Below, piece after piece: positions 1 through 64,000 of a stretch of DNA of 64,000 bases. The notes beneath the pieces were generated by a model, which was not told the DNA's origin, made no database searches, and saw only the letters and a list, made by a program, of their open reading frames with translations. The translations under genes and the position numbers were made by a program. Origin of the DNA: Blastococcus sp. HT6-4. GTDB taxonomy: Bacteria; Actinomycetota; Actinomycetes; Mycobacteriales; Geodermatophilaceae. Each line of letters begins with the position of its first letter. The first letter of the stretch is position 1. Location: contig NZ_CP155551.1 of the NCBI RefSeq assembly GCF_039679125.1, positions 2,790,001 to 2,854,000 of the forward strand. The letters run 5' to 3'.

Positions 1-44
1 CCGCAAGTACGTCAGCTGATCGCCGGGCCGGAGCGGAGTCCGCG

Positions 45-695
45 TCAGCGGCGGGACTCGACCGACGATCGCCTGGTCTCGGGCCTCCTCCGGTCCGGCA
101 TCTGATTCCGCGAGAGGAGATGGGCCCCGAGGAGGACGACCGCCGCCGCGCCCACGACGACGACCACGGTCGTCATCGACCACCCTTGGGTGTCGACGCT
201 GTCGTCCACCAACTCGGCGCTCCGCTCCTCCACGAGGAACGGCTCGTCCCGCAGCGCCTCCCCGAGTGCCACCAACGCCTCGGTCCAGTTGCTCTCCACG
301 ACCTCCGGTTCCACCCGGGCGGTCACGACGTCGTCGACATCGGCCACCGGCAGCGCGGCGGAGGGATCCACCCACCACTCGTACTCGGCGTCGTCCACGC
401 CGACGGCGAACAGCATGTCCTCGGTGCCGAGTCCGGTGAGTTCCGCGGTCTCCTGGACCCAGTCGTCGCCGGCGTTGCCCTCGAAGTCGGGGACGAGGAC
501 GACGTACAGCTCCGGACCTCCCGCGTCGAGCAGCTCGGCCAGCGACTGCTCCACCTGCGCCTCCTCGTCCCCGTCCAGGACACCCGCCACGTCGCTGAGC
601 TGGTCGCTCAGCTCCAGGGGCGGCTCCGCCGAGGCCGGTCCCGCGCCGAGCAGGAGCCCGAGGGCAGTGACCAGGACGACGATGAAGCGGTACAC
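45..695 (-). CDS. Secreted TPM-domain (TLP18.3/Psb32/MOLO-1) protein
   Basis: The 216-residue product begins with a Sec signal peptide (positively charged start, hydrophobic run, cleavage after the ASA at about residue 23). A TPM-like domain follows (about 28-150): LSDVAGVLDGDEEAQVEQSLAEL is its usual opening, where a short helix precedes a beta-strand carrying LYVVLVPDF. A single C-terminal membrane segment (VVVVVGAAAVVLLGAHLL, about 178-195) and an Arg-rich tail anchor it, so the domain should face outside. TPM domains are linked to phosphatase-like or complex-repair roles; no substrate can be inferred. It stands alone, and the next gene on this strand is the broken PPTase. The family call rests on the N-terminal domain pattern. 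Confidence 0.75.
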   Translation of the reverse strand: MYRFIVVLVTALGLLLGAGPASAEPPLELSDQLSDVAGVLDGDEEAQVEQSLAELLDAGGPELYVVLVPDFEGNAGDDWVQETAELTGLGTEDMLFAVGVDDAEYEWWVDPSAALPVADVDDVVTARVEPEVVESNWTEALVALGEALRDEPFLVEERSAELVDDSVDTQGWSMTTVVVVVGAAAVVLLGAHLLSRNQMPDRRRPETRRSSVESRR

Positions 696-900
696 AGCAG
701 CCTCCGGTGGCGGCTCGGCGCGGTCCCGACTCGCGACCGCACTCTAGGCCTGACCATCAGAGGGACGACCGGCCCGCGGCACGCCACCCTCGCCCGCCCC
801 GCACGCCGACGCCGGTGACCACCGGCCGGCGCACTCGGCACGTCCGCGTGCTGGGCCCCGGCGACGGGGAGTAGCCGACGCGCCGTCCTGCGGACGACCC

Positions 901-945
901 GGTGCCATTCCACCATGCGCTCCGCTATCCGAGCGTAATGGCACC
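901..945. other. Two-part stem-loop
   Basis: Outer 9-bp arms GGTGCCATT (901-909) and AATGGCACC (937-945) are perfectly complementary. An inner 5-bp stem CGCTC/GAGCG lies in the loop. It is not a tRNA (no T-loop or anticodon arm geometry) and no T-run follows. Function unknown. Confidence 0.4.
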
Positions 946-992
946 GTCGCGGAGTGGTTGAACAAAGTCGCGCGCCCCCGACGCGGACTGCT

Positions 993-1012
993 GCGTGCAC
1001 ATATGTGCACGC
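993..1012. repeat. Perfect 20-bp palindrome
   Basis: GCGTGCACATATGTGCACGC reads the same on both strands. Its core GTGCAC recurs as an interrupted dyad GTGCAC-cat-GTGCAC at 1119-1133, inside the decayed 3' part of the PPTase gene. The site could bind a dimeric regulator, but no regulator gene adjoins it. Confidence 0.6.
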
Positions 1013-1032
1013 TCGTCGCGCACACGGCGAAT

Positions 1033-1737
1033 TCACTCGCGGAGGGGGAGGAAAGGGCGGACCTCGGGGGGTTCGGCGCCGGCGGCCGCGACGACCACCC
1101 CCAGGACGCGTCGGACCAGTGCACCATGTGCACATCGCGGTATCGGATTCGCACCCGACCGTCGGGGCCCATCGTCTCCGCCCACGCCGCCAGGTCCACC
1201 CGACCCAGGGTGTCGAGGGTGGTCGCACCGACCTCGACCAGGCACTCCTCGTGCACCGAGTGCCGGAGCGAGCACCCCCCGGCGTTCCGGTGCCGCCGGC
1301 ACCCGTCTCTGCTCGGCGGCCGACAGCGCGACCGGCATCGCCGCCAGGACGTCGCCGGACACTGCCTCGACGTCCACGGCGACGGCGTCCCACCCGGCGA
1401 CAGCAGCGACCGCCCGCCGGGTCCGGGACAGGCTCACGTGCACGCCGGGCAGGCCCCGCAGTCCCGGCTCGCCGTGCATCGCGGAGCCGCAGTCCGGGCA
1501 CCGCTGCTCCGTCCCGAGGCTCTCGATCGGCCGCTGCGTCAATGCGGCCGCGCACCACCGGGCCAGCAGGTGGGCGGCGACGTAGGCCTCCCGGTCCGCG
1601 GGGTGCCGCAGCGCTGCGGCCCGCCGCCACTCCACTGCAGTGAGCAGTGCGCCGTCGAGTGCGCGCAGCCCGTGATCCGGCCGCACCGCGCAGGCGAGCG
1701 GCCGCCGAGCGGCGGTGACCGCCACCGCCTGCGTCAC
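1033..1737 (-). pseudogene. Degenerate Sfp-type 4'-phosphopantetheinyl transferase (two frameshifts)
   Basis: Read from a GTG at 1737 (GGAGCAGG just upstream), the product shows the N-terminal half of an Sfp-type PPTase: RHPADREAYVAAHLLAR, a CPDCG element, HVSLSRTRRAVAAVA and the metal-binding VAVDVE. After EQRRVPAAPERR the homology moves to another frame at a 6-C run on the + strand (1275-1280), continues as HEECLVEVGATTLDTLGRVDLAAW, then returns to the first frame at a 5-C run (1098-1102) to finish as GVVVAAAGAEPPEVRPF. Independently of the shifts, the expected SLSH reads SLSR, and the family WxxKExxxK motif lacks both lysines (HEECLVE). This suggests real decay rather than only base-calling error. 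It is divergent from the NRPS operon whose carrier domain such an enzyme would prime. Confidence 0.7.
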
Positions 1738-2011
1738 CGGACCTGCTCCGCCGACGCGCCCGCACCCAGCGTGACCTTTCTTGCACGGGATGGAGCGCCA
1801 CGAGTTGACGGACGAGCACCCGGACTCGTCCCGCCGCCGGCGCGAATACCTGACGCAATGTCGCGCGCCGACAACACTGGGACAAACTGCTGGCACAGGT
1901 CCGAGCAGATCATTTCAGCCATCCGTTTCCGCCCCGTCCGGCTGCTATTTTCCGAGTAGCTGTGACTTTCCTCCACGAGCTTCGGGAACCGCCACGAGGA
2001 CGGAACGCGAC
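1738..2011. promoter_or_regulatory. Divergent upstream region of the NRPS operon
   Basis: About 270 bases separate the GTG of the PPTase remnant from the ATG of the NRPS. The part from about 1860 to 1990 is visibly less GC-rich than its surroundings, as expected of a promoter. A TATTTT hexamer at about 1947-1952 is a possible -10 for the rightward operon, but no convincing -35 could be assigned. The NRPS ribosome site is GAGGA about 10 bases before the ATG. Confidence 0.4.
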
Positions 2012-5000
2012 ATGAGCACACCGCGCCGAGAGTGGGACCACCTCCTGTCCGCGGTGCCCGGGTTCATGGGCGAGCAGGGCACGTCGACGGCCCCGAGGTT
2101 CCGCCTCGAGGGCAACGTCGTCGCACACCCCGGCGACCTCGGCGCCCGGTACGCCCGGTTGAGCCAGTACTTCGAGCGCACCTGCGACAGCTCCCCGTCG
2201 GCGACGGCGGTGGAGTGCGACGGCGAGCGGCTCTCCTACGCGGAGCTCGACCAACGGGCGAACCGGCTGGCCAACTACCTGATCGGGCGGGGCGTCGGCG
2301 TCGGCTCCCGGGTGGGGATCCTCCTGGACCGCTCGGTCAGCACCTACGTCACGCTGCTCGCGGTCACGAAGACGGAGGCCACCTTCGTCCCGGTCGACCC
2401 GGCTGCGCCGGCCGACCGGCTGGAGTTCATCGCCGAGGACGCCGGCCTGGCGCTGATGGTGACCACGACGTCGTTCGGGGCCACGTCCGCAGGGCTGCCG
2501 TGCCCGGCGATCCACCTCGACGAGCTGGCCGGGGAGCTCGCCGCCCAGTCGAGCCACCGCCCCGATCGCCGATCCGGCGGCGACCCGGTCTGCTACGTCA
2601 TCTACACGTCGGGGTCCAGCGGCCGGCCCAAGGGCGTGGAGATCGCCCAATCCAGCATCTGCAACTTCATCGGCATCGTGCCGATGCTGTACGGCGTCGA
2701 GCCCTCCGACCGCGTCTACCAGGGCATGACGATCGCCTTCGACTTCTCCATCGAGGAGATCTGGCCCACCTGGGCGGTCGGCGCCACCCTGGTGGCCGGC
2801 CCGACCGACGGTCGCCGGGTGGGATCGGGTCTGGCCGACTTCCTGGAGGAGCAGGAGGTCACGATGATCTACTGCGTCCCCACCGTCCTGGCGACGCTGG
2901 ACCGCCTGCTGCCGCTGATCCGCACGGTGAACGTCGGCGGTGAGGCCTGTCCACGCGAGCTGGTCGACCGCTGGGGTCCCGGACGGCGGATCCTGAACAC
3001 CTACGGCCCGACGGAGACCACCGTCACCTGCACCATGGCGGAGCTGCGGCCGGGCAAGCCGGTCACCATCGGCCGGCCGCTGCCCACCTATCGGATCAGC
3101 CTGCTGGACGAGCGGCGCGCGACCGTCGCGCCGGGCGAGGTGGGCGAGATCTGCGTGGGCGGCCCGGGCGTCGCCCGCGGTTACGTCAACCGGCCCGACC
3201 TCACCGAGGACCGCTTCATCCCCGATCCGCGGTTCCCGGGTGAGCGGATCTACCGGACCGGCGACCTGGGCAGGTTCCTCGCCGACGGGGAGCTCGAGTA
3301 CCTCGGCCGGGCCGACAGCGAGGTCAAGGTGCGCGGGCACCGCGTCGACCTCCAGGAGATCGAGAGCGTGCTCCAGGAGCACGGCCAGGTCGTCGCGGCC
3401 GTGGTCACGCTGCTGGAGTCCCAGGGGAGCGGCGGCGAGCTGGCCGGGTACGTCGTGCTCCGGGCGGGCGCCGCGGAGGACGGTCTCATCGACGAGCTGC
3501 ACGACCGGCTGGAGCAGCAGCTGCCCGACTACATGGTCCCGGCCTACCTCGACGTGGTCGGCACCATCCCGATGCTGCCCAGCGGCAAGGCCGACCGGAA
3601 GAGCCTCCCCGGCCCGCGTGGCCCGCGCCTCATGCGGAGCAGCGGGGCGTACGTCCCCCCGGCCGATGCCGTCGAGGCATGGATCGCCGGGCTGTGGGAG
3701 GAGACCCTGGAGCTGCCGCCGGGCTCGGTCTCCGTCGAGGCCGACTTCTTCGAGGCGCTGGGCGGGCACTCCCTCCTCGCGGCGACGGTCGTCTCCACCA
3801 TGCGGGAGAGCGACCTCGCCTGCGGGCTGTCGATCCTGGAGCTGTACCGGCATCCGACCGTCCGCGCTCTCGCGGGGTTCCTCGAGGACGGCGTCGACGG
3901 TGCGGCTCCCGCCGAGCGGGCCACCCGCCCGGCGGCTCCCTCGAGGCGACGGGTCGCCGTGTTCGGCTCGGCCCAGGTGGGCTGGCTCTACGCCGTCGTC
4001 GCACTGCTGCTGCTGCCGGTGACCGCGGTCTACGTGCTCAACGACGGCGTCCCCTCGTTCGCGCTCGTCGTCCAGCTCGCCCTGCTGCTGCCGCCGGCAT
4101 ACCTGGTCATCCGCTGGGTCCTGCCCCTGGTCGGCAGCCGGCTGCTCTCCCGCGGGCTCCAGCCCGGTGACCATCCCCTGTGGGGGCAGGTCCACCTGCG
4201 GGTGTGGACGGTCCAGAAGCTGATGCAGATGTCCCCGCTCAACGTCCTGGCCGGATCGCCCTTCGCGGCCACCTACCTCCGCCTCGCCGGTGCCCGGGTG
4301 GAGGACGAGAGCCACATCAACAGTGCGGACATCAGCCTGCCCGGGCACCTGAGCATCGGGCGCGGCGCGACCGTGGGCTACGGCACGCAGCTGCACCCCC
4401 ACCGCATCACCGACGGGGTGCTCTCCATCCGTCCCATCACGGTCGGCGACGGCGCGCTCGTCGGCGCCCAGTGCCTCCTCGAGTGCGGCTCGACCGTCGG
4501 CGAACGCGCCATCCTGCGGGACCAGTCCTTCCTCGAGTCCGGCGAGTCCGTCCCGGCCGGGGAGACCTGGTCGGGGTCGGCGGCCCGGCCGATGCCGGAC
4601 GACATGGACCCGGTCGTGGAGCTCATGGCCGGCTGCGACGCCGCGCCGCGCACCTGGCGCCGCGAGCTGCTGGCCGGCTTCTCGGGCGGGATCCTGCTGC
4701 TCGAGCTGATGCCCTTCCTGATCATGCTCCCGGTCGTGGCGCTCGTCTGGTGGGCACTGCTCACGTTCGGGCTGGGTGCGGGCCTGCTCGCCACCGCGCT
4801 GTCGGGGCCGCTCTTCGTGGCCACCTCCTGCGGGCTCATCCTCGGGTTCCGGCGCCTGGCCCTGCCCACGACGCCACCGGGGATCCATCACCTGCGCTCG
4901 CAGCTCGGGCTGGAGAAGTGGCTCGGCGACAAGATGCAGGAGCTGAGCCTGCTGCTGAACAACACGATGTACTCCACCCTCTACACCCCCCTGTGGCTGC

Positions 5001-6115
5001 GGGCGCTGGGGACGAAGGTCGGCAAGGGCGCCGAGGTCTCGACCATCGCCAACATCGACCCCGACCTGCTCACCCTGGAGGACGGCAGCTTCGTCGCCGA
5101 CATGGCCAGCGTCGGGAGCGCCACCTACGCCAACGGGCACGTCGCGTTCCGGCCGACCGTCATCGGCTCCCGGGCCTTCGTCGGCAACGCCGCCTTCATC
5201 CCGTCCGGCACGCATCTGGGCGACGGATCGCTGATCGGCGTCCGTACCGTTCCGCCGTCGACCCAGGTCGGAGCGGGGACGTCGTGGCTGGGCTCCCCGG
5301 CCTTCTTCCTGCCGCGACGGGAGATCTTCGACGAGTTCACCGAGGAGCAGACCTTCAGCCCCGGCCGGGCACGGGTCCGGGCGCGCTACGCGATCGAGTT
5401 CCTCCGGATCGTGCTGCCGAGTTCGCTGCTCGCGGTGGCGATGTTCGCGACCCTGTACGGCACGGCCCTGCTGGCCACGACCTACGGCGCGCTGGTCACC
5501 GTCCTCGGCGGGCCGCTGATCGCCCTCGCCTCCAGCGTCGGCGTCGTGGTGCTGGTGGCCGCGCTCAAGTGGCTCCTCGTCGGCCGGTACGAGCCGCGGG
5601 TGCGCCCGCTGTGGAGCGGCTTCGTGCGGCGCACGGAGTTCGTCACCGGCATCTACGAAGCGGCCGCCGTGCCGGCCCTGCTCACCTGGCTGACCGGCAC
5701 TCCGCTGCTCGGCCCGGCGCTGCGTCTCTACGGCACCCAGGTCGGCCGTCGCTCGCTGATCGACACCACCTACGTCACCGAGTTCGACCTCGTCCGGCTC
5801 GGCGACGACGTGGCGGTCGGCGCCGGCGCTTCGTTGCAGACCCACCTGTTCGAGGACCGCGTCATGAAGATGGGCTACGTCACCCTCCGCGACCGCGCCA
5901 GTGTCGGCGCCAAGTCCGTGGTGCTGTACGACTCCGCCGTCGAGGAGGAGGCGACCCTCGCGCCGCTGTCCCTGGTCATGAAGGGCGAGTCGCTCCCACC
6001 GGGCACCACCTGGTCGGGCATCCCGGCGGAGAAGGTCAGCCGGCCGATCGCCTGGCTGCCGGATGCGGCACCGGCGCCCGCCGGCGCCCCGGCCGGTGAG
6101 CAGGGGCACCGATGA
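2012..6115 (+). CDS. Pls/PosA-type membrane nonribosomal peptide synthetase (poly-amino-acid synthetase)
   Basis: This 1367-residue protein has an adenylation domain (about 50-540: YTSGSSGRPKG at ~198, FDFSIEE at ~243, TYGPTETT at ~330, YRTGDLGR at ~414, LPSGKADRK with its lysine at ~526), a carrier domain (GGHSLL, serine ~587), then three repeats of a membrane-helix pair followed by a left-handed beta-helix (hexapeptide) domain. The helix pairs fall near 650-705, 890-950 and 1130-1190. This A-T-(TM-C)x3 plan is that of epsilon-poly-L-lysine synthetase, whose C-terminal domains join monomers through side-chain amines without condensation or thioesterase domains. Aligning by eye to GrsA gives a specificity code DFEYNGTVTK; the acidic residue at position 239 favours a basic amino acid (inference). 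The stop overlaps the next start (ATGA). Confidence 0.9.
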   Translation: MSTPRREWDHLLSAVPGFMGEQGTSTAPRFRLEGNVVAHPGDLGARYARLSQYFERTCDSSPSATAVECDGERLSYAELDQRANRLANYLIGRGVGVGSRVGILLDRSVSTYVTLLAVTKTEATFVPVDPAAPADRLEFIAEDAGLALMVTTTSFGATSAGLPCPAIHLDELAGELAAQSSHRPDRRSGGDPVCYVIYTSGSSGRPKGVEIAQSSICNFIGIVPMLYGVEPSDRVYQGMTIAFDFSIEEIWPTWAVGATLVAGPTDGRRVGSGLADFLEEQEVTMIYCVPTVLATLDRLLPLIRTVNVGGEACPRELVDRWGPGRRILNTYGPTETTVTCTMAELRPGKPVTIGRPLPTYRISLLDERRATVAPGEVGEICVGGPGVARGYVNRPDLTEDRFIPDPRFPGERIYRTGDLGRFLADGELEYLGRADSEVKVRGHRVDLQEIESVLQEHGQVVAAVVTLLESQGSGGELAGYVVLRAGAAEDGLIDELHDRLEQQLPDYMVPAYLDVVGTIPMLPSGKADRKSLPGPRGPRLMRSSGAYVPPADAVEAWIAGLWEETLELPPGSVSVEADFFEALGGHSLLAATVVSTMRESDLACGLSILELYRHPTVRALAGFLEDGVDGAAPAERATRPAAPSRRRVAVFGSAQVGWLYAVVALLLLPVTAVYVLNDGVPSFALVVQLALLLPPAYLVIRWVLPLVGSRLLSRGLQPGDHPLWGQVHLRVWTVQKLMQMSPLNVLAGSPFAATYLRLAGARVEDESHINSADISLPGHLSIGRGATVGYGTQLHPHRITDGVLSIRPITVGDGALVGAQCLLECGSTVGERAILRDQSFLESGESVPAGETWSGSAARPMPDDMDPVVELMAGCDAAPRTWRRELLAGFSGGILLLELMPFLIMLPVVALVWWALLTFGLGAGLLATALSGPLFVATSCGLILGFRRLALPTTPPGIHHLRSQLGLEKWLGDKMQELSLLLNNTMYSTLYTPLWLRALGTKVGKGAEVSTIANIDPDLLTLEDGSFVADMASVGSATYANGHVAFRPTVIGSRAFVGNAAFIPSGTHLGDGSLIGVRTVPPSTQVGAGTSWLGSPAFFLPRREIFDEFTEEQTFSPGRARVRARYAIEFLRIVLPSSLLAVAMFATLYGTALLATTYGALVTVLGGPLIALASSVGVVVLVAALKWLLVGRYEPRVRPLWSGFVRRTEFVTGIYEAAAVPALLTWLTGTPLLGPALRLYGTQVGRRSLIDTTYVTEFDLVRLGDDVAVGAGASLQTHLFEDRVMKMGYVTLRDRASVGAKSVVLYDSAVEEEATLAPLSLVMKGESLPPGTTWSGIPAEKVSRPIAWLPDAAPAPAGAPAGEQGHR

Positions 6116-7461
6116 GCACCCCGCTGGGACGCCACAGACGCCCGGAAGCGGCGGCCCCTCCCGCGGCACCGCCCGGGACATCCGCCGGGACCGGGCCGGT
6201 CGCGCACGCCTGCGCGCCGGTCCGCTCCGGCGACGTCTCCGGAACGCCGCCCAGCACCGCGACAGGCCCGCACGGGGGCTCCCGCCCCCGCCTGGTCGGG
6301 ATCGACGCGGCCCGTGGTGTGGCGCTGCTGGGCATGATGGCGGTCCACACCATCGACGCCTACGACGACGACCGCACGCTGTCGTTGGCGTGGACGCTGT
6401 CCGCCGGGAAGGCCGCCGCGCTGTTCGCGGTCCTGGCCGGGGTCGGCGTCGCGTTCGCCAGCGGTGGTCACCGTCCCACCGGACGCAGCTGGAGGGCGGA
6501 CGCGGCCTCGCTGGCCGTGCGTGCGCTGCTCATCGGTGCCGTGGGCCTGACGCTGGGTTACGTGGTGCCCTCGGCATACGCCGCGATCATCCTCGCCTAC
6601 TACGCGCTGCTGTTCCTGTTCGCGATCCCGTTGCTGTCGCTGTCCATCCGCACGCTGGTGGTCCTGACCGGCGCCATCGCCGTGGTCGTCCCGGTGCTCA
6701 GCCATGCCGTCCGGGCGAGCACGGGTCTGTCGGGCGACGGCAGGAACCCGACGTTCACCGACCTGCTCGACGACCCGCTGGGACTGCTCGGGGAGCTCGC
6801 GCTCACCGGTGTCTACCCCGCCCTCCCGTGGCTGGCCTACCTCTGTGCCGGGATGGCCGTCGGACGCTCGCTGCTCTCGTCCCGGCGGACCGTCGGCTTC
6901 ATCGTGCTCATCGGCGCCGGGCTCGTCGTGGGCGCCCGGACGACCTCGTGGCTGCTCCTGGACGTGCTGGGCGGCCGCGCCGAGCTGGGGACCGGAGCAC
7001 GTGCGTCGATGACCGCCGACGATGTCGAGCGTGTCCTGCAGAGCGGCTGGGCCGGCACGACGCCGCCCGACACCGGCTGGTGGCTGGCGACGACGGCGCC
7101 GCACTCCAGCACCCCCCTGGACATGCTGTACACGATCGGCATCGCGTTGGTGGTGCTCGGCGTCTTCATCCTGATCGGGCGCACCACCACCGCCCTGCTG
7201 CGGCCGCTGGCCGCCGCCGGCAGCATGACGCTGACCGTCTACAGCCTGCACCTGCTGATGCTGGGCTCCGACGTCCTCCCCGGAGGCCCGGCCGAGCTGG
7301 TCATCCAGCTCGCGGTGGTCGTCGCCTTCGCGCTGGTCTGGAGCCGGTACCACCTCCGGGGGCCCCTCGAGGAGCTGGTGGCGTCGGCGACCGGCGCGGT
7401 GCGCAGGAAGGTGGCGGCGGCCGGGAGGACGGAGACCGCGGGTGACCGCAGCGGGAGCTGA
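6112..7461 (+). CDS. Multi-pass membrane protein, HGSNAT/DUF418-like
   Basis: 449 residues. After a Pro/Ala-rich cytoplasmic leader of about 60 residues comes RLVGIDAARGVALLGMMAVH, the opening motif of DUF1624/DUF418-type proteins related to heparan-alpha-glucosaminide N-acetyltransferase. About ten membrane helices follow, with the family-like end MTLTVYSLHLLML near 370-385. Members transfer acyl groups across membranes or are uncharacterised. The start overlaps the NRPS stop by four bases and its end overlaps the next gene by 20, so all three are probably translated together. Its role may be to acylate, export or protect the polymer made by the NRPS; that is inference from position only. 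Confidence 0.75.
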   Translation: MSTPLGRHRRPEAAAPPAAPPGTSAGTGPVAHACAPVRSGDVSGTPPSTATGPHGGSRPRLVGIDAARGVALLGMMAVHTIDAYDDDRTLSLAWTLSAGKAAALFAVLAGVGVAFASGGHRPTGRSWRADAASLAVRALLIGAVGLTLGYVVPSAYAAIILAYYALLFLFAIPLLSLSIRTLVVLTGAIAVVVPVLSHAVRASTGLSGDGRNPTFTDLLDDPLGLLGELALTGVYPALPWLAYLCAGMAVGRSLLSSRRTVGFIVLIGAGLVVGARTTSWLLLDVLGGRAELGTGARASMTADDVERVLQSGWAGTTPPDTGWWLATTAPHSSTPLDMLYTIGIALVVLGVFILIGRTTTALLRPLAAAGSMTLTVYSLHLLMLGSDVLPGGPAELVIQLAVVVAFALVWSRYHLRGPLEELVASATGAVRRKVAAAGRTETAGDRSGS

Positions 7462-8161
7462 TCCGACGTCGCCCGGCGATCGCCTGGCGCTGGTGTACCG
7501 GGGCCCGGCGTCGACGCCGGGCTGCCCGGAGGCGGTCGCCGCCGCCCTGGCACGGAGCCGGTGGGACCTCGACGTGCGGTTCGTCGGGCCCGGGGAGCAG
7601 CTGCCCCTCGACCCCGCGGTGCTCGCCGGTGCCGCCGTCTACGCCCAGCCCGGCGGCGGAGAGCTGCGCCGTGCCTACCGAAAGCTCCGCCGGTCCGCCG
7701 ACGCGGTCCGGGACTTCGTCCGCGCCGGCGGCGGCTACCTCGGATTCTGCCTCGGCGGATACCTCGCCGGCGAGACTCCCGGCTTCGGCCTGCTGCCCGG
7801 GGACGCGGACCGGTTCATCTCCTCCCCCGACGCAGATCCGGCGGGCGAGGGTGACCACGTGGTCACCGTGACCTGGGCCGGCCGGCGACGGCAGGTCTTC
7901 TTCGAGGACGGCCCCTGGTTCGACCTCGATCCCGCCCGGGGTCCGGCCGAGGTCGTGGCCACCTACGGCAACGGGCTGCCCGCCGCCGTGGTGGCTCCCT
8001 TCGGGCGCGGCCGGGTCGGCGTGGTGGGGCCGCACCCGGAAGCTCCACCGGACTGGTACGCCGACGCCGGGCTGCGGTTGCCCGAGGACCTGCAGGCAGA
8101 CCTCACCCAGGACCTCGTCGACCGGGTCCTGGACATCCGCCGCACGGCCCGCCGGGTCTGA
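7442..8161 (+). CDS. BPL_N-type class I glutamine amidotransferase-like protein
   Basis: 239 residues, GTG start inside the preceding gene. It resembles the BPL_N family (the amidotransferase-like fold found at the N-terminus of eukaryotic biotin ligases). The nucleophile elbow GFCLGGYL places Cys at 103, and GPHPE supplies His198 and Glu200, so the Cys-His-Glu triad looks intact. QPGGGELRRAYRKL upstream fits the oxyanion/substrate loop of the family. There is no signal peptide, so it should be cytosolic. Stand-alone members have no established reaction. As the last gene of the NRPS operon it could hydrolyse or amidate the product, by analogy with the dedicated hydrolases beside poly-lysine synthetases; this is inference. 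Confidence 0.75.
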   Translation: MTAAGADPTSPGDRLALVYRGPASTPGCPEAVAAALARSRWDLDVRFVGPGEQLPLDPAVLAGAAVYAQPGGGELRRAYRKLRRSADAVRDFVRAGGGYLGFCLGGYLAGETPGFGLLPGDADRFISSPDADPAGEGDHVVTVTWAGRRRQVFFEDGPWFDLDPARGPAEVVATYGNGLPAAVVAPFGRGRVGVVGPHPEAPPDWYADAGLRLPEDLQADLTQDLVDRVLDIRRTARRV

Positions 8162-8164
8162 CCC

Positions 8165-8226
8165 GGACCGCGACGGCGGGCGTCCCCCGGGCCCGGTCGT
8201 ACCGGAGGGGACGCCGTCGTCGGTCC
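8165..8226. terminator. Bulged hairpin between convergent genes
   Basis: Arms 8165-8187 and 8207-8226 pair as GGACCG/CGGTCC, CGACGGC/GCCGTCG and GTCCCC/GGGGAC, with a one-base bulge on one side and a four-base bulge on the other. It lies between the stops of two convergent genes, where a bidirectional terminator is expected. No T-run follows, as is common in high-GC actinobacteria. Confidence 0.55.
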
Positions 8227-8253
8227 AGCCGATCCCGATCGGCGGAGTTCGCC

Positions 8254-9534
8254 TCAGCCGGCGTCGAGCATCCTCGCGACGGTCGGCCCCAGCCGGCCGT
8301 CCAGGGCGTGCCCGACGCCGGACGGGAACTCCGCGGTCGCGGCCACGCCACGGGCGGCGTACCAGTCCCGGCCGGCACGTGCGCCCCAGGATGCCGTCAG
8401 CGGAACGGCCGTGTCGGCGGTGCCGGTGAACCAGTGGCCGCGGACACCGGACATGTGAGCCGACGTCAGGGAGGTGCGACCCGCCGGCGGCCCCCCACCG
8501 CCGAAGACGACCCAGCCGCCGCCGAGCCGCATGAGCTCGGGGTGCCTGGGCACCAGGAAGCGGGTGATCTCCTGGGCGCCCGAGGAGAAGCCGGCGAGCC
8601 ACACCTCGGTGATCGGGTAGGCGCCGATCCCCTCCCGCTCGATCAACTCGGCGAGGAAGTCGGCGTAACCGGCGGTGTCGCCGGTGTGCCAGCACTCGCA
8701 CGACTGGTTCGGGCTCTCCACGGCCAGCGTCACCATGTTGCGCGCCCTGCTCTGGGCGACGAGTCCGGACCGTCCACCCAGTGCGTAGCTCGCGTCCGGG
8801 TTGTCGATCCCGTACTCCCCCGTGCCGTCGACGTACACCACCAGGCCCACCGGCTTGCTCGCGTCGATCCCGCCGGCGTAGCGCAGGTAGCGGCCGGTGT
8901 GGCCGTTCCCGGCTGTGAACGATGCACGGGGCTGATCGCTGTAGGACCCCCCCGAGCCGGCGCTGACGCCGGGGACCGCCGGGCCTCCCGCGGCCGCCGC
9001 CGCCGGGGTCGCCGGAGTGGCAGCCGCTACGGGGGCCGGTTCTCGGACCGGGCCGCCCCGGCTTCCGCGCCCGGCCGACTCGTGGCCCCGCCCGGCCGTC
9101 GGCGTCCCGGCTGCCGCAGGAGCCTGGCCGGTCGCGGCCACGGCGGGATCGGTGGCGACCTGATCGGTCCCCGCCGTCCTGGTCCCGGCCGCCACGGCCG
9201 CCTCGGCCGCCTCGGCCCCGGCCACCTCGGCCCCGTCCGTCCCCGCCGGGTCCGGTCCCGCCGGGTCCGTCCCGGAGGGGTCCGGTACCGCAGGAGCGGG
9301 CGGCACCCCGATGACTGTGTGCTCGGCGGGCAGGGGTGCGGGCACGGAGCCGGGGGCCGTCGCTGCGCCCTGCGCGGGGTCGGTGGCGCCCTGGCTCGAC
9401 CCGATCGCATGGTCGGGAGCCGACGCGGACACCGTCAGCCCTTCCGGCACGCAGGCGGTGGTGAGGAGCGCGATCGTGGTGGCCGCGACCAGCACGCCGG
9501 CGCGGCGGCCGACGGTGGTGAGGGATGTGCGCAC
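8254..9534 (-). CDS. Secreted lipoprotein with alpha/beta-hydrolase (esterase-like) domain
   Basis: 426 residues from a GTG at 9534, chosen because GGAGG sits about 8 bases upstream and the signal peptide then begins at once (RTSLTTVGRRAGVLVAATTIALLTTAC, lipobox LTTAC). A long low-complexity linker rich in Ala, Pro, Gly, Thr and Asp spans about 35-190, with repeats of the type DPAGPDPAGTD. The catalytic part (about 195-426) carries VGLVVYVDGTGEYG, the nucleophile elbow GFSSG, GTADTAVPL (acid residue) and GVGHALDGR (His). This matches PHB-depolymerase/feruloyl-esterase-like hydrolases. The substrate is unknown; location should be the outer face of the membrane. Confidence 0.75.
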   Translation of the reverse strand: MRTSLTTVGRRAGVLVAATTIALLTTACVPEGLTVSASAPDHAIGSSQGATDPAQGAATAPGSVPAPLPAEHTVIGVPPAPAVPDPSGTDPAGPDPAGTDGAEVAGAEAAEAAVAAGTRTAGTDQVATDPAVAATGQAPAAAGTPTAGRGHESAGRGSRGGPVREPAPVAAATPATPAAAAAGGPAVPGVSAGSGGSYSDQPRASFTAGNGHTGRYLRYAGGIDASKPVGLVVYVDGTGEYGIDNPDASYALGGRSGLVAQSRARNMVTLAVESPNQSCECWHTGDTAGYADFLAELIEREGIGAYPITEVWLAGFSSGAQEITRFLVPRHPELMRLGGGWVVFGGGGPPAGRTSLTSAHMSGVRGHWFTGTADTAVPLTASWGARAGRDWYAARGVAATAEFPSGVGHALDGRLGPTVARMLDAG

Positions 9535-9792
9535 GGGGAGTTCCTCCGGGATGCCCGACGTCAACGATGGCGACGGAGCGTTGCGGCGTGACCACTCGAT
9601 GCAAGCACGCACGGTTCGCAACGGGAAGGTCACGCCCGGCTCACAGTTGCCCCATTCGCCTCCCTCGCCTCAGCTGTCCCGCCCCCCATGCCGATGACGG
9701 GGGCTCCCGTTCGGCGAGGGCTGTACAGCCCGGTCGGGGACACTGGAGCGACCGATCGAGCCCACCGGGCCCGGCGGGGCCTCGAAGGCGGG

Positions 9793-11265
9793 ATGGGCTG
9801 GATGCGTGGGATGGGCTGGCGGGGGGCGTTCCTCGGCGTCGCGCTGACCCTGCTGGCGGCCGGCTGCACGACTCCGCAGCCCGGACCGGGACCCGGTCCC
9901 GACGCCGGCCCGGAGCCGAGCTCGAGCCCGAGTGCACCCCCGCCCGAGCCCGAGCCCGAGCCCGAGCCGTGGGCCGACCGTCCGGTCGTCGACCTCCGCT
10001 TCGCTGTGGCAGAGGACCTCGACACGGTGGTCGGCCGGGAGCGCATCCTCTTCACCCCCGACCTGCCGACGTGCGAACTGGTGTTCCGCGCGTGGCCGAA
10101 CAAGCCGGCCACCTCGGTGGCAGGCAACTCCCTGGTGGTCACCGAGGTGCGCCTGGAGGACCGGGCGGTCGGCTTCCGGGACATCGCCGCCGGGGCACCG
10201 GCCGACGCCCCGGCGGGCACGCTGGTGGAGGTCCCGCTCGGCGAGTGCGCCGCGGCCGGGGACCAGATCGAGGTCGAGCTCGACTTCCAGCTGGAGCTCG
10301 GCGAGGACACCAACGAGCGGGTCGGCACGTCCGGCACCGAGGAGGTCGCCTGGTTCGCCACGGCCTTCCCGCTCCTGGCCTGGGAGCGTGGGCGGGGATG
10401 GGACCGCGGGCCCGCGGTCCCCGTCACCGGTGAGATGGCGGTGAGCGAGGACTTCGAGCTCTCGCTCGCGGTGGCCGCCCCCTCGGGTCTCGACGTGCTG
10501 AGCACCGGCACCCCGATCGGCACCTCCGACGGCCCCGACGGGACGACGGTCCACCGGTTCACCTCCCCCGCCGTCCGCGACGTCGCGGTGTCCGTCGGCG
10601 AGTTCGACGTGGCCGAGCGGGAGATCGCGGGCGTGCGCGTGCGGGTGGCCGCCGACCAGGGGGTGGCGGCAGCGGACCCGTCGGACTGGCTGGACCAGAT
10701 CGAGGAATCGACCCGCGACCTGGTCGACCTGCTGGGCCCCTTCCCGTTCCCCGACCTGTCGGTCACGGTGCTCTCGGCCCAGACCAGTGGCATCGAGTTC
10801 CCCGGGGCCATCCAGTTCGGCGACGTCGATCCGCAGGGACGACGTGGGCTGGTGGCGCACGAACTGGCGCACATGTGGTTCTACGGCCGCGTCGGCAACG
10901 ACCAGGGTGCCCACCCGTGGATCGACGAGTCGTTCGCGACGTTCGCCCAGATGGTGTCCGGGGGCGACGATCTCCCCGACGCGCCCGTCGTGCGGGACGG
11001 CGCCCCGCCGGTGGGTGCGCCGATGTCGTACTGGACCGGGTTCCGCCGCCCGAGCAGCGTCTACTACGAGACCGTCTACATCCGCGGCGGCGCCGCCCTG
11101 GTCGCCGCCCGCGAGCAGGCCGGCCGCGACGAGTTCGACGCCGCGCTCGCCGACTACCTGCGGGAGAACGCCTACTCCCTCGCGACCCCCGAGGACGTCG
11201 AGGAGGCGTTCGCCGATCTCCCCGAGGTGCTCACCGCGCTCCGCGAGGTCGGCGCGCTGCCCTGA
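9793..11265 (+). CDS. M1-family metallopeptidase lipoprotein
   Basis: 490 residues from the ATG at 9793, which gives a short signal peptide with lipobox LLAAGC; a further in-frame ATG 105 bases upstream would bury it. An acidic Pro/Glu linker with PEPEPEPEP follows. The zinc site HELAH (356-360) is followed 18 residues later by Glu379 in WIDESFATF, exactly the HExxH-(18)-E spacing of M1 aminopeptidases (gluzincins). The GAMEN-type exopeptidase motif is represented by SGIEFPGAIQ, so aminopeptidase specificity may be altered. It is transcribed away from the esterase-like lipoprotein, with about 260 bases between. Confidence 0.85.
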   Translation: MGWMRGMGWRGAFLGVALTLLAAGCTTPQPGPGPGPDAGPEPSSSPSAPPPEPEPEPEPWADRPVVDLRFAVAEDLDTVVGRERILFTPDLPTCELVFRAWPNKPATSVAGNSLVVTEVRLEDRAVGFRDIAAGAPADAPAGTLVEVPLGECAAAGDQIEVELDFQLELGEDTNERVGTSGTEEVAWFATAFPLLAWERGRGWDRGPAVPVTGEMAVSEDFELSLAVAAPSGLDVLSTGTPIGTSDGPDGTTVHRFTSPAVRDVAVSVGEFDVAEREIAGVRVRVAADQGVAAADPSDWLDQIEESTRDLVDLLGPFPFPDLSVTVLSAQTSGIEFPGAIQFGDVDPQGRRGLVAHELAHMWFYGRVGNDQGAHPWIDESFATFAQMVSGGDDLPDAPVVRDGAPPVGAPMSYWTGFRRPSSVYYETVYIRGGAALVAAREQAGRDEFDAALADYLRENAYSLATPEDVEEAFADLPEVLTALREVGALP

Positions 11266-11365
11266 ACCCGCACAGGCGACGTACGAGAACCGAGAGGCGG
11301 CGAGGCGGGCGCACGCCTACCGTCCCGACCGTGCGGAGCCAGGACGCCGGCAGCACGTCCGGCTG

Positions 11366-11674
11366 ATGACCGACTACGGGGCCGGGTCACCGTTGTGGAC
11401 AGACGGCGGCAACACCGACCCTGCCGAGCTGGGGGTGTCCGCGGCGCTGGCCGCCCGGCTGGACGAGTGGAACGAGCTGTTCCAGGAGCACTTCCACTGG
11501 GACGGCGGCTGGCGCGACGCGGGTGCACGCGCGCGCTTCGCGGCCGAGGGGCCGCGCCTGCTGCGCGACCTCCAGCGGGAGCTCCCGGAGGCAGAGGTGG
11601 AGCTCGACGACTGGACGCAGGACGGGGTGTTCGGCCATCCGCGCCGGCCCGGCGGCCGCTCCCCCGAGGCCTGA
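11366..11674 (+). CDS. Small conserved-looking hypothetical protein
   Basis: 102 residues (MTDYGAGSPLWTDGG...). It is soluble, acidic and rich in Trp and Asp, with a predicted helical core (LAARLDEWNELFQEHFHWDGGW). The style WDGGWRD...FAAEGPRLLRDLQRELP.. resembles small actinobacterial proteins of unknown function seen in many genomes. Codon use is normal for the window. About 100 bases separate it from the peptidase gene. I do not recognise a family. Confidence 0.55.
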   Translation: MTDYGAGSPLWTDGGNTDPAELGVSAALAARLDEWNELFQEHFHWDGGWRDAGARARFAAEGPRLLRDLQRELPEAEVELDDWTQDGVFGHPRRPGGRSPEA

Positions 11675-11699
11675 GGCCCCGGAGCCCGCGACCCCCTTC

Positions 11700-12038
11700 T
11701 CAGCGCGCGCAGTCGACGCAGGTGCGGGCGGTCGGGCGGGCGGCGAGCCGCTCAGGTGGGATCGGCCGCCCGCAGCCCTCGCACCGCCCGTAGGTGCCGG
11801 CCTCCACGGCGGCCACGGCGGCATCGACGTCGGCCAGCCGGCGGCGGGCGGAGTCGAGCAGCGCGGCCACCTGCTGACGCTCGAAGGCGATCGTCGCGCC
11901 CTCGGGGTCGTGCTCGTCGTCGGCGTTGGACGCCTTCGATGCCGCCACGATGGCGTCGAACTCGCGGGTCAGCGCCTCGATCTGGGCCTGGGCCGCGGCC
12001 CGTTCAGCGCTCAGCGCGTCCCCACCCGCCCCGGTCAT
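11700..12038 (-). CDS. TraR/DksA-type zinc-finger protein
   Basis: 112 residues. A long coiled-coil-like helical N-terminal part (about 1-75) is followed by a C4 zinc finger, YGRCEGCGRPIPPERL...RTCVDC, as in DksA/TraR proteins that bind the RNA polymerase secondary channel. Its ATG overlaps the stop of the methyltransferase (ATGA), so it is the last gene of a three-gene run with YibE/F. It may modulate transcription; the target is unknown. Confidence 0.85.
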   Translation of the reverse strand: MTGAGGDALSAERAAAQAQIEALTREFDAIVAASKASNADDEHDPEGATIAFERQQVAALLDSARRRLADVDAAVAAVEAGTYGRCEGCGRPIPPERLAARPTARTCVDCAR

Positions 12039-12694
12039 CGGACGCGGCGCAGCAGCCGCAGCGACCCGGTGCCGGGCAGCTCCGCGAAGTCACCGGACTC
12101 CAGCACCCGCCGGTAGACCCCGTACGGCGCCTGCCCGCCGTCGGCCGGGTCGGGGAAGACGTCGTGGATGGCCAGGGTCCCTCCCACGGCGAGCGCGGCC
12201 ACCCAGGCGTCCTGGTCGCGGCGCGCGGACTCCTCGGTGTGGCTGCCGTCGAGGAACAGCAGGGCCAGCGGGGTCGACCACAGCGGGGCCAGCGTCTCCG
12301 ACCGGGTGACGACGGCGATCACGACGTCCTCCGCGCCGGCGTCGGCGATGGTCCGCCGGAACCGGGGCAGCGTGTCGATCCGGCCCACGGCGGGGTCGAC
12401 CAGCGACGAGTCGTGGTACTCCCACCCCGGCTGGTGCTCCTCGGACCCGCGGTGGTGGTCGACGGTGACCACCTGGCGGCCGGTCTCGCGCGCCGCGGCG
12501 GCCAGGTAGAGCGCGGACTTCCCCATCCAGCTGCCCACCTCCAGCAGCGGCCCGGGGACGGCGACGGTGCGGGCCGCCTCGTACAGGGCGAGGCCCTCGT
12601 CGTCGGGCATGAAGCCCGGCGCGGCCTGCGCGGCGGCGAGGAGATCGGTGCTCGGGGGCGGGACGGGCGCGGGCATGGGGACAGCCTCGCTCAT
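12035..12694 (-). CDS. Class I SAM-dependent methyltransferase
   Basis: 219 residues. The N-terminus is Pro-rich, then LLEVGSWMGKSALYLAAAA gives the SAM-binding loop, VVTVDHHRGSEEHQPGWEYH the acidic strand-2 end, and ALLFLDGSHTEESARRDQDAW with GGTLAIHDVFPDPADGG the usual strand 4-5 region. These match the Methyltransf_24 type often found in cell-surface or glycosylation loci. The start overlaps the stop of the YibE/F gene, and its own stop overlaps the DksA-like start, so the three are translationally coupled. Substrate unknown. Confidence 0.8.
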   Translation of the reverse strand: MSEAVPMPAPVPPPSTDLLAAAQAAPGFMPDDEGLALYEAARTVAVPGPLLEVGSWMGKSALYLAAAARETGRQVVTVDHHRGSEEHQPGWEYHDSSLVDPAVGRIDTLPRFRRTIADAGAEDVVIAVVTRSETLAPLWSTPLALLFLDGSHTEESARRDQDAWVAALAVGGTLAIHDVFPDPADGGQAPYGVYRRVLESGDFAELPGTGSLRLLRRVR

Positions 12695-13962
12695 CGGGCG
12701 AACCGGGCACGCAGGCCGGTCAGCCCGCGCTCGGTCACGGTGCCCGCCGAGGCATCGGCCGCCTTGGCGAAGAAGGCGCCCGCGGCGGTGGTGACGGGCA
12801 CCGCGAGCACCAGGGCGATCGCGCCGACGAGCGTGCGGATCACCTCCTCGGCCAGCGCCGAGCTGGTCACGATGACGTGCCACGGCTGGTCGTAGACCTC
12901 GAAGAGCAGGAGCAGCGGCAGCGCGGCGCCGGAGTAGGCGAAGACGATCGTGTAGACGGTCGAGGCGATGTGGTCCCGCCCCACCGACATCCCGCGGGTG
13001 TAGAGCTCGCGCCAGGTCATCGACGGGTCGACCTCGTGCAGCTGCCAGATCGCCGATGCCTGGGTGATCGTGACGTCGTTGAGCACGCCCAGCCCGGCGA
13101 CGACGATGCCGGCGAGCACGAGCCCGGAGAAGTCCAGCGTCGGGTCGAAGTTGTTCAGCGTCGTCGTCTCCTCGTTGGTCAGCCCGGTCAACCGGGCGGC
13201 GGCCACGGCGAGGGAGCCGAGCACGGCGACGAGCGTGAGGCCGAACAGCGTGCCGACCAGCGCGGTCGTGGTCCGGGCGGAGAAGCCGTGCGCGAGGTAG
13301 AGGACGACGAACATGATCGCCGCGGACCCGACCAGGCTCACCAGCGCCGGCGAGTCGTACTGGAGCAGACCGGGCAGGACGAACTGCAGGAGCACGAAGA
13401 AGGCGAACGCCAGGCCCACCAGCGACGCCAGCCCCCGCAGCCGCGCCACCAGCCCGACCACGACGGCGAAGCCGACGGCCAGCGCGATCATCGGGGTGTC
13501 CCGCTCGAAGTCGAAGAACTGGTACGCCGGCCCGCCCTCTGCCCCCGGGTCCCGGGTGAGCACCAGCGTGTCGCCTTCCGAGACCCCGCCGGCCACGACG
13601 TCGGGCTGCAGGTCGATCTGCGTGAAGTCGCCGGCGCCGTCGCCCTCGAGGACCTCCACGACGACGCGGGCGCACGTGGCCGGCCCGCCCTCCGGGTCGC
13701 CGCAGTCGTACTCCTCGACGGAGACGACCCGTGCGTCCGGGTAGGTGGTGCCCGGGAGCAGGTAGGTGTCGGCCACCTGCTCGGCGCGCGTCGGCTCGTC
13801 GCTGGGCCACAGCGCGACCAGGCCGATGATCGTGGCCAGGCCGACGGGCACGAGCAGCAGGAGCATCAGCCAGACCGCGCGCCGGCGGCGGGCGACCGCC
13901 TCGGCCGAGGGCGGCGGCGGGTCCGGGTCGGCGACGTGGCTGTGGGCGTGGGTGGACGGCAC
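12691..13962 (-). CDS. YibE/F family membrane protein
   Basis: 423 residues. A His-containing N-terminus and one membrane helix (about 25-50) precede an external beta-rich domain (about 55-160) and then about seven helices. The stretch VVGLVARLRGLASLVGLAFAFFVLLQFVLPGL, GVLNDVTITQASAIWQLH and IASTVYTIVFAYSGAALPLLLLF is characteristic of YibE/F. The family has been suggested to be involved in transport, but no function is proven. First gene of a coupled trio with the methyltransferase and the DksA-like protein. Confidence 0.85.
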   Translation of the reverse strand: MPSTHAHSHVADPDPPPPSAEAVARRRRAVWLMLLLLVPVGLATIIGLVALWPSDEPTRAEQVADTYLLPGTTYPDARVVSVEEYDCGDPEGGPATCARVVVEVLEGDGAGDFTQIDLQPDVVAGGVSEGDTLVLTRDPGAEGGPAYQFFDFERDTPMIALAVGFAVVVGLVARLRGLASLVGLAFAFFVLLQFVLPGLLQYDSPALVSLVGSAAIMFVVLYLAHGFSARTTTALVGTLFGLTLVAVLGSLAVAAARLTGLTNEETTTLNNFDPTLDFSGLVLAGIVVAGLGVLNDVTITQASAIWQLHEVDPSMTWRELYTRGMSVGRDHIASTVYTIVFAYSGAALPLLLLFEVYDQPWHVIVTSSALAEEVIRTLVGAIALVLAVPVTTAAGAFFAKAADASAGTVTERGLTGLRARFAR

Positions 13963-14006
13963 CCGATCAGGCTAGGAGCCCCGGCGCCCCCCGACCGGCC
14001 CCCCGC

Positions 14007-14438
14007 CTAGGAGTGTCGGGTATCCGGCGGGCCGGCGGCGGCCGGCTCACCGGCCACCTCACCGGCCTCCACGACGGTGAACCGGTGCCACAGCCCGCTG
14101 AGCTGCAGGGGGCGCGCCACCGCGGGCGGCGGGTCGACGAGCACCGTCTCGATGCCGCGCGGAACCCCCATGCGCTGCACCTGCACGAGCACGGCGAGCC
14201 CGCCCGAGTTCATGAAGGGCACGTCGTGCAGGTGCAGCTCCACCCGGCGCAGCGAGTGCTCGGCCAGCAGCACGTCGGTGAGGATGCGGACGAGCGGGCG
14301 GCGGGCCGCATCGGTCAGCTCCCCACCGACCGCGAGCCGGACGGTGTCGTCATAGACCGCGTGCTCGACGGACGGCTCGGCGGTCGCCGCCTCGCTGTCG
14401 GACGGGCTGGGCGCGGTGGCGTCGGTCGTCTCCTCCAC
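14007..14438 (-). CDS. STAS-domain anti-sigma factor antagonist-like protein
   Basis: 143 residues from a GTG at 14438; GGAG sits 6 bases upstream, and longer starts add only a basic, low-complexity stretch. An acidic Ser/Thr/Ala-rich leader is followed by a STAS domain (about 30-125) with LHDVPFMNSGGLAVLVQVQRMG, the loop that in SpoIIAA-type proteins holds the phosphorylated Ser. Here the residues are NSGG, so Ser is present. Partner kinase and phosphatase are not adjacent; the RsbW-like protein at 61.2 kb is far away. Confidence 0.75.
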   Translation of the reverse strand: MEETTDATAPSPSDSEAATAEPSVEHAVYDDTVRLAVGGELTDAARRPLVRILTDVLLAEHSLRRVELHLHDVPFMNSGGLAVLVQVQRMGVPRGIETVLVDPPPAVARPLQLSGLWHRFTVVEAGEVAGEPAAAGPPDTRHS

Positions 14439-14527
14439 GGGGTGCTCCTGCCCCGTGCGGCGCCGGTTCACGCACCGCGCGGGCGACCGGCGGCACCTCC
14501 CGCGGGGAACATTTCTCGCGGATGCAC

Positions 14528-14590
14528 GTTTACCTCTGTGCACGCCCGAGGTAATCTCTAGTTGCCATTAGAGGTTCACACCTCGGGCAG
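14528..14590 (+). promoter_or_regulatory. hsp20 promoter with nested palindromic operator
   Basis: A possible -35 GTTTAC (14528-14533) and -10 TAATCT (14552-14557) are 18 bases apart. Overlapping the -10 and the likely start are two nested inverted repeats: CCCGAGGT (14545-14552) with ACCTCGGG (14580-14587), and AATCTCTA (14553-14560) with TAGAGGTT (14569-14576, one mismatch). Such a dyad is a natural repressor site; the MerR/HspR-like protein encoded just past hsp20 is the obvious candidate. It is not the classical HAIR sequence. Confidence 0.6.
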
Positions 14591-14625
14591 CGAACACCAG
14601 ATCGACCGTCCAGGAGGTTCCAGCC

Positions 14626-15111
14626 ATGATGCTGACCGCTTACGACCCGTTCGCCGCCACGTCCGCCGCCTTCCGCGCGCTGGACCAGCTCACCGGCCGG
14701 GCCGGCACCGGCACGGCCCGCCCGCTGTCGGGGATGCCGATGGACGCCTACCGGGTGGGTGACAACTTCGTCGCCCACTTCGACCTCCCCGGCGTCGACC
14801 CCGGCTCCATCGACCTGTCGGTCGAGGGCAACACCCTCACCGTCAGCGCCGAGCGCTCCGTCCCGCAGCTGGAGAACGCGGAGTGGACCGTCGCCGAGCG
14901 TCCGTTCGGCAGCTACACCCGCCAGCTGGTGCTCGGCCGCAGCCTCGACACCGACCGGCTGGAGGCCAGCTACCACGACGGCGTGCTGACCATCAGCATC
15001 CCCGTCGCGGAGAAGGCCAAGGCGCGCAAGATCACGGTCACCCGCGCCGACGAACCGGCGGCCGTCGAGGGTCGCACCATCGAGGGCGAGCAGCCGGCGG
15101 TCGAGAGCTGA
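14626..15111 (+). CDS. Hsp20/alpha-crystallin small heat-shock protein
   Basis: 161 residues, preceded by a strong AGGAGG. The alpha-crystallin domain spans about 40-135: YRVGDNFVAHFDLPGVDPGSIDLSVEGNTLTV opens it, and YHDGVLTISIPVAEKAKARKI closes it with the conserved GVL and I-x-I anchor. It should form oligomers that hold unfolded proteins as an ATP-independent chaperone. A very strong hairpin follows the gene, and an HspR-like regulator gene lies beyond it. The nested palindrome upstream points to stress-dependent derepression. Confidence 0.92.
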   Translation: MMLTAYDPFAATSAAFRALDQLTGRAGTGTARPLSGMPMDAYRVGDNFVAHFDLPGVDPGSIDLSVEGNTLTVSAERSVPQLENAEWTVAERPFGSYTRQLVLGRSLDTDRLEASYHDGVLTISIPVAEKAKARKITVTRADEPAAVEGRTIEGEQPAVES

Positions 15112-15131
15112 CCGCGAGCAGACCGGCCGGA

Positions 15132-15170
15132 ACGCAGGGGCCGGGCCCGTCCAGGGCCCGGCCCCTGCGT
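15132..15170 (+). terminator. Strong intrinsic hairpin after hsp20
   Basis: Perfect 17-bp arms (15132-15148 ACGCAGGGGCCGGGCCC, and 15154-15170) enclose a 5-base loop. It sits 20 bases after the hsp20 stop and before the regulator gene, so it probably ends or attenuates the hsp20 transcript. No T-run follows. Confidence 0.75.
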
Positions 15171-15221
15171 CGTCCGGCCACCCGCCCGCGACGACGACCC
15201 ACGACGACAGGAGCGCCCGCC

Positions 15222-15560
15222 ATGCCCGCGGTCCCCCCCGATCCGCTGCACCGGCTGGACGACCCGGAGTACCCCGCCCTGACCATGAGCCAGGCGGCGG
15301 AACTGCTCGGCGTCCAGGCCGCCTTCCTCCGCAGCCTCGACACCTCCGGCGTCCTCCAGCCGCACCGATCCCCCGGGGGGCACCGCCGCTACTCCCGCCG
15401 GCAGCTGGGTCTGGCCGCCCGCGTGCGGGTACTGCTCGACGACGGCCACCCGCTGGCCTCGGCGGAGGTGATCGTCGGCCTCCAGGACGAGCTGGCCTCG
15501 GCGCGCGCCGACCTGGACGAGCTCCGGGCCCAGCCGGAGGGGGTTGACGGTAAACCCTAG
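15222..15560 (+). CDS. MerR/HspR-family regulator
   Basis: 112 residues, AGGAG upstream. The winged helix is clear: YPALTMSQAAELLGVQAAFLRSLDTSGVLQPHRSPGGHRRYSRRQL is the HspR/MerR DNA-binding pattern, followed by a helix-rich dimerisation part (LGLAARVRVLLDDGHPLASAEVIVGLQDELASARADLDEL). HspR relatives repress chaperone genes, so this protein is the likely ligand of the hsp20 dyad. The 3' end of the gene contains the promoter of the copper operon. Confidence 0.85.
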   Translation: MPAVPPDPLHRLDDPEYPALTMSQAAELLGVQAAFLRSLDTSGVLQPHRSPGGHRRYSRRQLGLAARVRVLLDDGHPLASAEVIVGLQDELASARADLDELRAQPEGVDGKP

Positions 15561-15571
15561 GGGGGTATGGT
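15544..15571 (+). promoter_or_regulatory. Copper operon promoter with CsoR-type operator in the spacer
   Basis: TTGACG (15544-15549) and TATGGT (15566-15571) make a good -35/-10 pair with a 16-base spacer. The spacer reads GTAAACCCTAGGGGGGTA, the pseudo-palindromic C-run/G-run arrangement of CsoR sites. The promoter overlaps the stop of the regulator gene in front. Cu(I) binding to CsoR would release the site. Confidence 0.75.
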
Positions 15572-15615
15572 TGCCCGTGCCGCCGCGCACCGCGGCGCCG
15601 ACCGGGAGGGACGAC

Positions 15616-15936
15616 GTGGACACGACCGAGGGCGCCTGCACCGGGCACGACCACGCGCACGGCTACATCCACCGCAAGGACGACTACCTCAAGCGCCTGC
15701 GGCGGATCGAGGGCCAGGCCCGCGGCCTGCAGCGCATGGTGGAGGACGAGAAGTACTGCATCGACATCCTCACCCAGGTCTCCGCCATGACGAAGGCGTT
15801 GCAGGCGGTCTCCCTCGGCCTGCTCGAGGAGCACCTGAGCCACTGCGTCGTGGACGCCGCGAAGGCCGGCGGCCGCGAGGCCGAGGAGAAGGTCCGCGAG
15901 GCCACCGAGGCGATCGCCCGCCTCGTCCGTTCCTGA
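15616..15936 (+). CDS. csoR: CsoR-family copper-sensing repressor
   Basis: 106 residues from the GTG at 15616 (GGGAGGG upstream); a longer in-frame start would lie upstream of the -10. It is an all-helical CsoR/RcnR-type protein: YLKRLRRIEGQARGLQRMVEDEKYCIDILTQVSAM with the first Cu ligand Cys, then LLEEHLSHCV with the His and second Cys, giving the full C-H-C set for Cu(I). A His-rich N-terminal stretch (GHDHAHGYIH) may add metal affinity. First gene of the csoR-copZ-membrane protein-copA operon. Confidence 0.93.
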   Translation: MDTTEGACTGHDHAHGYIHRKDDYLKRLRRIEGQARGLQRMVEDEKYCIDILTQVSAMTKALQAVSLGLLEEHLSHCVVDAAKAGGREAEEKVREATEAIARLVRS

Positions 15937-15963
15937 TCACTCCCCACCTCCGAAAGGAACACC

Positions 15964-16176
15964 ATGACCACCACCGCCAGCTACACCGTCGCCGGCATGA
16001 CCTGCGGGCACTGCGTCAACTCGGTGACCGAGGAGGTCTCGCAGGTGCCGGGTGTCACCGATGTCGAGGTCGACCTCGCCACCGGCGGCCTGACCGTCAC
16101 CAGCGAGCAGCCGGTCGACGAGACCGCCGTGCGCGCCGCCGTCGAGGAGGCCGGATACGAGGTGAGCGGCCGCTGA
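15964..16176 (+). CDS. copZ: CopZ-like copper chaperone
   Basis: 70 residues forming one heavy-metal-associated domain. GMTCGHC near residue 11-17 is the Cu(I)-binding loop, and the remainder fits the beta-alpha-beta-beta-alpha-beta fold (VPGVTDVEVDLATGGLTV, AVRAAVEEAGYEV). It should carry Cu(I) to the CopA ATPase and to CsoR. It lies 27 bases after csoR with AAAGGA upstream, in the same operon. Confidence 0.95.
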   Translation: MTTTASYTVAGMTCGHCVNSVTEEVSQVPGVTDVEVDLATGGLTVTSEQPVDETAVRAAVEEAGYEVSGR

Positions 16177-16189
16177 TGCGGCCGGCGCC

Positions 16190-17143
16190 ATGAACACACC
16201 GACGAAGATCGCCGGGTTCGCCGTCGGCCTCGTCGCCGTCTTCGGCGCCGCGGTGGGGGTGGGCTCGGCCGTCGGCCCGGTCGGACCGGCCTCGGCGGAG
16301 GACTCCGCCGAGGCCGGTCGCGCACCGTCCGGCGGGCACGGGGACGGCGGCCACGACGCCGCGACCCCGGCGCCCGCGGCGTCGGCGGAGCTCCCCGGCG
16401 GCCTCCAGGTGACCGAGGACGGGTACACGTTCTCCCTCGCCGCGCCGACTGCCCCGGCCGGCCCGGCCACCCCGGTCGCCTTCGAGATCCAGGGCCCCGA
16501 CGGGCGACCGGTGACCGCGTACGAGACCGACCACGACGTCGACCTGCACCTGGTCGCCGTCCGCCGGGACCTCACCGGCTACCAGCACGTGCACCCCGAG
16601 CTCGGTGCCGACGGCGTCTGGCGAGCCCCACTGGCGCTGGACCCCGGCAGCTGGCGGCTGTACGCCGACTTCACCGCCGCCGCCGACGGCGAGAACCGCG
16701 TCCTGGGCGCGGACCTCGCGGTCCCCGGCAGCTACGAGCCCGAGTCCCTGCCCGCCCCGTCGGCGGTCGCCGAGGTCGACGGCTACACCGTCGTCCTGAC
16801 CGGCGAGCTGGCCCCGGGCAGCGAGTCGGAGCTGACGCTGAGCGTGAGCCGCGACGGTGTTCCCGTCACCGACCTGCAGCCCTACCTGGGCGCCTACGGG
16901 CACCTGGTCGCGCTGCGCGACGGCGACCTCGCCTACCTGCACGTGCACCCGGCCGGTCACGGCGCTGCCGCGCCCGCGCCCGGTCCGCACATCCCGTTCG
17001 TCACCACCGCGCCCTCGGCGGGCACCTACCGGCTGTTCCTGGACTTCCGGCACGGCGACGCCGTGCACACGGCGGCGTTCACGGTCCGAGCCGGTGAGCA
17101 CTCCGCCGGTGAGCACTCCGCCGGCGCAGACGAGGAGCACTGA
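16190..17143 (+). CDS. Secreted/anchored copper-operon protein with paired HxH motifs
   Basis: 317 residues. The N-terminal hydrophobic helix (about 6-33) could be a signal peptide or anchor. The rest should lie outside the membrane. Two similar halves each hold a His pair: [22 protein letters not shown] near 121-140, and [23 protein letters not shown] near 235-257. His-rich stretches at the front (GGHGDGGHD) and end ([17 protein letters not shown], a short tandem repeat) add possible metal sites. This type is common next to actinobacterial copA genes and probably binds copper at the cell surface; no assigned activity. Four bases separate it from copA. Confidence 0.75.
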
Positions 17144-17145
17144 CC

Positions 17146-19479
<2,334 letters not shown>

Positions 19480-19515
19480 TCCGGTCACCGCGCCCGGGCC
19501 CTGGGGTCACCCCGT

Positions 19516-19561
19516 GCACAGTCGGACTCTGCCCACCATGGTGGGCAGAGTCCGACTGTGC
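19516..19561. repeat. 46-bp perfect palindrome (repeat family member 1)
   Basis: Each 23-base arm is the exact reverse complement of the other with no loop; the left arm is GCACAGTCGGACTCTGCCCA followed by CCA, centred between 19538 and 19539. It lies between copA and the next gene. Its core CTCTGCCCAC/GTGGGCAGAG and TCGG/CCGA flanks are shared with the hairpin at 27510-27546. It may end the copper transcript and may belong to a dispersed palindromic repeat family. Confidence 0.85.
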
Positions 19562-19593
19562 CCAGATGCGTGTACGACCCGGGAGGTGTGACC

Positions 19594-19986
19594 GTGAGTA
19601 GCAGTCCTGACCACGGGCGGCGACGGGTGGCCCGGCTGCTCTCCGGAGCCGGCCTCGCCGCCGGACTGGCCTTGCTCGCGCGACCGGCCGCGGTCACCGC
19701 GGTGCTCGACCCGCGCTTCCCGCCGCGACGGCTCTGGATCGCCCGGGTGCTCGGCGCCCGCCTGGTGGCCCAGCACGCCGCGGTGCTGGCCTCCCCCGGG
19801 CCGTCGACGATCCGGCCGGCTGCCGCGATGGACGGCCTGCACGCGGTGAGCATGCTGCCGGTGCTGGCGCTGCCCCGTTACCGGGGGGCGGCGCTGGTCA
19901 CGGGCGGGCTGGCCGCCGCGCACGCGCTCGCCGGAAGGTGGCTGGCGGGGTCCGGAGGGTGGCTGGCGGGGTCAGAGCGCGGGTAG
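19594..19986 (+). CDS. Small membrane protein, function unknown
   Basis: 130 residues. The GTG at 19594 was chosen because GGGAGG lies 7 bases before it; a GTG six bases earlier is too close to that site. After a basic start come several hydrophobic segments (LLSGAGLAAGLALLARPAAVTAVL, VLGARLVAQHAAVL, ALVTGGLAAAHALAGRWL). The C-terminus contains a small tandem duplication (RWLAGSGGWLAGSERG) made by a repeated GGTGGCTGGCGGGGTC in the DNA. The gene ends 15 bases inside the convergent peptidase gene. Confidence 0.55.
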   Translation: MSSSPDHGRRRVARLLSGAGLAAGLALLARPAAVTAVLDPRFPPRRLWIARVLGARLVAQHAAVLASPGPSTIRPAAAMDGLHAVSMLPVLALPRYRGAALVTGGLAAAHALAGRWLAGSGGWLAGSERG

Positions 19987-20901
19987 CAGCAGCAGAGCCG
20001 TCGGCAGCAGGAGCAGCAGGACGGCGCAGGTGAGCGCGGTCCAGCGGGCGACCGTCGGCAGCGGGTCGGCGGGCTCGAGCAACCGCACGACCCGCGCGCG
20101 CACCCCGGCACCCGAGACGGCGAGGGCACCGCTGGGCACGACCCCTCCCCCGGGCCCACCGGCCGCGGCCACGATCGCCTCGGCCAGGGTGCGCCGGGGG
20201 GTGGTGGCCGGCAACGACCGCAGCGCGACGTCGTCGGCGCGCATCTCGACCAGGTCGCGGACCGCGTCGTAGGCACGCTCGGCTGCCGGCAGCACCGGCA
20301 GGGCCGCCTTCCACGCCACGAACGGCAGCAGCAGCAGGTGATGGCGCTCCCCCAGGTGCGCCCGCTCGTGCGCGACCACCGCCGCGAGCTGCTCCTCGTC
20401 CAGTTCGGCGACCATCCCCGACGAGAGCACCAGCAGCGGACGGGCGCCCGGGATGCAGAAGGCGACCGGGGCCGGGTGCTCGAGCAGCCGCGTGTCCGGC
20501 TGCGGTGCCGGCTGCACCACCAGCTCGAGCAGCGCACGGTGCCGCCGGCGGGTGCGGGTGATCCGCGCCCAGGACAGCACGAGGACGCCGATCAGCTCGA
20601 CCGCCAGCACGCCGGCCAGCGTCAGGGTCACCCAATGGTCACCGCGCACCGGGTCGGCCGCGGAGTCGCCGGTGAGCACCGACCAGACCGCCTCGGGCAG
20701 CGAGTGCCCCCACGGCGCCAGGCCGTGGACGAGCAGCGCGCCGATGATCGACAACCCGCCGGCCAGCCCGATCGCCTGCCAGCACACCAGCGCCACCACC
20801 GGATCGCGCACGGGCCAGCGCGACCGGGCGATCAACGCCGGCACCGGCCAGGCCAGCAGCGCGGCGAGGACGGCGAGGGCGACGGCGGTGGCGGGGAGCA
20901 C
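19972..20901 (-). CDS. BlaR1/M56-type membrane metallopeptidase
   Basis: 309 residues from a GTG at 20901. Three to four membrane helices surround a cytoplasmic zinc protease domain with HERAH at 178-182 (AAVVAHERAHLGERHHLL) and a downstream acidic residue in RDLVEMRADDVALRSLP, as in M56 peptidases. Unlike BlaR1 it lacks the penicillin-binding sensor domain. M56 proteins of this short form pair with BlaI repressors and are thought to cleave them. It follows the blaI-like gene directly, with no good ribosome site, so it is probably coupled. Confidence 0.85.
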   Translation of the reverse strand: MLPATAVALAVLAALLAWPVPALIARSRWPVRDPVVALVCWQAIGLAGGLSIIGALLVHGLAPWGHSLPEAVWSVLTGDSAADPVRGDHWVTLTLAGVLAVELIGVLVLSWARITRTRRRHRALLELVVQPAPQPDTRLLEHPAPVAFCIPGARPLLVLSSGMVAELDEEQLAAVVAHERAHLGERHHLLLLPFVAWKAALPVLPAAERAYDAVRDLVEMRADDVALRSLPATTPRRTLAEAIVAAAGGPGGGVVPSGALAVSGAGVRARVVRLLEPADPLPTVARWTALTCAVLLLLLPTALLLLPAL

Positions 20902-20918
20902 CGGGAGACCGCCGGACG

Positions 20919-21317
20919 TCAGGCGCGCGCCGCGCCGTCCGGGCCGCCGGCGAGGAGCTCGCGCAGCATCCGCGCCTCCTCGGCGTCGACGCCGCCGACG
21001 AAGCGGGCGAGCACGGCCTGGCGGTCCGCGGCCTGACCGAGCACCTCGCGCATCACCTGCGCGGCGTGCTCCTCCCGGCTGGCCCGCGGGAGGAAGCGGC
21101 GCGGCCGGCCGTCGTCGTGGACGACGAACCCCTTCTGCTCCAGCCGGGTCAGCACCGTGTGGACGGTGGTCAGAGCGAGGCCCCGGTCGGCCAGCTCGTC
21201 CCGCAGGGTCGCCGCGGCGACGGGACCACCAGCCGCCCACAGCCGGTCCATCACAGTTCTCTCGAGCTCACCCAGTGAGGCCAACGGTCCCTCCCTGTCG
21301 GACGTCTCACACGCCAT
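20919..21317 (-). CDS. blaI: BlaI/MecI-family transcriptional repressor
   Basis: 132 residues. A winged helix occupies about 13-85: LGELERTVMDRLWAAGGPVAAATLRDELADRGLALTTVHTVLTRLEQKGFVVHDDGRPRRFLPR is the textbook BlaI pattern. The C-terminal part (SREEHAAQVMREVLGQ...ARFVGG) forms the dimer and holds the site that M56 proteases cut. It starts 26 bases from the double dyad in the intergenic region and runs away from cydA, so it should regulate itself and the bd oxidase genes. Confidence 0.92.
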   Translation of the reverse strand: MACETSDREGPLASLGELERTVMDRLWAAGGPVAAATLRDELADRGLALTTVHTVLTRLEQKGFVVHDDGRPRRFLPRASREEHAAQVMREVLGQAADRQAVLARFVGGVDAEEARMLRELLAGGPDGAARA

Positions 21318-21342
21318 CGTCCATGCGGCGCTGTGCGCAGTC

Positions 21343-21378
21343 TTCTACAAGTCGTAGAATTTCTACGCGCCGTAGAAA
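21343..21378. promoter_or_regulatory. Double BlaI-type operator between blaI and cydA
   Basis: Two adjacent dyads share the same core: TTCTAC-5-GTAGAA at 21343-21359 and TTTCTAC-5-GTAGAAA at 21360-21378, 18 bases centre to centre. Known BlaI boxes have TAC...GTA half-sites, so this fits. It lies between the starts of the blaI-like gene (21317) and cydA (21418) and is clearly AT-richer than its surroundings. Confidence 0.75.
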
Positions 21379-21417
21379 TCGTACGTCCCATCGTCCGACC
21401 GAGAAAGCGAGACCAGG

Positions 21418-22995
21418 GTGGACGTGCTCGACATCGCCCGCTGGCAGTTCGGCATCACGACCGTCTACCACTTCCTGATGGTCCCGCTGACCATCGGGCT
21501 GGGGATCCTGGTCGCGGTCATGCACACCATGTGGGTGCGCACCGACAAGCCCGAGTGGCTCCGGATGACCCGGTTCTGGGGCAAGATCTTCCTGATCAAC
21601 TTCGTGCTCGGGGTGGCGACCGGGCTCGTGCAGGAGTTCCAGTTCGGACTGGCCTGGAGCGAGTACTCCCGCTTCGTCGGCGACGTGTTCGGCTCGCTGC
21701 TGGCGCTGGAGGCCCTGCTGGCCTTCTTCCTGGAGTCGACCTTCCTGGGGCTGTGGATCTTCGGCTGGGGCCGGATCCCCAAGAAGGTGCACCTGGCCAC
21801 CCTCTGGGCGGCGGTCATCGGCTCGACCGTCAGCGCCTACTTCATCATCGCCGCCAACTCCTGGATGCAGCACCCGGTCGGGGTGGTCGCCGACGACGCC
21901 ACCGGCCGCCCCGTGCAGGTGGACTTCCTCGCCGTGCTCACCAACAACACCGCGGTGGCCGCGTTCACGCACACCATCGTCGCCGCCCTCATGGTCGCCG
22001 GCGGCCTCCTGGTCGGCGTCGGGCTGTGGCACCTCCGCCGGCGGAAGCTGGCCGGGCGCCCCGCCGACGAGATCGATCACGCGGTGTGGCGGCGCTCGGT
22101 CCGGATCGGCGGCTGGGTGTCCCTGGCCGCCTTCGTCCTGGTCGCCCTCACCGGTGACTGGCAGGCCAAGCTGATGTACCAGCAGCAGCCGCTGAAGATG
22201 AGCTCGGCCGAGGCGCTGTGCGAGACCGAGGCGCCCGCGTCCTTCTCGATCTTCGCCTGGAGCAAGCTCGGCTCCAACGAGTGCGACGACGTCCACTCGA
22301 TCACCGTCCCGGGGCTGCTGTCCTTGCTCGCGCACAACGACTTCTCCAGCGAGGTCCCCGGCGTCAACCAGCTCCAGGAGGACTACTCCGAGGTCTACGG
22401 CGCCACCTACCCCGACGACCCGTCGCGGTTCGGCGCGCTGGCCGGGGAGCCGATCGACTACCAGCCGGTGCTCGCGGTCACCTACTGGAGCTTCCGGCTG
22501 ATGATCGGGATGGGCGTGGTCTCGGCCGGGGTGGCGGCCTACGCCCTGTGGTCGACCCGGCGCGGCCGGGTGCCGACCTCCCGGATCGGCGTGTACGGCT
22601 CGCTCGCCGCCGTGGGTGCTCCGTTCGTGGCCAACGCCGCCGGGTGGATCTTCACCGAGATGGGCCGCCAGCCGTTCGTCGTCGTCCCCAACCCGGACGT
22701 GCCGGTCGACGAGCAGATCTGGTTCTTCACCGCCCAGGCCGTCTCCCCCGGGGTCACGGCCGGTGAGGTCTGGACGTCGCTCATCGCGCTGACCCTCGTC
22801 TACGGCGTGCTCGCGGTGATCGAGGTCGGTCTGCTCACCCACTTCATCCGCGCCGGCATCACCTCCGGCGACACCAGCGCCACCCCCGTCGGCACCGGAC
22901 CCGACGACGACCGCCGCGAGGGACCCGGCGGTGACGCCGGCGGCGTCGGCGGTCGGCGCACCCCGGGCGACGACGTCCTCCAGTTCGCCTACTGA
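21418..22995 (+). CDS. cydA: Cytochrome bd ubiquinol/menaquinol oxidase subunit I
   Basis: 525 residues, GTG start. MDVLDIARWQFGITTVYHFLMVPLTIGLG places heme b595 ligand His18; later FTHTIVAALM and LMIGMGVVSAGVAAY carry the His and Met ligands of b558. WGKIFLINFVLGVATGLVQEFQFGLAWSEYSRFVGDVFGS and PALWFFLESTFLGLWIFGWGR-type sequence (here EALLAFFLESTFLGLWIFGWGR) are the conserved quinol oxidase signature. About nine helices. Last stretch is polar and Gly/Asp-rich. First gene of a bd-oxidase run whose promoter carries BlaI-like sites. It should reduce O2 with high affinity. Confidence 0.95.
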   Translation: MDVLDIARWQFGITTVYHFLMVPLTIGLGILVAVMHTMWVRTDKPEWLRMTRFWGKIFLINFVLGVATGLVQEFQFGLAWSEYSRFVGDVFGSLLALEALLAFFLESTFLGLWIFGWGRIPKKVHLATLWAAVIGSTVSAYFIIAANSWMQHPVGVVADDATGRPVQVDFLAVLTNNTAVAAFTHTIVAALMVAGGLLVGVGLWHLRRRKLAGRPADEIDHAVWRRSVRIGGWVSLAAFVLVALTGDWQAKLMYQQQPLKMSSAEALCETEAPASFSIFAWSKLGSNECDDVHSITVPGLLSLLAHNDFSSEVPGVNQLQEDYSEVYGATYPDDPSRFGALAGEPIDYQPVLAVTYWSFRLMIGMGVVSAGVAAYALWSTRRGRVPTSRIGVYGSLAAVGAPFVANAAGWIFTEMGRQPFVVVPNPDVPVDEQIWFFTAQAVSPGVTAGEVWTSLIALTLVYGVLAVIEVGLLTHFIRAGITSGDTSATPVGTGPDDDRREGPGGDAGGVGGRRTPGDDVLQFAY

Positions 22996-23039
22996 CCCCC
23001 GATCCCTCCCCTGACGCCAGAGACCCGAGGACATCCGTC

Positions 23040-24083
23040 ATGGACCTGCAGACCGTCTGGTTCGCCGCCGTCGCCGTGCTGTGGACCGGCTTCCTCCTGC
23101 TCGAGGGCTTCGACTTCGGCGTCGCCGCCCTCCTGCCCGTGCTGGGCCGCAAGCCCGCCGACCGGCACCTGATGCTGCGCAGCATCGGCCCGCTGTGGGA
23201 CGGCAACGAGGTGTGGCTGATCACCGCGGCCGGCGCGGTGTTCGCCGCCTTCCCCGGCTGGTACGCCACCTGGCTGCCGGCGCTGTACCTGCCGTTCGTG
23301 CTCGTCCTGCTGGGGCTGATCGTGCGGGCGGTGGCCTTCGAGTGGCGGCACCAGTCCCACGACCCGCGCTGGGACACCAGCTGGACGCACGTGATCACCG
23401 CCGGCTCGCTGATCGCCGCGCTCGGGGTGGGCGCCGCGCTGGCCACCACCACCCTCGGGCTGCCGATCGGCGCCGACGGCATCCGGGTCGGCGGCAGCTT
23501 CTCCGGCGTGGGCTGGGTGGCGCTGCTCGGGGCCGCGGCGGTCGGCGGGTTCTCCGTCGTCCACGGCGCGCTGTTCCTCGCGCTGAAGACCGACGGCGAC
23601 GTCCGGCTGCGGGCGCAGGCCTTCGCCCTGCACTGGGCCCCGGTGGCCGCGCTGCCGCTGCTCGCGTGGGCCGCGCTCGTGCACCTGCGCTACGGGACGT
23701 CGGTGACGGGGGCGCTCTGGGTCGTCGGTGCGCTCGCCGTCCTGGTGACCTGGGCACGGATCAAGGTCGACCGGGAGGGCCAGGCCTTCGCCGGCTGGGC
23801 GGTCATGCTGGTGTCGTCGGCCGCGACGATCTTCGGGGCGGCCTACCCCGTCGTCGTCCCCTCGACGATCGACCCCGCCTTCGACGTGACGATCGCCGAG
23901 GCGTCGGTCAGCGACTACACGCTCACCGTGATGACGTGGGCGGCCGGTATCGGGCTGCCGATCGTGCTGACCTACCAGGCGTGGACCTACTGGGTGTTCC
24001 GCCAGCGGCTGACCGCCGAGCCGCAGCACGAGGACGCACCCGACGCCGGCCGGGCCCCGGCCCCGGGCGAGGTGCCGGCGTGA
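23040..24083 (+). CDS. cydB: Cytochrome bd oxidase subunit II
   Basis: 347 residues, eight to nine helices. MDLQTVWFAAVAVLWTGFLLLEGFDFGVAALLPVLGR and LRSIGPLWDGNEVWLITAAGAVFAAFPGWYAT are the CydB hallmarks. It follows cydA by 44 bases, and its TGA overlaps the GTG of the transporter gene (GTGA), so all three are co-expressed. CydB forms the heterodimer with CydA. Confidence 0.95.
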   Translation: MDLQTVWFAAVAVLWTGFLLLEGFDFGVAALLPVLGRKPADRHLMLRSIGPLWDGNEVWLITAAGAVFAAFPGWYATWLPALYLPFVLVLLGLIVRAVAFEWRHQSHDPRWDTSWTHVITAGSLIAALGVGAALATTTLGLPIGADGIRVGGSFSGVGWVALLGAAAVGGFSVVHGALFLALKTDGDVRLRAQAFALHWAPVAALPLLAWAALVHLRYGTSVTGALWVVGALAVLVTWARIKVDREGQAFAGWAVMLVSSAATIFGAAYPVVVPSTIDPAFDVTIAEASVSDYTLTVMTWAAGIGLPIVLTYQAWTYWVFRQRLTAEPQHEDAPDAGRAPAPGEVPA

Positions 24084-27000
24084 GTGCTCGTCCCGGCGCC
24101 CGGCGCGGACCGCTCGGCGCGCTGGCCGGCGTCCCCGGGCTGCGCGGGGCGTTGATCCGGTCGGCGCTGGCCGCGCTGGTGCAGACCACCGGTCTCGTCC
24201 TGCTGGCCGCCGGCCTGGCGCACGCGGTCGCCCGGGTCACCGGCTTCGCCGACGGCCCGGTCACCACGCCGCTGCTGGTCGCGGCGGCCGGCGCGGCCGT
24301 GCGGGCCGCCGCGGGGGCCCTCGGCGAGGCCGTCGCCGCCCGCGATGCGCGCCGCGCCGAGGACGAGCTGCGCCGTCGGCTGCTGGACCGGTTCGCCGCC
24401 TCGCCGGCGGCCGTGGCCGCCGCCGGCGGCACCGGCCCGGCAGCCGTGCTGGCCACCACCCGGCTGCACGACCTCGCTCCGGCGCTGGCCGGCTACCTGC
24501 CGGCGCTGGCGCAGACGCTGATGGTGCCCCCGGCGCTGCTGGTGGTGCTGGCCGCGACCGACCTGCTGTCGGCCGTCCTGGTCGCGGTCACGCTGCCGCT
24601 GGTGCCCGTCTTCATGGTGCTGGTGGGCACCTACACGCGCGACGCGACCGTCGACTCGGCCCGGGCGCTCGACCGGATCGCCGCGCACGTCGCCGAGCTG
24701 GTCCGCGGACTGCCGGTGCTGGTCGGCCTGGGCCGCGCCGCCGAGCAGACCGCGGCGCTCGCCGAGCTGGGCGAGGCCCACCGCGCCCGAACCCTGGCCA
24801 CCCTGCGGATCGCGTTCCTCTCCGCGCTGGTCCTCGAGCTGATCGCCACCCTGTCGGTCGCCCTGGTGGCGGTCACCGTCGGCCTGCGGCTGCTGCACGG
24901 TGACCTGGCGCTGGCCGTGGGGCTCACCGCGCTGCTGCTCGCACCGGAGGCCTTCGCACCGCTGCGGGCCCTGGGCAGCGCGCACCACGCCGCCGAGGAC
25001 GCCGCGCTGGCGGCGGCCGAGGCCCGCGCGGTGCTCGCTGCGCCGGTTCCGGTGGCGCCCGACGGTGTCGATGCGGGCGACGACCCGCGCGGCGCCGACG
25101 TCGCCGTGCGCGGGCTGTCGGTGCGCCACCCCGGGCGCCCGGTGCCCGCCCTGCCACCCACCGACCTGGTGCTGCGCCCGGGTGACCTGGTCGCGCTCGC
25201 GGGCGCCAGCGGATCGGGGAAGTCGACCCTGCTGGCGGCGCTCGCCGGGGGGCTAGCTCCCGGCGCGGTCGCGACCGGCACGGTGACCGGCGTCCCGGCC
25301 GGCGCGGTGGCCGTCGTGCCGCAGTTCCCGCGGACGACCGGGCGCTCCGTGGCCGAGGAGCTGCGCCGGCACGCCGCTCCGGACACCGGGGCCGACGACG
25401 GCGGCGACGTCGAGGAGATCGTGCGCGAGGCGCTGACCCGCGTCGGAGCCGGCGCGCTGGCCGCCCGCACCCCGGAGGACCTCTCCCCCGGCGAGCTGCA
25501 GCGGGTCGCGCTCGCCCGTGCGCTGGTCCGGATCCGCCGCGGCGCCCGGCTGCTGCTGCTCGACGAGCCGACCGCGCACCTCGACGACGAGGCGAGCGCG
25601 CTGGTCGCCGACGTGCTGGCCGCGCTGCGCGGCACGGTCACCACGCTGCTGGTCACGCACGATCCGCGGCTGGCCGCGCTGGCCGACCGCACCGTGGTCC
25701 TCCCCGCGCCTGCCGGGGGACCCGGCGCCCGAGAGCTCCCGGCTCCGGCGCAGACCTCCGCGGCCGAGAGCCCCCACCGGCCCGCCGTCGCGACCGCGTC
25801 GACGGCTCCGGTTCCCGCTCCGGCGCCGGTCGCGGCGTCCACCGCCCACGGGTCCGACGCCGCCGGCCCGGCCGCGGTCCGGCGGACCATGCGGCGCGCG
25901 GTGCTGGCCGGCACGCTCTCCGCCGGCGCCGGGGTCGCGCTGACCGCCGTGTCGGGCTGGCTGATCGTCCGGGCGGCCGAGGCACCTCCGGTCCTCACCC
26001 TGCTGGTCGCCACCGCCGGGGTGCGCGGGTTCGGCGTGGCCCGCGCCGCGCTGCGCTGGGTGGAGCGGATGACCGCGCACGACGCCGCCCTCCGGCTGGT
26101 CGCCCGCACCCGGGTGCAGGTGTGGCGGGCGCTGGCCGCACAGGGCCTGGCCGCCGACCGGACCCCGGGCGCCGCGCTGGCCCGCGTCGTCGGCGACGTC
26201 GGCCTGGTCCAGGACCTCACCGTGCGGGTGCGGCCCCCGCTGCTCGTGGCGGTCGCCGTCCCCACGGCCACCGTGGCCGCCCTCGCGTTCATCGACCTGC
26301 TCGCCGCGGGTGCGATCGCCGCGACCCTGGCCGTCACGGCCGGCCTGATCCTGCTCGCGCACCGCCACCTCGACGCCGGCGCCGCCCGGGCCGCCGGCAC
26401 GCTGCGGGTCGCGACGCTGCGCGAGACGACGACGGCACTGGAAGGCGCCGCCGACCTGCGCGCGCACGGCCTCGCGGGCCGGACCGGGGCGGACCTCGCG
26501 GCCCTGGGGGCCCGGCAGGGTCGCACCGCCACCACGGGCGCGCGGGCCGCGGCGGTGGGCACCGGGCTGGTCGCCCTCGGCACGGGCCTGGCCGCCGTCC
26601 TCGGCACGGCCGTGGCCGCGGGCGGCGGGGTGCGCGGACCGGCGCTGGCGGCGATGGCCCTGGCGCCCCTCGCGCTGGTCGAGCCGCTGGCCGGCCTCGT
26701 CGGCGCGCTGCAGCGGCGGGGCACGCTGGCCGACGCGCAGGACCGCCTCACCGCCGTCCTCGAGACGCCGGTGGCCGCCGACCCGGCCCACCCGCGGCCG
26801 GCACCGGTGTCCGTCTCGACGCTGCGCACCGAGGCCCTCACCGCCGGCTGGCCGGGTGGCCCGGACGTGCTGCGGGGCGTGGACGCCTCCGCCCGCGCCG
26901 GGGACGGCTGGCTGGTGGTGCGCGGCCCCTCGGGCGCCGGCAAGTCGACCTTCCTCGCCGTGCTGATGGCCGCGCTGCGCCCCCGGACCGGCCGCTACAC

Positions 27001-27493
27001 GGTGGACGGCGCCGCGGCCGGCGAGTTCACCGGCGCGGACCTGCGGGGCCGGATGGCGTGGCTGCCGCAGGAGGCCCACGTGTTCTCCTCGACCGTCCGG
27101 GCCAACCTGGCGGTGGCTGCGCCGCGCGGCGCGCTGGCCGGCGCCGACGGCGAGCGGCGCATGCGGGCCGCTCTCGCCGCCACCGGCCTGGGCGGGCTGC
27201 TCGCCACGCTGCCCGCCGGCCTGGACACCCCGGTCGGAGCGGGCGGGACCGCACTGTCGGGGGGCGAGCGGCGGCGGCTGGCCGCGGCCCGGGCGCTGCT
27301 GGCCGACCGGGACGTCGTGCTGCTCGACGAGCCCACCGCCCACCTCGACGCCCCCACGGCGGCGGCGCTCGTCCGCGACCTCCGGTCGGCGCTGGCCGGC
27401 CGCGTCGTCGTCTGCGTCACCCACGACGACCTCGAGCTCCCCGGCGACACCGTCCTGCACCTCCGCGAGGCGGCGGCCCGCGCCACCGCCTGA
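24080..27493 (+). CDS. cydDC: CydDC fusion, thiol-reductant ABC exporter
   Basis: 1137 residues holding two complete ABC exporter halves in one chain. In the first (CydD-like), the Walker A is GASGSGKSTL near 375, signature [17 protein letters not shown] and Walker B LLLLDEPTAHLDD. An Ala/Pro linker near 555-600 leads to the second half (CydC-like), with Walker A GPSGAGKSTF near 950, LSGGERRRLAAARALLADRDVVLLDEPTAHLD. Each half has its own helix bundle. CydDC exports cysteine/glutathione-type thiols and is needed to assemble bd oxidase. Most bacteria have two genes; the fusion is known in actinobacteria. Its 3' end is followed by a long hairpin. Confidence 0.93.
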   Translation: MSARPGARRGPLGALAGVPGLRGALIRSALAALVQTTGLVLLAAGLAHAVARVTGFADGPVTTPLLVAAAGAAVRAAAGALGEAVAARDARRAEDELRRRLLDRFAASPAAVAAAGGTGPAAVLATTRLHDLAPALAGYLPALAQTLMVPPALLVVLAATDLLSAVLVAVTLPLVPVFMVLVGTYTRDATVDSARALDRIAAHVAELVRGLPVLVGLGRAAEQTAALAELGEAHRARTLATLRIAFLSALVLELIATLSVALVAVTVGLRLLHGDLALAVGLTALLLAPEAFAPLRALGSAHHAAEDAALAAAEARAVLAAPVPVAPDGVDAGDDPRGADVAVRGLSVRHPGRPVPALPPTDLVLRPGDLVALAGASGSGKSTLLAALAGGLAPGAVATGTVTGVPAGAVAVVPQFPRTTGRSVAEELRRHAAPDTGADDGGDVEEIVREALTRVGAGALAARTPEDLSPGELQRVALARALVRIRRGARLLLLDEPTAHLDDEASALVADVLAALRGTVTTLLVTHDPRLAALADRTVVLPAPAGGPGARELPAPAQTSAAESPHRPAVATASTAPVPAPAPVAASTAHGSDAAGPAAVRRTMRRAVLAGTLSAGAGVALTAVSGWLIVRAAEAPPVLTLLVATAGVRGFGVARAALRWVERMTAHDAALRLVARTRVQVWRALAAQGLAADRTPGAALARVVGDVGLVQDLTVRVRPPLLVAVAVPTATVAALAFIDLLAAGAIAATLAVTAGLILLAHRHLDAGAARAAGTLRVATLRETTTALEGAADLRAHGLAGRTGADLAALGARQGRTATTGARAAAVGTGLVALGTGLAAVLGTAVAAGGGVRGPALAAMALAPLALVEPLAGLVGALQRRGTLADAQDRLTAVLETPVAADPAHPRPAPVSVSTLRTEALTAGWPGGPDVLRGVDASARAGDGWLVVRGPSGAGKSTFLAVLMAALRPRTGRYTVDGAAAGEFTGADLRGRMAWLPQEAHVFSSTVRANLAVAAPRGALAGADGERRMRAALAATGLGGLLATLPAGLDTPVGAGGTALSGGERRRLAAARALLADRDVVLLDEPTAHLDAPTAAALVRDLRSALAGRVVVCVTHDDLELPGDTVLHLREAAARATA

Positions 27494-27509
27494 GGGGGTT
27501 CTGCGGTCG

Positions 27510-27546
27510 GTCGGTCTCTGCCCACGGCAGGTGGGCAGAGACCGAC
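27510..27546. repeat. 37-base hairpin repeat (repeat family member 2)
   Basis: Perfect 16-bp arms GTCGGTCTCTGCCCAC (27510-27525) and its complement (27531-27546) flank a GGCAG loop. The core CTCTGCCCAC/GTGGGCAGAG with adjoining TCGG/CCGA matches the palindrome at 19516-19561. It lies 16 bases after the CydDC stop, so it also serves well as a terminator. Confidence 0.8.
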
Positions 27547-27745
27547 TGCGCGCAGCGCACCTCTGTCGGACCCTGCGAAGGCCGGTGCACGTCCTCATCG
27601 CGACGCCGGATCCCGGCGCCGATCCGCGGGTCACCGTGCACCGCTCGTTCGACGAGGCGGTGGTGGCACGGGACGCGGCCGGGTACCGGCGGGGTGGTGC
27701 AGGGCACCGACCGGGGAGTGCGCCGGCCGGCGTGCGGAGACCGGT

Positions 27746-28375
27746 TCAGGCGGCCGGGACGTCGACCGGGATCTCCGGGCCGAGCCGCGCCCCCTGGAGC
27801 AGCGGCAGATCGTCACCGGACCAGAAGCTCCCGGGGTCGTAGGCGTTCAGCGGGCGGCCGTCGGGGAGCAGGCCCATCGCCGTGTAGGTGGCCGCGACCA
27901 GCTCCGCGCAGAAGACGGTCTCGGCGGCGGTCTGCCGGCGCAGCCGGCCGTTGACCCATCCACGCACCAGCCCGCGGGTGGTCGGGAACGGCCGCCCGTC
28001 CAGCCGGGCGATCGTGCGCAGCACGGCGTCCTCCATGGCCGGGGTCACCCCGCCGTCCTCCGCCGGGCCGACCAGCTGCCGCAGCCAGGCCCGCTGGCCG
28101 TAGCGCTGCCGCCAGGTGAGCACCGCGTCGCGCAGGTCGTGCAGCTGGACGCCCCGCTGGTGGGTGCCGCTCCAGGCGTCGGGCAGCGATCTCCCGAGCT
28201 CGGCGTGCCACAGCAGCGGCGGCAGGTCCTCCAGGACGACCGCCATGCCGACGTGGTTCACCGGCGCGTTGGTCAGCGCGCGGATGGCACGGTCGGCCAG
28301 CGACGGGCCGCGGAAGACCCAGACGTCGCCGGTGCGGGTCAGGTCGACCGCGGCGTCCAGGAAGAGATCGGGCAC
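27746..28375 (-). CDS. Permuted NlpC/P60 (YiiX-like) cysteine peptidase fold protein
   Basis: 209 residues. GDVWVFRGPS near 17-26 and NAPVNHVGMAVVL near 37-48 give the catalytic His region. FCAELVAATYTAMGLL near 156-171 gives the Cys, in the reversed order typical of permuted papain-like NlpC/P60 proteins such as YiiX. No signal peptide is seen, so it may act inside the cell. The usual substrates (peptide or acyl bonds) are unproven for this subgroup. It is convergent with the cyd genes and divergent from the small gene after it. Confidence 0.7.
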   Translation of the reverse strand: MPDLFLDAAVDLTRTGDVWVFRGPSLADRAIRALTNAPVNHVGMAVVLEDLPPLLWHAELGRSLPDAWSGTHQRGVQLHDLRDAVLTWRQRYGQRAWLRQLVGPAEDGGVTPAMEDAVLRTIARLDGRPFPTTRGLVRGWVNGRLRRQTAAETVFCAELVAATYTAMGLLPDGRPLNAYDPGSFWSGDDLPLLQGARLGPEIPVDVPAA

Positions 28376-28394
28376 GGGCCGCTACGTTACGGAC

Positions 28395-28628
28395 GTGCGC
28401 CTCTGGAAGCTCTTGGGACTGGCCGGGCTCGCGGGAGTCACCGCCGGCGGTGTCGTGCTCGCCCGCGACGAGCGGCAGCGCCGGGCCTACACCCCCGACG
28501 ACGTGCGGGCGCGGCTGCACGAGCGCGCGGCGGCGGCCCCCGAGCCGGTCGCCCCGGCCCCGGCGACCGCCGCCGAGCTCACCGCGGGCCGGACCCACCG
28601 CCTGGCCCGCGTCCTGCGCCGCCGCTGA
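28395..28628 (+). CDS. Small N-terminally anchored hypothetical protein
   Basis: 77 residues from a GTG 19 bases from the divergent peptidase start. A hydrophobic helix (LWKLLGLAGLAGVTAGGVVLA) is followed by a polar, Arg- and Ala-rich tail (RRAYTPDDVRARLHERAAAAPEP...). The YTPDDVRARLHER motif is common in small actinobacterial membrane proteins of no known role. It ends just before the convergent uspA gene. Confidence 0.55.
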   Translation: MRLWKLLGLAGLAGVTAGGVVLARDERQRRAYTPDDVRARLHERAAAAPEPVAPAPATAAELTAGRTHRLARVLRRR

Positions 28629-28640
28629 GCGGCCGCACGG

Positions 28641-29051
28641 TCACCCGCGGCCGTCCGCCTCCCCCGCCTTGACCGCCAGTACCTGGCAGCCGGCGTCGAG
28701 CAGGATCCGCTGCGCGTCGCTGCCGAAGATCAGCTTGCCGGTCGGCGTCCGCCGCCGGAGCCCGATCACGATCAGCGACGCGCCGAGCCGGTCCGCCGCC
28801 GCGACCACCTCCTCGGCCCCGTCGCGGCCGCCGACGCGCTGCTCGAGCTCGAACGGGACGCCGGACTCCTCCAGCAGCCGCCGGACCTCGGCCAGGTCCT
28901 CGGGCGAGGCGAAGGACTGGTCGACGTAGGCCTCCCCCCGCGACGTGTTGATCACGTGCAGCGGCTGGTTGCGCAGGTCGGCCTCCTCGACCGCCGCGCG
29001 CAGCGCGGCGCGCCCCTCGGGCTTGGGGACGTACCCCACGACGATGGTCAC
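28641..29051 (-). CDS. UspA-type universal stress protein
   Basis: 136 residues from a GTG at 29051 overlapping the TctA stop. [36 protein letters not shown] starts the fold. [48 protein letters not shown] carries the ATP-binding G-2x-G-9x-G(S/T)-like end. As the last gene of the tct operon it may tie tricarboxylate use to stress or modulate uptake. Confidence 0.88.
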
Positions 29052-30589
29052 GAACGGTTCCCTCCTGGTGCCGCGGACTCGGTCCGGGACTGGTTGAGCT
29101 CCGCCTCGATCCGCGACTGCCGGCGCCTGAGGTAGATGCCGGCGGCGAGGAAGACGAGGAGCAGGGTGTAGACGACGGCGGCGAACGGGCTGGTGACCAG
29201 CGCCGTGGGATCGCCCTGGCTGATCGCCAGCGTGCGGCGCAGCTGCTCCTCGGCGATCGGCCCGAGGATGAGGCCGACGACCGCCGGCGCCACCGGGAAG
29301 CCGAACTGCCGCATCCCCCAGCCGAGCACGCCCACGAGGAACAGCAGGATCATGTCCGCGGTCGAGGCACCCACCGCGTAGCTGCCCAGCGCGGCGAAGG
29401 TGAGGATCCCGGCGTACAGGTAGGGGCGCGGGATCTGCAGCAGCTTCACCCAGACCCCCACCAGCGGCAGGTTGAGCACCAGCAGCAGCAGGTTGCCGAT
29501 GTAGAGGCTGGCGATCAGCGTCCACACCAGCGGCGCCTCCTGCTCGAAGAGCAGCGGACCGGGCTGGATGCCGTAGCTCTGGAAGGCCACGATGATGATC
29601 GCGGCCGTCGCCGAGGTCGGCAGGCCCAGGGTCAGCAGCGGCACCAGCACCCCGGCGGCCGCCGCGTTGTTCGCCGACTCCGGGCCGGCCACGCCCTCGA
29701 TCGCGCCGTGGCCGAACTCCTCCTTCCGCTTGGAGAGCTTCCGCTCCATCGAGTAGGAGAGGAACGTCGCGACGTCCGCACCACCGGCCGGGATGGTGCC
29801 GATGGGGAACCCGACCGCGGCGCCGCGCAGCCACGGCTTCCACGACCGCCGGAAGTCCTCGCGGTTCATCCAGCTGCCGCCCACCGGCACCAGGGGCAGC
29901 GGCCCCTTCCGCATCCGGGAGGCCACGTAGAGCGCCTCGCCGACGGCGAAGATGCCGACCGCCACCACCACGACGTCGATGCCGTCGGCGAGGGCCGGCA
30001 GCCCGAAGGTGAAGCGCTGCTGCCCGGTGAGCGAATCGGTGCCGACCATCGCCAGGAGCAGCCCGACCGCCAGCGCGGCGATCCCGCGCGCCGGCGAGGC
30101 GCCGAACATCGCCGCCACGGTGAGGAAGGCCAGCACCGTGAGCGCCACGAAGTCCTGCGGGCCGAGCTGGACGGCGAGGTCGGCCACGAGCGGGGCCAGG
30201 AAGGTGAGCGCGATCGTGGCGATGGTGCCGGCGACGAACGAGCCGATCGCCGCCGTCGCCAGCGCCGACGCCCCCCGCCCGGCCCGGGCCATGGCGTTGC
30301 CCTCCAGCGCGGTGACGATCGACGCCGCCTCGCCGGGGGTGTTCAGCAGGATCGACGTCGTGGAACCGCCGTACATGCCGCCGTAGTAGATGCCGGCGAA
30401 CAGGATCAGGGCGGCGGCGGGCTCCAGGCTGTAGGTCAGCGGCAGGAGCAGGGCCACGGTCATGGCCGGGCCGAGGCCGGGCAGCACGCCGACGGCGGTG
30501 CCCACCGTGACGCCGACCAGCGCGTACAGCAGGTAGAGCGGCTGGAGGACGGCCGCGAAGCCTTCCAGCAGCAGGCCGATGTCACCCAA
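29048..30589 (-). CDS. tctA: Tripartite tricarboxylate transporter, large permease TctA
   Basis: 513 residues, about 12 helices. [81 protein letters not shown] is the TctA signature. The start is a TTG (30587-30589) overlapping the TctB stop; no ATG or GTG is available nearby in this frame. The complex imports carboxylates using ion gradients, TctC delivering substrate. Confidence 0.93.
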
Positions 30590-31133
30590 AGAAGGGCACC
30601 CCCTCCAGCGGCCCCGCGGGCAGGAACAGCCCGAGGACCTGCACGAACAGCACGTGGACGGCGACGTTGAGGACGGCGCCGACGACGGCCGCGCGGACGA
30701 TGCGTGCGCCCAGGGCCCACGCCGTGCCCGCGAACAGCAGGGTGGCGGCGATGGGCCAGCCCAGGGGCTCGATCAGCAGGACCAGGGCCGCGAACGAGGC
30801 GACCAGCTTGGCGACGGTCACCCAGTCGGTGCGCGCCCGGGCGTCGACGTCCTCCCCCTCCTCGGCGGAGCCGTGCCGCCCACGCGCCACGCTGACCGCC
30901 AGCGCCAGGGACGCGCCGATCAGCAGCACGCCGACCGCGTAGGGGAAGGCCCGCGGCCCCAGCACGTTGGCCGAGCCCGGGACGGTGATGGTCGTCGTCT
31001 CCACCAGGGTGAACACCCCCACGGCGAACAGCCCCGCGGCGATGGCGGCCTCGCCCCAGGACCAGCTCCGGGCGGGGCCCTGCTCCGGCGCCACCCCGTC
31101 CGGGGCGGCGCCGGAGCCGGACGCGGTGCTCAC
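30582..31133 (-). CDS. tctB: Tripartite tricarboxylate transporter, small subunit TctB
   Basis: 183 residues, four helices in two pairs ([112 protein letters not shown]) and little else. The GTG at 31133 overlaps the TctC stop, and the stop overlaps TctA. Low sequence conservation is usual for TctB, so the call rests on topology and its place between TctC and TctA. Confidence 0.88.
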
Positions 31134-32161
31134 GAGACGAGCCCGATGTCCTCCAGCACGCCACGGACGCGCTGGCGCTCCTCCTCGAGGAAGGCCTCGA
31201 ACTCGTCACCCGCGAGGTAGGCGTCCTCCCAGCCGCGCTCCTCGAGCTCGTTCTGCCAGGACTCGGACTCCTGCATCTCCGCCACCACGGCGAGCAGCCG
31301 CTCCCGCGCCTCGTCCGAGATGTTCGGCGGCGCGACGACGCCCCGCCAGTTGGTCAGCTCCACGTCGTAGCCGGCCTCGGTGAGGGTGGGTGCGTCGATG
31401 CCCTCCACCGGGTCGGACCCGGTCACCGCCAGGGGCCGCAGTTCCCCTGCCTCGATCTGCTGGGCGTACTCACCGACACCCGAGATGCCGGCGTCGACCT
31501 GGCCGCCCAGCAGCGCGGCCAGCGACTCGCCGCCGCCGGAGAACGCCACGTAGTTCAGGTCCTCGATCGGGAGGTCGGCGGCCTGGAAGAGCAGCCCGGC
31601 CGCGATGTGGTCGGTGCCGCCGGCCGAGCCACCGGCGATGGAGACGCCGCGGCCCTCGGCGCGGACGGCCTCGACCAGGTCGTCGACCGTCTGGAACGGC
31701 GAGCCCGCCGGGACGACGATGATCTCGTCCTCCGTGGTGAGCCGGGCGATCGGCGTGACGTCGTCCAGCGTCGCCTGCGACTGGTTGGTCTCGACGGCGC
31801 CGACCATGACCAGCCCCATCACCATGAGGAAGTCCTCGCTGCGCTCGTTGGCGAGCTCCGCGAGGCCGACGGTGCCGCCGGCGCCGCCCACGTTGGTCAC
31901 GCGGGTGCTGCCGACCAGCTCCTCCTCCTCGAGCGACGCCGCGATGGCCCGGGCGGTCTGGTCCCACCCGCCGCCGGGGTCCGCCGGGGCCATGACCGCG
32001 AGCCGGTTGATGCGGTCGGCGCCTCCCCCGGCGCCACCCCCGCCGCCGCCGTCGCTGCCGCAGCCGGTCAGGCCGACCGCCACGGCGGTCGCGACCGCGA
32101 CGGATGCCGAACGCACGCGCCGGCGAACCGGCCGGTGGACCGCGCGATGGGTGACTGTCAT
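31130..32161 (-). CDS. tctC: Tripartite tricarboxylate transporter, solute-binding protein TctC
   Basis: 343 residues. Signal peptide with lipobox LTGC (about residue 31-34) and a Gly-rich stretch, then the Bug/TctC fold: MAPADPGGGWDQTARAIAASL, ELANERSEDFLMVMGLVMVGAVET, FQTVDDLVEAV, GVSIAGGSAGGTDHIAAGLLFQAADLP, GGESLAALLGGQVDAGISGVGEY and RPLAVTGSDPVEG. The GGG-rich linker after the Cys is usual. Its ligand is probably a di- or tricarboxylate. It starts the tctC-B-A-uspA operon, opposite the two-component system. Confidence 0.93.
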   Translation of the reverse strand: MTVTHRAVHRPVRRRVRSASVAVATAVAVGLTGCGSDGGGGGGAGGGADRINRLAVMAPADPGGGWDQTARAIAASLEEEELVGSTRVTNVGGAGGTVGLAELANERSEDFLMVMGLVMVGAVETNQSQATLDDVTPIARLTTEDEIIVVPAGSPFQTVDDLVEAVRAEGRGVSIAGGSAGGTDHIAAGLLFQAADLPIEDLNYVAFSGGGESLAALLGGQVDAGISGVGEYAQQIEAGELRPLAVTGSDPVEGIDAPTLTEAGYDVELTNWRGVVAPPNISDEARERLLAVVAEMQESESWQNELEERGWEDAYLAGDEFEAFLEEERQRVRGVLEDIGLVS

Positions 32162-32242
32162 GGAGGACCTCCTCGTCCCGGAGCCGGTGCGGCTCGTGGT
32201 GCGAGGGACGCTAGGAGCGCCCGCGCGGCGGGCACATCCTGC

Positions 32243-32278
32243 GGTCGTAGCGGTCGTATTGGTCGTTGTGGTCGCAGT
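32243..32278. promoter_or_regulatory. Four 9-bp direct repeats between tctC and the sensor kinase
   Basis: Copies GGTCGTAGC, GGTCGTATT, GGTCGTTGT and GGTCGCAGT begin at 32243, 32252, 32261 and 32270, an exact 9-base period. They lie in the 150-base divergent region upstream of tctC (start 32161) and the kinase gene (32312). Position and regularity make them a good candidate binding array for the adjacent response regulator. Confidence 0.7.
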
Positions 32279-32311
32279 CACATCGGGTCCCCCGGCGGTG
32301 ACAATGGAGCG

Positions 32312-33907
32312 GTGCGCCGGACCATGACCCTGGGAGCCCAGCTCCTCCTGCTGCAGGTCGGCATCGTGCTGGTGACGCTCCTCCTGGCCGGCGCCGTCGC
32401 CGTGCACTACCAGCAGGAGCGGATCCGGGACGCCTACCGCCAGCAGGTGCTCACGGTCGCCAACAGCACCGCCCGGCTGCCCAGCGTGGTCGACGCCTAC
32501 GGCACCCCCGATCCCAGCGAGACGCTGCAGCCGCTCGCGGAGCTGATCCGCGAGGCCTCGGCGGTGACCTTCGTCGTCATCACCGACCGGTCCGGTATCC
32601 GGTTCTCGCACCCCGATCCCGGCCGCGTGGGGGAACGGGTGTCGACCGACCCCAGCTCGACCCTGGCCGGCGAGGTGTTCGTCGGCACCGAGACCGGCAC
32701 GCTCGGGGAGTCGCTGCGCGCGAAGGTGCCGGTCCGTGCCCCGGACGGCGAGGTGATCGGCGCCGTGTCGGTCGGCATCCTGGAGAGCCAGCTCGCGGCC
32801 GAGTTCGGCCGCGAGGCCCCCGTCCTCGTGGCCTGGCTCGGCGGTGCGGCGATGGTCGGCGCACTGGGGTCGGTGCTCGTCGTCCGCCTGCTGCGCCGCC
32901 GCATCTTCGGCCTGGAGCCCGAGGAGATCGCCCGGCTGCTGGAGACGCGGGAGGCGATGCTGCACGGCATCCGGGAGGGGCTCGTGGCCGTCGACGAGAA
33001 GGGGCGGGTCGTCCTGGTCAACGACGAGGCGTCCCGGCTGCTCGACCTCCCCGCCGACGTCGCCGGCCGGCCGGCCGCCGACGTCCTCGACTCCGCGATG
33101 CTCCCGCTCGTCCTCGGCCACCGGCGGGTCACCGACGAGCTCGTCCTCTCCGGCGAGCGCCTGCTCGTCGCCAACCGCACCCCCGCCGTGGTCGGTGGCC
33201 GCCGGATCGCCGAGGTGCTCACCCTGCGCGACCGCACGGAGCTGTTCGACGCGATGCGCGAGCTCGACGGCCAGCGGAACCTGACCAACACGCTGCGGGC
33301 GCAGGCGCACGAGTTCAGCAACCAGCTGCACGTCGTCCAGGGGCTGATCGAGCTCGACCGGCCGGACGACGCGGTCGCCTTCATCGAGCGTCTCGGCGGG
33401 GGCCGGCTGCTCGGCGGCGCCCCGCTGACCGTCGTCGCCGATCCCGGCGTGAGCGCCCTCCTGCTGGCCAAGGCGGCGGTGGCCCGGGAGCAGGGCGTCC
33501 GGCTGGTGCTCGACTCCGGCAGCCGGCTGCCGGCCGAGCTCGGCGACGACGTCGTCACCGTGCTCGGCAACCTGGTCGACAACGCGATCGACGCCACCGG
33601 CTCCGGCGGGGAGGTGCACGTGCTCGTGCGCCAGGAGGACGACGGGACCGTGCTGGTGCAGGTGGACGACGACGGCCCCGGGGTCGCGCCCGCCGAGCGG
33701 TCCCGGGTGTTCGACGTGGGCGTGACGAGCAAGGGCCGGCCGGACGGCAACCACGGCCGCGGCATCGGGCTGGCCCTGGTCGCCCGCATCGCGACCCGCC
33801 GCAACGGGACGGCGACGGTCACCGACTCCCCCGCCGGCGGCGCCCGCGTCGTGGTGCGGCTGCCCCGCGCGGCGGAGGCCGCACCGGGCGCGCTGGTGGC
33901 TCCGTGA
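32312..33907 (+). CDS. DcuS/CitA-like carboxylate sensor histidine kinase
   Basis: 531 residues. Helix 1 near 8-30, then an extracytoplasmic PAS-like sensor domain (about 40-170, with VTFVVITDRSGIRFSHPDPGRVGERV typical of CitA/DcuS), helix 2 near 180-200, a cytoplasmic PAS (about 215-310), the H-box LRAQAHEFSNQLHVVQGLIEL and an HATPase with N-box LGNLVDNAIDAT and G-boxes DDDGPGVA and HGRGIGLALV. Start: GTG at 32312 or ATG at 32324; both fit. The adjacent TctCBA suggests it senses the imported carboxylate. Confidence 0.9.
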   Translation: MRRTMTLGAQLLLLQVGIVLVTLLLAGAVAVHYQQERIRDAYRQQVLTVANSTARLPSVVDAYGTPDPSETLQPLAELIREASAVTFVVITDRSGIRFSHPDPGRVGERVSTDPSSTLAGEVFVGTETGTLGESLRAKVPVRAPDGEVIGAVSVGILESQLAAEFGREAPVLVAWLGGAAMVGALGSVLVVRLLRRRIFGLEPEEIARLLETREAMLHGIREGLVAVDEKGRVVLVNDEASRLLDLPADVAGRPAADVLDSAMLPLVLGHRRVTDELVLSGERLLVANRTPAVVGGRRIAEVLTLRDRTELFDAMRELDGQRNLTNTLRAQAHEFSNQLHVVQGLIELDRPDDAVAFIERLGGGRLLGGAPLTVVADPGVSALLLAKAAVAREQGVRLVLDSGSRLPAELGDDVVTVLGNLVDNAIDATGSGGEVHVLVRQEDDGTVLVQVDDDGPGVAPAERSRVFDVGVTSKGRPDGNHGRGIGLALVARIATRRNGTATVTDSPAGGARVVVRLPRAAEAAPGALVAP

Positions 33908-34620
33908 GCGGGGCGCCGGTGCGCGTCCTCGTGGTGGACGACGACTTCGCCGTCGCCTCGGTGCACCGCGGGTACGTGGAGTCCCTCCCGGGGTTCGAGG
34001 TGGTGGGCGAGGTGCACCGCGGGGTGCAGGCGGTGGAGGCCGTGCGCGTACTGCGGCCGGACCTGCTGCTCCTCGACGTCTACCTGCCCGACATCTCCGG
34101 CATCGAGGTGCTCCGGAGGATCCGGTCGGCACCGGGGCCGCAGCCCGACGTCCTGGCGATCACGGCGGCGCGGGAGGTCGAGACCGTCCGGCAGGCGATG
34201 GCCGGCGGCGTCGTCGACTACCTGGTCAAGCCGTTCTCCCTGGCCACGTTCCGGGAACGGCTGGAGGTCTACCGCTCCCACCGTGCCGAGCTCCTGCGGC
34301 GCAGCGCCGAGGACTCCGGGGCGCTGGAGCAGAGCGACGTGGACCGGATGCTGGCCGGCCGCCGCCGCGCCGGCGGCCCGGGGGCGGTCACCGACCTGCC
34401 GAAGGGGCTCTCCCCGCGCACGCTCGAGGCCGTGGCCCGCGCGCTGCGCAGCGACCCCACCCGGGACCTGTCCGCCGGCGAGGTGGCGGAACGCTGCGGC
34501 CTGGCCCGCGTCAGCGCCCGCCGGTACCTCGAGCACCTGGAGCGCACCGGCCGGGCCGCGGTCTTCCCGCGGTACGGCGGCACCGGGCGGCCGGAGAACG
34601 GCTACCGCTGGGTGGGATGA
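33904..34620 (+). CDS. DcuR/CitB-like response regulator
   Basis: 238 residues, GTG overlapping the kinase stop. Receiver domain: VLVVDDDFAVASVHRGYVESLPGFEVVGEV with phosphorylation at Asp58 (LLLLDVYLPD), then AITAAREVETVRQAMAGGVVDYLVKPF. C-terminal HTH: LSAGEVAERCGLARVSARRYLEHLERTGRAAVFPRYGGTGRPENGYRW, as in CitB/DcuR regulators. It should bind and activate tctC; the 9-bp repeats between the genes are its likely sites. Confidence 0.92.
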   Translation: MSGAPVRVLVVDDDFAVASVHRGYVESLPGFEVVGEVHRGVQAVEAVRVLRPDLLLLDVYLPDISGIEVLRRIRSAPGPQPDVLAITAAREVETVRQAMAGGVVDYLVKPFSLATFRERLEVYRSHRAELLRRSAEDSGALEQSDVDRMLAGRRRAGGPGAVTDLPKGLSPRTLEAVARALRSDPTRDLSAGEVAERCGLARVSARRYLEHLERTGRAAVFPRYGGTGRPENGYRWVG

Positions 34621-34639
34621 GCGCCCGCCCGGATCCGCC

Positions 34640-35542
34640 TCAGATGCTGCGCCAGCGCCCCTCGGTGGCGTTGCCGTCGGGGTTGGACCGGAAGACGTTG
34701 CCCTCCGTCGGGCCGGTCGGGGCGTCGGCGGCGAGCGCGAGCCGCCGCAGCAGCGGCTCGACGAGGACGTCGTAGACCCCGGGCAGCAGCCGGAACCCGG
34801 CGGTGATCAGCGGGTTGAGCAGCCCCGCCTGCACGACGCGGCGCGGGCTGTCGAGGGTCGCGAGCACCCGCCGGGCCACCCGCTGCGGCGAGTACGCCGG
34901 CGGTGGGGGCCGGCCGGTGGTGCCGGCCCACGAGGCGGCCTGGGAGTAGATGGGCGTGTTGACGCCGCCCGGCTGCACGATCGAGACGGAGATGCCCGGC
35001 TCGTCCCGGGTCTCCTGCTGCAGCACCCGCGCCAGCGCGAGCTGCCCCCACTTCGCGACGGCGTAGCTGCCCAGCACCGGGGTGGTGACGTTGCCGAGCA
35101 GCGAGTTCACGATGACCAGGTGCCCGGCGTGCTGGCGACGGAACACGGGGAGGACGTGCCGGGCCACCGTGGCGGTGCCGTGCAGCGAGGTGTCAACGAC
35201 TCGCTCGTAGACCTCCTTCGGCACGTCCTCGATGCGCCCGTAGGCCATCACCTGCGCGGCGTGGACGACGACGTCGAGCCGGCCGTGCTCGGCGACCGTG
35301 GCGGCGACGACCGCGCCGACGGCGTCCTCGTCGAGCACGTCGGCGGGGCAGACGGTGACCGCGGTCGCGCCGGCGGCCCGGACCTCGTCGGCCGCGGCCT
35401 CCAGCGACTCCCGGCCGCGGGCGACCAGGACGACCCGGGCACCGCGCTCGCCCAGCTGGACGGCCGTGGCCCGCCCGATGCCGCTGGAGGCGCCGGTGAC
35501 CAGGGCGGTGAGCGGGCGTCCGCTGTCCTCGGGGATCGGCAC
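34640..35542 (-). CDS. Short-chain dehydrogenase/reductase
   Basis: 300 residues. TALVTGASSGIGRATAVQLGERGARVVLVARG is the NAD(P)-binding loop, VHAAQVMAYG the conserved N/A-rich strand, and YAVAKWGQLAL the catalytic Tyr-x-x-x-Lys. The C-terminal part has SIVQPGGVNTPIYSQAASW. NADPH is favoured by the Arg after strand 2 (inference). The natural substrate is unknown; it is not part of an obvious operon. Confidence 0.88.
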   Translation of the reverse strand: MPIPEDSGRPLTALVTGASSGIGRATAVQLGERGARVVLVARGRESLEAAADEVRAAGATAVTVCPADVLDEDAVGAVVAATVAEHGRLDVVVHAAQVMAYGRIEDVPKEVYERVVDTSLHGTATVARHVLPVFRRQHAGHLVIVNSLLGNVTTPVLGSYAVAKWGQLALARVLQQETRDEPGISVSIVQPGGVNTPIYSQAASWAGTTGRPPPPAYSPQRVARRVLATLDSPRRVVQAGLLNPLITAGFRLLPGVYDVLVEPLLRRLALAADAPTGPTEGNVFRSNPDGNATEGRWRSI

Positions 35543-35603
35543 GAACTCTCCTCACGAGCAGGACGGGACGGCGCGGGAGGCCCGGCCCGATGTCGGTCGT
35601 GGA

Positions 35604-36029
35604 CTACCCGGTCGCCTCCTCGGCCATGCCGTCGAGCCGGTCCCGCAACCATCCCGGCCCGGCGATGCCGGCCTCCTCGGGCAGCCGCGCCCGCAGCCCG
35701 CGGTCGGCGGTGACCACGAGCAGGTCGGTCCCGTCCGCGGCGAGACCGGCGACCTCGTCGACGAGGGCGTCGTCCCCGCTCCCCGGCGCCTGCACCACCC
35801 GCAGCCCCTCCGGCGTGCCGTCGTCCGGGGCCGCTTTCTTCGCCGCCCCCTCGACGACGGCGACCACCCCGGCAACGGACACCGGCGTGCCGTCCGGCCC
35901 CTCGATCGTGGTGCCGGGCAGCGCGGCCAGCTGGTCCAGCAGCCGGGTGGCCGCCCCGGCCCGGTCCCGCCACCAGCCGTCGGGCCGGCTCCCCATCACG
36001 TTCGCGACGTCGACCACCAGCACGCTCAT
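35604..36029 (-). CDS. PIN/NYN-like nuclease-fold protein (YacP-like)
   Basis: 141 residues: MSVLVVDVANVMGSRPDGWWRDRAGAATRLLDQL gives a PIN-type Asp at the strand end. APGSGDDALVDEVAGLAADGTDLLVVTADRGLRARL gives the middle acidic residues. The spacing suits a YacP/NYN-type RNA nuclease, but no antitoxin adjoins it. Function by fold only. Confidence 0.65.
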   Translation of the reverse strand: MSVLVVDVANVMGSRPDGWWRDRAGAATRLLDQLAALPGTTIEGPDGTPVSVAGVVAVVEGAAKKAAPDDGTPEGLRVVQAPGSGDDALVDEVAGLAADGTDLLVVTADRGLRARLPEEAGIAGPGWLRDRLDGMAEEATG

Positions 36030-36066
36030 CCTGTTCTCCTCATCGATCCGCTCCTACGCTCCGGCC

Positions 36067-36351
36067 ATGTGCCGGAACATCCGTCCACTGGCCAACTTCG
36101 AGCCGCCGGCGGCCGGCGACGAGATCCACGCCGCCGCGCTGCAGTACGTCCGCAAGATCAGCGGCACGGCCCGGCCGTCCCGGGCGAACGCCGAGGCGTT
36201 CGAGCGGGCGGTGGCCGAGGTCGCCGCCGCATCGGCCCGGCTGCTCGACGCCCTGGTCACCACCGCGCCGCCGAAGGACCGCGAGACCGAGGCGGCCAGG
36301 GCCCGCGTCCGGTCGGCGGCCAGGTACGGCGGTCCCGCGGCGGCCGGCTGA
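36067..36351 (+). CDS. DUF2277 family protein
   Basis: 94 residues. MCRNIRPLANFEPPAAGDEIHAAALQYVRKISGTARPSRANAEAFERAVAEVAAAS is the DUF2277 signature. The family occurs widely in actinobacteria; no role is known. It is divergent from the PIN-like gene with a 37-base gap. Confidence 0.88.
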   Translation: MCRNIRPLANFEPPAAGDEIHAAALQYVRKISGTARPSRANAEAFERAVAEVAAASARLLDALVTTAPPKDRETEAARARVRSAARYGGPAAAG

Positions 36352-36485
36352 CGCGACCGAGGTAGGTGCCGGCCAGTCCTGTTGCGCACAACGGGCATGA
36401 CGGCGGAGTCCGCGGGGTATCCCGGGCGGCGTCCGTCCCGTCGGGGAGTGACCTCCTCCCCCGTCCGCCGAGGAGCGCCTCCGTC

Positions 36486-37013
36486 ATGGGAGCCCCCCTG
36501 TCCTCCGCCCCGCAGACCGCCCACCCGGACCGGTTCCGCGTCGCCGGCAACCACGCGGCCGAGCCCGCGCGACCCGGATCGCCCGGGGACCGCGGCAGCA
36601 CCCGCTGCGCACACTGCACCGACGGGCTCGGCGAGCCGCGCCCGGTGGAGCCCGGCTCGTTCCGGGATCGGGTGCACCGCCACCACGGCGTGGCCGTCGC
36701 GTACCGGGTCGCCGTCTTCACGGTGGGGCTGTTGCTGGTGATGCTCGGCATCGCCCTCACCGTGCTGCCCGGCCCCCTCACCATCCCGCCGGTCCTGGCC
36801 GGGCTCTGGGTGTGGTCGACGGAGTTCGCCTGGGCACGGCGGTTCTTCACCACGTTCCGGCGCAAGGCCGTCGAGGCCTGGCGGCACGCGCGCCAGCACC
36901 CGGCGAGCTCCGTGGCGGTCACCCTCGGTGGGCTGGCCGCCGCCGGCGTCGCGTTCTGGGCCGTGGGCCACTTCCGGCTCGTCGACCAGGCGACGACCGC
37001 GCTCGGCCTCTGA
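36486..37013 (+). CDS. PGPGW-type (TIGR02611-like) membrane protein
   Basis: 175 residues from the ATG at 36486, preceded by GAGGAG. A polar first half with CAHC is followed by three helices; the motif VLPGPLTIPPVLAGLWVWSTEFAWARRF is the PGPGW-like core, in which GP..W and a following basic stretch are conserved. Function unknown. An upstream GTG at 36366 is in frame but adds only low-complexity sequence. Confidence 0.75.
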   Translation: MGAPLSSAPQTAHPDRFRVAGNHAAEPARPGSPGDRGSTRCAHCTDGLGEPRPVEPGSFRDRVHRHHGVAVAYRVAVFTVGLLLVMLGIALTVLPGPLTIPPVLAGLWVWSTEFAWARRFFTTFRRKAVEAWRHARQHPASSVAVTLGGLAAAGVAFWAVGHFRLVDQATTALGL

Positions 37014-37035
37014 GCCCGACGGTCCCGCGTGGTCG

Positions 37036-37278
37036 TCAGCGCTCCGGCCCGGCGTCGTGCGGGTCCGGGGTCCGGAAGGGCGGGTCGTCCGGCGGGTCGG
37101 CGTGCTGCCCGCCCGAGTCCGCCGGCGGACGGACGGCCTCGGCGGGGCGGTCGGGCTGCTCGCCCGGCACGCCGAAGCCCTCGGCGGTCGGGGGCGCACC
37201 GGGACCGGGGTCGGCGGCCGGGATGCCGTCGTCGTCCGTGCGACCGGAGAAGGGGTCCAGGGGATCCATCATCGACAT
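37036..37278 (-). CDS. Small acidic Pro/Gly/Asp-rich hypothetical protein
   Basis: 80 residues rich in Pro, Asp and Gly (MSMMDPLDPFSGRTDDDGIP...), probably disordered. It has no membrane helix. Such proteins are common in this family of genomes, but I know no role. The gene is convergent with the PGPGW gene, 22 bases apart. Confidence 0.5.
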   Translation of the reverse strand: MSMMDPLDPFSGRTDDDGIPAADPGPGAPPTAEGFGVPGEQPDRPAEAVRPPADSGGQHADPPDDPPFRTPDPHDAGPER

Positions 37279-37386
37279 GCGCCCTCCCTACCCCGCCTCG
37301 CCGCCGTCCTCCCGTCGGCCACCGGGAGTTCCCCGGCCCGCCCCCCGGGCGTGGGGTGGGAGGGGCCGCCGGGCTACAACTCCTGC

Positions 37387-37848
37387 ATGACCTCCGCACG
37401 GCCGCTCTCCCCCGAACCCCGACTGCGCCGCGCCCGGTTCGCCGACCTCACGCCGTTCGAGGTCTACGGGCTGTGCCGGCTGCGGGTCGACGTGTTCGTC
37501 GTGGAGCAGGAGTGCCCCTACCCGGAGCTAGACGGCCGGGACGTGGAGCCGGCCACCGAGCACCTGTGGTTCGAGGCCGGCGGCGAGGTGCTGGCCACGA
37601 TCCGCGTGCTCGACGACGGCGCCACCCGGGCGATCGGCCGGGTGGCGACCGCCGCGCACGCCCGGGGCCGCGGGCTGGCCGCCCGGCTCATCGAGGAGGG
37701 GATCGGCCGGTGCGGCGGGGCCCCGATCACCCTGGGCGCCCAGGCCCACCTGGAGCCCTGGTACGAGCGGTTCGGGTTCCGCAGGAGCGGACCCGGCTAC
37801 GTCGAGGACGGCATCCCGCACGTGCCGATGCGCCGTGAACCCGCCTGA
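37387..37848 (+). CDS. ElaA-like GNAT N-acetyltransferase
   Basis: 153 residues. FEVYGLCRLRVDVFVVEQECPYPELDGRDVEPATEHLW is the ElaA pattern, and IGRVATAAHARGRGLAARLIEEGI is the acetyl-CoA pyrophosphate loop (R/Q-x-x-G-x-A/G). ITLGAQAHLEPWYERFGFRRSG completes the fold. ElaA's substrate is unknown. Confidence 0.88.
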   Translation: MTSARPLSPEPRLRRARFADLTPFEVYGLCRLRVDVFVVEQECPYPELDGRDVEPATEHLWFEAGGEVLATIRVLDDGATRAIGRVATAAHARGRGLAARLIEEGIGRCGGAPITLGAQAHLEPWYERFGFRRSGPGYVEDGIPHVPMRREPA

Positions 37849-37921
37849 GCGGAGGCGCCCGCGTCGGCCGGTCCCGGCCGCGGTGACCGGGAGCCCGCTC
37901 AGGGTCACCTAACCTGCAGGG

Positions 37922-39370
37922 GTGACGACGGCGACGGAGCTGCCCCCGCCGGCCGCCTCCCCGGGCGTCCGGGACGCCGTGGCGCCGGTGCGCTGGTCGC
38001 CGGTGGAGCTGCTGCCCGCGGTGCTCGTCGCCCTCCTCGGCGGCTGGCTGCTCCGCCCCGGCCACGGGCTCTGGTTCGACGAGCTGTTCACCGCCGAGGT
38101 CGCCCGCCTGCCGCTGGGGGACATCCTCACCGCGATCGCCACCGGCGAGGGCACCACCAGCTACCTGGCCGGCGTGCCGCCGTCCTACAACGCCCCCTAC
38201 TACCTGGTCACGCACGTCTGGATGTCCGTGCCGGGCCTGGGCGGGGACACCTCCCTCCGCGTCCTGTCCCTCCTGGCCACGGCAGGCGGGCTCGCGCTGC
38301 TCACCCGCGCGCTCACCCGCCTCGCGGGCCGGGGCACCGGGGTGCTGGCCGGGCTGGTGCTCGCCGCCAACCCGCTGGTGCTCGAGCAGTCCGTCGAGGC
38401 CCGGAGCTACGGGCTGGCCGTCCTGGCCACCGGGGCCACGGCGCTCGGACTGGTCCGCTGGCTGCAGGAGCCGCCGCGGGGCCTGCTGCTGTTCGGCCTG
38501 GCCGGAGCGGGCATGGGGCTGGCGCACTGGTACGCGGTCACCGTGCTCGCCGCCTTCGTCGTCGCCGCGGTGCTGCTCCGGGGACGGCGGGCCCTGCCCG
38601 TCGTGCTCACGGGGGCGCTGGCCGCCCTGCCGGCCGTGGGCTTCGTGAGCCTCGCCGTCCTGAACGGGACCGGCGCACGCAACGCCGAGCACCTGCGCGA
38701 CACCGACGGCGAACTGGTCGCCCTCGCCGCCGAGGCCTGGGCCGGCGGCCGCACCCCGCTCCTCCACGTGGCGCTGGGGCTGGCCGTGGTGGGGGCCTTC
38801 CGCGCGACCGGCGCCCGGGTGGTCGGCGTCTCGTGGCTGGTCGTGCCGCTGCTGCTGCTGCTGGCCGCCGAGCTGGTGCGGCCGGTGTTCCTCCCCCGCT
38901 ACCTGCTGGCCGGGCTGCTCGGCCTGGGCGTGCTGGCGGCGGCCGGCGCGATGGCGATGCCCCGGGCGGCCCGGATCCCGGTGGCGGCGCTCCTGCTGGG
39001 CTGCTCGCTGCTGGCCTCCGCGCCGCTGGCCGACCGCGGCCCGCGGGAACGGGCCGAGGACGTGGTGGCGGTGCTCGCCGACGTGCAGCAGCCCGGCGAG
39101 CCGATCGTCGCCGCCGACCAGCGGTCGGCCACCGGCCTGGACCACTACGTGCGCACCCTGGCCCCCCGCCTGCGCCCGGACGTCGTGCTGCCCCCGGACG
39201 ACGCACCGGCGGGCGAGGACCGGGTCTGGGTGGTGCGCCGGCTCCTCGGCGGGGAGCCCGAGCCCACCGACGACGACGCCGTCCTCCGGAGCGCCGGCCT
39301 GCGGATCGTCGACCAGTACGACTTCCCGGCGAGCAAGACCGACCTGGTCCTCCAGCTCTGGAGCCGCTGA
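37922..39370 (+). CDS. GT39/ArnT-like membrane glycosyltransferase
   Basis: 482 residues and about 11 helices. The first loop has GLWFDELFTAEVARLPLGDIL, the GT39/GT83 pattern with the acidic residues (D-E) of the active site. VLEQSVEARSYGLAVLATGATAL is the shared E-A/R-x-Y region. This fold transfers sugars from polyprenyl phosphate donors at the outer face. The next genes on the other strand include a GT2 (possible polyprenyl-phosphate sugar synthase), so a link is possible (inference). Confidence 0.8.
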   Translation: MTTATELPPPAASPGVRDAVAPVRWSPVELLPAVLVALLGGWLLRPGHGLWFDELFTAEVARLPLGDILTAIATGEGTTSYLAGVPPSYNAPYYLVTHVWMSVPGLGGDTSLRVLSLLATAGGLALLTRALTRLAGRGTGVLAGLVLAANPLVLEQSVEARSYGLAVLATGATALGLVRWLQEPPRGLLLFGLAGAGMGLAHWYAVTVLAAFVVAAVLLRGRRALPVVLTGALAALPAVGFVSLAVLNGTGARNAEHLRDTDGELVALAAEAWAGGRTPLLHVALGLAVVGAFRATGARVVGVSWLVVPLLLLLAAELVRPVFLPRYLLAGLLGLGVLAAAGAMAMPRAARIPVAALLLGCSLLASAPLADRGPRERAEDVVAVLADVQQPGEPIVAADQRSATGLDHYVRTLAPRLRPDVVLPPDDAPAGEDRVWVVRRLLGGEPEPTDDDAVLRSAGLRIVDQYDFPASKTDLVLQLWSR

Positions 39371-39381
39371 CCCGTCCGAGG

Positions 39382-40077
39382 TCAGCGGCGGCCGCGCACC
39401 GCCCAGGTCAGCGACCGGAGCGACTGCCGCAGCCGCGCCCTCGCCGTCCAGGCCGAGCGGCCCACCGGACGCCGGTCCCGCACGACGGGCACGCTGGCCA
39501 CCGGCCGGCCGGACCGGCCGACGGCGAGGACCACGCTCGGCGCGCCGTGTTCCTGCACGGCGGTCACGACGGCGGCGCGCACCGCGGGCCTCATGGCCAG
39601 GAAGGCCCCGGCGTCCGGCGGCAGCCCGGTCAGCCGGCCGGCCAGGCGCCGGTGCAGCGTGCCGGTGAGCCGCCGCAGCGGGGACTCGTAGCGCCCGCGC
39701 CGCCCGGCGAACACGGCCTCCACGTCGCCGGCGGCCAGCCGGTCGAGGAGCAGCGGCACCGCCTCCGGCGGGTCCTGCAGGTCGGCATCCAGGCACACCC
39801 AGACGTCGGCGGCGGGCTCCGCGGCCAGCCCGCAGGCCAGTGCGGCGTGCTGCCCGACGTTGACCGTCAGCCCGGTGACCGCGATCCGGGCATCCCGGGC
39901 GGCGAGGGCGAGCGCCACGGCCGCGCTGTCGTCCGGCGAGGCGTCGATGACCAGCCGCAGCCGCCACTCGCGGCCGGTCAGCGCGGCGGCCAGCCGGTCG
40001 GCGAGCTCGGGCAGGGTCGCCTCGTTGCCGTACACCGGCACGACGACCGCCACCCGGGACCCGGCTCCGCCGGTCAC
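39382..40077 (-). CDS. Family 2 glycosyltransferase
   Basis: 231 residues, GTG start overlapping the epimerase stop. RVAVVVPVYGNEATLPELADRL and VWVCLDADLQDPPEAVPLLL (DxD-type metal motif) are DPM1/GT2 features. No membrane helices, so it is the soluble synthase type, probably making polyprenyl-phosphate sugar or adding sugar to a glycan. It is the last gene of the aldolase-epimerase-GT2 operon. Confidence 0.85.
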   Translation of the reverse strand: MTGGAGSRVAVVVPVYGNEATLPELADRLAAALTGREWRLRLVIDASPDDSAAVALALAARDARIAVTGLTVNVGQHAALACGLAAEPAADVWVCLDADLQDPPEAVPLLLDRLAAGDVEAVFAGRRGRYESPLRRLTGTLHRRLAGRLTGLPPDAGAFLAMRPAVRAAVVTAVQEHGAPSVVLAVGRSGRPVASVPVVRDRRPVGRSAWTARARLRQSLRSLTWAVRGRR

Positions 40078-40925
40078 CCCGCCGCCCAGGTCCGCGCCAG
40101 CCCCTCGGCGAGGTCCACCGTCGGGGTCCAGCCCAGCAGCCGCCGGGCCAGCGCCGGGTCGCTGACCCAGTCGGCGGTGTCCCAGCCACGCCCGGGGTGG
40201 GCGCCCGGCGCCGTCGCGATCGGGCGGCCGGTGACCCGTTCGGCGGTGGCCACGAGCTCCTCGGTGCTGGTCTGGACGCCGGTGCCGATGTTCAGCACGA
40301 CCCCCGGGGGCAGGTCCTCGTCCACCGCCGCACGGATGCAGGTGTCGACGACGTCGCCGACCCACACCCAGTCTCGCCGGCTCAGCCGGGCGGGCAGGGC
40401 CACCGTCCCGCCGGTGCGCGCGGCGGCCATCACGACCGGGACCAGGCGGGTGGGGTGGTCACCGGGCCCGTAGACCTGGAAGGCCCGCAGCACCACGGCC
40501 CGGACGCCTCGCTCGGCGGCCGCCGCCTGCAGGAGGAGCGAACCGGCCGCCTTGGTCGCGCCGAAGAAGCCGCGCGGCTCCAGGGCGGCGTCCTCGGCCA
40601 GCGGGTGCGGGGCGGCGGCGTACTCGGTCGAGGAGCCCAGCCGCACCACGGCACGGCAGCGCCCGGGCAGGGCGTCGACCAGCCACGGGCTGGTGTTGAC
40701 CGCCGTCGTGGCGGCGCGCTCCTCGGGCGTGGCCTTCGACCGGCCGGCGGCGAGGGCGAACACGACGTCGGGGTCCGCGGCCCGGACCGCGGCCGCGCCG
40801 GCGACCGGGTCGGCGAGGTCGACGTCGCGCCGGGTGAGGCCGGTGACGTGCCAGCCGTCCCGTTCCAGCCGGTCGACCAGGTGCCGGCCGACGAATCCAC
40901 CGGCCCCCGTCACGAGCGCTCTCAC
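40074..40925 (-). CDS. NAD(P)-dependent epimerase/dehydratase with Tyr-to-Phe change
   Basis: 283 residues. RALVTGAGGFVGRHL is the dinucleotide site, RLGSSTEYA the Ser/Thr region and VLRAFQVYGPGDHPTRLVP the substrate side. The catalytic Y-x-x-x-K reads FFGATK, so residue 121 is Phe while Lys125 remains; the DNA codon is TTC. Either the enzyme is inactive or works without the Tyr, or the motif is one residue off. The start overlaps the aldolase stop by four bases. Confidence 0.85.
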   Translation of the reverse strand: MRALVTGAGGFVGRHLVDRLERDGWHVTGLTRRDVDLADPVAGAAAVRAADPDVVFALAAGRSKATPEERAATTAVNTSPWLVDALPGRCRAVVRLGSSTEYAAAPHPLAEDAALEPRGFFGATKAAGSLLLQAAAAERGVRAVVLRAFQVYGPGDHPTRLVPVVMAAARTGGTVALPARLSRRDWVWVGDVVDTCIRAAVDEDLPPGVVLNIGTGVQTSTEELVATAERVTGRPIATAPGAHPGRGWDTADWVSDPALARRLLGWTPTVDLAEGLARTWAAG

Positions 40926-41725
40926 GCCGGCTGCGCCACCCGTGCGGCGGTGTCGTGGGGCGGGGCCGTGACGGCGGCGACGAACGCCTCCCGCAGGGCG
41001 GCGGTGCGCTCGGCACCGGCCCGGCGGAGCTCGTCGAGACCCGCCAGCAGGCGCGGCACCTCCACGAACGGGTCCCGGCCGGCCATGTCGGCGGTGAACG
41101 AACGGCGCAGGAACGTGAACCGGGTGCCGATCCGGACCAGCTCGGCGGCCAGCAGCTCGCCCGGCACCGGGAAGCCCCGGCCCGGGAGGGTCAGGCCCCC
41201 CACCCCGAAGTCCATGGGGACCTGGGCCCGCACCGCGTCGACCGTGCCGTCGACGAGCGGGGCGAACAGCTCGGTGGACCGGCGGTCGATGCGCAGGTCG
41301 TTGAGGCCGACGTAGATCCGCGAGAGCGGCCGCCGCCCGAGCTCGGCCGCGCGGTCGACGGCGTCCTGGGTCTCGACCAGGATGCCCAGGCCGCACCGCC
41401 CCGCGACGAGGTCCAGGGTCCGGTCGATCTCCTCGGTCGAGCGCACCATGGGCAGGAGGAGCTCGTCGGCCCCGCGGGCGACCGCGTCGGCCACCTCGTC
41501 GGCGGTCCACGGCCCGAACCCGTTGATCCGGCAGACCAGGCGGCCCGGGGTCGCCGCGCGCATCCGCGACAGGTCCTCGGGGGTGTCCCCGTTGATCTGG
41601 GTCCCCTCACCCGCCTGGCGCCGCAGCTTGCCGCGCCGCTCCCAGTCGACGACGATCCCGGCCGCACCCGCGGCCACGACGTCGTGACCCCACTGCGGGT
41701 CGACGGTGAAGAGGAACAGGTCCAT
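40922..41725 (-). CDS. HpcH/HpaI aldolase/citrate lyase-family protein
   Basis: 267 residues from the ATG at 41725; an upstream ATG at 41743 lies inside the iron box, so the shorter start is preferred. A TIM barrel of this family is indicated by AGAAGIVVDWERRGK, ADAVARGADELLLPMVRSTEEIDRTLDLVAGRCGLGILVETQDAVDRAAEL and YVGLNDLRIDR. The VETQDAV with its Glu is the metal-site strand. HpcH/HpaI relatives include the siderophore citrate synthase SbnG, which makes the iron box interesting. Product unknown. Confidence 0.8.
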   Translation of the reverse strand: MDLFLFTVDPQWGHDVVAAGAAGIVVDWERRGKLRRQAGEGTQINGDTPEDLSRMRAATPGRLVCRINGFGPWTADEVADAVARGADELLLPMVRSTEEIDRTLDLVAGRCGLGILVETQDAVDRAAELGRRPLSRIYVGLNDLRIDRRSTELFAPLVDGTVDAVRAQVPMDFGVGGLTLPGRGFPVPGELLAAELVRIGTRFTFLRRSFTADMAGRDPFVEVPRLLAGLDELRRAGAERTAALREAFVAAVTAPPHDTAARVAQPA

Positions 41726-41735
41726 GCCGGGCAGC

Positions 41736-41754
41736 TTAGGCATTCCTAACCGAA
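41736..41754. promoter_or_regulatory. DtxR/IdeR-type iron box ahead of the aldolase operon
   Basis: TTAGGCATTCCTAACCGAA matches 14 of 19 positions of the IdeR/DtxR consensus TTAGGTTAGCCTAACCTAA, with TTAGG and CCTAACC intact. It lies in the gap between the ferric transporter ATPase stop (41783) and the aldolase start. Confidence 0.65.
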
Positions 41755-41782
41755 CATCCCGGCCGGGTCCCGGTGCGTCGGC

Positions 41783-42856
41783 TCAGATCGCCGGATCGGC
41801 GACGACGGCGCGCGTGGCGCGCCCGGCCGCCGGGAACGTCAGCGCCGCGCCGACGACCTCGATCGCCACCTCCTGGCCGACCACGGGCAGCTCCGCGCCC
41901 TCCAGCCGGGCGGTCACCGTCGTGCCGTCGGCCAGCGTCAGCCACACGCGGGAGTCGTGTCCGTAGAAGTCCACGCTGCGCACCCGCGCCCGGGCACCCG
42001 GCCCGAGCGGCGCGCCGAGCCGCAGCTGCTCCGGCCGCAGCAGGATCCGGGCCGGGCCGTCGGCTCCCGCCCCCGCGACGGGGAGGGCGCCCAGGACGCA
42101 GTGGGCGTCGCCGTCCCGGATCTCGGCCTCGAGGACCACCGACTCGCCGACGAACGCGGCCACGTCGAGGTCGGCCGGACGGCGGTAGAGCGTCCTCGGG
42201 TCGGTGAGCTGGACCAGCCGCCCGCCGCGCAGGACCGCCACCTGGTCGGCGGTCGACAACGCCTCGGCCTGGTCGTGCGTGACCAGCACGGCGGTCGCGC
42301 CGGCGGCGGTGAGCGCCGCGACGACGGCCCTCCGGGTCTCCTCGCGCAGCGCGGCGTCCAGGGAGGAGAACGGCTCGTCGAGCAGCACGAGGGAGGGCTC
42401 GGGGGCCAGCGCCCGGGCGAGCGCGACGCGCTGCTGCTGGCCGCCGGAGAGCTGGTGCGGCGACCGGTCGGCCAGCGCGGGGTCCAGGCCAACCAGCGCC
42501 AGCAGCTCCGCCACCCGCCCGCGGTCGGCGCGCAGCCGCCGGGGCAGGCCGAACGTGACGTTGCCCGCCACGCTCAGGTGCGGGAACAGGCCACCCTCCT
42601 GCGGCACGAAGCCGATCCCCCGGCGGCGGGCGGGCACGCCCCGCCCGGCACCGGCCACGACCCGGTCGCCGAGGACGACGGTGCCGCTGTCGGGGTCGTC
42701 GAAGCCGGCGACCAGGCGCAGCAGCGTCGTCTTGCCGCAGCCCGAGGGGCCGAGCAGGGCGGTGAGCCCGCCGGCCGGCACGTGCAGGTCCACGCCGGCG
42801 AGGACGGGGGTGGCGCCGAACGCCTTGGACAGACCGGTCACGGTCAGCGAGCTCAT
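41783..42856 (-). CDS. Ferric-iron ABC transporter ATP-binding protein (FbpC-like)
   Basis: 357 residues. Walker [21 protein letters not shown]-loop [15 protein letters not shown], signature [32 protein letters not shown] and the H-loop [11 protein letters not shown] make a complete ATPase. A TOBE-like C-terminal domain follows ([42 protein letters not shown]). Its ATG overlaps the permease stop. FbpC-type is inferred from the substrate-binding protein in the operon. Confidence 0.88.
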
Positions 42857-44490
42857 GGGGTGAGACCTCGGGGGGTATCGGCCGCGGCGGTGCTGCGGGC
42901 GCCACGGGACAGCAGCACGGTGGCCGGCGCGGAGAGCAGCACCATGACCACCGCGTACGGGGCGGCGGCCCCGTACTCCAGGGCGTTGCTCGCCGACCAG
43001 AACGCGGTGGCGAGGGTGGCCGTCCCGGTGGGGGCCAGGAGCAGGGTCGCGGTGAGCTCGGTGACCACCGCGAGGAAGACCAGGGCCGCGCCGGCGCCGA
43101 GACCCGGCGCGAGCAGCGGGAGGGTGATCCGGCGGAGCCGGTCGGCGCCGGAGGACCCGAGCGAGGCGGCGACGTCGTCGTAGAGCGGCGGGGACTGCTC
43201 GACCGCCGCGCGGACGGTCACGATCGCCCGGGGCAGGAAGAGGATCGCGTAGGCGGCCAGCAGCACCGGAACGGTCTGGTACAGCCACGGCGTGGCCCGG
43301 ATGCTCAGCGTGACCAGGGCCAGCGCGACGACGATGCCGGGCAGCGAGCTGCCCAGGTACGTGGCCCGCTCCAGCAGCGTCGCCACCCGCCCGCGGGCGC
43401 GGACCGCCAGCCACCCGGTCGGCAGGGCCATGGCGGTGGTCAGCACGGCCGCCGTGGCGGCCAGGGCCAGCGTGGTCCCGGTGGTGGCGGCGAGCGCACC
43501 CCACGCGAGGCCGGCCGACGCCCCCCCGGCCAGCCAGTAGGCCAGCGCACCGAGCGGGACCAGGAGGGCCAGGCCGACGAGCCCGGCCAGCGCCAGCAGC
43601 GCCGGCACGGTCAGCGCCCGCAGGTCCACCGGGCGGACGGGACGGGCCGCACCGCGCCCGCTGCCGGCGTAGCCGCGGTGCCCGCGCAGCCGGACCTCGC
43701 CCAGCAGCAGGAGCAGGCAGAGCAGGACGAGGACGCCGGCCAGCATGGTGGCGGCGGGCCCGTTGAAGGTGGCCCGGTACTGGTCGTAGATCGCGGTGGT
43801 GAACGTCGGGTAGCGCAGCATCTGCAGCGCCCCGAACTCGGCCAGCACGTGCAGCGCCACGAGGAGGCCGCCACCCAGCAGGGCCACCCGCAGCTGCGGG
43901 AGCTGCACCCGCCGGAACACCGCCCAGCTCGACAGGCCCAGCCCGCGGGCGGTCTCCTCCAGCGCCGGGTCGAGCCCGCGCAGGGCGGCCACCACGGGCA
44001 GGTACACGAACGGGAAGTACGACAGCGAGACGACCAGCAGCGCCCCGGCGTAGGTGTCCAGCCAGGGCAGCAGCGAGATCCAGGCGAAGCTGTTCACGAA
44101 CGCCGGCACCGCGAGCGGGGCGACCAGCAGCACGTGCCACAGCCGCCGTCCGGGTACCGCCGAGCGCGCCACGAGCCAGGCCGCGCCGACGCCCAGGGCG
44201 GCGGTGACCGCCACGGTGCCCACGACCAGGCGGGTGGTGTTCCAGAGCAGCTCGGCCACCCGCGGGCGGAACACCAGCTCGCGGATGCCCGACCAGCCGA
44301 CGTCCAGCGTGTACCCGGCGATGTAGACCAGCGGCAGGAGCGCCAGCGCGGCGACGCAGACCGCCAGCGCGAGGGTGACCGGCGAGCGCCAAAGCGGCCG
44401 CCGCCCCCTGCCCGCGGACGCACCGGAGCCCCGGACCGCCGGCAGGGCCGGCGCTCCGGGGCCCGGGGTGCGGAGCGCGGGAGGAGTCAG
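42853..44490 (-). CDS. Ferric-iron ABC transporter permease (FbpB-like, duplicated)
   Basis: About 545 residues with 12 helices, formed of two similar permease halves. The EAA-type loops are [27 protein letters not shown] near 170-215 and [27 protein letters not shown] near 435-460, both in the FbpB/SfuB style. The N-terminus is unclear: no ATG, GTG or TTG occurs in frame near the end of the binding-protein gene. The nearest codon is a CTG (44488-44490) overlapping that stop, so a non-standard start or a much earlier one inside the preceding gene is needed. Overlap with the ATPase gene is four bases. Confidence 0.85.
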
Positions 44491-45497
44491 AGCAGGCCCA
44501 CTTCCTGCATCAGCTCGGTGACCTGCGGGGCGTTGAGGGAGCCCGGGTCGACGGTGGGCGCCTGCAGCTCCGCCAGCGGCGGCAGCGCCTCGGCGGAGGG
44601 GACGCCGGTCCCGACGGCGTACTCCAGGGCGCTGCTGTCGGCCAGCCGCTCCTGGGCCGCACGGCTCGTGAGGTACTCGACCAGCTGCTGGGCCTGCTCG
44701 GGCTGGTCGGAGGAGGCGAGCACCCCGGCCCCCGAGACGCTGAGGAAGGCGCCCGGGTCCTGGTTGCGGAAGTAGTGCAGCTCGGCGTCGTCGCCGATGA
44801 GCCCGTTCTGGGCCTGGTCGCGGAACCAGTAGTAGTGGTACGTGATGCCGACCGGGACCTCGCCCTCGTCGACGGCCTTCATGATCGCGGTGTTGCTCGC
44901 GTAGATCTCGGCGTTGCGCTCCAGCCCGGCGAGCCACTCACGGGTCGCCTCCTCGCCCTCCAGCTCCAGGACGGCACTGACGATCGCCTGGAAGTCCGCC
45001 CCGCCGGCCGCGATGCCGACCCGGCCCTGCCACTCGGGGTCGGCGAGGTCGAGCATCGACTCCGGGAGCTCGTCCTCGGCGATCAGCGCCGGGTTGTGGA
45101 TCAGCGCGGTCGAGCGGGCGGCGAAACCGACCCAGTTGCCCGACGACGGCCGGAACTGCTCCTCGACCTGGCCGAGGGTGCCCTCCTCCAGCGGCGCGAG
45201 CAGCCCGGCCTCGTCCACGGCGGAGATGGCCGGGCTGTTCTCGGTGAGGAAGACGTCGGCCGGCGAGGCCTCGCCCTCCTCGACGATCTGGTTGGCCAGC
45301 TCGGAGTCGTTCGCGTCGCGGAACTCCAGCTCGATGCCCGTCTCCGCGGTGAAGTCCTCGAGCATCGTGCGGACCAGGCTCTCGTGCTGGGCGCTGTACA
45401 CGGTCAGCGTGTCGGTGTCCGAGCCGCAGGCGGCCAGCGACGCCGCGAGGGTGAGGGTGGAGACGACGCCGACGGTCGAGCGCCCGAGCCTGGTCAC
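44487..45497 (-). CDS. Ferric-iron ABC transporter substrate-binding lipoprotein (FutA/FbpA-like)
   Basis: 336 residues from a GTG at 45497 (AGGAGG 6 bases upstream). Signal peptide with lipobox LAAC, then LTVYSAQHESLVRTMLEDFTAETGIELEFRD, the FbpA/FutA opening. ADVFLTENSPAISAVDEAGLL and VPVGITYHYYWFRDQAQNG follow. The TYHYYW tyrosines are those that bind Fe(III) in this family. An iron box lies 17 bases before the start. It probably binds free or weakly chelated ferric iron. First gene of the transporter operon. Confidence 0.92.
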   Translation of the reverse strand: MTRLGRSTVGVVSTLTLAASLAACGSDTDTLTVYSAQHESLVRTMLEDFTAETGIELEFRDANDSELANQIVEEGEASPADVFLTENSPAISAVDEAGLLAPLEEGTLGQVEEQFRPSSGNWVGFAARSTALIHNPALIAEDELPESMLDLADPEWQGRVGIAAGGADFQAIVSAVLELEGEEATREWLAGLERNAEIYASNTAIMKAVDEGEVPVGITYHYYWFRDQAQNGLIGDDAELHYFRNQDPGAFLSVSGAGVLASSDQPEQAQQLVEYLTSRAAQERLADSSALEYAVGTGVPSAEALPPLAELQAPTVDPGSLNAPQVTELMQEVGLL

Positions 45498-45513
45498 GTG
45501 TGTCCTCCTGCTG

Positions 45514-45532
45514 ATAGGCGAGGCACACCTAA
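45514..45532. promoter_or_regulatory. DtxR/IdeR-type iron box ahead of the ferric transporter
   Basis: ATAGGCGAGGCACACCTAA matches 14 of 19 positions of the (reverse-complemented) IdeR/DtxR consensus TTAGGTTAGGCTAACCTAA. It lies just upstream of the binding-protein gene, so Fe(II)-loaded repressor should switch off the transporter. Confidence 0.7.
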
Positions 45533-45596
45533 GCATGCCCGGTCCGGCGCCGATGAGCCGCCCACCCCGCCGGTGCGGTGCGCTACAACGGACGGC

Positions 45597-45941
45597 GTGA
45601 CCTCTCCCGGCCCCGTCGGCCCCATGGACCCGCCCGGCGGCGCCGACGCCGTGCTGCTGCGGGAGGCCGCGGACCGGCTGGACCTGCTGGCCGACCGGAC
45701 CACTCCCGGCGACTGGCGCCTGGACGGGCTCCTGGCCAGCCGGCCCGAGGTCGTCGCCCACGCCCCCGACGGCGGGACCGAGCACGTCGCCGAGGCGCGG
45801 GCCCGGAGCGGCGCCTGGATCGCCGCCCTCTCCTCCGCGCTGGCCGGCCCGCTCGCGGCCTGGCTCCGGGCCGCCGCCGACGGACCGGCGCACCCGGCCG
45901 CGGTCGAGGTGGCCCGGCACCTCGTCGCCCGCCTGCCCTGA
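45597..45941 (+). CDS. Hypothetical protein with Asp/Ala-rich helical core
   Basis: 114 residues from a GTG at 45597. After a Pro-rich start comes LLREAADRLDLLADRTTPGDWRLDGLLASRPEVVAHAPDGGTEHVAEARARSGAWIAALSSALAGPLAAWLRAAADG. The LREAADRLDLLADRTTPGDWRL and PEVVAHA patterns are frequent in uncharacterised actinobacterial proteins. It is soluble and divergent from the iron operon, sharing its upstream region. No function assigned. Confidence 0.6.
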   Translation: MTSPGPVGPMDPPGGADAVLLREAADRLDLLADRTTPGDWRLDGLLASRPEVVAHAPDGGTEHVAEARARSGAWIAALSSALAGPLAAWLRAAADGPAHPAAVEVARHLVARLP

Positions 45942-46004
45942 GCGGCGCACGCTTCGGGACCGGCCGGGCGGGGAGAACGCCGCCGGACTGGGTAGGCGGC
46001 GGGG

Positions 46005-46736
46005 ATGCAGCGACATCCGGCACCCGATCCCGTCGGCCCCGCGTCCGGCGCCGACGACCCGGACGCCCCGGAGAAGGAGGGGCTGGCACGGCGCCTGGAC
46101 AAGCCGATGGGGGCGCTCGGGCTGGTGTTCGTCTTCATCGTCCTCGGCCAGTCGCTCGCCCGGGAGCCGTGGCTGGTGACCACGCTGAGCGTCACCGGGT
46201 GGGTGCTGTGGGCCGTCTTCGTCGCCGAGTTCGCCCACCGGGCGATCACCGCCCGCGACAAGCGGCGGTTCTGGGCCCGGAACTGGTGGCAGCTGATCTT
46301 CCTCGCGATCCCGTTCCTGCGGTTCGCCCGCGCGCTCACCCTGTTGCGGGCGGCGCGCGTCGGAGGCGTCGTCTCGGCCGCCGTCCGCGGATCGCGGTCG
46401 GCGGGGCGGCTGCTGAGCGGGCGGATCGGCTGGCTCTCCGCGGTGACCGTCGTCGTGGTGCTCGGGGTCAGCCAGCTCCTCTACGTCCTCGGTGCCTACG
46501 ACACGTACGGGACGGCGCTCTACGACGCGGCGCAGGCCACGATCAGCGGGCGGCCGCTGTCGGCCGAGGGTGGGGTCGCCCGCTTCCTCGACATCGCCCT
46601 GGCGATCTACTCGGTGGCGGTCTTCGCCACGGTCGCCGGCGCGCTCGGGGCCTACTACCTCGAGCGCCGGGAGTCCGACAGTGGGACGCCTGCGCCGGTC
46701 GGCCCGGAACCGGACCCGCACCCGTCGGCCCCGTGA
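46005..46736 (+). CDS. Voltage-sensor/ion-channel-like membrane protein
   Basis: 243 residues with about five to six helices: VFVFIVLGQSLA, LVTTLSVTGWVLWAVFVAEFAHRAI, NWWQLIFLAIPFLRFARALTLLRAARVGGVV, SAVTVVVVLGVSQLLYVLG, LDIALAIYSVAVFATVAGALGAYYLERRE. The third of these, RFARALTLLRAARVGG, spaces its Arg residues like the S4 voltage sensor, and the ARDKRRFWARNWW segment resembles the S2-S3 loop of Kv-type channels. No TVGYG-type selectivity filter is present (YDAAQATISGRPLSAEGG occupies its place). Either it is a channel with unusual selectivity or a non-channel relative. Confidence 0.65.
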   Translation: MQRHPAPDPVGPASGADDPDAPEKEGLARRLDKPMGALGLVFVFIVLGQSLAREPWLVTTLSVTGWVLWAVFVAEFAHRAITARDKRRFWARNWWQLIFLAIPFLRFARALTLLRAARVGGVVSAAVRGSRSAGRLLSGRIGWLSAVTVVVVLGVSQLLYVLGAYDTYGTALYDAAQATISGRPLSAEGGVARFLDIALAIYSVAVFATVAGALGAYYLERRESDSGTPAPVGPEPDPHPSAP

Positions 46737-46740
46737 CCGG

Positions 46741-46770
46741 CGGTGGCGTGGCCGGCGGTGGCGTGGCCGG
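46741..46770. repeat. 15-bp tandem duplication
   Basis: CGGTGGCGTGGCCGG occurs twice in a row between the channel-like gene and the thioesterase gene. Probably a slippage duplication; no function suggested. Confidence 0.75.
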
Positions 46771-46795
46771 CGGGCACGGCGGGTAGGGGGGGCCG

Positions 46796-47179
46796 ATGAG
46801 CGACGACGTGGCCACGGGTGGGTTCGCCGGACGGCTGGGGGCCCGGCCGGAGTCGGCCGAGGACGGCACGGCGCGGATCGCGTTCGAGGCGACCGACGAC
46901 CACCTCAACCCCGCCGGGACCGTGCACGGAGGCGTGCTGGCGACCCTCGTCGACACGGCGATGGGGCTGGCGGTGCGCACGACCACCGGCGACGGCGAGG
47001 TGCCGGCGACCAGCCAGCTGACGGTCACCTACCTGCGGCCGGGGAAACCCGGTCCGGTGACGGTGACCGCACGTCTGCGCACGCGCGGCGAGCACCTCAC
47101 GGTGTGCGAGGCCGACGTGGAGCAGGACGGCACGGTCCTGGTCCACGCGGTGGCGACGTTCGCGCTGCTGGAGCGCTGA
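46796..47179 (+). CDS. PaaI/hotdog-fold thioesterase
   Basis: 127 residues. HLNPAGTVHGGVLATLVDTAMGLAVR holds the HGG and the acidic residue of the PaaI active site, and TSQLTVTYLRPGKPGPVTVTARL matches the central strand. It should hydrolyse acyl-CoA, probably phenylacetyl- or hydroxybenzoyl-CoA-like. No pathway genes adjoin it. Confidence 0.88.
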   Translation: MSDDVATGGFAGRLGARPESAEDGTARIAFEATDDHLNPAGTVHGGVLATLVDTAMGLAVRTTTGDGEVPATSQLTVTYLRPGKPGPVTVTARLRTRGEHLTVCEADVEQDGTVLVHAVATFALLER

Positions 47180-47231
47180 CCGCCCCTCCGCCGCCCGGCG
47201 GATCGCCGCCCGGCCCGGGGTGGGCGGGTGG

Positions 47232-47462
47232 TCAGGCGGTCGTCGGCGAGGACACCTCGACGACCGCGGCCGATCCGACGTTCTCGTAGACGTCCGACTC
47301 GTCGTCGGCACCGGTCTGGGCGACGACCAGGATGTAGACGAAGATCGCGATGATGACCAGGAGGATCCCGAGCGGGATGAGGATCTTCGCCCGGCTCCTC
47401 GCCTTCGGCGTCCCCTCGTTCGGGCCGTCGTGGCTGCGGCGGTCGTCGGCGGGGTGCGACAT
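47232..47462 (-). CDS. Small single-pass membrane protein
   Basis: 76 residues. A basic N-terminus (MSHPADDRRSHDGPNEGTPKARSR) precedes one strong helix (AKILIPLGILLVIIAIFVYILVVAQ), then a short acidic tail (TGADDESDVYENVGSAAVVEV). No known family. Location should be the membrane with its tail outside. Confidence 0.6.
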   Translation of the reverse strand: MSHPADDRRSHDGPNEGTPKARSRAKILIPLGILLVIIAIFVYILVVAQTGADDESDVYENVGSAAVVEVSSPTTA

Positions 47463-47606
47463 GCGTCGGCCTCCTGGGTGCGTCGTTGCTGTCACGGATG
47501 CGGCCGGTCGACCGCCTGCCCTGTCCATGCCCACCTGGTCGGCGGCCACTCCCCCGCTGCTCGACCCGGACGGGCACCGGGGCGCCCGGCCGGGGACGAT
47601 CGGTGG

Positions 47607-47888
47607 ATGACCACTGCGAGCTGGAACGGCACCGTCGTCGCCGAGTCCGACGACATCGTCACCGTCGAGGGCAATGCCTACTTCCCGCGCGAGGCGGTGC
47701 GCGAGGACGTGCTGCGTCCGTCGGAGACCCACAGCGTCTGCCCGTGGAAGGGAACGGCGTCGTACCTCAGCCTGGAGGTCGACGGGCAGCTGAACCGGGA
47801 CGCGGCCTGGTACTACCCCGAGCCGAAGGACGCCGCACGGGAGATCGCCGGGCGGGTCGCCTTCTGGAAGGGCGTCGAGGTGCGCTGA
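47607..47888 (+). CDS. DUF427 family protein
   Basis: 93 residues. TASWNGTVVAESDDIVTVEGNAYFPREAVREDVLRPSETHSVCPWKGTASYLSLEVDG and YYPEPKDAAREIAGRVAFWKGVEV are DUF427 hallmarks (HSxCPWKG, YP.P...A..I.g...F). The family is common in actinobacteria; role unknown. Confidence 0.9.
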   Translation: MTTASWNGTVVAESDDIVTVEGNAYFPREAVREDVLRPSETHSVCPWKGTASYLSLEVDGQLNRDAAWYYPEPKDAAREIAGRVAFWKGVEVR

Positions 47889-47906
47889 CCGCGCCCCGGC
47901 GCCGGA

Positions 47907-48320
47907 TCAGCGGCCGGGGCGGGACCCGGCGAGCTCGCGGGCCGACGCCGCGGCCTCGGCATCGAGCTGCCGGCCGACGGACTCGAGGAAGGAGTCCCAG
48001 GCCTGCTGCGGCGTGCGCCCGAGGGCGGCCGCGATCTGCTCCCAGTCGGCGCCGCCGCGGAGTGCGGCGCGGATGCCGACCAGCTGGCTGTCGTGCGCCT
48101 TGCGAGCGATGACCTCGCCGAGGGCCAGCAGCTCCAGCGACTCGTGGACGTCGAGCCGGGTCTGGGTGTCACGCAGGGAGGCGGCCCAGGGGTCGGGGTC
48201 GACGTCCTGGACGGTGTTCAGCGCGGTGTCGCCGTTGTCGCGGCGACTGAGGAAGTCCAGCCGGGTGGCGGCCGTTGTCAGCGAGAACTCCGCCTCGAGG
48301 GCCTCGGGTGTGATGCTCAT
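47907..48320 (-). CDS. Small HTH-like hypothetical protein
   Basis: 137 residues, soluble and mainly helical. DWEQIAAALGRTPQQAWDSFLESVGRQ has the look of a helix-turn-helix near 92-118, and the N-terminal part SITPEALEAEFSLTTAATRLDFLSRRDNGDTALNTV is variable. No family known. The flanking hairpin at 48382-48424 separates it from the ferritin-like gene. Confidence 0.6.
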   Translation of the reverse strand: MSITPEALEAEFSLTTAATRLDFLSRRDNGDTALNTVQDVDPDPWAASLRDTQTRLDVHESLELLALGEVIARKAHDSQLVGIRAALRGGADWEQIAAALGRTPQQAWDSFLESVGRQLDAEAAASARELAGSRPGR

Positions 48321-48381
48321 GAGGAGAGGCTTCCCCTTCGTCGGCCGCGCGCCAAACCCGCGCGCGGAGCGATCTCGGACA

Positions 48382-48424
48382 CGCGGAGGGCCCGCACCCC
48401 CCGTGCGGGTGCGGGCCCTCCGCG
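48382..48424 (-). terminator. Strong intrinsic hairpin after the ferritin-like gene
   Basis: Perfect 17-bp arms (48382-48398 CGCGGAGGGCCCGCACC and 48408-48424) enclose a 9-base loop. The hairpin follows the stop of the leftward ferritin-like gene by about 25 bases. Confidence 0.75.
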
Positions 48425-48448
48425 CGAGGCCCCTGGGGGCCGGCCGGC

Positions 48449-49423
48449 TCAGCTCTCGACGCCGACGGCGTCCTTGGCGAGGGCGGCCAGCTGGGTCTGC
48501 GCGGCGCTGACCACGTTCGACCGGTTCTTGTGGGTCTCCTCGTAGCGGGTGATCACGTTGATGTCGTGCGGCGTCTTCAGCTGCTTGATCGCCTTCACGG
48601 CGTCGTTGGCCGACATGGAGTCGTAGGCCTTGATCGGCAGCTCGTCGGCGTTGAGGTCGCCGAGCTCCTCACGGGTCTCGCGGGCCACGTTCGCGGCCTC
48701 CTGGTTGCCCTCGCGCTGGGCGATCCGCTCGGCGCGGCGCAGCGAGGCGGCTCGGCCGACGGTGAGGGTCTCCCGCACCGCACCGCTCAGGGCGGCGGCG
48801 CGGTCGGCGACCGACCCGATCCGCTCGGTGGTCTCCTCACCGGCGTGCTGCACGCTGTCGACGGCGTGGTTCACCGTGTTGGCCCAGAAGCGCACCGGGG
48901 CGTTGACCGCGCGGGCGACACCGCCGGCGACCTTCTGCAGCGGGGTGGCGACCAGGGCGGCCGGGCCACCCAGGGCCTCCTCGGCGAGGACGACGGTCAG
49001 CCACTCGACGGTGGCCGAGTGGGCGTCGACGAGCTTCTCCGCCAGGCGCTGGGTCGGCACGTCGGAGGCGGTCTCGGCGAGGACCCTGAGGTAGGTGGCG
49101 CGGTCGAGCAGCTGGTGCTCGAGCTGCAGGTCCTGGAGCAGGGCCTCCTCGACGGAGGTCGTCTGCTCGAAGGTGGCCTTGAGCCCGGCGGAGAGCCGGC
49201 CGACGACCGGGGTGACGACGTCGGGCACGCCGCCCAGGGCGCGCAGGCGCTCGGTGATCTCGATGGAGCGGGCCGCGGCGTTGTCGGCGTTCTGCGTCAG
49301 CTCGCGGCGCACGGCGTCGGTGCGGGCCTGCGAGATGCGGGTGCGCGCGATCTGCTCCTCGGTCTGCGTGAGCAGGACGAGGGCGCGCAGCTGGTTGATC
49401 ATCTTCGTGGTCTTGTCGGTCAT
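48449..49423 (-). CDS. Ferritin-like helical-bundle protein
   Basis: 324 residues. The first 160 form an all-helical bundle with HQLLDRATYLRVLAETASDVPTQRLAEKLVDAHSATVEWLTVVLAEEALGGP, whose spacing resembles ferritin-like (DUF892/YciE) folds, though the metal ligands are not complete. A middle stretch (about 165-250) is Ala-rich and amphipathic (VARAVNAPVRFWANTVNHAVDSVQHAGEETTERI), followed by a charged tail with ETHKNRSNVVSAAQ. Possibly stress-linked (inference). Confidence 0.65.
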   Translation of the reverse strand: MTDKTTKMINQLRALVLLTQTEEQIARTRISQARTDAVRRELTQNADNAAARSIEITERLRALGGVPDVVTPVVGRLSAGLKATFEQTTSVEEALLQDLQLEHQLLDRATYLRVLAETASDVPTQRLAEKLVDAHSATVEWLTVVLAEEALGGPAALVATPLQKVAGGVARAVNAPVRFWANTVNHAVDSVQHAGEETTERIGSVADRAAALSGAVRETLTVGRAASLRRAERIAQREGNQEAANVARETREELGDLNADELPIKAYDSMSANDAVKAIKQLKTPHDINVITRYEETHKNRSNVVSAAQTQLAALAKDAVGVES

Positions 49424-49595
49424 GACTCCTTCATGCCCCGGACGGGCCCGGTGCTAACAAGAGCAAGCAGATTGCTAGCAGTGAGGCGCGTCACCCGTCC
49501 GGGTGAATCCCCGTCGGCGCACCACCGGCGGCGCGGCCACGCGCCCGGGTCGCGTCCGGACCCGGGCGCCGCCACCCGGTGGGGCGCGCGCGGGA

Positions 49596-49814
49596 TCAGC
49601 CGGCCTCGGCCGCGACCCGACTGGTGGCGACGGCGCGCCGGGGCCGGACGTCGAACCGCAGCACCGGCTGGGTCATGTCCTCGGTGAGCTCGTAGGGCGG
49701 ACGCGGGGCGAGCCGGACCGGCCGGGGCGGCAGCGTGGACGGCGGCAGGGTCTTGCCGCAGCCGACGCAGTAGCGGCCTCGCTGGTGCACGGCTCCGCAG
49801 TGCGCGCAGGTCAT
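49596..49814 (-). CDS. Small zinc-ribbon protein
   Basis: 72 residues from ATG 49814. CAHCGAVHQRGRYCVGCG gives four Cys in a C-x2-C...C-x2-C ribbon. The rest is Pro- and Arg-rich. Upstream ATGs in frame would add only basic low-complexity sequence. Role unknown; similar proteins appear as fused or free rubredoxin-like ribbons. Confidence 0.65.
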   Translation of the reverse strand: MTCAHCGAVHQRGRYCVGCGKTLPPSTLPPRPVRLAPRPPYELTEDMTQPVLRFDVRPRRAVATSRVAAEAG

Positions 49815-49976
49815 GACGACTCCTCGGGTCCTTCGACGACGACTGACGACCGGACCCTGGCAGGACGACCGGCCACGGGGAAAGCCGATCGTGCGGGAGT
49901 GACGAGCCGTTACGGGACCGTCATGAACGGGCGGGTTCCGCATCGGGCCCGATGGCGCCGCCGGCAGAAGACGTGG

Positions 49977-50783
49977 TCACCTCCCGGTCCAGCGGGGTGC
50001 CCGCTTCTCCAGGCGGGCGGCGATGCCCTCCTTGCGGTCCTCGCTGAGGTAGGGGTTCGGCCCGACGTCCAGCCGCAGGCCCTGCCAGAGCGGGAGTTCC
50101 AGCGCCTTGACCGCGGTCTCCTTCATCCGGCGCACCGACAGCGGGGCGTTGGCGGCGATGCGGTCGGCCAGGCCGAGCGCCGTGGGCAGCACCTCGTCGG
50201 GCCCCACCAGCCGGTTGACCAGGCCCCACCGATGCGCCTCGGTGGCATCCATCGGGTCGCCGGTGAACAGCAGCTCGAGGGCGATCCCCACCGGGATGCG
50301 CTTGGGCAGGACGACCGACCCGAAGTTGGCGCCCATGCCGATCGCGGCCTCGGGCAGGGCGAACCGCACGGCCGGCGAGGCGATCCGCAGGTCGCAGGCG
50401 AGCGCCAGCTCGAAGCCGCCCGCGACGGCCGGGCCGTTCAGCGCGGCGATCACCGGCACGGGCGTCTCGGTGACCACCTCGAACACCGCACGGGCCGGCC
50501 GGTTCATCGGCGGGCGGAACCGCTCGCCCCGCTCGTCGGCGGCCCGGATCTCCTTCAGGTCGAAGCCGGCGCAGAAGGCGGGGCCGGTGCCGGTGAGCAC
50601 GACCGCGCGAACCCCGTCCTCGGCGACCCGGAGCAGCTCCTCCACGAGGTCGGCCTGCAGGTCGGTGGACAGCGCGTTGCGCCGCTCGGGCCGGTCGAGG
50701 GTGAGCACCCGGACGGAGCCGCGGTCCTCGACGAGGAGCCCGGAGTCGTGGCGCCGCGCATCGCTGGTCCCTGCATCGTCCAC
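49977..50783 (-). CDS. Enoyl-CoA hydratase/isomerase (crotonase family)
   Basis: 268 residues from a GTG at 50783 (GGAGG upstream). RVLTLDRPERRNALSTDL opens it. AVVLTGTGPAFCAGFDLKEI holds the oxyanion loop, and ALNGPAVAGGFELALACDLRIASPAVRFALPEAAIGMG the second oxyanion residue and catalytic region (E in PEAAIG). C-terminal helical trimer part is complete. It should hydrate or isomerise 2-enoyl-CoA; exact substrate open. Confidence 0.9.
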   Translation of the reverse strand: MDDAGTSDARRHDSGLLVEDRGSVRVLTLDRPERRNALSTDLQADLVEELLRVAEDGVRAVVLTGTGPAFCAGFDLKEIRAADERGERFRPPMNRPARAVFEVVTETPVPVIAALNGPAVAGGFELALACDLRIASPAVRFALPEAAIGMGANFGSVVLPKRIPVGIALELLFTGDPMDATEAHRWGLVNRLVGPDEVLPTALGLADRIAANAPLSVRRMKETAVKALELPLWQGLRLDVGPNPYLSEDRKEGIAARLEKRAPRWTGR

Positions 50784-51020
50784 CCGTGCAACCTCCGCCC
50801 CCGCCGCCGCGCCGGCAACCCGGCCGGTGGCACCCCGGCCCGGGCGGGTCCCCGGCGGCCCCGGGCAGCCCGCCCCTATCGGCAGGACTGCGGGGTGCCG
50901 GAACCGTCCCCGGGACGCCGCCGCGTGATCCCGGGCAACGATCGACCGCATCCGTCACATCCGCCCCACCCGTCGGGGACCATGGGCGGACCAGTCCGTC
51001 CGACCCGGTAGACAGGTGGC

Positions 51021-54000
51021 ATGGAGAGCACTGCCGACATCGAGCTCGGTGATGTCGTCGCGGCGTCGGCGGCCGTCTCCATCGAGCTCACCTCCACGCC
51101 GGTGCTCAGCTACGCGCTGGCGCACAACCGCGTGCCGGTCGTCCCGCGGCTGGCGCTGACCGCCGACCGGACGCTGCGCGGAGCCACCGTGCGGCTGTCC
51201 GTGCGCGATGCCGAGGGTCCGATCGCGCACGCGGTCGAGCTGCTCGCCGACGTCGACGCCGGCCGCACGACCGTGCTCACCGGCATCGGGCTGGTCATGG
51301 ACCCGGCGGCGATGCTGCACGTCGAGGAGCAGCGCCCGGGGGTCGTCGACGTCGAGGTGGAGTTCGAGGGCGAGCTGCTGGGCGAGGCCACGGCCCCGGT
51401 CCAGGTGCTGGCGGCCAACCAGTGGCTGGCCACCCCCCTGCCGCTGGCGCTGGAGATGCTCGCCGCGCACGTCATGCCCAACCACCCGGCGATCACCGGG
51501 CTGGTCGCCGAGGCGGCCGACCTGCTCGAGAGCCGGACCGGCAGCGGCGCGATGGTCGGCTACTCGGCCACCCCCGAGCGGGTCGACGAGGTCGTGCAGG
51601 CCCTCGCCGACGCGGTGCGGCGCCGCGGCGTCCGCTACTCCGAGCCGCCCGCCAGCTGGGCCGAGCTCGGCCAGCAGGTGCGCTCGCCCGGCGACGTCCT
51701 CACCTGGCGGGTGGGCACGCCGCTGGACACCGTCGTCCTCCTCGCCGCCGCGTGCGAGCAGGCCGGCATCCGGCCGCTGCTGTGGCTCACCGAGGGCACC
51801 GGCGGCCGGACCGCCGGAGCGCACGCCTTCCTCGGCTACTGGCGGGAGGAGCGCAGCTCGGAGAGCGCCGCCACCACCGACGCCGCACCGCTGGTCAACC
51901 TGGTCGACCTCGGCCTGATCGGCCTGGTCGAGACCACGCTGCTCACCGGCCCGGGCGAGGCCGGCGAGGACCTGCACGGCCCCGCCTACACCGGCTGGCT
52001 CGCCGGCGAGCTCGACCACGTCCTGGGGGTGACCGACGTCCACCGGGCCCGGCGCGACGGCATCGTCCCGCTGCCGGCCCGCGCCCGGACCCCGGAGGGG
52101 CTGCTCCAGGTCGTGGAGTACCGGCCGGCCGAGCACAGCGCACCGGCGTTCCCGGCCGGGCCCACGGCGCCGCAGGCGGGCAGCCGCCCCGAGGCACCGC
52201 CGCGGGTGCAGCAGTGGAAGAACGCGCTGCTGGATCTGAGCCTGCGCAACCGGCTGATCAACTACAGCGAGCGCGCCGGCCTGCCGCTGACGCTCCCGGC
52301 CACCGCGCTGCCGATCCTGGACAACTTCCTCCACGACGGCACCCCGATCACCCTCCTGCCCGGCGACCAGCTGGCCGCCGTCCAGCAGGAGCGCGGGCTC
52401 GGCGCGGCCGGGGACCTCCCGGCCGAGCAGCTGACCGAGCGGCTCGTGGAGCGCCGCGAGGTGCACGCCGACGTCACCACCGGCGGCTACCTGCCCCGGC
52501 TGCGCAACCTCGCCTACCGGGCGAAGACCGTGCAGGAGGAGACCGGCGCCAACAACCTGTACCTGGCGCTGGGCTCGCTGGTGTGGGAGCTCGACGGCCG
52601 GCCGCTGCGTTCACCGCTGATCCTGGTGCCCGTCGTCCTGACCCCGGTCGGCCGCACCGGCTCCTACCGGCTCGCGCTGGACGAGTCGGGGGCGAGCACC
52701 CCGAACTACTGCCTGCTGGAGAAGCTGCGCCAGGTGCACGGCCTCGTCGTCCCGACGCTGAGCGAGGCGGCCGAGAGCACGCTGGAGCTCGAGCCGGCGC
52801 TGGAGGCCGTGCGGGCGGCGCTGGTCGGCCACGGGCTGCCCTACCGCGTGCAGGCGACGGCGGACCTCGCGATCCTCCAGTTCGCCAAGTTCCGGCTGTG
52901 GAAGGACCTCGACGAGCACTGGGCCGACTTCGCGGAGAACCCGCTGGTCCGCCACCTGGTGCACGAGCCCACCGAGCCGTTCCTCGACCCCGCCCGCGAC
53001 TCCGGCGCGTACGTCGACCTCGACGAGCTGGCCGCCCGGCTGCCCGTGCCCGCCGACGCCTCGCAGCTGCGGGCGATCGCCGAGGCCGGCGCCGGCCGCA
53101 CGTTCGTGCTGGAGGGCCCGCCCGGCACCGGCAAGTCGCAGACGATCACCAACCTGCTCACCCGCGCGGTGGCCGACGGCAAGCGGGTGCTGTTCGTCGC
53201 CGAGAAGCGGGCCGCGCTCGACGTGGTGGCCCGCCGGCTCGACGCCGTCGGCATGGGGATGTTCGCCCTCGACCTGCACGACAAGGGCTCGCGCGCCTCG
53301 ATGGTGCGCGCACAGGTCCGGGTGGCGCTGGAGCACGCGATCGCCGTCGACGACCAGGGCCTCGCCGCCGAGTCGGAGACCCTGCGCTCGGCCCGCCGCC
53401 AGCTGGCCCGCTACGCCGACCGGCTGCACACCGAGAACGCCGCCGGGCTGTCGCTCTACACCGCGCGCACGGCGGAGCTGGCGGCGGACCCGGACGTGCC
53501 GCCGCTGCCGGTGCCGCTGCCGTTCGTCGCCAACGCCCCCGCCGAGGTGCTGACGGCGGTGCGCCGGGCGCTCGCGCTGCTGCCCGACATCGCCGACCTC
53601 ACCCGCCCCTCCCCCCGGCACCCGTGGGCGTTCGTCGACTCCCCGGAGATCGACCTGCCGGCCGCCCGCGAGGCGGCGGCCGCGGTCGACGCGGCGGTGC
53701 GCGAGGTCGCCGGCCTCGCCGAGCTGGGCGGCGTGCTCCGGCACGCGCGCACGCCCGCCGACCTCGACTCGCTGGCGCACCTGCTGTCCGGGCCGCCGGT
53801 GGGCATCGACGTGCTCGACGAGACGTTCAGCGGCCGGTGGACGACGGCGACCGGGGCGGTCCTCGGCGAGGTCGCGGCCTTCACCGCGTTCCGCCACCCG
53901 GGGTTCGACGTCGTCGCGCCCGAGGTGATCGAGCTGCCGCTGGCGGAGGTGTACGTCGCCGCGCAGACCGCGGCCGCATCGGGCTGGTGGGGGCGCCGGC

Positions 54001-56954
54001 GGCGGCTGACCGCCGTCCTCGACCGGCTGGCCCCGTGCCTGCGGCCGGGCGCCAGGGTGAAGCCCCGGGACGTGCCGGCGCTGGTCGAGAACCTCTGGCG
54101 GGTGCAGACCGCGGTGCAGTCCGTCGCCGGCCGCGTCAACTCCGTTCCCGGCCTGGCCGCACCCGAGGGCTGGAACCCGTTCACCGACCCGACGCTGCTG
54201 GAGCGGCAGGTCGAGTGGCTGCGCCGGGCCGGCGCCGCCGTCGACGGGTCCTCGGCCTTCCACGTGGCGCTGCGCAAGCTCATCGTCGCCGGGATGCCCG
54301 CCGCCCCGGAGACCGCCGCCGCGGTGGCCCGCCTGCGTGACGCCGTCACCGCGCTGCTGCAGGTCTGCCGGAGCTCACCCGACCAGCTGGCCGGCTGGGC
54401 CGGTGAGGACGGCTTCGTGCTGCGCTGGTCGATGACCCGCCCCGAGCGCGGGGTCGAGGGCACGGTGCTGATGTCGCTGCGCCGCTGGGTCTCCTTCCTC
54501 GACACCCTCGAGCCGCTCCGGTACGCGGGGCTCTTCGACGCCCGGACGCTGCTGATGACCGGGGCGGTCGCCGCTGACGACGCCGTCCGCGCGCTGGACC
54601 GCGGACTGGCCCGGGCCTCGGTGGCCGAGCGGCTGGACGCGACCGGCCTCGACACCTTCGACCCGGAGGCACACGAGCGCGCGATCGCCCGGTTCACCGC
54701 GGCCTCGCGGGCCGTGCGCGAGCACCTGACCGCCGCGCTGCCGGCGGCGGTGCTGGCCACCCGCCCCTTCGATGCCGCGATCGGCTCCGGCCGGGTCGGT
54801 GCGCTGCAGCGCGAGCTGGCCAAGCAGCGCCGCGGGCTCGGTGTGCGGCAGCTGCTGGCCGAGTACGGCGAGCTGATCACCGCGGTGATGCCCTGCGTGC
54901 TGGTGTCTCCGGACTCGGTGGCCCGGTTCTTCCCCGCGAAGGCCGCCCAGTTCGACCTCGTCGTCTTCGACGAGGCCTCGCAGATCCGGGTGGCCGACGC
55001 CGTCGGCGCACTGGGGCGGGCGAAGGCCGCCGTCGTCGTCGGCGACTCGAAGCAGATGCCCCCGACGTCGTTCCTGGAGCCGACGGCGGCGAGCTCGGAC
55101 GACTCCGTCGAGGTCGTGGACACCGCGGTCGAGGACGAGGAGTCGATCCTGGGCGAGTGCGTCCAGGCGCGGGTGCCGCGGCACTGGCTGTCGTGGCACT
55201 ACCGCAGCCAGGACGAGTCGCTGATCGCGTTCTCCAACGCGCAGTACTACGAGAACCGGCTGTCGTCGTTCCCCGCGCCCACCCACGGCCGGGCCTCGGC
55301 CGAGCCCGACGGCCGCGGCGTCTCGCTGGTGCGGGTGCCCGGCACCTTCCACCGCTCGGGCGCGGGCCGGCTGCTGCGCACCAACCCGATCGAGGCCGCG
55401 GCGATCGTGGCGGAGATCCGGCGGCGGTTCGACGCGGTCCCGAAGTGGGACGGCATCGACGCGGTGCCCTCGATCGGTGTCGTCACGTTCAACGCCCAGC
55501 AGCGCTCCTACATCGAGGGGCTGCTGCGCGACGCCGACGACGAGCGGCTGGCCGCGGCGCTGGACCGCACCGACGGCGAGGGGCTCTTCGTCAAGAACCT
55601 CGAGAACGTGCAGGGCGACGAGCGCGACGTCGTCTTCTTCTCCACGGGCTTCTCCCCCACCGCCGACGGCACGCTGCCGCTGAACTTCGGCCCCCTCAAC
55701 CGGGTGGGCGGCGAGCGGCGGCTCAACGTGGCGATCACGCGGGCGCGTCGGCAGGTCGTCGTCTTCTCGTCGTTCGACCCGGCGCAGCTGCGGGCCGAGG
55801 AGACCTCGTCGGTCGGCATCACGCACCTGCGCGCCTACCTCGACATGGCCGAGCAGGGCACCGACGTGCTGCCGCGGGCACCGCGGTCGGCAGCCGTGGT
55901 CGACCGGCACCGGGAGCAGATCGCCGTGGCGCTGCGCGAGCGCGGGCTGGTGGTGCGCACCGACGTCGGGCTCTCGGAGTTCCGTGTCGACCTGTCGATC
56001 TCCCGACCTGTCGACCCGTCGACCCCGGTGATGGCGGTGCTGCTGGACGGCCCCGCGTGGGCCCGCCGCGGCACGGTGGGCGACCGGGACGGCCTGCCGG
56101 TCGAGGTGCTGGGCGACATGCTGCGCTGGCCGGTGGTGGAGCGGGTGTGGCTGCCGACGTGGCTGGCCTCCCCCGGCTCCGTCGTCGACCGGCTGGTGGC
56201 CGCGGTGGACGCGGCGCCGGTGTCGACGCCGCCGGTCGTCGAGCCGCTGCGGCTGCCGACGGCGGCCGTGGAGTCGTTCAAGGGCGTCGCCGCGCTGCGC
56301 TCGTCGGTGACGGCGTCCCTCGCCGTGCCGACGGTGACCGCCCGACCCGCCGCGAAGCCCGCCGCGAAGCCGGCCGCGGCGCGGCGACCCGCGGAGCCGG
56401 CCGGGCTCGACGGCGAGACGCCGTTCGTGCCGTGGATCCCGAAGACCGCCGGTGACAAGTCGGTGCTCGACGAGCTGCCGGCCTCGAAGGCCGCGCGGGT
56501 GGTGCGCCGGGTGATGACCGCCGGGGTGAAGGCCGAGGGCCCGATCCACGTCGACCGGCTGGCCAAGCTGACCGTCGGGGCGTTCGGGGTGAACCGGTCG
56601 ACCGAGGCGCGCAAGCAGCTCCTGCTGTCCCTGCTGCCGCCCTCGGCCGTCGACGGCGACCACCTCTGGCCCGAGGGTGTCGACCGCGCGTCGTGGACCG
56701 GGTTCCGCCGGCAGGTGTCGAGCACCGACCGGCCGATCGAGCACGTGGCCCCGGAGGAGGTCGCCAACGCGATGGGGGCGCTGTGCCGGGCCGCCGCCGG
56801 GATGCAGCGGGACGAGCTGCTCACCGCGACGGCGACCGTGTTCGGCTACAAGCGGCGGGTGGCGTCGGTGACCCCGGCGCTGGAGAAGGCGCTGACCTTC
56901 GCCCTCGACACCGGCCGCCTCACCGAGCAGCCGGACGGCCTGCTCACCGTCTGA
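51021..56954 (+). CDS. Giant DUF4011-helicase-Vsr-like-DUF3320 protein (Hhe-like defence candidate)
   Basis: 1977 residues. N-terminal beta-rich part (1-130); a transglutaminase-like domain whose catalytic Cys is Pro (GTPLDTVVLLAAACEQAG near 233, GAHAFLGYW near 273). DUF4011 near 395-640 (VQQWKNALLDLSLRNRLINYSER). Superfamily-1 helicase: Walker A GPPGTGKS at 699-706, DEAS at 1317-1320, GDSKQMPPTSF, WHYRSQDESLI, VQGDERDVVFFS and ITRARRQ near 1572. Next a Vsr/DUF559-type nuclease fold (about 1625-1735) with FRVDLSI and AVLLDGPAW, an Ala/Lys/Pro linker, and DUF3320 (about 1800-1850). This order matches the Hhe antiphage protein. Single-gene; no neighbours seem to be defence genes. Confidence 0.85.
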   Translation: MESTADIELGDVVAASAAVSIELTSTPVLSYALAHNRVPVVPRLALTADRTLRGATVRLSVRDAEGPIAHAVELLADVDAGRTTVLTGIGLVMDPAAMLHVEEQRPGVVDVEVEFEGELLGEATAPVQVLAANQWLATPLPLALEMLAAHVMPNHPAITGLVAEAADLLESRTGSGAMVGYSATPERVDEVVQALADAVRRRGVRYSEPPASWAELGQQVRSPGDVLTWRVGTPLDTVVLLAAACEQAGIRPLLWLTEGTGGRTAGAHAFLGYWREERSSESAATTDAAPLVNLVDLGLIGLVETTLLTGPGEAGEDLHGPAYTGWLAGELDHVLGVTDVHRARRDGIVPLPARARTPEGLLQVVEYRPAEHSAPAFPAGPTAPQAGSRPEAPPRVQQWKNALLDLSLRNRLINYSERAGLPLTLPATALPILDNFLHDGTPITLLPGDQLAAVQQERGLGAAGDLPAEQLTERLVERREVHADVTTGGYLPRLRNLAYRAKTVQEETGANNLYLALGSLVWELDGRPLRSPLILVPVVLTPVGRTGSYRLALDESGASTPNYCLLEKLRQVHGLVVPTLSEAAESTLELEPALEAVRAALVGHGLPYRVQATADLAILQFAKFRLWKDLDEHWADFAENPLVRHLVHEPTEPFLDPARDSGAYVDLDELAARLPVPADASQLRAIAEAGAGRTFVLEGPPGTGKSQTITNLLTRAVADGKRVLFVAEKRAALDVVARRLDAVGMGMFALDLHDKGSRASMVRAQVRVALEHAIAVDDQGLAAESETLRSARRQLARYADRLHTENAAGLSLYTARTAELAADPDVPPLPVPLPFVANAPAEVLTAVRRALALLPDIADLTRPSPRHPWAFVDSPEIDLPAAREAAAAVDAAVREVAGLAELGGVLRHARTPADLDSLAHLLSGPPVGIDVLDETFSGRWTTATGAVLGEVAAFTAFRHPGFDVVAPEVIELPLAEVYVAAQTAAASGWWGRRRRLTAVLDRLAPCLRPGARVKPRDVPALVENLWRVQTAVQSVAGRVNSVPGLAAPEGWNPFTDPTLLERQVEWLRRAGAAVDGSSAFHVALRKLIVAGMPAAPETAAAVARLRDAVTALLQVCRSSPDQLAGWAGEDGFVLRWSMTRPERGVEGTVLMSLRRWVSFLDTLEPLRYAGLFDARTLLMTGAVAADDAVRALDRGLARASVAERLDATGLDTFDPEAHERAIARFTAASRAVREHLTAALPAAVLATRPFDAAIGSGRVGALQRELAKQRRGLGVRQLLAEYGELITAVMPCVLVSPDSVARFFPAKAAQFDLVVFDEASQIRVADAVGALGRAKAAVVVGDSKQMPPTSFLEPTAASSDDSVEVVDTAVEDEESILGECVQARVPRHWLSWHYRSQDESLIAFSNAQYYENRLSSFPAPTHGRASAEPDGRGVSLVRVPGTFHRSGAGRLLRTNPIEAAAIVAEIRRRFDAVPKWDGIDAVPSIGVVTFNAQQRSYIEGLLRDADDERLAAALDRTDGEGLFVKNLENVQGDERDVVFFSTGFSPTADGTLPLNFGPLNRVGGERRLNVAITRARRQVVVFSSFDPAQLRAEETSSVGITHLRAYLDMAEQGTDVLPRAPRSAAVVDRHREQIAVALRERGLVVRTDVGLSEFRVDLSISRPVDPSTPVMAVLLDGPAWARRGTVGDRDGLPVEVLGDMLRWPVVERVWLPTWLASPGSVVDRLVAAVDAAPVSTPPVVEPLRLPTAAVESFKGVAALRSSVTASLAVPTVTARPAAKPAAKPAAARRPAEPAGLDGETPFVPWIPKTAGDKSVLDELPASKAARVVRRVMTAGVKAEGPIHVDRLAKLTVGAFGVNRSTEARKQLLLSLLPPSAVDGDHLWPEGVDRASWTGFRRQVSSTDRPIEHVAPEEVANAMGALCRAAAGMQRDELLTATATVFGYKRRVASVTPALEKALTFALDTGRLTEQPDGLLTV

Positions 56955-57030
56955 CCCCGACGAGGCATTCAGGACGGAACAGGATCGGCCGTTCCATTCC
57001 CTGTCCGGATCACCCGACCAGGGAGGAACA

Positions 57031-57366
57031 GTGCGGATCATGTGCCGGGCCACGGTGCCCGCCACGGAGGGCCAGGTCATGGCCTCCGTCCAGGAGACCC
57101 TGGACCGCCGCGGCTCCATGGCCCACGCCCCCGTCAGCCTGGCGGTGCCCGACGCCGTCGCGCTCGGCATCGCCGGTTTCTTCGTCAGCCCGACCGACTC
57201 CGGGCAGGTGCTGGAGCGCTTCTTCCGGGGGGGCGAGGTGGACAGCGCCGCGCTGCTCGACGCCGTGGCGTTCGAGCAGGGGTACGCCTCGGCCGAGCAG
57301 CACTCCGCGCTGTACTGCCTCGCGGGGTGGGTGCACGCCCGGGTGCACGCGCACGGCGCCGCCTGA
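57031..57366 (+). CDS. Small hypothetical protein with alanine-rich helices
   Basis: 111 residues, GTG start with GGAGG 5 bases upstream. SLAVPDAVALGIAGFFVSPTDSGQVLERFFRGGEVDSAALLDAVAFEQGYASAEQHSALYCLAGWVHARVHAHG has no known motif. It contains a single Cys/His-rich end. The gene lies alone between the giant helicase and the convergent DUF3048 gene. Confidence 0.55.
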   Translation: MRIMCRATVPATEGQVMASVQETLDRRGSMAHAPVSLAVPDAVALGIAGFFVSPTDSGQVLERFFRGGEVDSAALLDAVAFEQGYASAEQHSALYCLAGWVHARVHAHGAA

Positions 57367-57378
57367 GCGCAGCCGGAC

Positions 57379-58461
57379 TCAGCGGACGGTGACCGCGCCC
57401 GTCCGGCTCGGCACCAGCTCCACCCAGGTGGGGCCGGCGGCCAGCGTGACAGGGGCGCCGTCGGCCGCCGCGAGCACCACCGGCTCGGTGACCGAGGCCT
57501 TCGACCAGGTGGCGGGGAGCGTCCGGCCGCCGGTGGCCACGAGCGCCTCGCCCCCACCGACCATCACCGTCTCCGGCACCGGGTTGCCGGCCGGGTCCCG
57601 GGAGCCGGTGTTCACGACGTCGACCCGGAGCACCACGACGTTGGTGGCGCGCAGGGGGGTCCCGTCGGCCTCGACCGCGGGGGTGTCGCCCTCGGCGCGC
57701 AGCCAGCGCCCGTCCGGGGGGCTCCACGTCCAGCGGGGGTGGCTGATCCCGGAGAGCGTCAGGTCGAGCACGCCGGCCGGGGCGCCCGCCACCGCGGCGG
57801 ACGCCTGCTCGGCCGCGGCCGAGATCGGGAACTGCACGCCCGGGGCCGCCCCGTGCCCGGCGTCGGCCTGGGCCAGGAGCGCCAGGGGGTCGGCGTAGAC
57901 GTTGTGCGGTGCGGAGCGGCCCGCCTGCCGGTGGAAGCCACCCGCCCCGGCGTCGTGGCTGAGCACCTGCAGCCCGGCGGCGGCGATCGCGTCGACGTAC
58001 GGGCGCTGCCCGCCGGAGAAGGCGAACACCCCTCGCAGCGGCGCGGCGATCGCCGGGTCCATGGGGCGCACCGACCGCACCGGCCCCAACTCGGCCGGCA
58101 GCGTGGAGTGGTAGACGGCCACGTAGCGGGTGATCCCGCCCTCGACGACCTGCTCCCAGACCATGTCCGCGGCCCCCAGCCCCGTCTGCGGACGGGCGGA
58201 CACGGAGTTCTCGATCTTCACGGCCAGCGCCGGCCGGTCGATGCTCGTCCCCGCGCTGTCCACCCCGGTGAGCGGCCACAGCACCGGCGGGGGCGGCGGT
58301 GGCGGTGGTGGCGGGGCGGTCGTCGGTGCGGCGACCGGTGCTGCCGGCGCGGTGCCGCAGCCGGCGAGGGCCGCGACGACCACGAGCGCCACACCCAGCC
58401 GCCGGACCAGGCCGCCGGACCGGCGTTGGTCGGGCCGGACGGGGACGGTTTCCACGTGCAC
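57379..58461 (-). CDS. DUF3048 lipoprotein (YerB-like)
   Basis: 360 residues. Basic start, helix, lipobox LAGC, then a Pro tract of ten and DUF3048: PLTGVDSAGTSIDRPALAVKIENSVSARPQTGLGAADMVWEQVVEGGITRYVAVYHSTLPAELGPVRSVRPMDPAIAAPL is the family opening. AFSGGQRPYVDAI follows. Its C-terminal beta domain is VVLRVDVVNTG...VELVPSRTGAVTV. YerB-like proteins are implicated in cell-envelope processes in some bacilli; exact function unknown. Attached outside. Confidence 0.88.
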   Translation of the reverse strand: MHVETVPVRPDQRRSGGLVRRLGVALVVVAALAGCGTAPAAPVAAPTTAPPPPPPPPPPVLWPLTGVDSAGTSIDRPALAVKIENSVSARPQTGLGAADMVWEQVVEGGITRYVAVYHSTLPAELGPVRSVRPMDPAIAAPLRGVFAFSGGQRPYVDAIAAAGLQVLSHDAGAGGFHRQAGRSAPHNVYADPLALLAQADAGHGAAPGVQFPISAAAEQASAAVAGAPAGVLDLTLSGISHPRWTWSPPDGRWLRAEGDTPAVEADGTPLRATNVVVLRVDVVNTGSRDPAGNPVPETVMVGGGEALVATGGRTLPATWSKASVTEPVVLAAADGAPVTLAAGPTWVELVPSRTGAVTVR

Positions 58462-58580
58462 GCTCCTGGGTCGGCGGCCGCCGGACGCGGCCGCCCGGCG
58501 ACCCTAGGACGGGACACCGTCGTCCCCGGCGCTCCCGCGCCGGGCAGCGCGCATCCCGTGGCCGGGCCGCTACGTCCCGG

Positions 58581-60809
58581 TCACGTGCGGGCGACCGCCA
58601 GCAGGGTCACGTCGTCGGTGCGCGGCGGGTCGAGGGCGTCGAGCACCGCGTCGAGCAGGGCCTGCGGCTCGGCCGGCCCGGCGGCGACGGCGGCGCGCAG
58701 CTCCGCGAGGCCGGCGGCCAGGCCACCGGCGCCGCGCTCCACCAGCCCGTCGCTGACCAGCAGCAGCCGGTCGTCGCCGGCGAGGGTCAGCCGGGTCTCG
58801 GCGTAGCCCGCGGCGTCGAGCAGCCCCAGCGCCGGGCCGCGCCCCCCGGCCAGGTACTCCGCACCTTCGGCGGTGGCGTGCAGCACCGGCAGGTGGCCGG
58901 CGTTGGCGACGACGACCTCCCCGGTCGCCGGGTCCAGCTCGGCGACGACGGCGGTCGCGAGCTCGCCAGGCAGCAGCGCGCCGATCACCTCGTTCAGCCC
59001 GTCCAGGGCCGCCGCGGGCCCGGGCGCGCGCAGCAGGTGGGCGCGCAGGGCGTGCCGCAGCTGGGCGGTGACCGCCGCGGCGGCCAGGCCGTGCCCGGCG
59101 ACGTCGCCCAGCACGATCGAGATCCGGCCGCCGGGCAGCGGCACGAGGTCGTACCAGTCGCCGCCGACGACGTCGTCCTCGCTCGGGCGGTACCGGGCGG
59201 CCAGGGCGACGCCGGGCAGCTGCGGCAGCTCCTCCAGCAGGAGGGTGCGCTGGAGGGCGGTGGCCAGCCGGTCGTCCTCCGCCACCCGGTTGAGCGCGGT
59301 CTCGGTGAGGAGGGCGGCGAGGCCGCGGGCGGCGGCGACCTCGTGGTCCCGCCACGGCCGGGCCGTCCCCCGCACCGTCTCGCTCCATGCCTCGAACGAC
59401 CGGCGCGGGCTCAGCCTCGGGCCGCTGTCGCCCGGCGCCGTCTTCGGGGTGTACGGGTTGCCGCCCCAGGTGATCTCGCGAAGCGTCTCCGGCCGGAACC
59501 AGGCGAGGAAGTCCCCGCGTCCGCCGCCCACCTCGGCGGCGAGCACGCCGCTGGCGCACGGGGCGAGGTCGGCCGCCGCGGGAACGGCGCGGCCGACCGC
59601 GTCGGTGACCGGGACGCCGGCGTCCAGCAGCTCCCGCACCAGCGGGAGCACGCGGTCGGCCGGCGGCGTCGTCCCCAGCAGGTGCAGCCGGCCCCCCAGC
59701 CGCACCGCCGCACCCGCGGCGGGCAGCAGGTCGAGGACGGTGACGTCGCCCCCGGTCAGCGCCGCGGCCGGCGCCCGCGGCGTCCGGCCGACAGCCGCGG
59801 CCAGCTCGGCCTGCCGCTGCGCGACCTCGACCACGCCGCCCTGCTCCGCGGCGGAGACCTTCGTGTGCAGCAGCAGCGAGGCGGTGCGGGCCAGGAACTC
59901 CGCGGCCGTCCGATCCGGGTAGGAGGGCCGGTGCGGGCCCGCGTAGTGGTGGCAGGAGATGAGGCCCCACAGCGTCCCGCGGTCGATCAGCGACACCGAC
60001 ATCGAGGCCACGACGCCCATGTTGGCCAGGTACTCCAGGTGGACCGGCGAGACGCTGCGCAGCATCGCCCCGGAGAGGTCCAGCGGCCGGCCCGTGGCCG
60101 GGGTGACCGGCGGCTCCAGCGGCACGGGGCGGTATCCGGCGTCCGGGATCAGCCGCATCCAGTTGGTCGCGTAGAGCGCCCGGGCCTGGGCGGGGATGTC
60201 GCCGGCCGGGTACCGGAGACCGAGGAAGGGCTCGAGGTCGGCGCGGCGGTCCTCGGCGATCACCTCGCCGTTCCACTCGGCGTCGAAGCGGTAGACCATC
60301 ACCCGGTCGAAGCCGGTGAGCGAGCGGACGTCGCGGGCCAGCACCGCGGTCAGCTCGTCGAGGCCGGCGGTCGCCGACAGCCGCTGCAGCACCGTGGGCA
60401 GCCGCCGGTGCCAGGCGGCACCGGCCTGCCCGGCGCCCTGCACCGGCTCCCACTCGGTGACCAGCAGCCCGTCGGCGCGGTGCAGGAGGACGTCGACGTC
60501 GGCGCCGGCCACCTGCACCCGCAGCGGGTTCACCTCGGCGAGCTCCCCGGCGAGGCCGGCCCGCAACCGGGCCGTGCCGTCGGGGCCGAGCAGCTCGCCC
60601 ACGGTGGCGCCGCGGACGGGGCGGCCGAAGAGCGCGTCGGCGCCGGCGGAGGCCACGACGACGGCGAGGTCGGGCTCGGTGACCGCCAGCAGCGCGCCGT
60701 GCGGCTGGATCGCCCCCGGGATGGCGATCGGCTCCTCGGCGCACCGGAGGAGCGCCTCCTCGACGGACCGCTGCGCTGCGCCGCGGCTGGTCACTGCGGC
60801 GGACGTCAC
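58581..60809 (-). CDS. Bacteriophytochrome fused to SpoIIE/PP2C phosphatase
   Basis: 742 residues. PAS with biliverdin Cys23 (LLRCAEEPIAIPGAIQPHG), GAF (about 135-325) with PAGDIP at 201-206, His257 (SPVHLEYLANMG) and His287-288 (SCHHYAGPH), PHY (about 330-510) with the tongue PRRSF at 468-472, then SpoIIE PP2C (about 530-742) with GGDWYD (Asp551) and GDVAGHG (Asp569). So the light sensor and the metal sites of the phosphatase are both complete. Red/far-red light should switch its activity towards phospho-STAS. The GTG overlaps the STAS gene's stop. A phytochrome linked to a phosphatase is less usual than one linked to a kinase. Confidence 0.93.
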   Translation of the reverse strand: MTSAAVTSRGAAQRSVEEALLRCAEEPIAIPGAIQPHGALLAVTEPDLAVVVASAGADALFGRPVRGATVGELLGPDGTARLRAGLAGELAEVNPLRVQVAGADVDVLLHRADGLLVTEWEPVQGAGQAGAAWHRRLPTVLQRLSATAGLDELTAVLARDVRSLTGFDRVMVYRFDAEWNGEVIAEDRRADLEPFLGLRYPAGDIPAQARALYATNWMRLIPDAGYRPVPLEPPVTPATGRPLDLSGAMLRSVSPVHLEYLANMGVVASMSVSLIDRGTLWGLISCHHYAGPHRPSYPDRTAAEFLARTASLLLHTKVSAAEQGGVVEVAQRQAELAAAVGRTPRAPAAALTGGDVTVLDLLPAAGAAVRLGGRLHLLGTTPPADRVLPLVRELLDAGVPVTDAVGRAVPAAADLAPCASGVLAAEVGGGRGDFLAWFRPETLREITWGGNPYTPKTAPGDSGPRLSPRRSFEAWSETVRGTARPWRDHEVAAARGLAALLTETALNRVAEDDRLATALQRTLLLEELPQLPGVALAARYRPSEDDVVGGDWYDLVPLPGGRISIVLGDVAGHGLAAAAVTAQLRHALRAHLLRAPGPAAALDGLNEVIGALLPGELATAVVAELDPATGEVVVANAGHLPVLHATAEGAEYLAGGRGPALGLLDAAGYAETRLTLAGDDRLLLVSDGLVERGAGGLAAGLAELRAAVAAGPAEPQALLDAVLDALDPPRTDDVTLLAVART

Positions 60810-61168
60810 GGGGCGTCGCGGTCGGGCACGGCGAGCGGGAGCTCGTCGACCGAACCCACCAGTGGGACGACGGAGCCGAGGTCGAGCAGGTCGATCGGCA
60901 GCCGGACCGGCCGGTTGCCGGGCGGGGCGACGACGTGCAGGGCCGTCCCGGCCGCGGCGGCGCGGCGGGCGATGCCGACCAGGGTGCGCGCCCCCGAGGA
61001 GTCGAGGAAGGCCGTCGGCGTGAGATCGACGACCAGCGCCGCGGGCGAGGTGGCGAGCAGCGACTCGGCGGCCTCGGCCAGTCGAGGTGCGGTCGCCATG
61101 TCGAGCTCACCCCGTACGGTGAGGGCCGGGCGCCCGGCGATCGTCGTCCGTGCCACCGCGAAGAACAC
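60806..61168 (-). CDS. STAS anti-sigma factor antagonist (RsbV/SpoIIAA-like)
   Basis: 120 residues from a GTG at 61168 with GGGAGG upstream. RPALTVRGELDMATAPRLAEAAESLL opens the STAS, and VVDLTPTAFLDSSGARTLVGIARRA contains the Ser that would be phosphorylated. It is transcribed with the phytochrome-phosphatase (four-base overlap), and opposite to the RsbW-like kinase. So its state is probably set by kinase and light-driven phosphatase. Confidence 0.92.
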   Translation of the reverse strand: MFFAVARTTIAGRPALTVRGELDMATAPRLAEAAESLLATSPAALVVDLTPTAFLDSSGARTLVGIARRAAAAGTALHVVAPPGNRPVRLPIDLLDLGSVVPLVGSVDELPLAVPDRDAP

Positions 61169-61234
61169 CAGCGCACCTCCCTCCCCTCGTCCCGGCGTCC
61201 GAGGGTAGGCCACGGGGGAAGGGAGCGACCGGCC

Positions 61235-61666
61235 GTGAACGTCGAGTTCAGCGTGCGGCTGCCCACCGACACGCACAGCGTCCCGCTCGTGCGCGGGCTG
61301 GTCCGGCAGGCGCTGGAGCACCTGCGGGTGCCCGGGGCCGTCGTCGAGGAGATCGTGCTGGCGCTCACCGAGGCCTGCGCCAACGTCGTCGACCACGCCG
61401 CCGATCAGGACGTCTACCAGGTCGACGTGGCCATCGACGAGCAGCTGTGCCGGATCAGCGTGCTCGACGGGGGCGACGGCTTCGACGTCGCGGCCACCCA
61501 GGACGCCGGCACCCTGCCCACCGACGACCGGGGCCGCGGCCTGCAGCTCATGCACTCCCTGACCGACCGGTTGGAGTTCGGCCAGGGCGAGGACGGCCGG
61601 CACCGGGTCACCTTCGAGAAGTGGCTGGCCCCTCCACCGCGTCTGCGGCTGCTCGACCCGAACTGA
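61235..61666 (+). CDS. RsbW-like anti-sigma kinase (HATPase)
   Basis: 143 residues, GTG start. N-box EIVLALTEACANVVDHA, G1 VLDGGDGFD and G2 DRGRGLQLMHSLTDRLEF are those of the RsbW/SpoIIAB GHKL domain. It lacks a sigma-factor gene at its side, so its sigma target is elsewhere. Divergent from the STAS-phytochrome pair with only 66 bases between, so shared regulation is likely. It should phosphorylate the STAS protein and bind the sigma factor. Confidence 0.92.
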   Translation: MNVEFSVRLPTDTHSVPLVRGLVRQALEHLRVPGAVVEEIVLALTEACANVVDHAADQDVYQVDVAIDEQLCRISVLDGGDGFDVAATQDAGTLPTDDRGRGLQLMHSLTDRLEFGQGEDGRHRVTFEKWLAPPPRLRLLDPN

Positions 61667-61679
61667 CCGCCCGGCGCCG

Positions 61680-62168
61680 TCAGCCCGGGGCGACGGCCGG
61701 GCGCGGCGTCACGAGCTCGGCCAGCGCCTGCCCCCACCGGCGGGCGCGGTCCTCCTCCCCCTCGGCGAGCGGACCGTCCGGGTCGGGGTGGACGAAGTGC
61801 TCGGGCGGGGCGGCCGGGGTCCCGCCCAGACCGCGGACCAGCGCCACCTCGATCCCCATGGCGCCGTCGGTGGTGTACCGGGTGGGCTCGTCCGGGCGCA
61901 GGTCGAAGGTCGCCACGTTCACCCCCCGGGGCAGCGCGACCGCCTCCAGCCACTCGGGCAGGCCGTAGGCGGGCGCGGCCGGCCCGGCCGGTGGGTGGCC
62001 GGGCCCGCCGGCCACCAGCAGCCGCACGTCCCCCGGCACGAGGACCGGCGCCTCCCGCGCGCAGGCGACGTCGACGGGCAGCCGGGTCGCCAGCCCGTGG
62101 GCGATCGCCATGGCGATCCGTCGGATCTCACCGGGCATCGACTCGAAGACGACCAGGGCTCGGGCCAT
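61680..62168 (-). CDS. Flavodoxin-like fold protein
   Basis: 162 residues. MARALVVFESMPGEIRRIAMAIAHGLATRLPVDVACA is the flavodoxin opening, though the usual T-x-T/S-x-x-T FMN loop is here ESMPGEIRRI. GDVRLLVAGGPGHPPAGPAAP fits the second phosphate-side loop. A protoporphyrinogen-oxidase-like or regulatory role is possible. Convergent with the kinase gene. Confidence 0.75.
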   Translation of the reverse strand: MARALVVFESMPGEIRRIAMAIAHGLATRLPVDVACAREAPVLVPGDVRLLVAGGPGHPPAGPAAPAYGLPEWLEAVALPRGVNVATFDLRPDEPTRYTTDGAMGIEVALVRGLGGTPAAPPEHFVHPDPDGPLAEGEEDRARRWGQALAELVTPRPAVAPG

Positions 62169-62300
62169 GGGTCGCTCACCGCCTCGTTGCAGGAGTTCGG
62201 GGCGACGACGGTAGAGCGGGAACGGCGCTCGTGGGGCGGATCACCTCGCGGTCGCCACCCTGCGTCCGCACCGGCACGGCGTGTCGTCGACGATGGGCGG

Positions 62301-63581
62301 GTGAGCCGCTCCGCCGATCCCGCCGCGCGCACCACCCAGGACGTCGCCGCCGAGGTGCGCGACGCCGCCCGCCGACTGGCGGGGGTGGCCGAGCGGACTC
62401 CGCTGCAGCGCAACGCCCGGCTCTCGGGCATGACCGGCGCCGACGTGTGGCTCAAGCGCGAGGACCTGCAGGTCGGCCGCTCGTACAAGATCCGCGGCGC
62501 GTACAACACCATCAGCCGGCTGGACGACGCCGCGCGGTCCGCCGGCGTCGTCGCCGCCAGCGCCGGCAACCACGGGCAGGGCGTGGCCTACGCCTGCCGG
62601 GCCCTCCAGGTGCACGGGCAGGTGTTCGTCCCGGGGACGACGCCGCGGCAGAAGCGCGAGCGGATCGCCTCGCTCGGCGGCGACATGGTGCGGCTGGTGG
62701 TCACCGGCGACTCCTACGACGAGGCGGCGGCCGCGGCCGCGGAGCACGCGCTCAGCACCGGGGCCACGCCGGTGCCGGCGTTCGACGCGCTGTCGACGGT
62801 CACCGGCCAGGCGACGGTCGCCGTCGAGATCCTCGAGCAGCTGGGCACCGCGCCCGACGTCGTCGTCCTGCCGGTGGGCGGTGGCGGTCTGCTGGCCGGT
62901 TGCGCCACGTGGCTGCGGATCGCCTCGCCCGGCACCCGGCTGGTGGGCGTCGAGCCCGCGGGCGCGGCGAGCATGGCCGCCGCCCTGGCGGCCGGGGAGC
63001 CGGTGGAGCTGCCCGAGATCGACACGTTCGTCGACGGCGCCGCCGTCCGCCGGGCCGGTGCGGTCACCTACCCGCTGGTGCGCGACTCCGGCGCCGAGCT
63101 GCTGACCGTGCCCGAGGGGCAGATCTGCACCGAGATGCTCGAGCTCTACCAGGCCGACGGGATCATCGCCGAGCCCGCGGGCGCGCTGTCGTCGGCCGCG
63201 CTGAGCGGCGGCACCGTCACCGTCGGACCCGGGCAGACGGTCGTCTGCCTCCTGTCCGGCGGCAACAACGACGTCAGCCGGTACGCCGAGGTGGTCGAGC
63301 GGTCGCTGGTGCACCGCGGGCTCAAGCACTACTTCCTGGTGGAGTTCCCGCAGGAACCCGGCGCGCTGCGCCGCTTCCTCGACGAGGTGCTCGGCCCCGA
63401 CGACGACATCGTGCTGTTCGAGTACGTGAAGCGGGACAACCGGGAGACCGGGGCGGCGCTGACCGGCATCGAGCTGGGCAGCGCCGACGGCCTGGCCGGC
63501 CTGCTGGAGCGGATCGAGGCCAGCCCGTTGCGCATCCAGCTCGTGGCGCCGGGGACGACGGCCTACCGCTTCCTCATCTAG
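62301..63581 (+). CDS. ilvA: Threonine ammonia-lyase (short biosynthetic form)
   Basis: 426 residues, GTG start. PLP lysine 63 lies in LKREDLQVGRSYKIRGAYN, SAGNHGQG is the phosphate loop and VVLPVGGGGLLAG the Gly-rich PLP loop. C-terminal single ACT-like domain (KHYFLVEFPQEPGALRRFLDEVLGPDDDIVLFEYVKRDNRETGAALTGIEL) is present, so this is the 420-residue actinobacterial form. It makes 2-oxobutanoate from threonine for isoleucine synthesis. The next gene is convergent. Confidence 0.93.
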   Translation: MSRSADPAARTTQDVAAEVRDAARRLAGVAERTPLQRNARLSGMTGADVWLKREDLQVGRSYKIRGAYNTISRLDDAARSAGVVAASAGNHGQGVAYACRALQVHGQVFVPGTTPRQKRERIASLGGDMVRLVVTGDSYDEAAAAAAEHALSTGATPVPAFDALSTVTGQATVAVEILEQLGTAPDVVVLPVGGGGLLAGCATWLRIASPGTRLVGVEPAGAASMAAALAAGEPVELPEIDTFVDGAAVRRAGAVTYPLVRDSGAELLTVPEGQICTEMLELYQADGIIAEPAGALSSAALSGGTVTVGPGQTVVCLLSGGNNDVSRYAEVVERSLVHRGLKHYFLVEFPQEPGALRRFLDEVLGPDDDIVLFEYVKRDNRETGAALTGIELGSADGLAGLLERIEASPLRIQLVAPGTTAYRFLI

Positions 63582-64000
63582 CCGATCACCCGGATCGGGC
63601 TGCCGGCGAGGAAGGCGGCGACGTCCTCGACCGCCTCGCGGTAGAACACCTCGTAGGTCCCGCGGGTCACGTAGCCCAGGTGGGGGGTGAGCACGGCGCG
63701 GCGCAGCTCCCGCAGCGGCGAGTCGCGCGGCAGCGGCTCGACGTCGTAGACGTCGAGTCCGGCGCCGGCGATGCGGCCGTCGCGCAGGACGTCGACCAGC
63801 GCGGCCTCGTCGACGATCGGGCCGCGGCTGGTGTTGACCAGGATCGCGGTGTTCTTCATCAGCGCGAGGTCCTCGGCGCCGATCAGGCCCCGGGTCCGCT
63901 TCGACAGCAGCAGGTGGACGGTGACGACGTCCGCGGTGGCGAAGAGCTCGTCCCGCTCCACCCGGCGGGCACCCACCTCAGCGGCGCGCTCGTCGGTGAG
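63578..64000 (-). CDS. D-2-hydroxyacid dehydrogenase, C-terminal part (partial)
   Basis: 141 codons run into the right edge without a start. ELFATADVVTVHLLLSKRTRGLIGAEDLALMKNTAILVNTSRGPIVDEAALVDVLRDGRIAGAGLDVYDVEPLPRDSPLRELRRAVLTPHLGYVTRGTYEVFY contains the Arg (NTSRGPIVDE), Glu (DVYDVEPLP) and His (TPHLGY) of the catalytic set of D-isomer hydroxyacid dehydrogenases. The N-terminal cofactor domain is outside. Family substrate could be phosphoglycerate or another 2-hydroxyacid. Confidence 0.9.
   Translation of the reverse strand, partial: LTDERAAEVGARRVERDELFATADVVTVHLLLSKRTRGLIGAEDLALMKNTAILVNTSRGPIVDEAALVDVLRDGRIAGAGLDVYDVEPLPRDSPLRELRRAVLTPHLGYVTRGTYEVFYREAVEDVAAFLAGSPIRVIG

What the first reader, a model, noticed from the sequence alone, without database searches (positions are those of the whole stretch)
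2012..8161. Pls/PosA-type polyamino-acid synthetase in a novel-looking three-gene operon
The NRPS has the A-T-(two helices + LbH domain)x3 plan of epsilon-poly-lysine synthetase, and overlapping stops and starts tie it to an HGSNAT/DUF418-like membrane protein and a BPL_N amidotransferase-like protein with an intact Cys103-His198-Glu200 triad. I know of no described poly(amino acid) pathway with these two partners. The A-domain code read by eye (DFEYNGTVTK) has an acidic residue at the position that binds basic side chains, so a cationic homopolymer such as poly-lysine, -ornithine or -diaminobutyrate is plausible. The membrane protein could acylate or export the chain, and the amidotransferase-like protein could trim or amidate it.
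Basis: partly seen in the sequence, partly recalled or inferred. Interest (0 to 1): 0.8.

Follow-up and report, generated by a model that had tools for sequence, protein, structure and literature searches.

The report
Polycation-making operon with two partners
A soil actinobacterium of the Blastococcus group carries a conserved gene set that probably makes, modifies and trims an antimicrobial-type chain of one basic amino acid, and two of its partner enzymes have not, as far as we could find, been described for such chains.

Summary
Observation confirmed. Window 2012-6115 encodes a complete Pls/PosA-family synthetase (TIGR02353 547.7 bits, cut-off 423.1). It overlaps an HGSNAT-fold membrane protein (6112-7461), which overlaps a class-I-glutaminase-fold protein (7442-8161) with invariant Cys103-His198-Glu200. 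The trio is conserved in 18 of 20 near-orthologous loci, with a PPTase gene and an M1 peptidase gene around it. In other actinobacteria the BPL_N partner is the more constant one: 73 of 78 homologues have a synthetase in the fetched stretch (4 of the other 5 lie at contig ends); the membrane partner was found in 49 of 78. The code DFEYNGTVTK is a diamino-acid code, closest in the PDB to PosA (ornithine). It differs from Lys-type (DAESIGTVVK) and Dab-type (DFECLSxVTK, beside dat) enzymes. The window genome has no dat over cut-off and no SbnB/OCD homologue, so ornithine is favoured over Dab and Dap. But a likely orthologue of the published poly-Dap synthetase falls in the same clade, so Dap stays a live rival. 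Best model: an isopeptide polycation, acylated by the membrane protein, trimmed by hydrolase and peptidase. Product and partner activities are untested. New variant of a known kind.

The parts
2012..6115 (+). Pls/PosA-family synthetase, 1367 aa (P0001)
   Evidence: TIGR02353 547.7 bits, cut-off 423.1; full-length relatives of 72-91% identity in the family
2156..3607 (+). Adenylation domain (residues 49-532), code DFEYNGTVTK
   Evidence: PF00501 and PF13193; code by alignment to PosA 8G95-8G98 and to 106 other rows
3680..3883 (+). Thiolation domain (residues 557-624), GGHS serine
   Evidence: PF00550 43.3 bits
4007..6028 (+). Terminal polymerisation region (residues 666-1339): three TM blocks, hexapeptide beta-helix repeats
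   Evidence: TIGR02353 profile 19-695 of 695; Hexapep; hydropathy
6112..7461 (+). HGSNAT-fold multipass membrane protein, probable transmembrane acyltransferase (P0002)
   Evidence: PF07786 48.0 bits; AlphaFold2 pLDDT 88.5; human HGSNAT Z 24.8
7442..8161 (+). BPL_N-family Cys-His-Glu protein with class I glutaminase fold, probable amide/isopeptide hydrolase (P0003)
   Evidence: PF09825 44.2 bits; AlphaFold2 pLDDT 91.2; Pdx2 Z 20.9, GGP1 Z 16.7
9688..11265 (+). M1-family metallopeptidase, lipoprotein-like by eye; HELAH-x18-E at residue 391; Pld-like partner
   Evidence: PF01433 44.4 bits; motif; homologue in 17 of 17 other trio loci
1060..1752 (-). Divergent Sfp-type PPTase gene, a probable pseudogene in this genome (frameshift plus lost catalytic motif)
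   Evidence: homologues in 17 of 17 other trio loci; one homologue scanned hits PF01648, the window frame itself hits no PPTase family
8254..9633 (-). Lipoprotein-like gene (by eye) with a GFSSG motif; conserved neighbour in Geodermatophilaceae
   Evidence: no Pfam or NCBIfam hit; motif; 17 of 17 other trio loci; gene family seen in no non-Geodermatophilaceae locus

Best explanation
The operon makes and processes a cationic isopeptide homopolymer. The A domain activates a diamino acid, most likely L-ornithine, and loads it on the T domain. The membrane-embedded three-fold terminal region polymerises it through the side-chain amine and delivers it across the membrane, as proposed for Pls/PosA. 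The HGSNAT-fold protein takes acetyl-CoA (or another acyl-CoA) from the cytosol and acylates free amines of the chain at the outer face. The BPL_N protein is a cytosolic Cys-His-Glu isopeptide or thioester hydrolase that trims, releases or detoxifies chains inside; a lipoprotein M1 aminopeptidase does the corresponding job outside, like PldII for poly-lysine. Shown here: architecture, pocket residues, predicted folds, invariant triad, synteny. Inferred: monomer, linkage, acylation, hydrolysis, location.
For: Family membership. Pocket region: best PDB match PosA, 164.8 bits, against 129.7 for Pls 7WEW and 103 for gramicidin synthase; D217, E221 and T304 are kept and S313 becomes Thr (contacts and mutants: PMC10522769). 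Calibration by neighbours: the Dab-type code DFECLS[T/V/A]VTK lies beside a dat-family transaminase in 3 of 3 loci, once also beside an aspartate kinase, as in the published pldA-dat-ask cluster (legend in PMC8117764); the Lys code DAESIGTVVK is that of the S. noursei Pls. Window genome: no dat over cut-off, no OCD/SbnB homologue. An arginine-dihydrolase-like gene (best PDB matches Alr4995 and Sll1336, which I know as AgrE/ArgZ) lies in 17 of 78 loci and would supply ornithine. Synthetase with BPL_N: 73 of 78. The invariant triad in 8 additional copies and TAT-like signals in 12 loci favour hydrolysis. HGSNAT fold. M1 peptidase gene in 9 of 10 Lys-coded loci as well.
Against: No product or activity is known. 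Code position 2 is Phe, which PMC10522769 associates with Dap/Dab enzymes, against Met for ornithine. The dihydrolase-like protein scores highest with a dimethylargininase model (200.1 bits, cut-off 300) and 140.2 bits (cut-off 450) with arginine dihydrolase, so neither is met; the window genome has only a 21.5-bit match. S. noursei carries a member of this clade and is the species of the poly-Dap producer (rival 1). The HGSNAT catalytic His position was not shown to be conserved. The membrane gene was not found in 29 of 78 stretches, some cut by contig ends. Pls works without such partners, and recombinant Pls itself esterifies the chain end (PMC9606270 passage), so a separate release enzyme is not required in general. 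Three class-sample genomes have BPL_N with no synthetase nearby.
Confidence: 0.5

Rival explanations
1. The monomer is L-2,3-diaminopropionate: the window enzyme belongs to the same clade as the published poly-Dap synthetase of Streptomyces albulus PD-1, so the operon makes beta-poly-L-Dap or a derivative.
For: NCBI places S. albulus PD-1 in S. noursei. S. noursei A-2-1 has two TIGR02353 proteins at E 1e-60: Pls, and one with code DFEYVGTVTK followed after 5 bases by BPL_N. It also has an SbnA-like and an SbnB-like gene, below the family cut-offs, separated by one gene. PMC10522769 gives Phe at position 2 for the PDAP enzyme.
Against: The published ORF is 4,338 bp, which I count as 1445 aa, but the S. 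noursei A-2-1 open frame is 1422 codons stop to stop, so orthology is not proven. At E 1e-10 an OCD-family (SbnB-like) gene is found in 8 of 17 searched carriers of the window-type synthetase and in 45 of 91 other genomes; the window genome has none (read off), so the known Dap route is missing there.
Confidence: 0.27
2. The BPL_N protein is a true glutamine amidotransferase that amidates the chain end, and the membrane protein is an exporter rather than an acyltransferase.
For: The predicted fold is closest to glutaminase subunits Pdx2 and HisH.
Against: Second copies with TAT-like signals (12 loci) would work outside the cell, away from ATP and an ammonia-accepting synthase; none of the recurrent neighbours that I scanned is such a synthase. 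The membrane protein's high-scoring structural matches are acyltransferases (HGSNAT Z 20-24.8, GWT1 Z 14); transporters follow at Z 5 and below.
Confidence: 0.12
3. The product is not a free secreted polycation: the chain is attached to a cell-envelope component, and the membrane acyltransferase and hydrolase act on that conjugate.
For: No direct evidence; only that the polymerising region and one partner are membrane proteins and that no product is known.
Against: None of the recurrent neighbours that I scanned is an envelope-biosynthesis gene (most families were not scanned). PDAP was detected in culture broth (PMC4668381).
Confidence: 0.08

Closest known systems
PosA, delta-poly-L-ornithine synthetase of Acinetobacter baumannii (PMC10522769)
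   Same: A-T-terminal-region plan; best PDB match of the pocket region; 7 of 10 code residues identical
   Different: Phe for Met218, Tyr for His260, Thr for Ser313; the sections of that paper which I read mention no such partner genes
Pls, epsilon-poly-L-lysine synthetase of Streptomyces albulus, with PldII
   Same: Synthetase family; M1 metallopeptidase gene beside it in 9 of 10 Lys-coded loci
   Different: 32-35% identity overall; code DAESIGTVVK; no BPL_N or membrane-partner homologue called in the 10 Lys-coded loci (in L102 a Lys-coded synthetase follows a window-type synthetase/BPL_N pair)
PDAP synthetase of S. albulus PD-1 (PMC4668381)
   Same: Single-module synthetase with the same kind of terminal region; Phe at code position 2 (PMC10522769); a possible orthologue in S. 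noursei lies in this clade and has the BPL_N neighbour
   Different: Orthology unproven; precursor route absent from the window genome; no BPL_N neighbour mentioned in the passages and sections read
PldA/PddA, poly-Dab synthetases (PMC8117764, PMC8225329)
   Same: Dab-type L210 is the nearest branch to the window clade in the tree; the other two Dab-type members group elsewhere
   Different: Code DFECLSxVTK and dat (once ask) neighbours, absent here
Human HGSNAT
   Same: Predicted fold of the membrane protein (Z 24.8, 294 residues, rmsd 3.5)
   Different: 14% identity; substrate unknown; catalytic His position not shown to be conserved

Membership tests
Pls/PosA homopolymer synthetases | TIGR02353 terminal domain over its curated cut-off | tested here: met
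   547.7 against 423.1 bits
Pls/PosA homopolymer synthetases | Single A and T domain, no C or TE domain | tested here: met
   Pfam scan, E up to 1
Pls/PosA homopolymer synthetases | Asp and Glu at code positions 1 and 3 | tested here: met
Pls/PosA homopolymer synthetases | Makes a homopolymer through isopeptide bonds | not testable with these tools
   needs enzyme assay or mass spectrometry
epsilon-Pls (lysine type) | Ala at code position 2 (DAESIGTVVK) | tested here: not met
   Phe, code DFEYNGTVTK
Poly-Dab synthetases | DFECLSxVTK code with dat neighbour | tested here: not met
   code differs; no dat over cut-off in the window genome
PosA (ornithine type) | Code DMEHNGTVSK | tested here: inconclusive
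   7 of 10 identical; D217, E221, T304 kept, Ser313 to Thr, Met218 to Phe
PDAP synthetase | Orthology to EXU85975.1 | tested here: inconclusive
   sequence not held; indirect case through S. noursei
PDAP synthetase | SbnB/NjxB-type enzyme in the genome | tested here: not met
   no match in the window genome
HGSNAT/DUF1624 acyltransferases | Profile over gathering score and shared fold | tested here: met
   48.0 against 22 bits; Z 24.8
HGSNAT/DUF1624 acyltransferases | Conserved catalytic His in the HGSNAT position | not tested
   His79 (90% or more) and His331 (invariant) stand out, but no residue-level structural alignment was available
BPL_N / class I glutaminase-like hydrolases | Cys-His-Glu triad, nucleophile Cys in a GxCxG-like turn | tested here: met
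   triad invariant in 44 of 44; fold
BPL_N / class I glutaminase-like hydrolases | Glutaminase or amidase activity | not testable with these tools
   needs enzyme assay

The most novel reading that the evidence does not exclude
The BPL_N protein is the dedicated chain-release and length-control hydrolase of a whole clade of polycation synthetases, a step that PMC4668381 called unknown for PDAP. The HGSNAT-fold partner N-acylates the secreted chain with cytosolic acyl-CoA, so the mature product is an N-acylated poly-ornithine (or poly-Dap), a kind of bacterial polymer for which my searches showed no description.
Probability: 0.2. Interest if true: 0.8.

Novelty: new variant of a known kind. Interest (0 to 1): 0.58.

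Why it matters
How single-module homopolymer synthetases release chains, set their length and spare the producer is not settled (PMC4668381 says the release step was unknown for PDAP). A hydrolase gene that accompanies a whole clade of them, and a membrane acyltransferase gene that often does, give two named genes with which to test this. The calibrated pocket codes (Lys, Dab, this clade) also help to guess the monomers of unstudied family members.

Tried and rejected
Lysine as monomer: rejected on the code. Dab: rejected on code, neighbours and lack of a dat over cut-off. Reading the arginine-dihydrolase-like gene as proof of ornithine: not accepted, since the window genome lacks it, its own family cut-offs are not met, and in S. 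noursei Dap may be the monomer. SbnA-family search as a Dap test: uninformative, because matches of cysteine-synthase strength appear in 15 of 15 genomes. The two-protein synthetases beside SbnA/SbnB (L193, L194, L197) were looked at as a possible Dap yardstick, but their A domain reads DIWQ[SA]TADDK and belongs to a different system. Sequence search of the BPL_N protein against the PDB found nothing at E 1. Papers on the partners: 21 papers with at least 2 of 5 terms, 12 listed; in none of the 12 do the HGSNAT or BPL_N terms occur; 18 papers, 10 listed. The library holds open-licence papers only, so absence from print is not established.
Full report
What is there. Window 2012-8161 holds three overlapping genes on the + strand: a 1367-aa Pls/PosA-family synthetase, a 449-aa membrane protein and a 239-aa BPL_N protein. 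The synthetase has A and T domains and the TIGR02353 terminal region, with no C or TE domain. Three hydrophobic blocks and hexapeptide repeats fit the three-fold model described for PosA (PMC10522769, section 13). The window lies in a 4.3-Mb genome. Its genus-mate G011 has a contig of the same length as the Blastococcus sp. TF02-09 contig of locus L070, so the genus is very probably Blastococcus, family Geodermatophilaceae (inference from contig length).

Conservation near home. The synthetase was sought in 112 genomes of the family; 24 match at E 1e-100. I fetched 26 stretches. Among the 20 with a full-length window-type synthetase (71-100% identity, window included), 20 have the membrane gene after it and 18 have the whole trio. 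The two without BPL_N (L038, L044) are second copies in genomes that also have a trio. In 17 of 17 other trio loci a divergent PPTase gene, an M1 peptidase gene, a lipoprotein-like gene and a TPM-domain gene are found around the trio. More distant family members (31-37% identity, L051-L055) show no BPL_N; one of the five has a membrane-gene homologue.

Conservation further away. A scan of named genomes with the BPL_N alignment found 147 relatives; 80 were kept, 78 distinct loci. In 73 of 78 a synthetase lies in the fetched stretch, on the same strand in 71. Of the five without, four have BPL_N near a contig end and one (L089, Nocardia) has none in its 20.7 kb. The membrane gene was found in 49 of 78, an M1 peptidase in 34, an arginine-dihydrolase-like gene in 17, two or more BPL_N copies in 20, and a TAT-like signal on one copy in 12. 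Where the next called gene is on the same strand as the synthetase (67 cases), it is BPL_N in 38, the membrane gene in 15, the dihydrolase-like gene in 13 and an M1 gene in 1; 15 of the 38 overlap by 4 bases. This retrieval was by BPL_N and so favours loci that have it. A check not biased in that way: of 394 genomes drawn across the class, 105 have a TIGR02353 match and 11 a BPL_N match. By coordinates, 7 of the 11 BPL_N genes lie in the same run of genes as a synthetase (G000, G127, G198, G252, G272, G474, G479), one is at a contig edge (G482), and three (G336, G438, G470) have no synthetase in the stretches fetched. Codes were read for only part of the 105, so the share of window-type synthetases without BPL_N in that sample is not known.

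Monomer. In 93 rows (107 aligned, 14 repeats dropped), 77 read DFE[Y/C]xGTVTK (x mostly hydrophobic, Asn in the window group), 13 are Lys-type DAESIGTV[V/I]K and 3 are DFECLS[T/V/A]VTK. The last type sits beside a dat-family transaminase in 3 of 3 loci: over the TIGR00709 cut-off in two by genome search, 324 bits for the L210 gene as called, below the cut-off of 401.6. In L210 an aspartate kinase follows, as in the published poly-L-Dab cluster (PMC8117764 legend). L210 is the nearest branch to the window clade: the node separating the clade from L210 is weak (0.233), the node joining them is 0.971; the other two Dab-type members group with two Lys-coded ones, so code and tree do not agree throughout. 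The pocket region's best PDB matches are the PosA chains. In PosA, Glu221, Thr304 and Ser313 contact the side-chain amine and Met218 affects which chain length fits (PMC10522769). The window keeps the first two and has Thr for Ser and Phe for Met. By that paper Phe goes with Dap/Dab enzymes. The window genome has no dat over cut-off: 6 of 108 genomes have one, and among carriers of a window-type synthetase these are G056 (beside its Dab-type synthetase) and G043 (which holds a window-type fragment at a contig end). It has no OCD/SbnB protein. Read off, OCD is found in 8 of 17 searched full-length carriers (an 18th, G061, was not in the sample) and in 45 of 91 other genomes, so it is not linked to the synthetase. 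With the dihydrolase-like gene in 17 distant clusters this favours ornithine, but that protein scores better with a dimethylargininase model than with the arginine-dihydrolase model and reaches neither cut-off. Against ornithine, S. albulus PD-1, source of the published poly-Dap synthetase, is now S. noursei. S. noursei A-2-1 has two family members at E 1e-60: Pls (A domain matching 7WEW over its length, 1015 bits) and a DFEYVGTVTK enzyme with BPL_N next to it. If that is the PDAP synthetase, the clade includes a proven Dap enzyme. The ORF lengths do not match exactly (4,338 bp; 1422 codons). I put ornithine at about 0.5 and Dap at about 0.3.

Partners. The BPL_N protein is predicted with high confidence (pLDDT 91.2) as a class I glutaminase fold: Pdx2 Z 20.9 (rmsd 2.7, 182 residues), plant gamma-glutamyl peptidase GGP1 Z 16.7 (rmsd 3.2, 201 residues). 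Cys103, His198 and Glu200 are invariant in 44 of 44, eight additional copies included. Copies with export signals argue for hydrolysis rather than ammonia donation. The membrane protein (pLDDT 88.5) matches human HGSNAT (Z 24.8, rmsd 3.5, 294 residues) and GWT1 (Z 14.0, rmsd 4.7, 296 residues); the next rows are at Z 5 and below, so acyl transfer across the membrane is the natural reading. His331 is invariant and His79 at 90% or more. The M1 protein at 9688-11265 has HELAH-x18-E and is a distant relative (26-35% over 145-262 residues) of the M1 peptidases beside Lys-type synthetases, which occur in 9 of 10 Lys-coded loci. PldII, coupled to pls in S. albulus, is described as a metallopeptidase on the cell exterior (PMC9223678 passages; PMC4361855 passages and section 6); that it is the M1 gene seen here is my inference from position. 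Recombinant Pls itself esterifies its chain end (PMC9606270 passage), so in Lys-type enzymes no separate release enzyme is needed; this speaks against the boldest reading of BPL_N.

Verdict. The sighting is right and more general than reported: a BPL_N partner that marks the clade and is often translationally coupled, a frequent HGSNAT-fold partner, and a Pld-like peptidase. The chemistry is unproven. Papers were seen as follows: PMC10522769 abstract and outline, parts 2-3 of the results, sections 13 and 14; PMC4668381 passages and sections 4-5; PMC4361855 passages and section 6; PMC8117764, PMC9223678, PMC8225329, PMC8973980 and PMC9606270 passages only; others as search listings. The names ArgZ/AgrE and the role of their Asn are recalled; one search shows only that the query has Asn where one of the Sll1336 chains has Ser.

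Noticed in passing
window 1060-1752 (-): The divergent PPTase gene appears dead in this genome: a frameshift at a G run and loss of the conserved catalytic motif (W..KE found in 18 of 19 related proteins), while relatives keep an intact gene.
   Followed up: partly
L193, L194, L197: Two-protein synthetases (about 1085 aa with an A domain coded DIWQ[SA]TADDK, plus 812-919 aa with T and terminal region) with SbnA and SbnB genes over cut-off nearby: possibly a split Dap-polymer system.
   Followed up: partly
L074-L135, 17 loci: Arginine-dihydrolase/dimethylargininase-like gene between or beside synthetase and BPL_N, e.g. in Micromonospora, Dactylosporangium, Prauserella and Actinomycetospora.
   Followed up: partly
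L075, L080, L108 and others: Second BPL_N copy with a TAT-like signal after the membrane gene.
   Followed up: partly
L204: Lys-coded synthetase followed by an M1 peptidase gene in an order-mate of the window; an over-cut-off TIGR02353 protein also in the Corynebacterium glutamicum control.
   Followed up: no
L217, L218, L219: Solitary BPL_N relatives with no synthetase in the fetched stretch.
   Followed up: no
window 45-695 (-): TPM-domain protein conserved next to the locus in Geodermatophilaceae.
   Followed up: no
   Followed up: no
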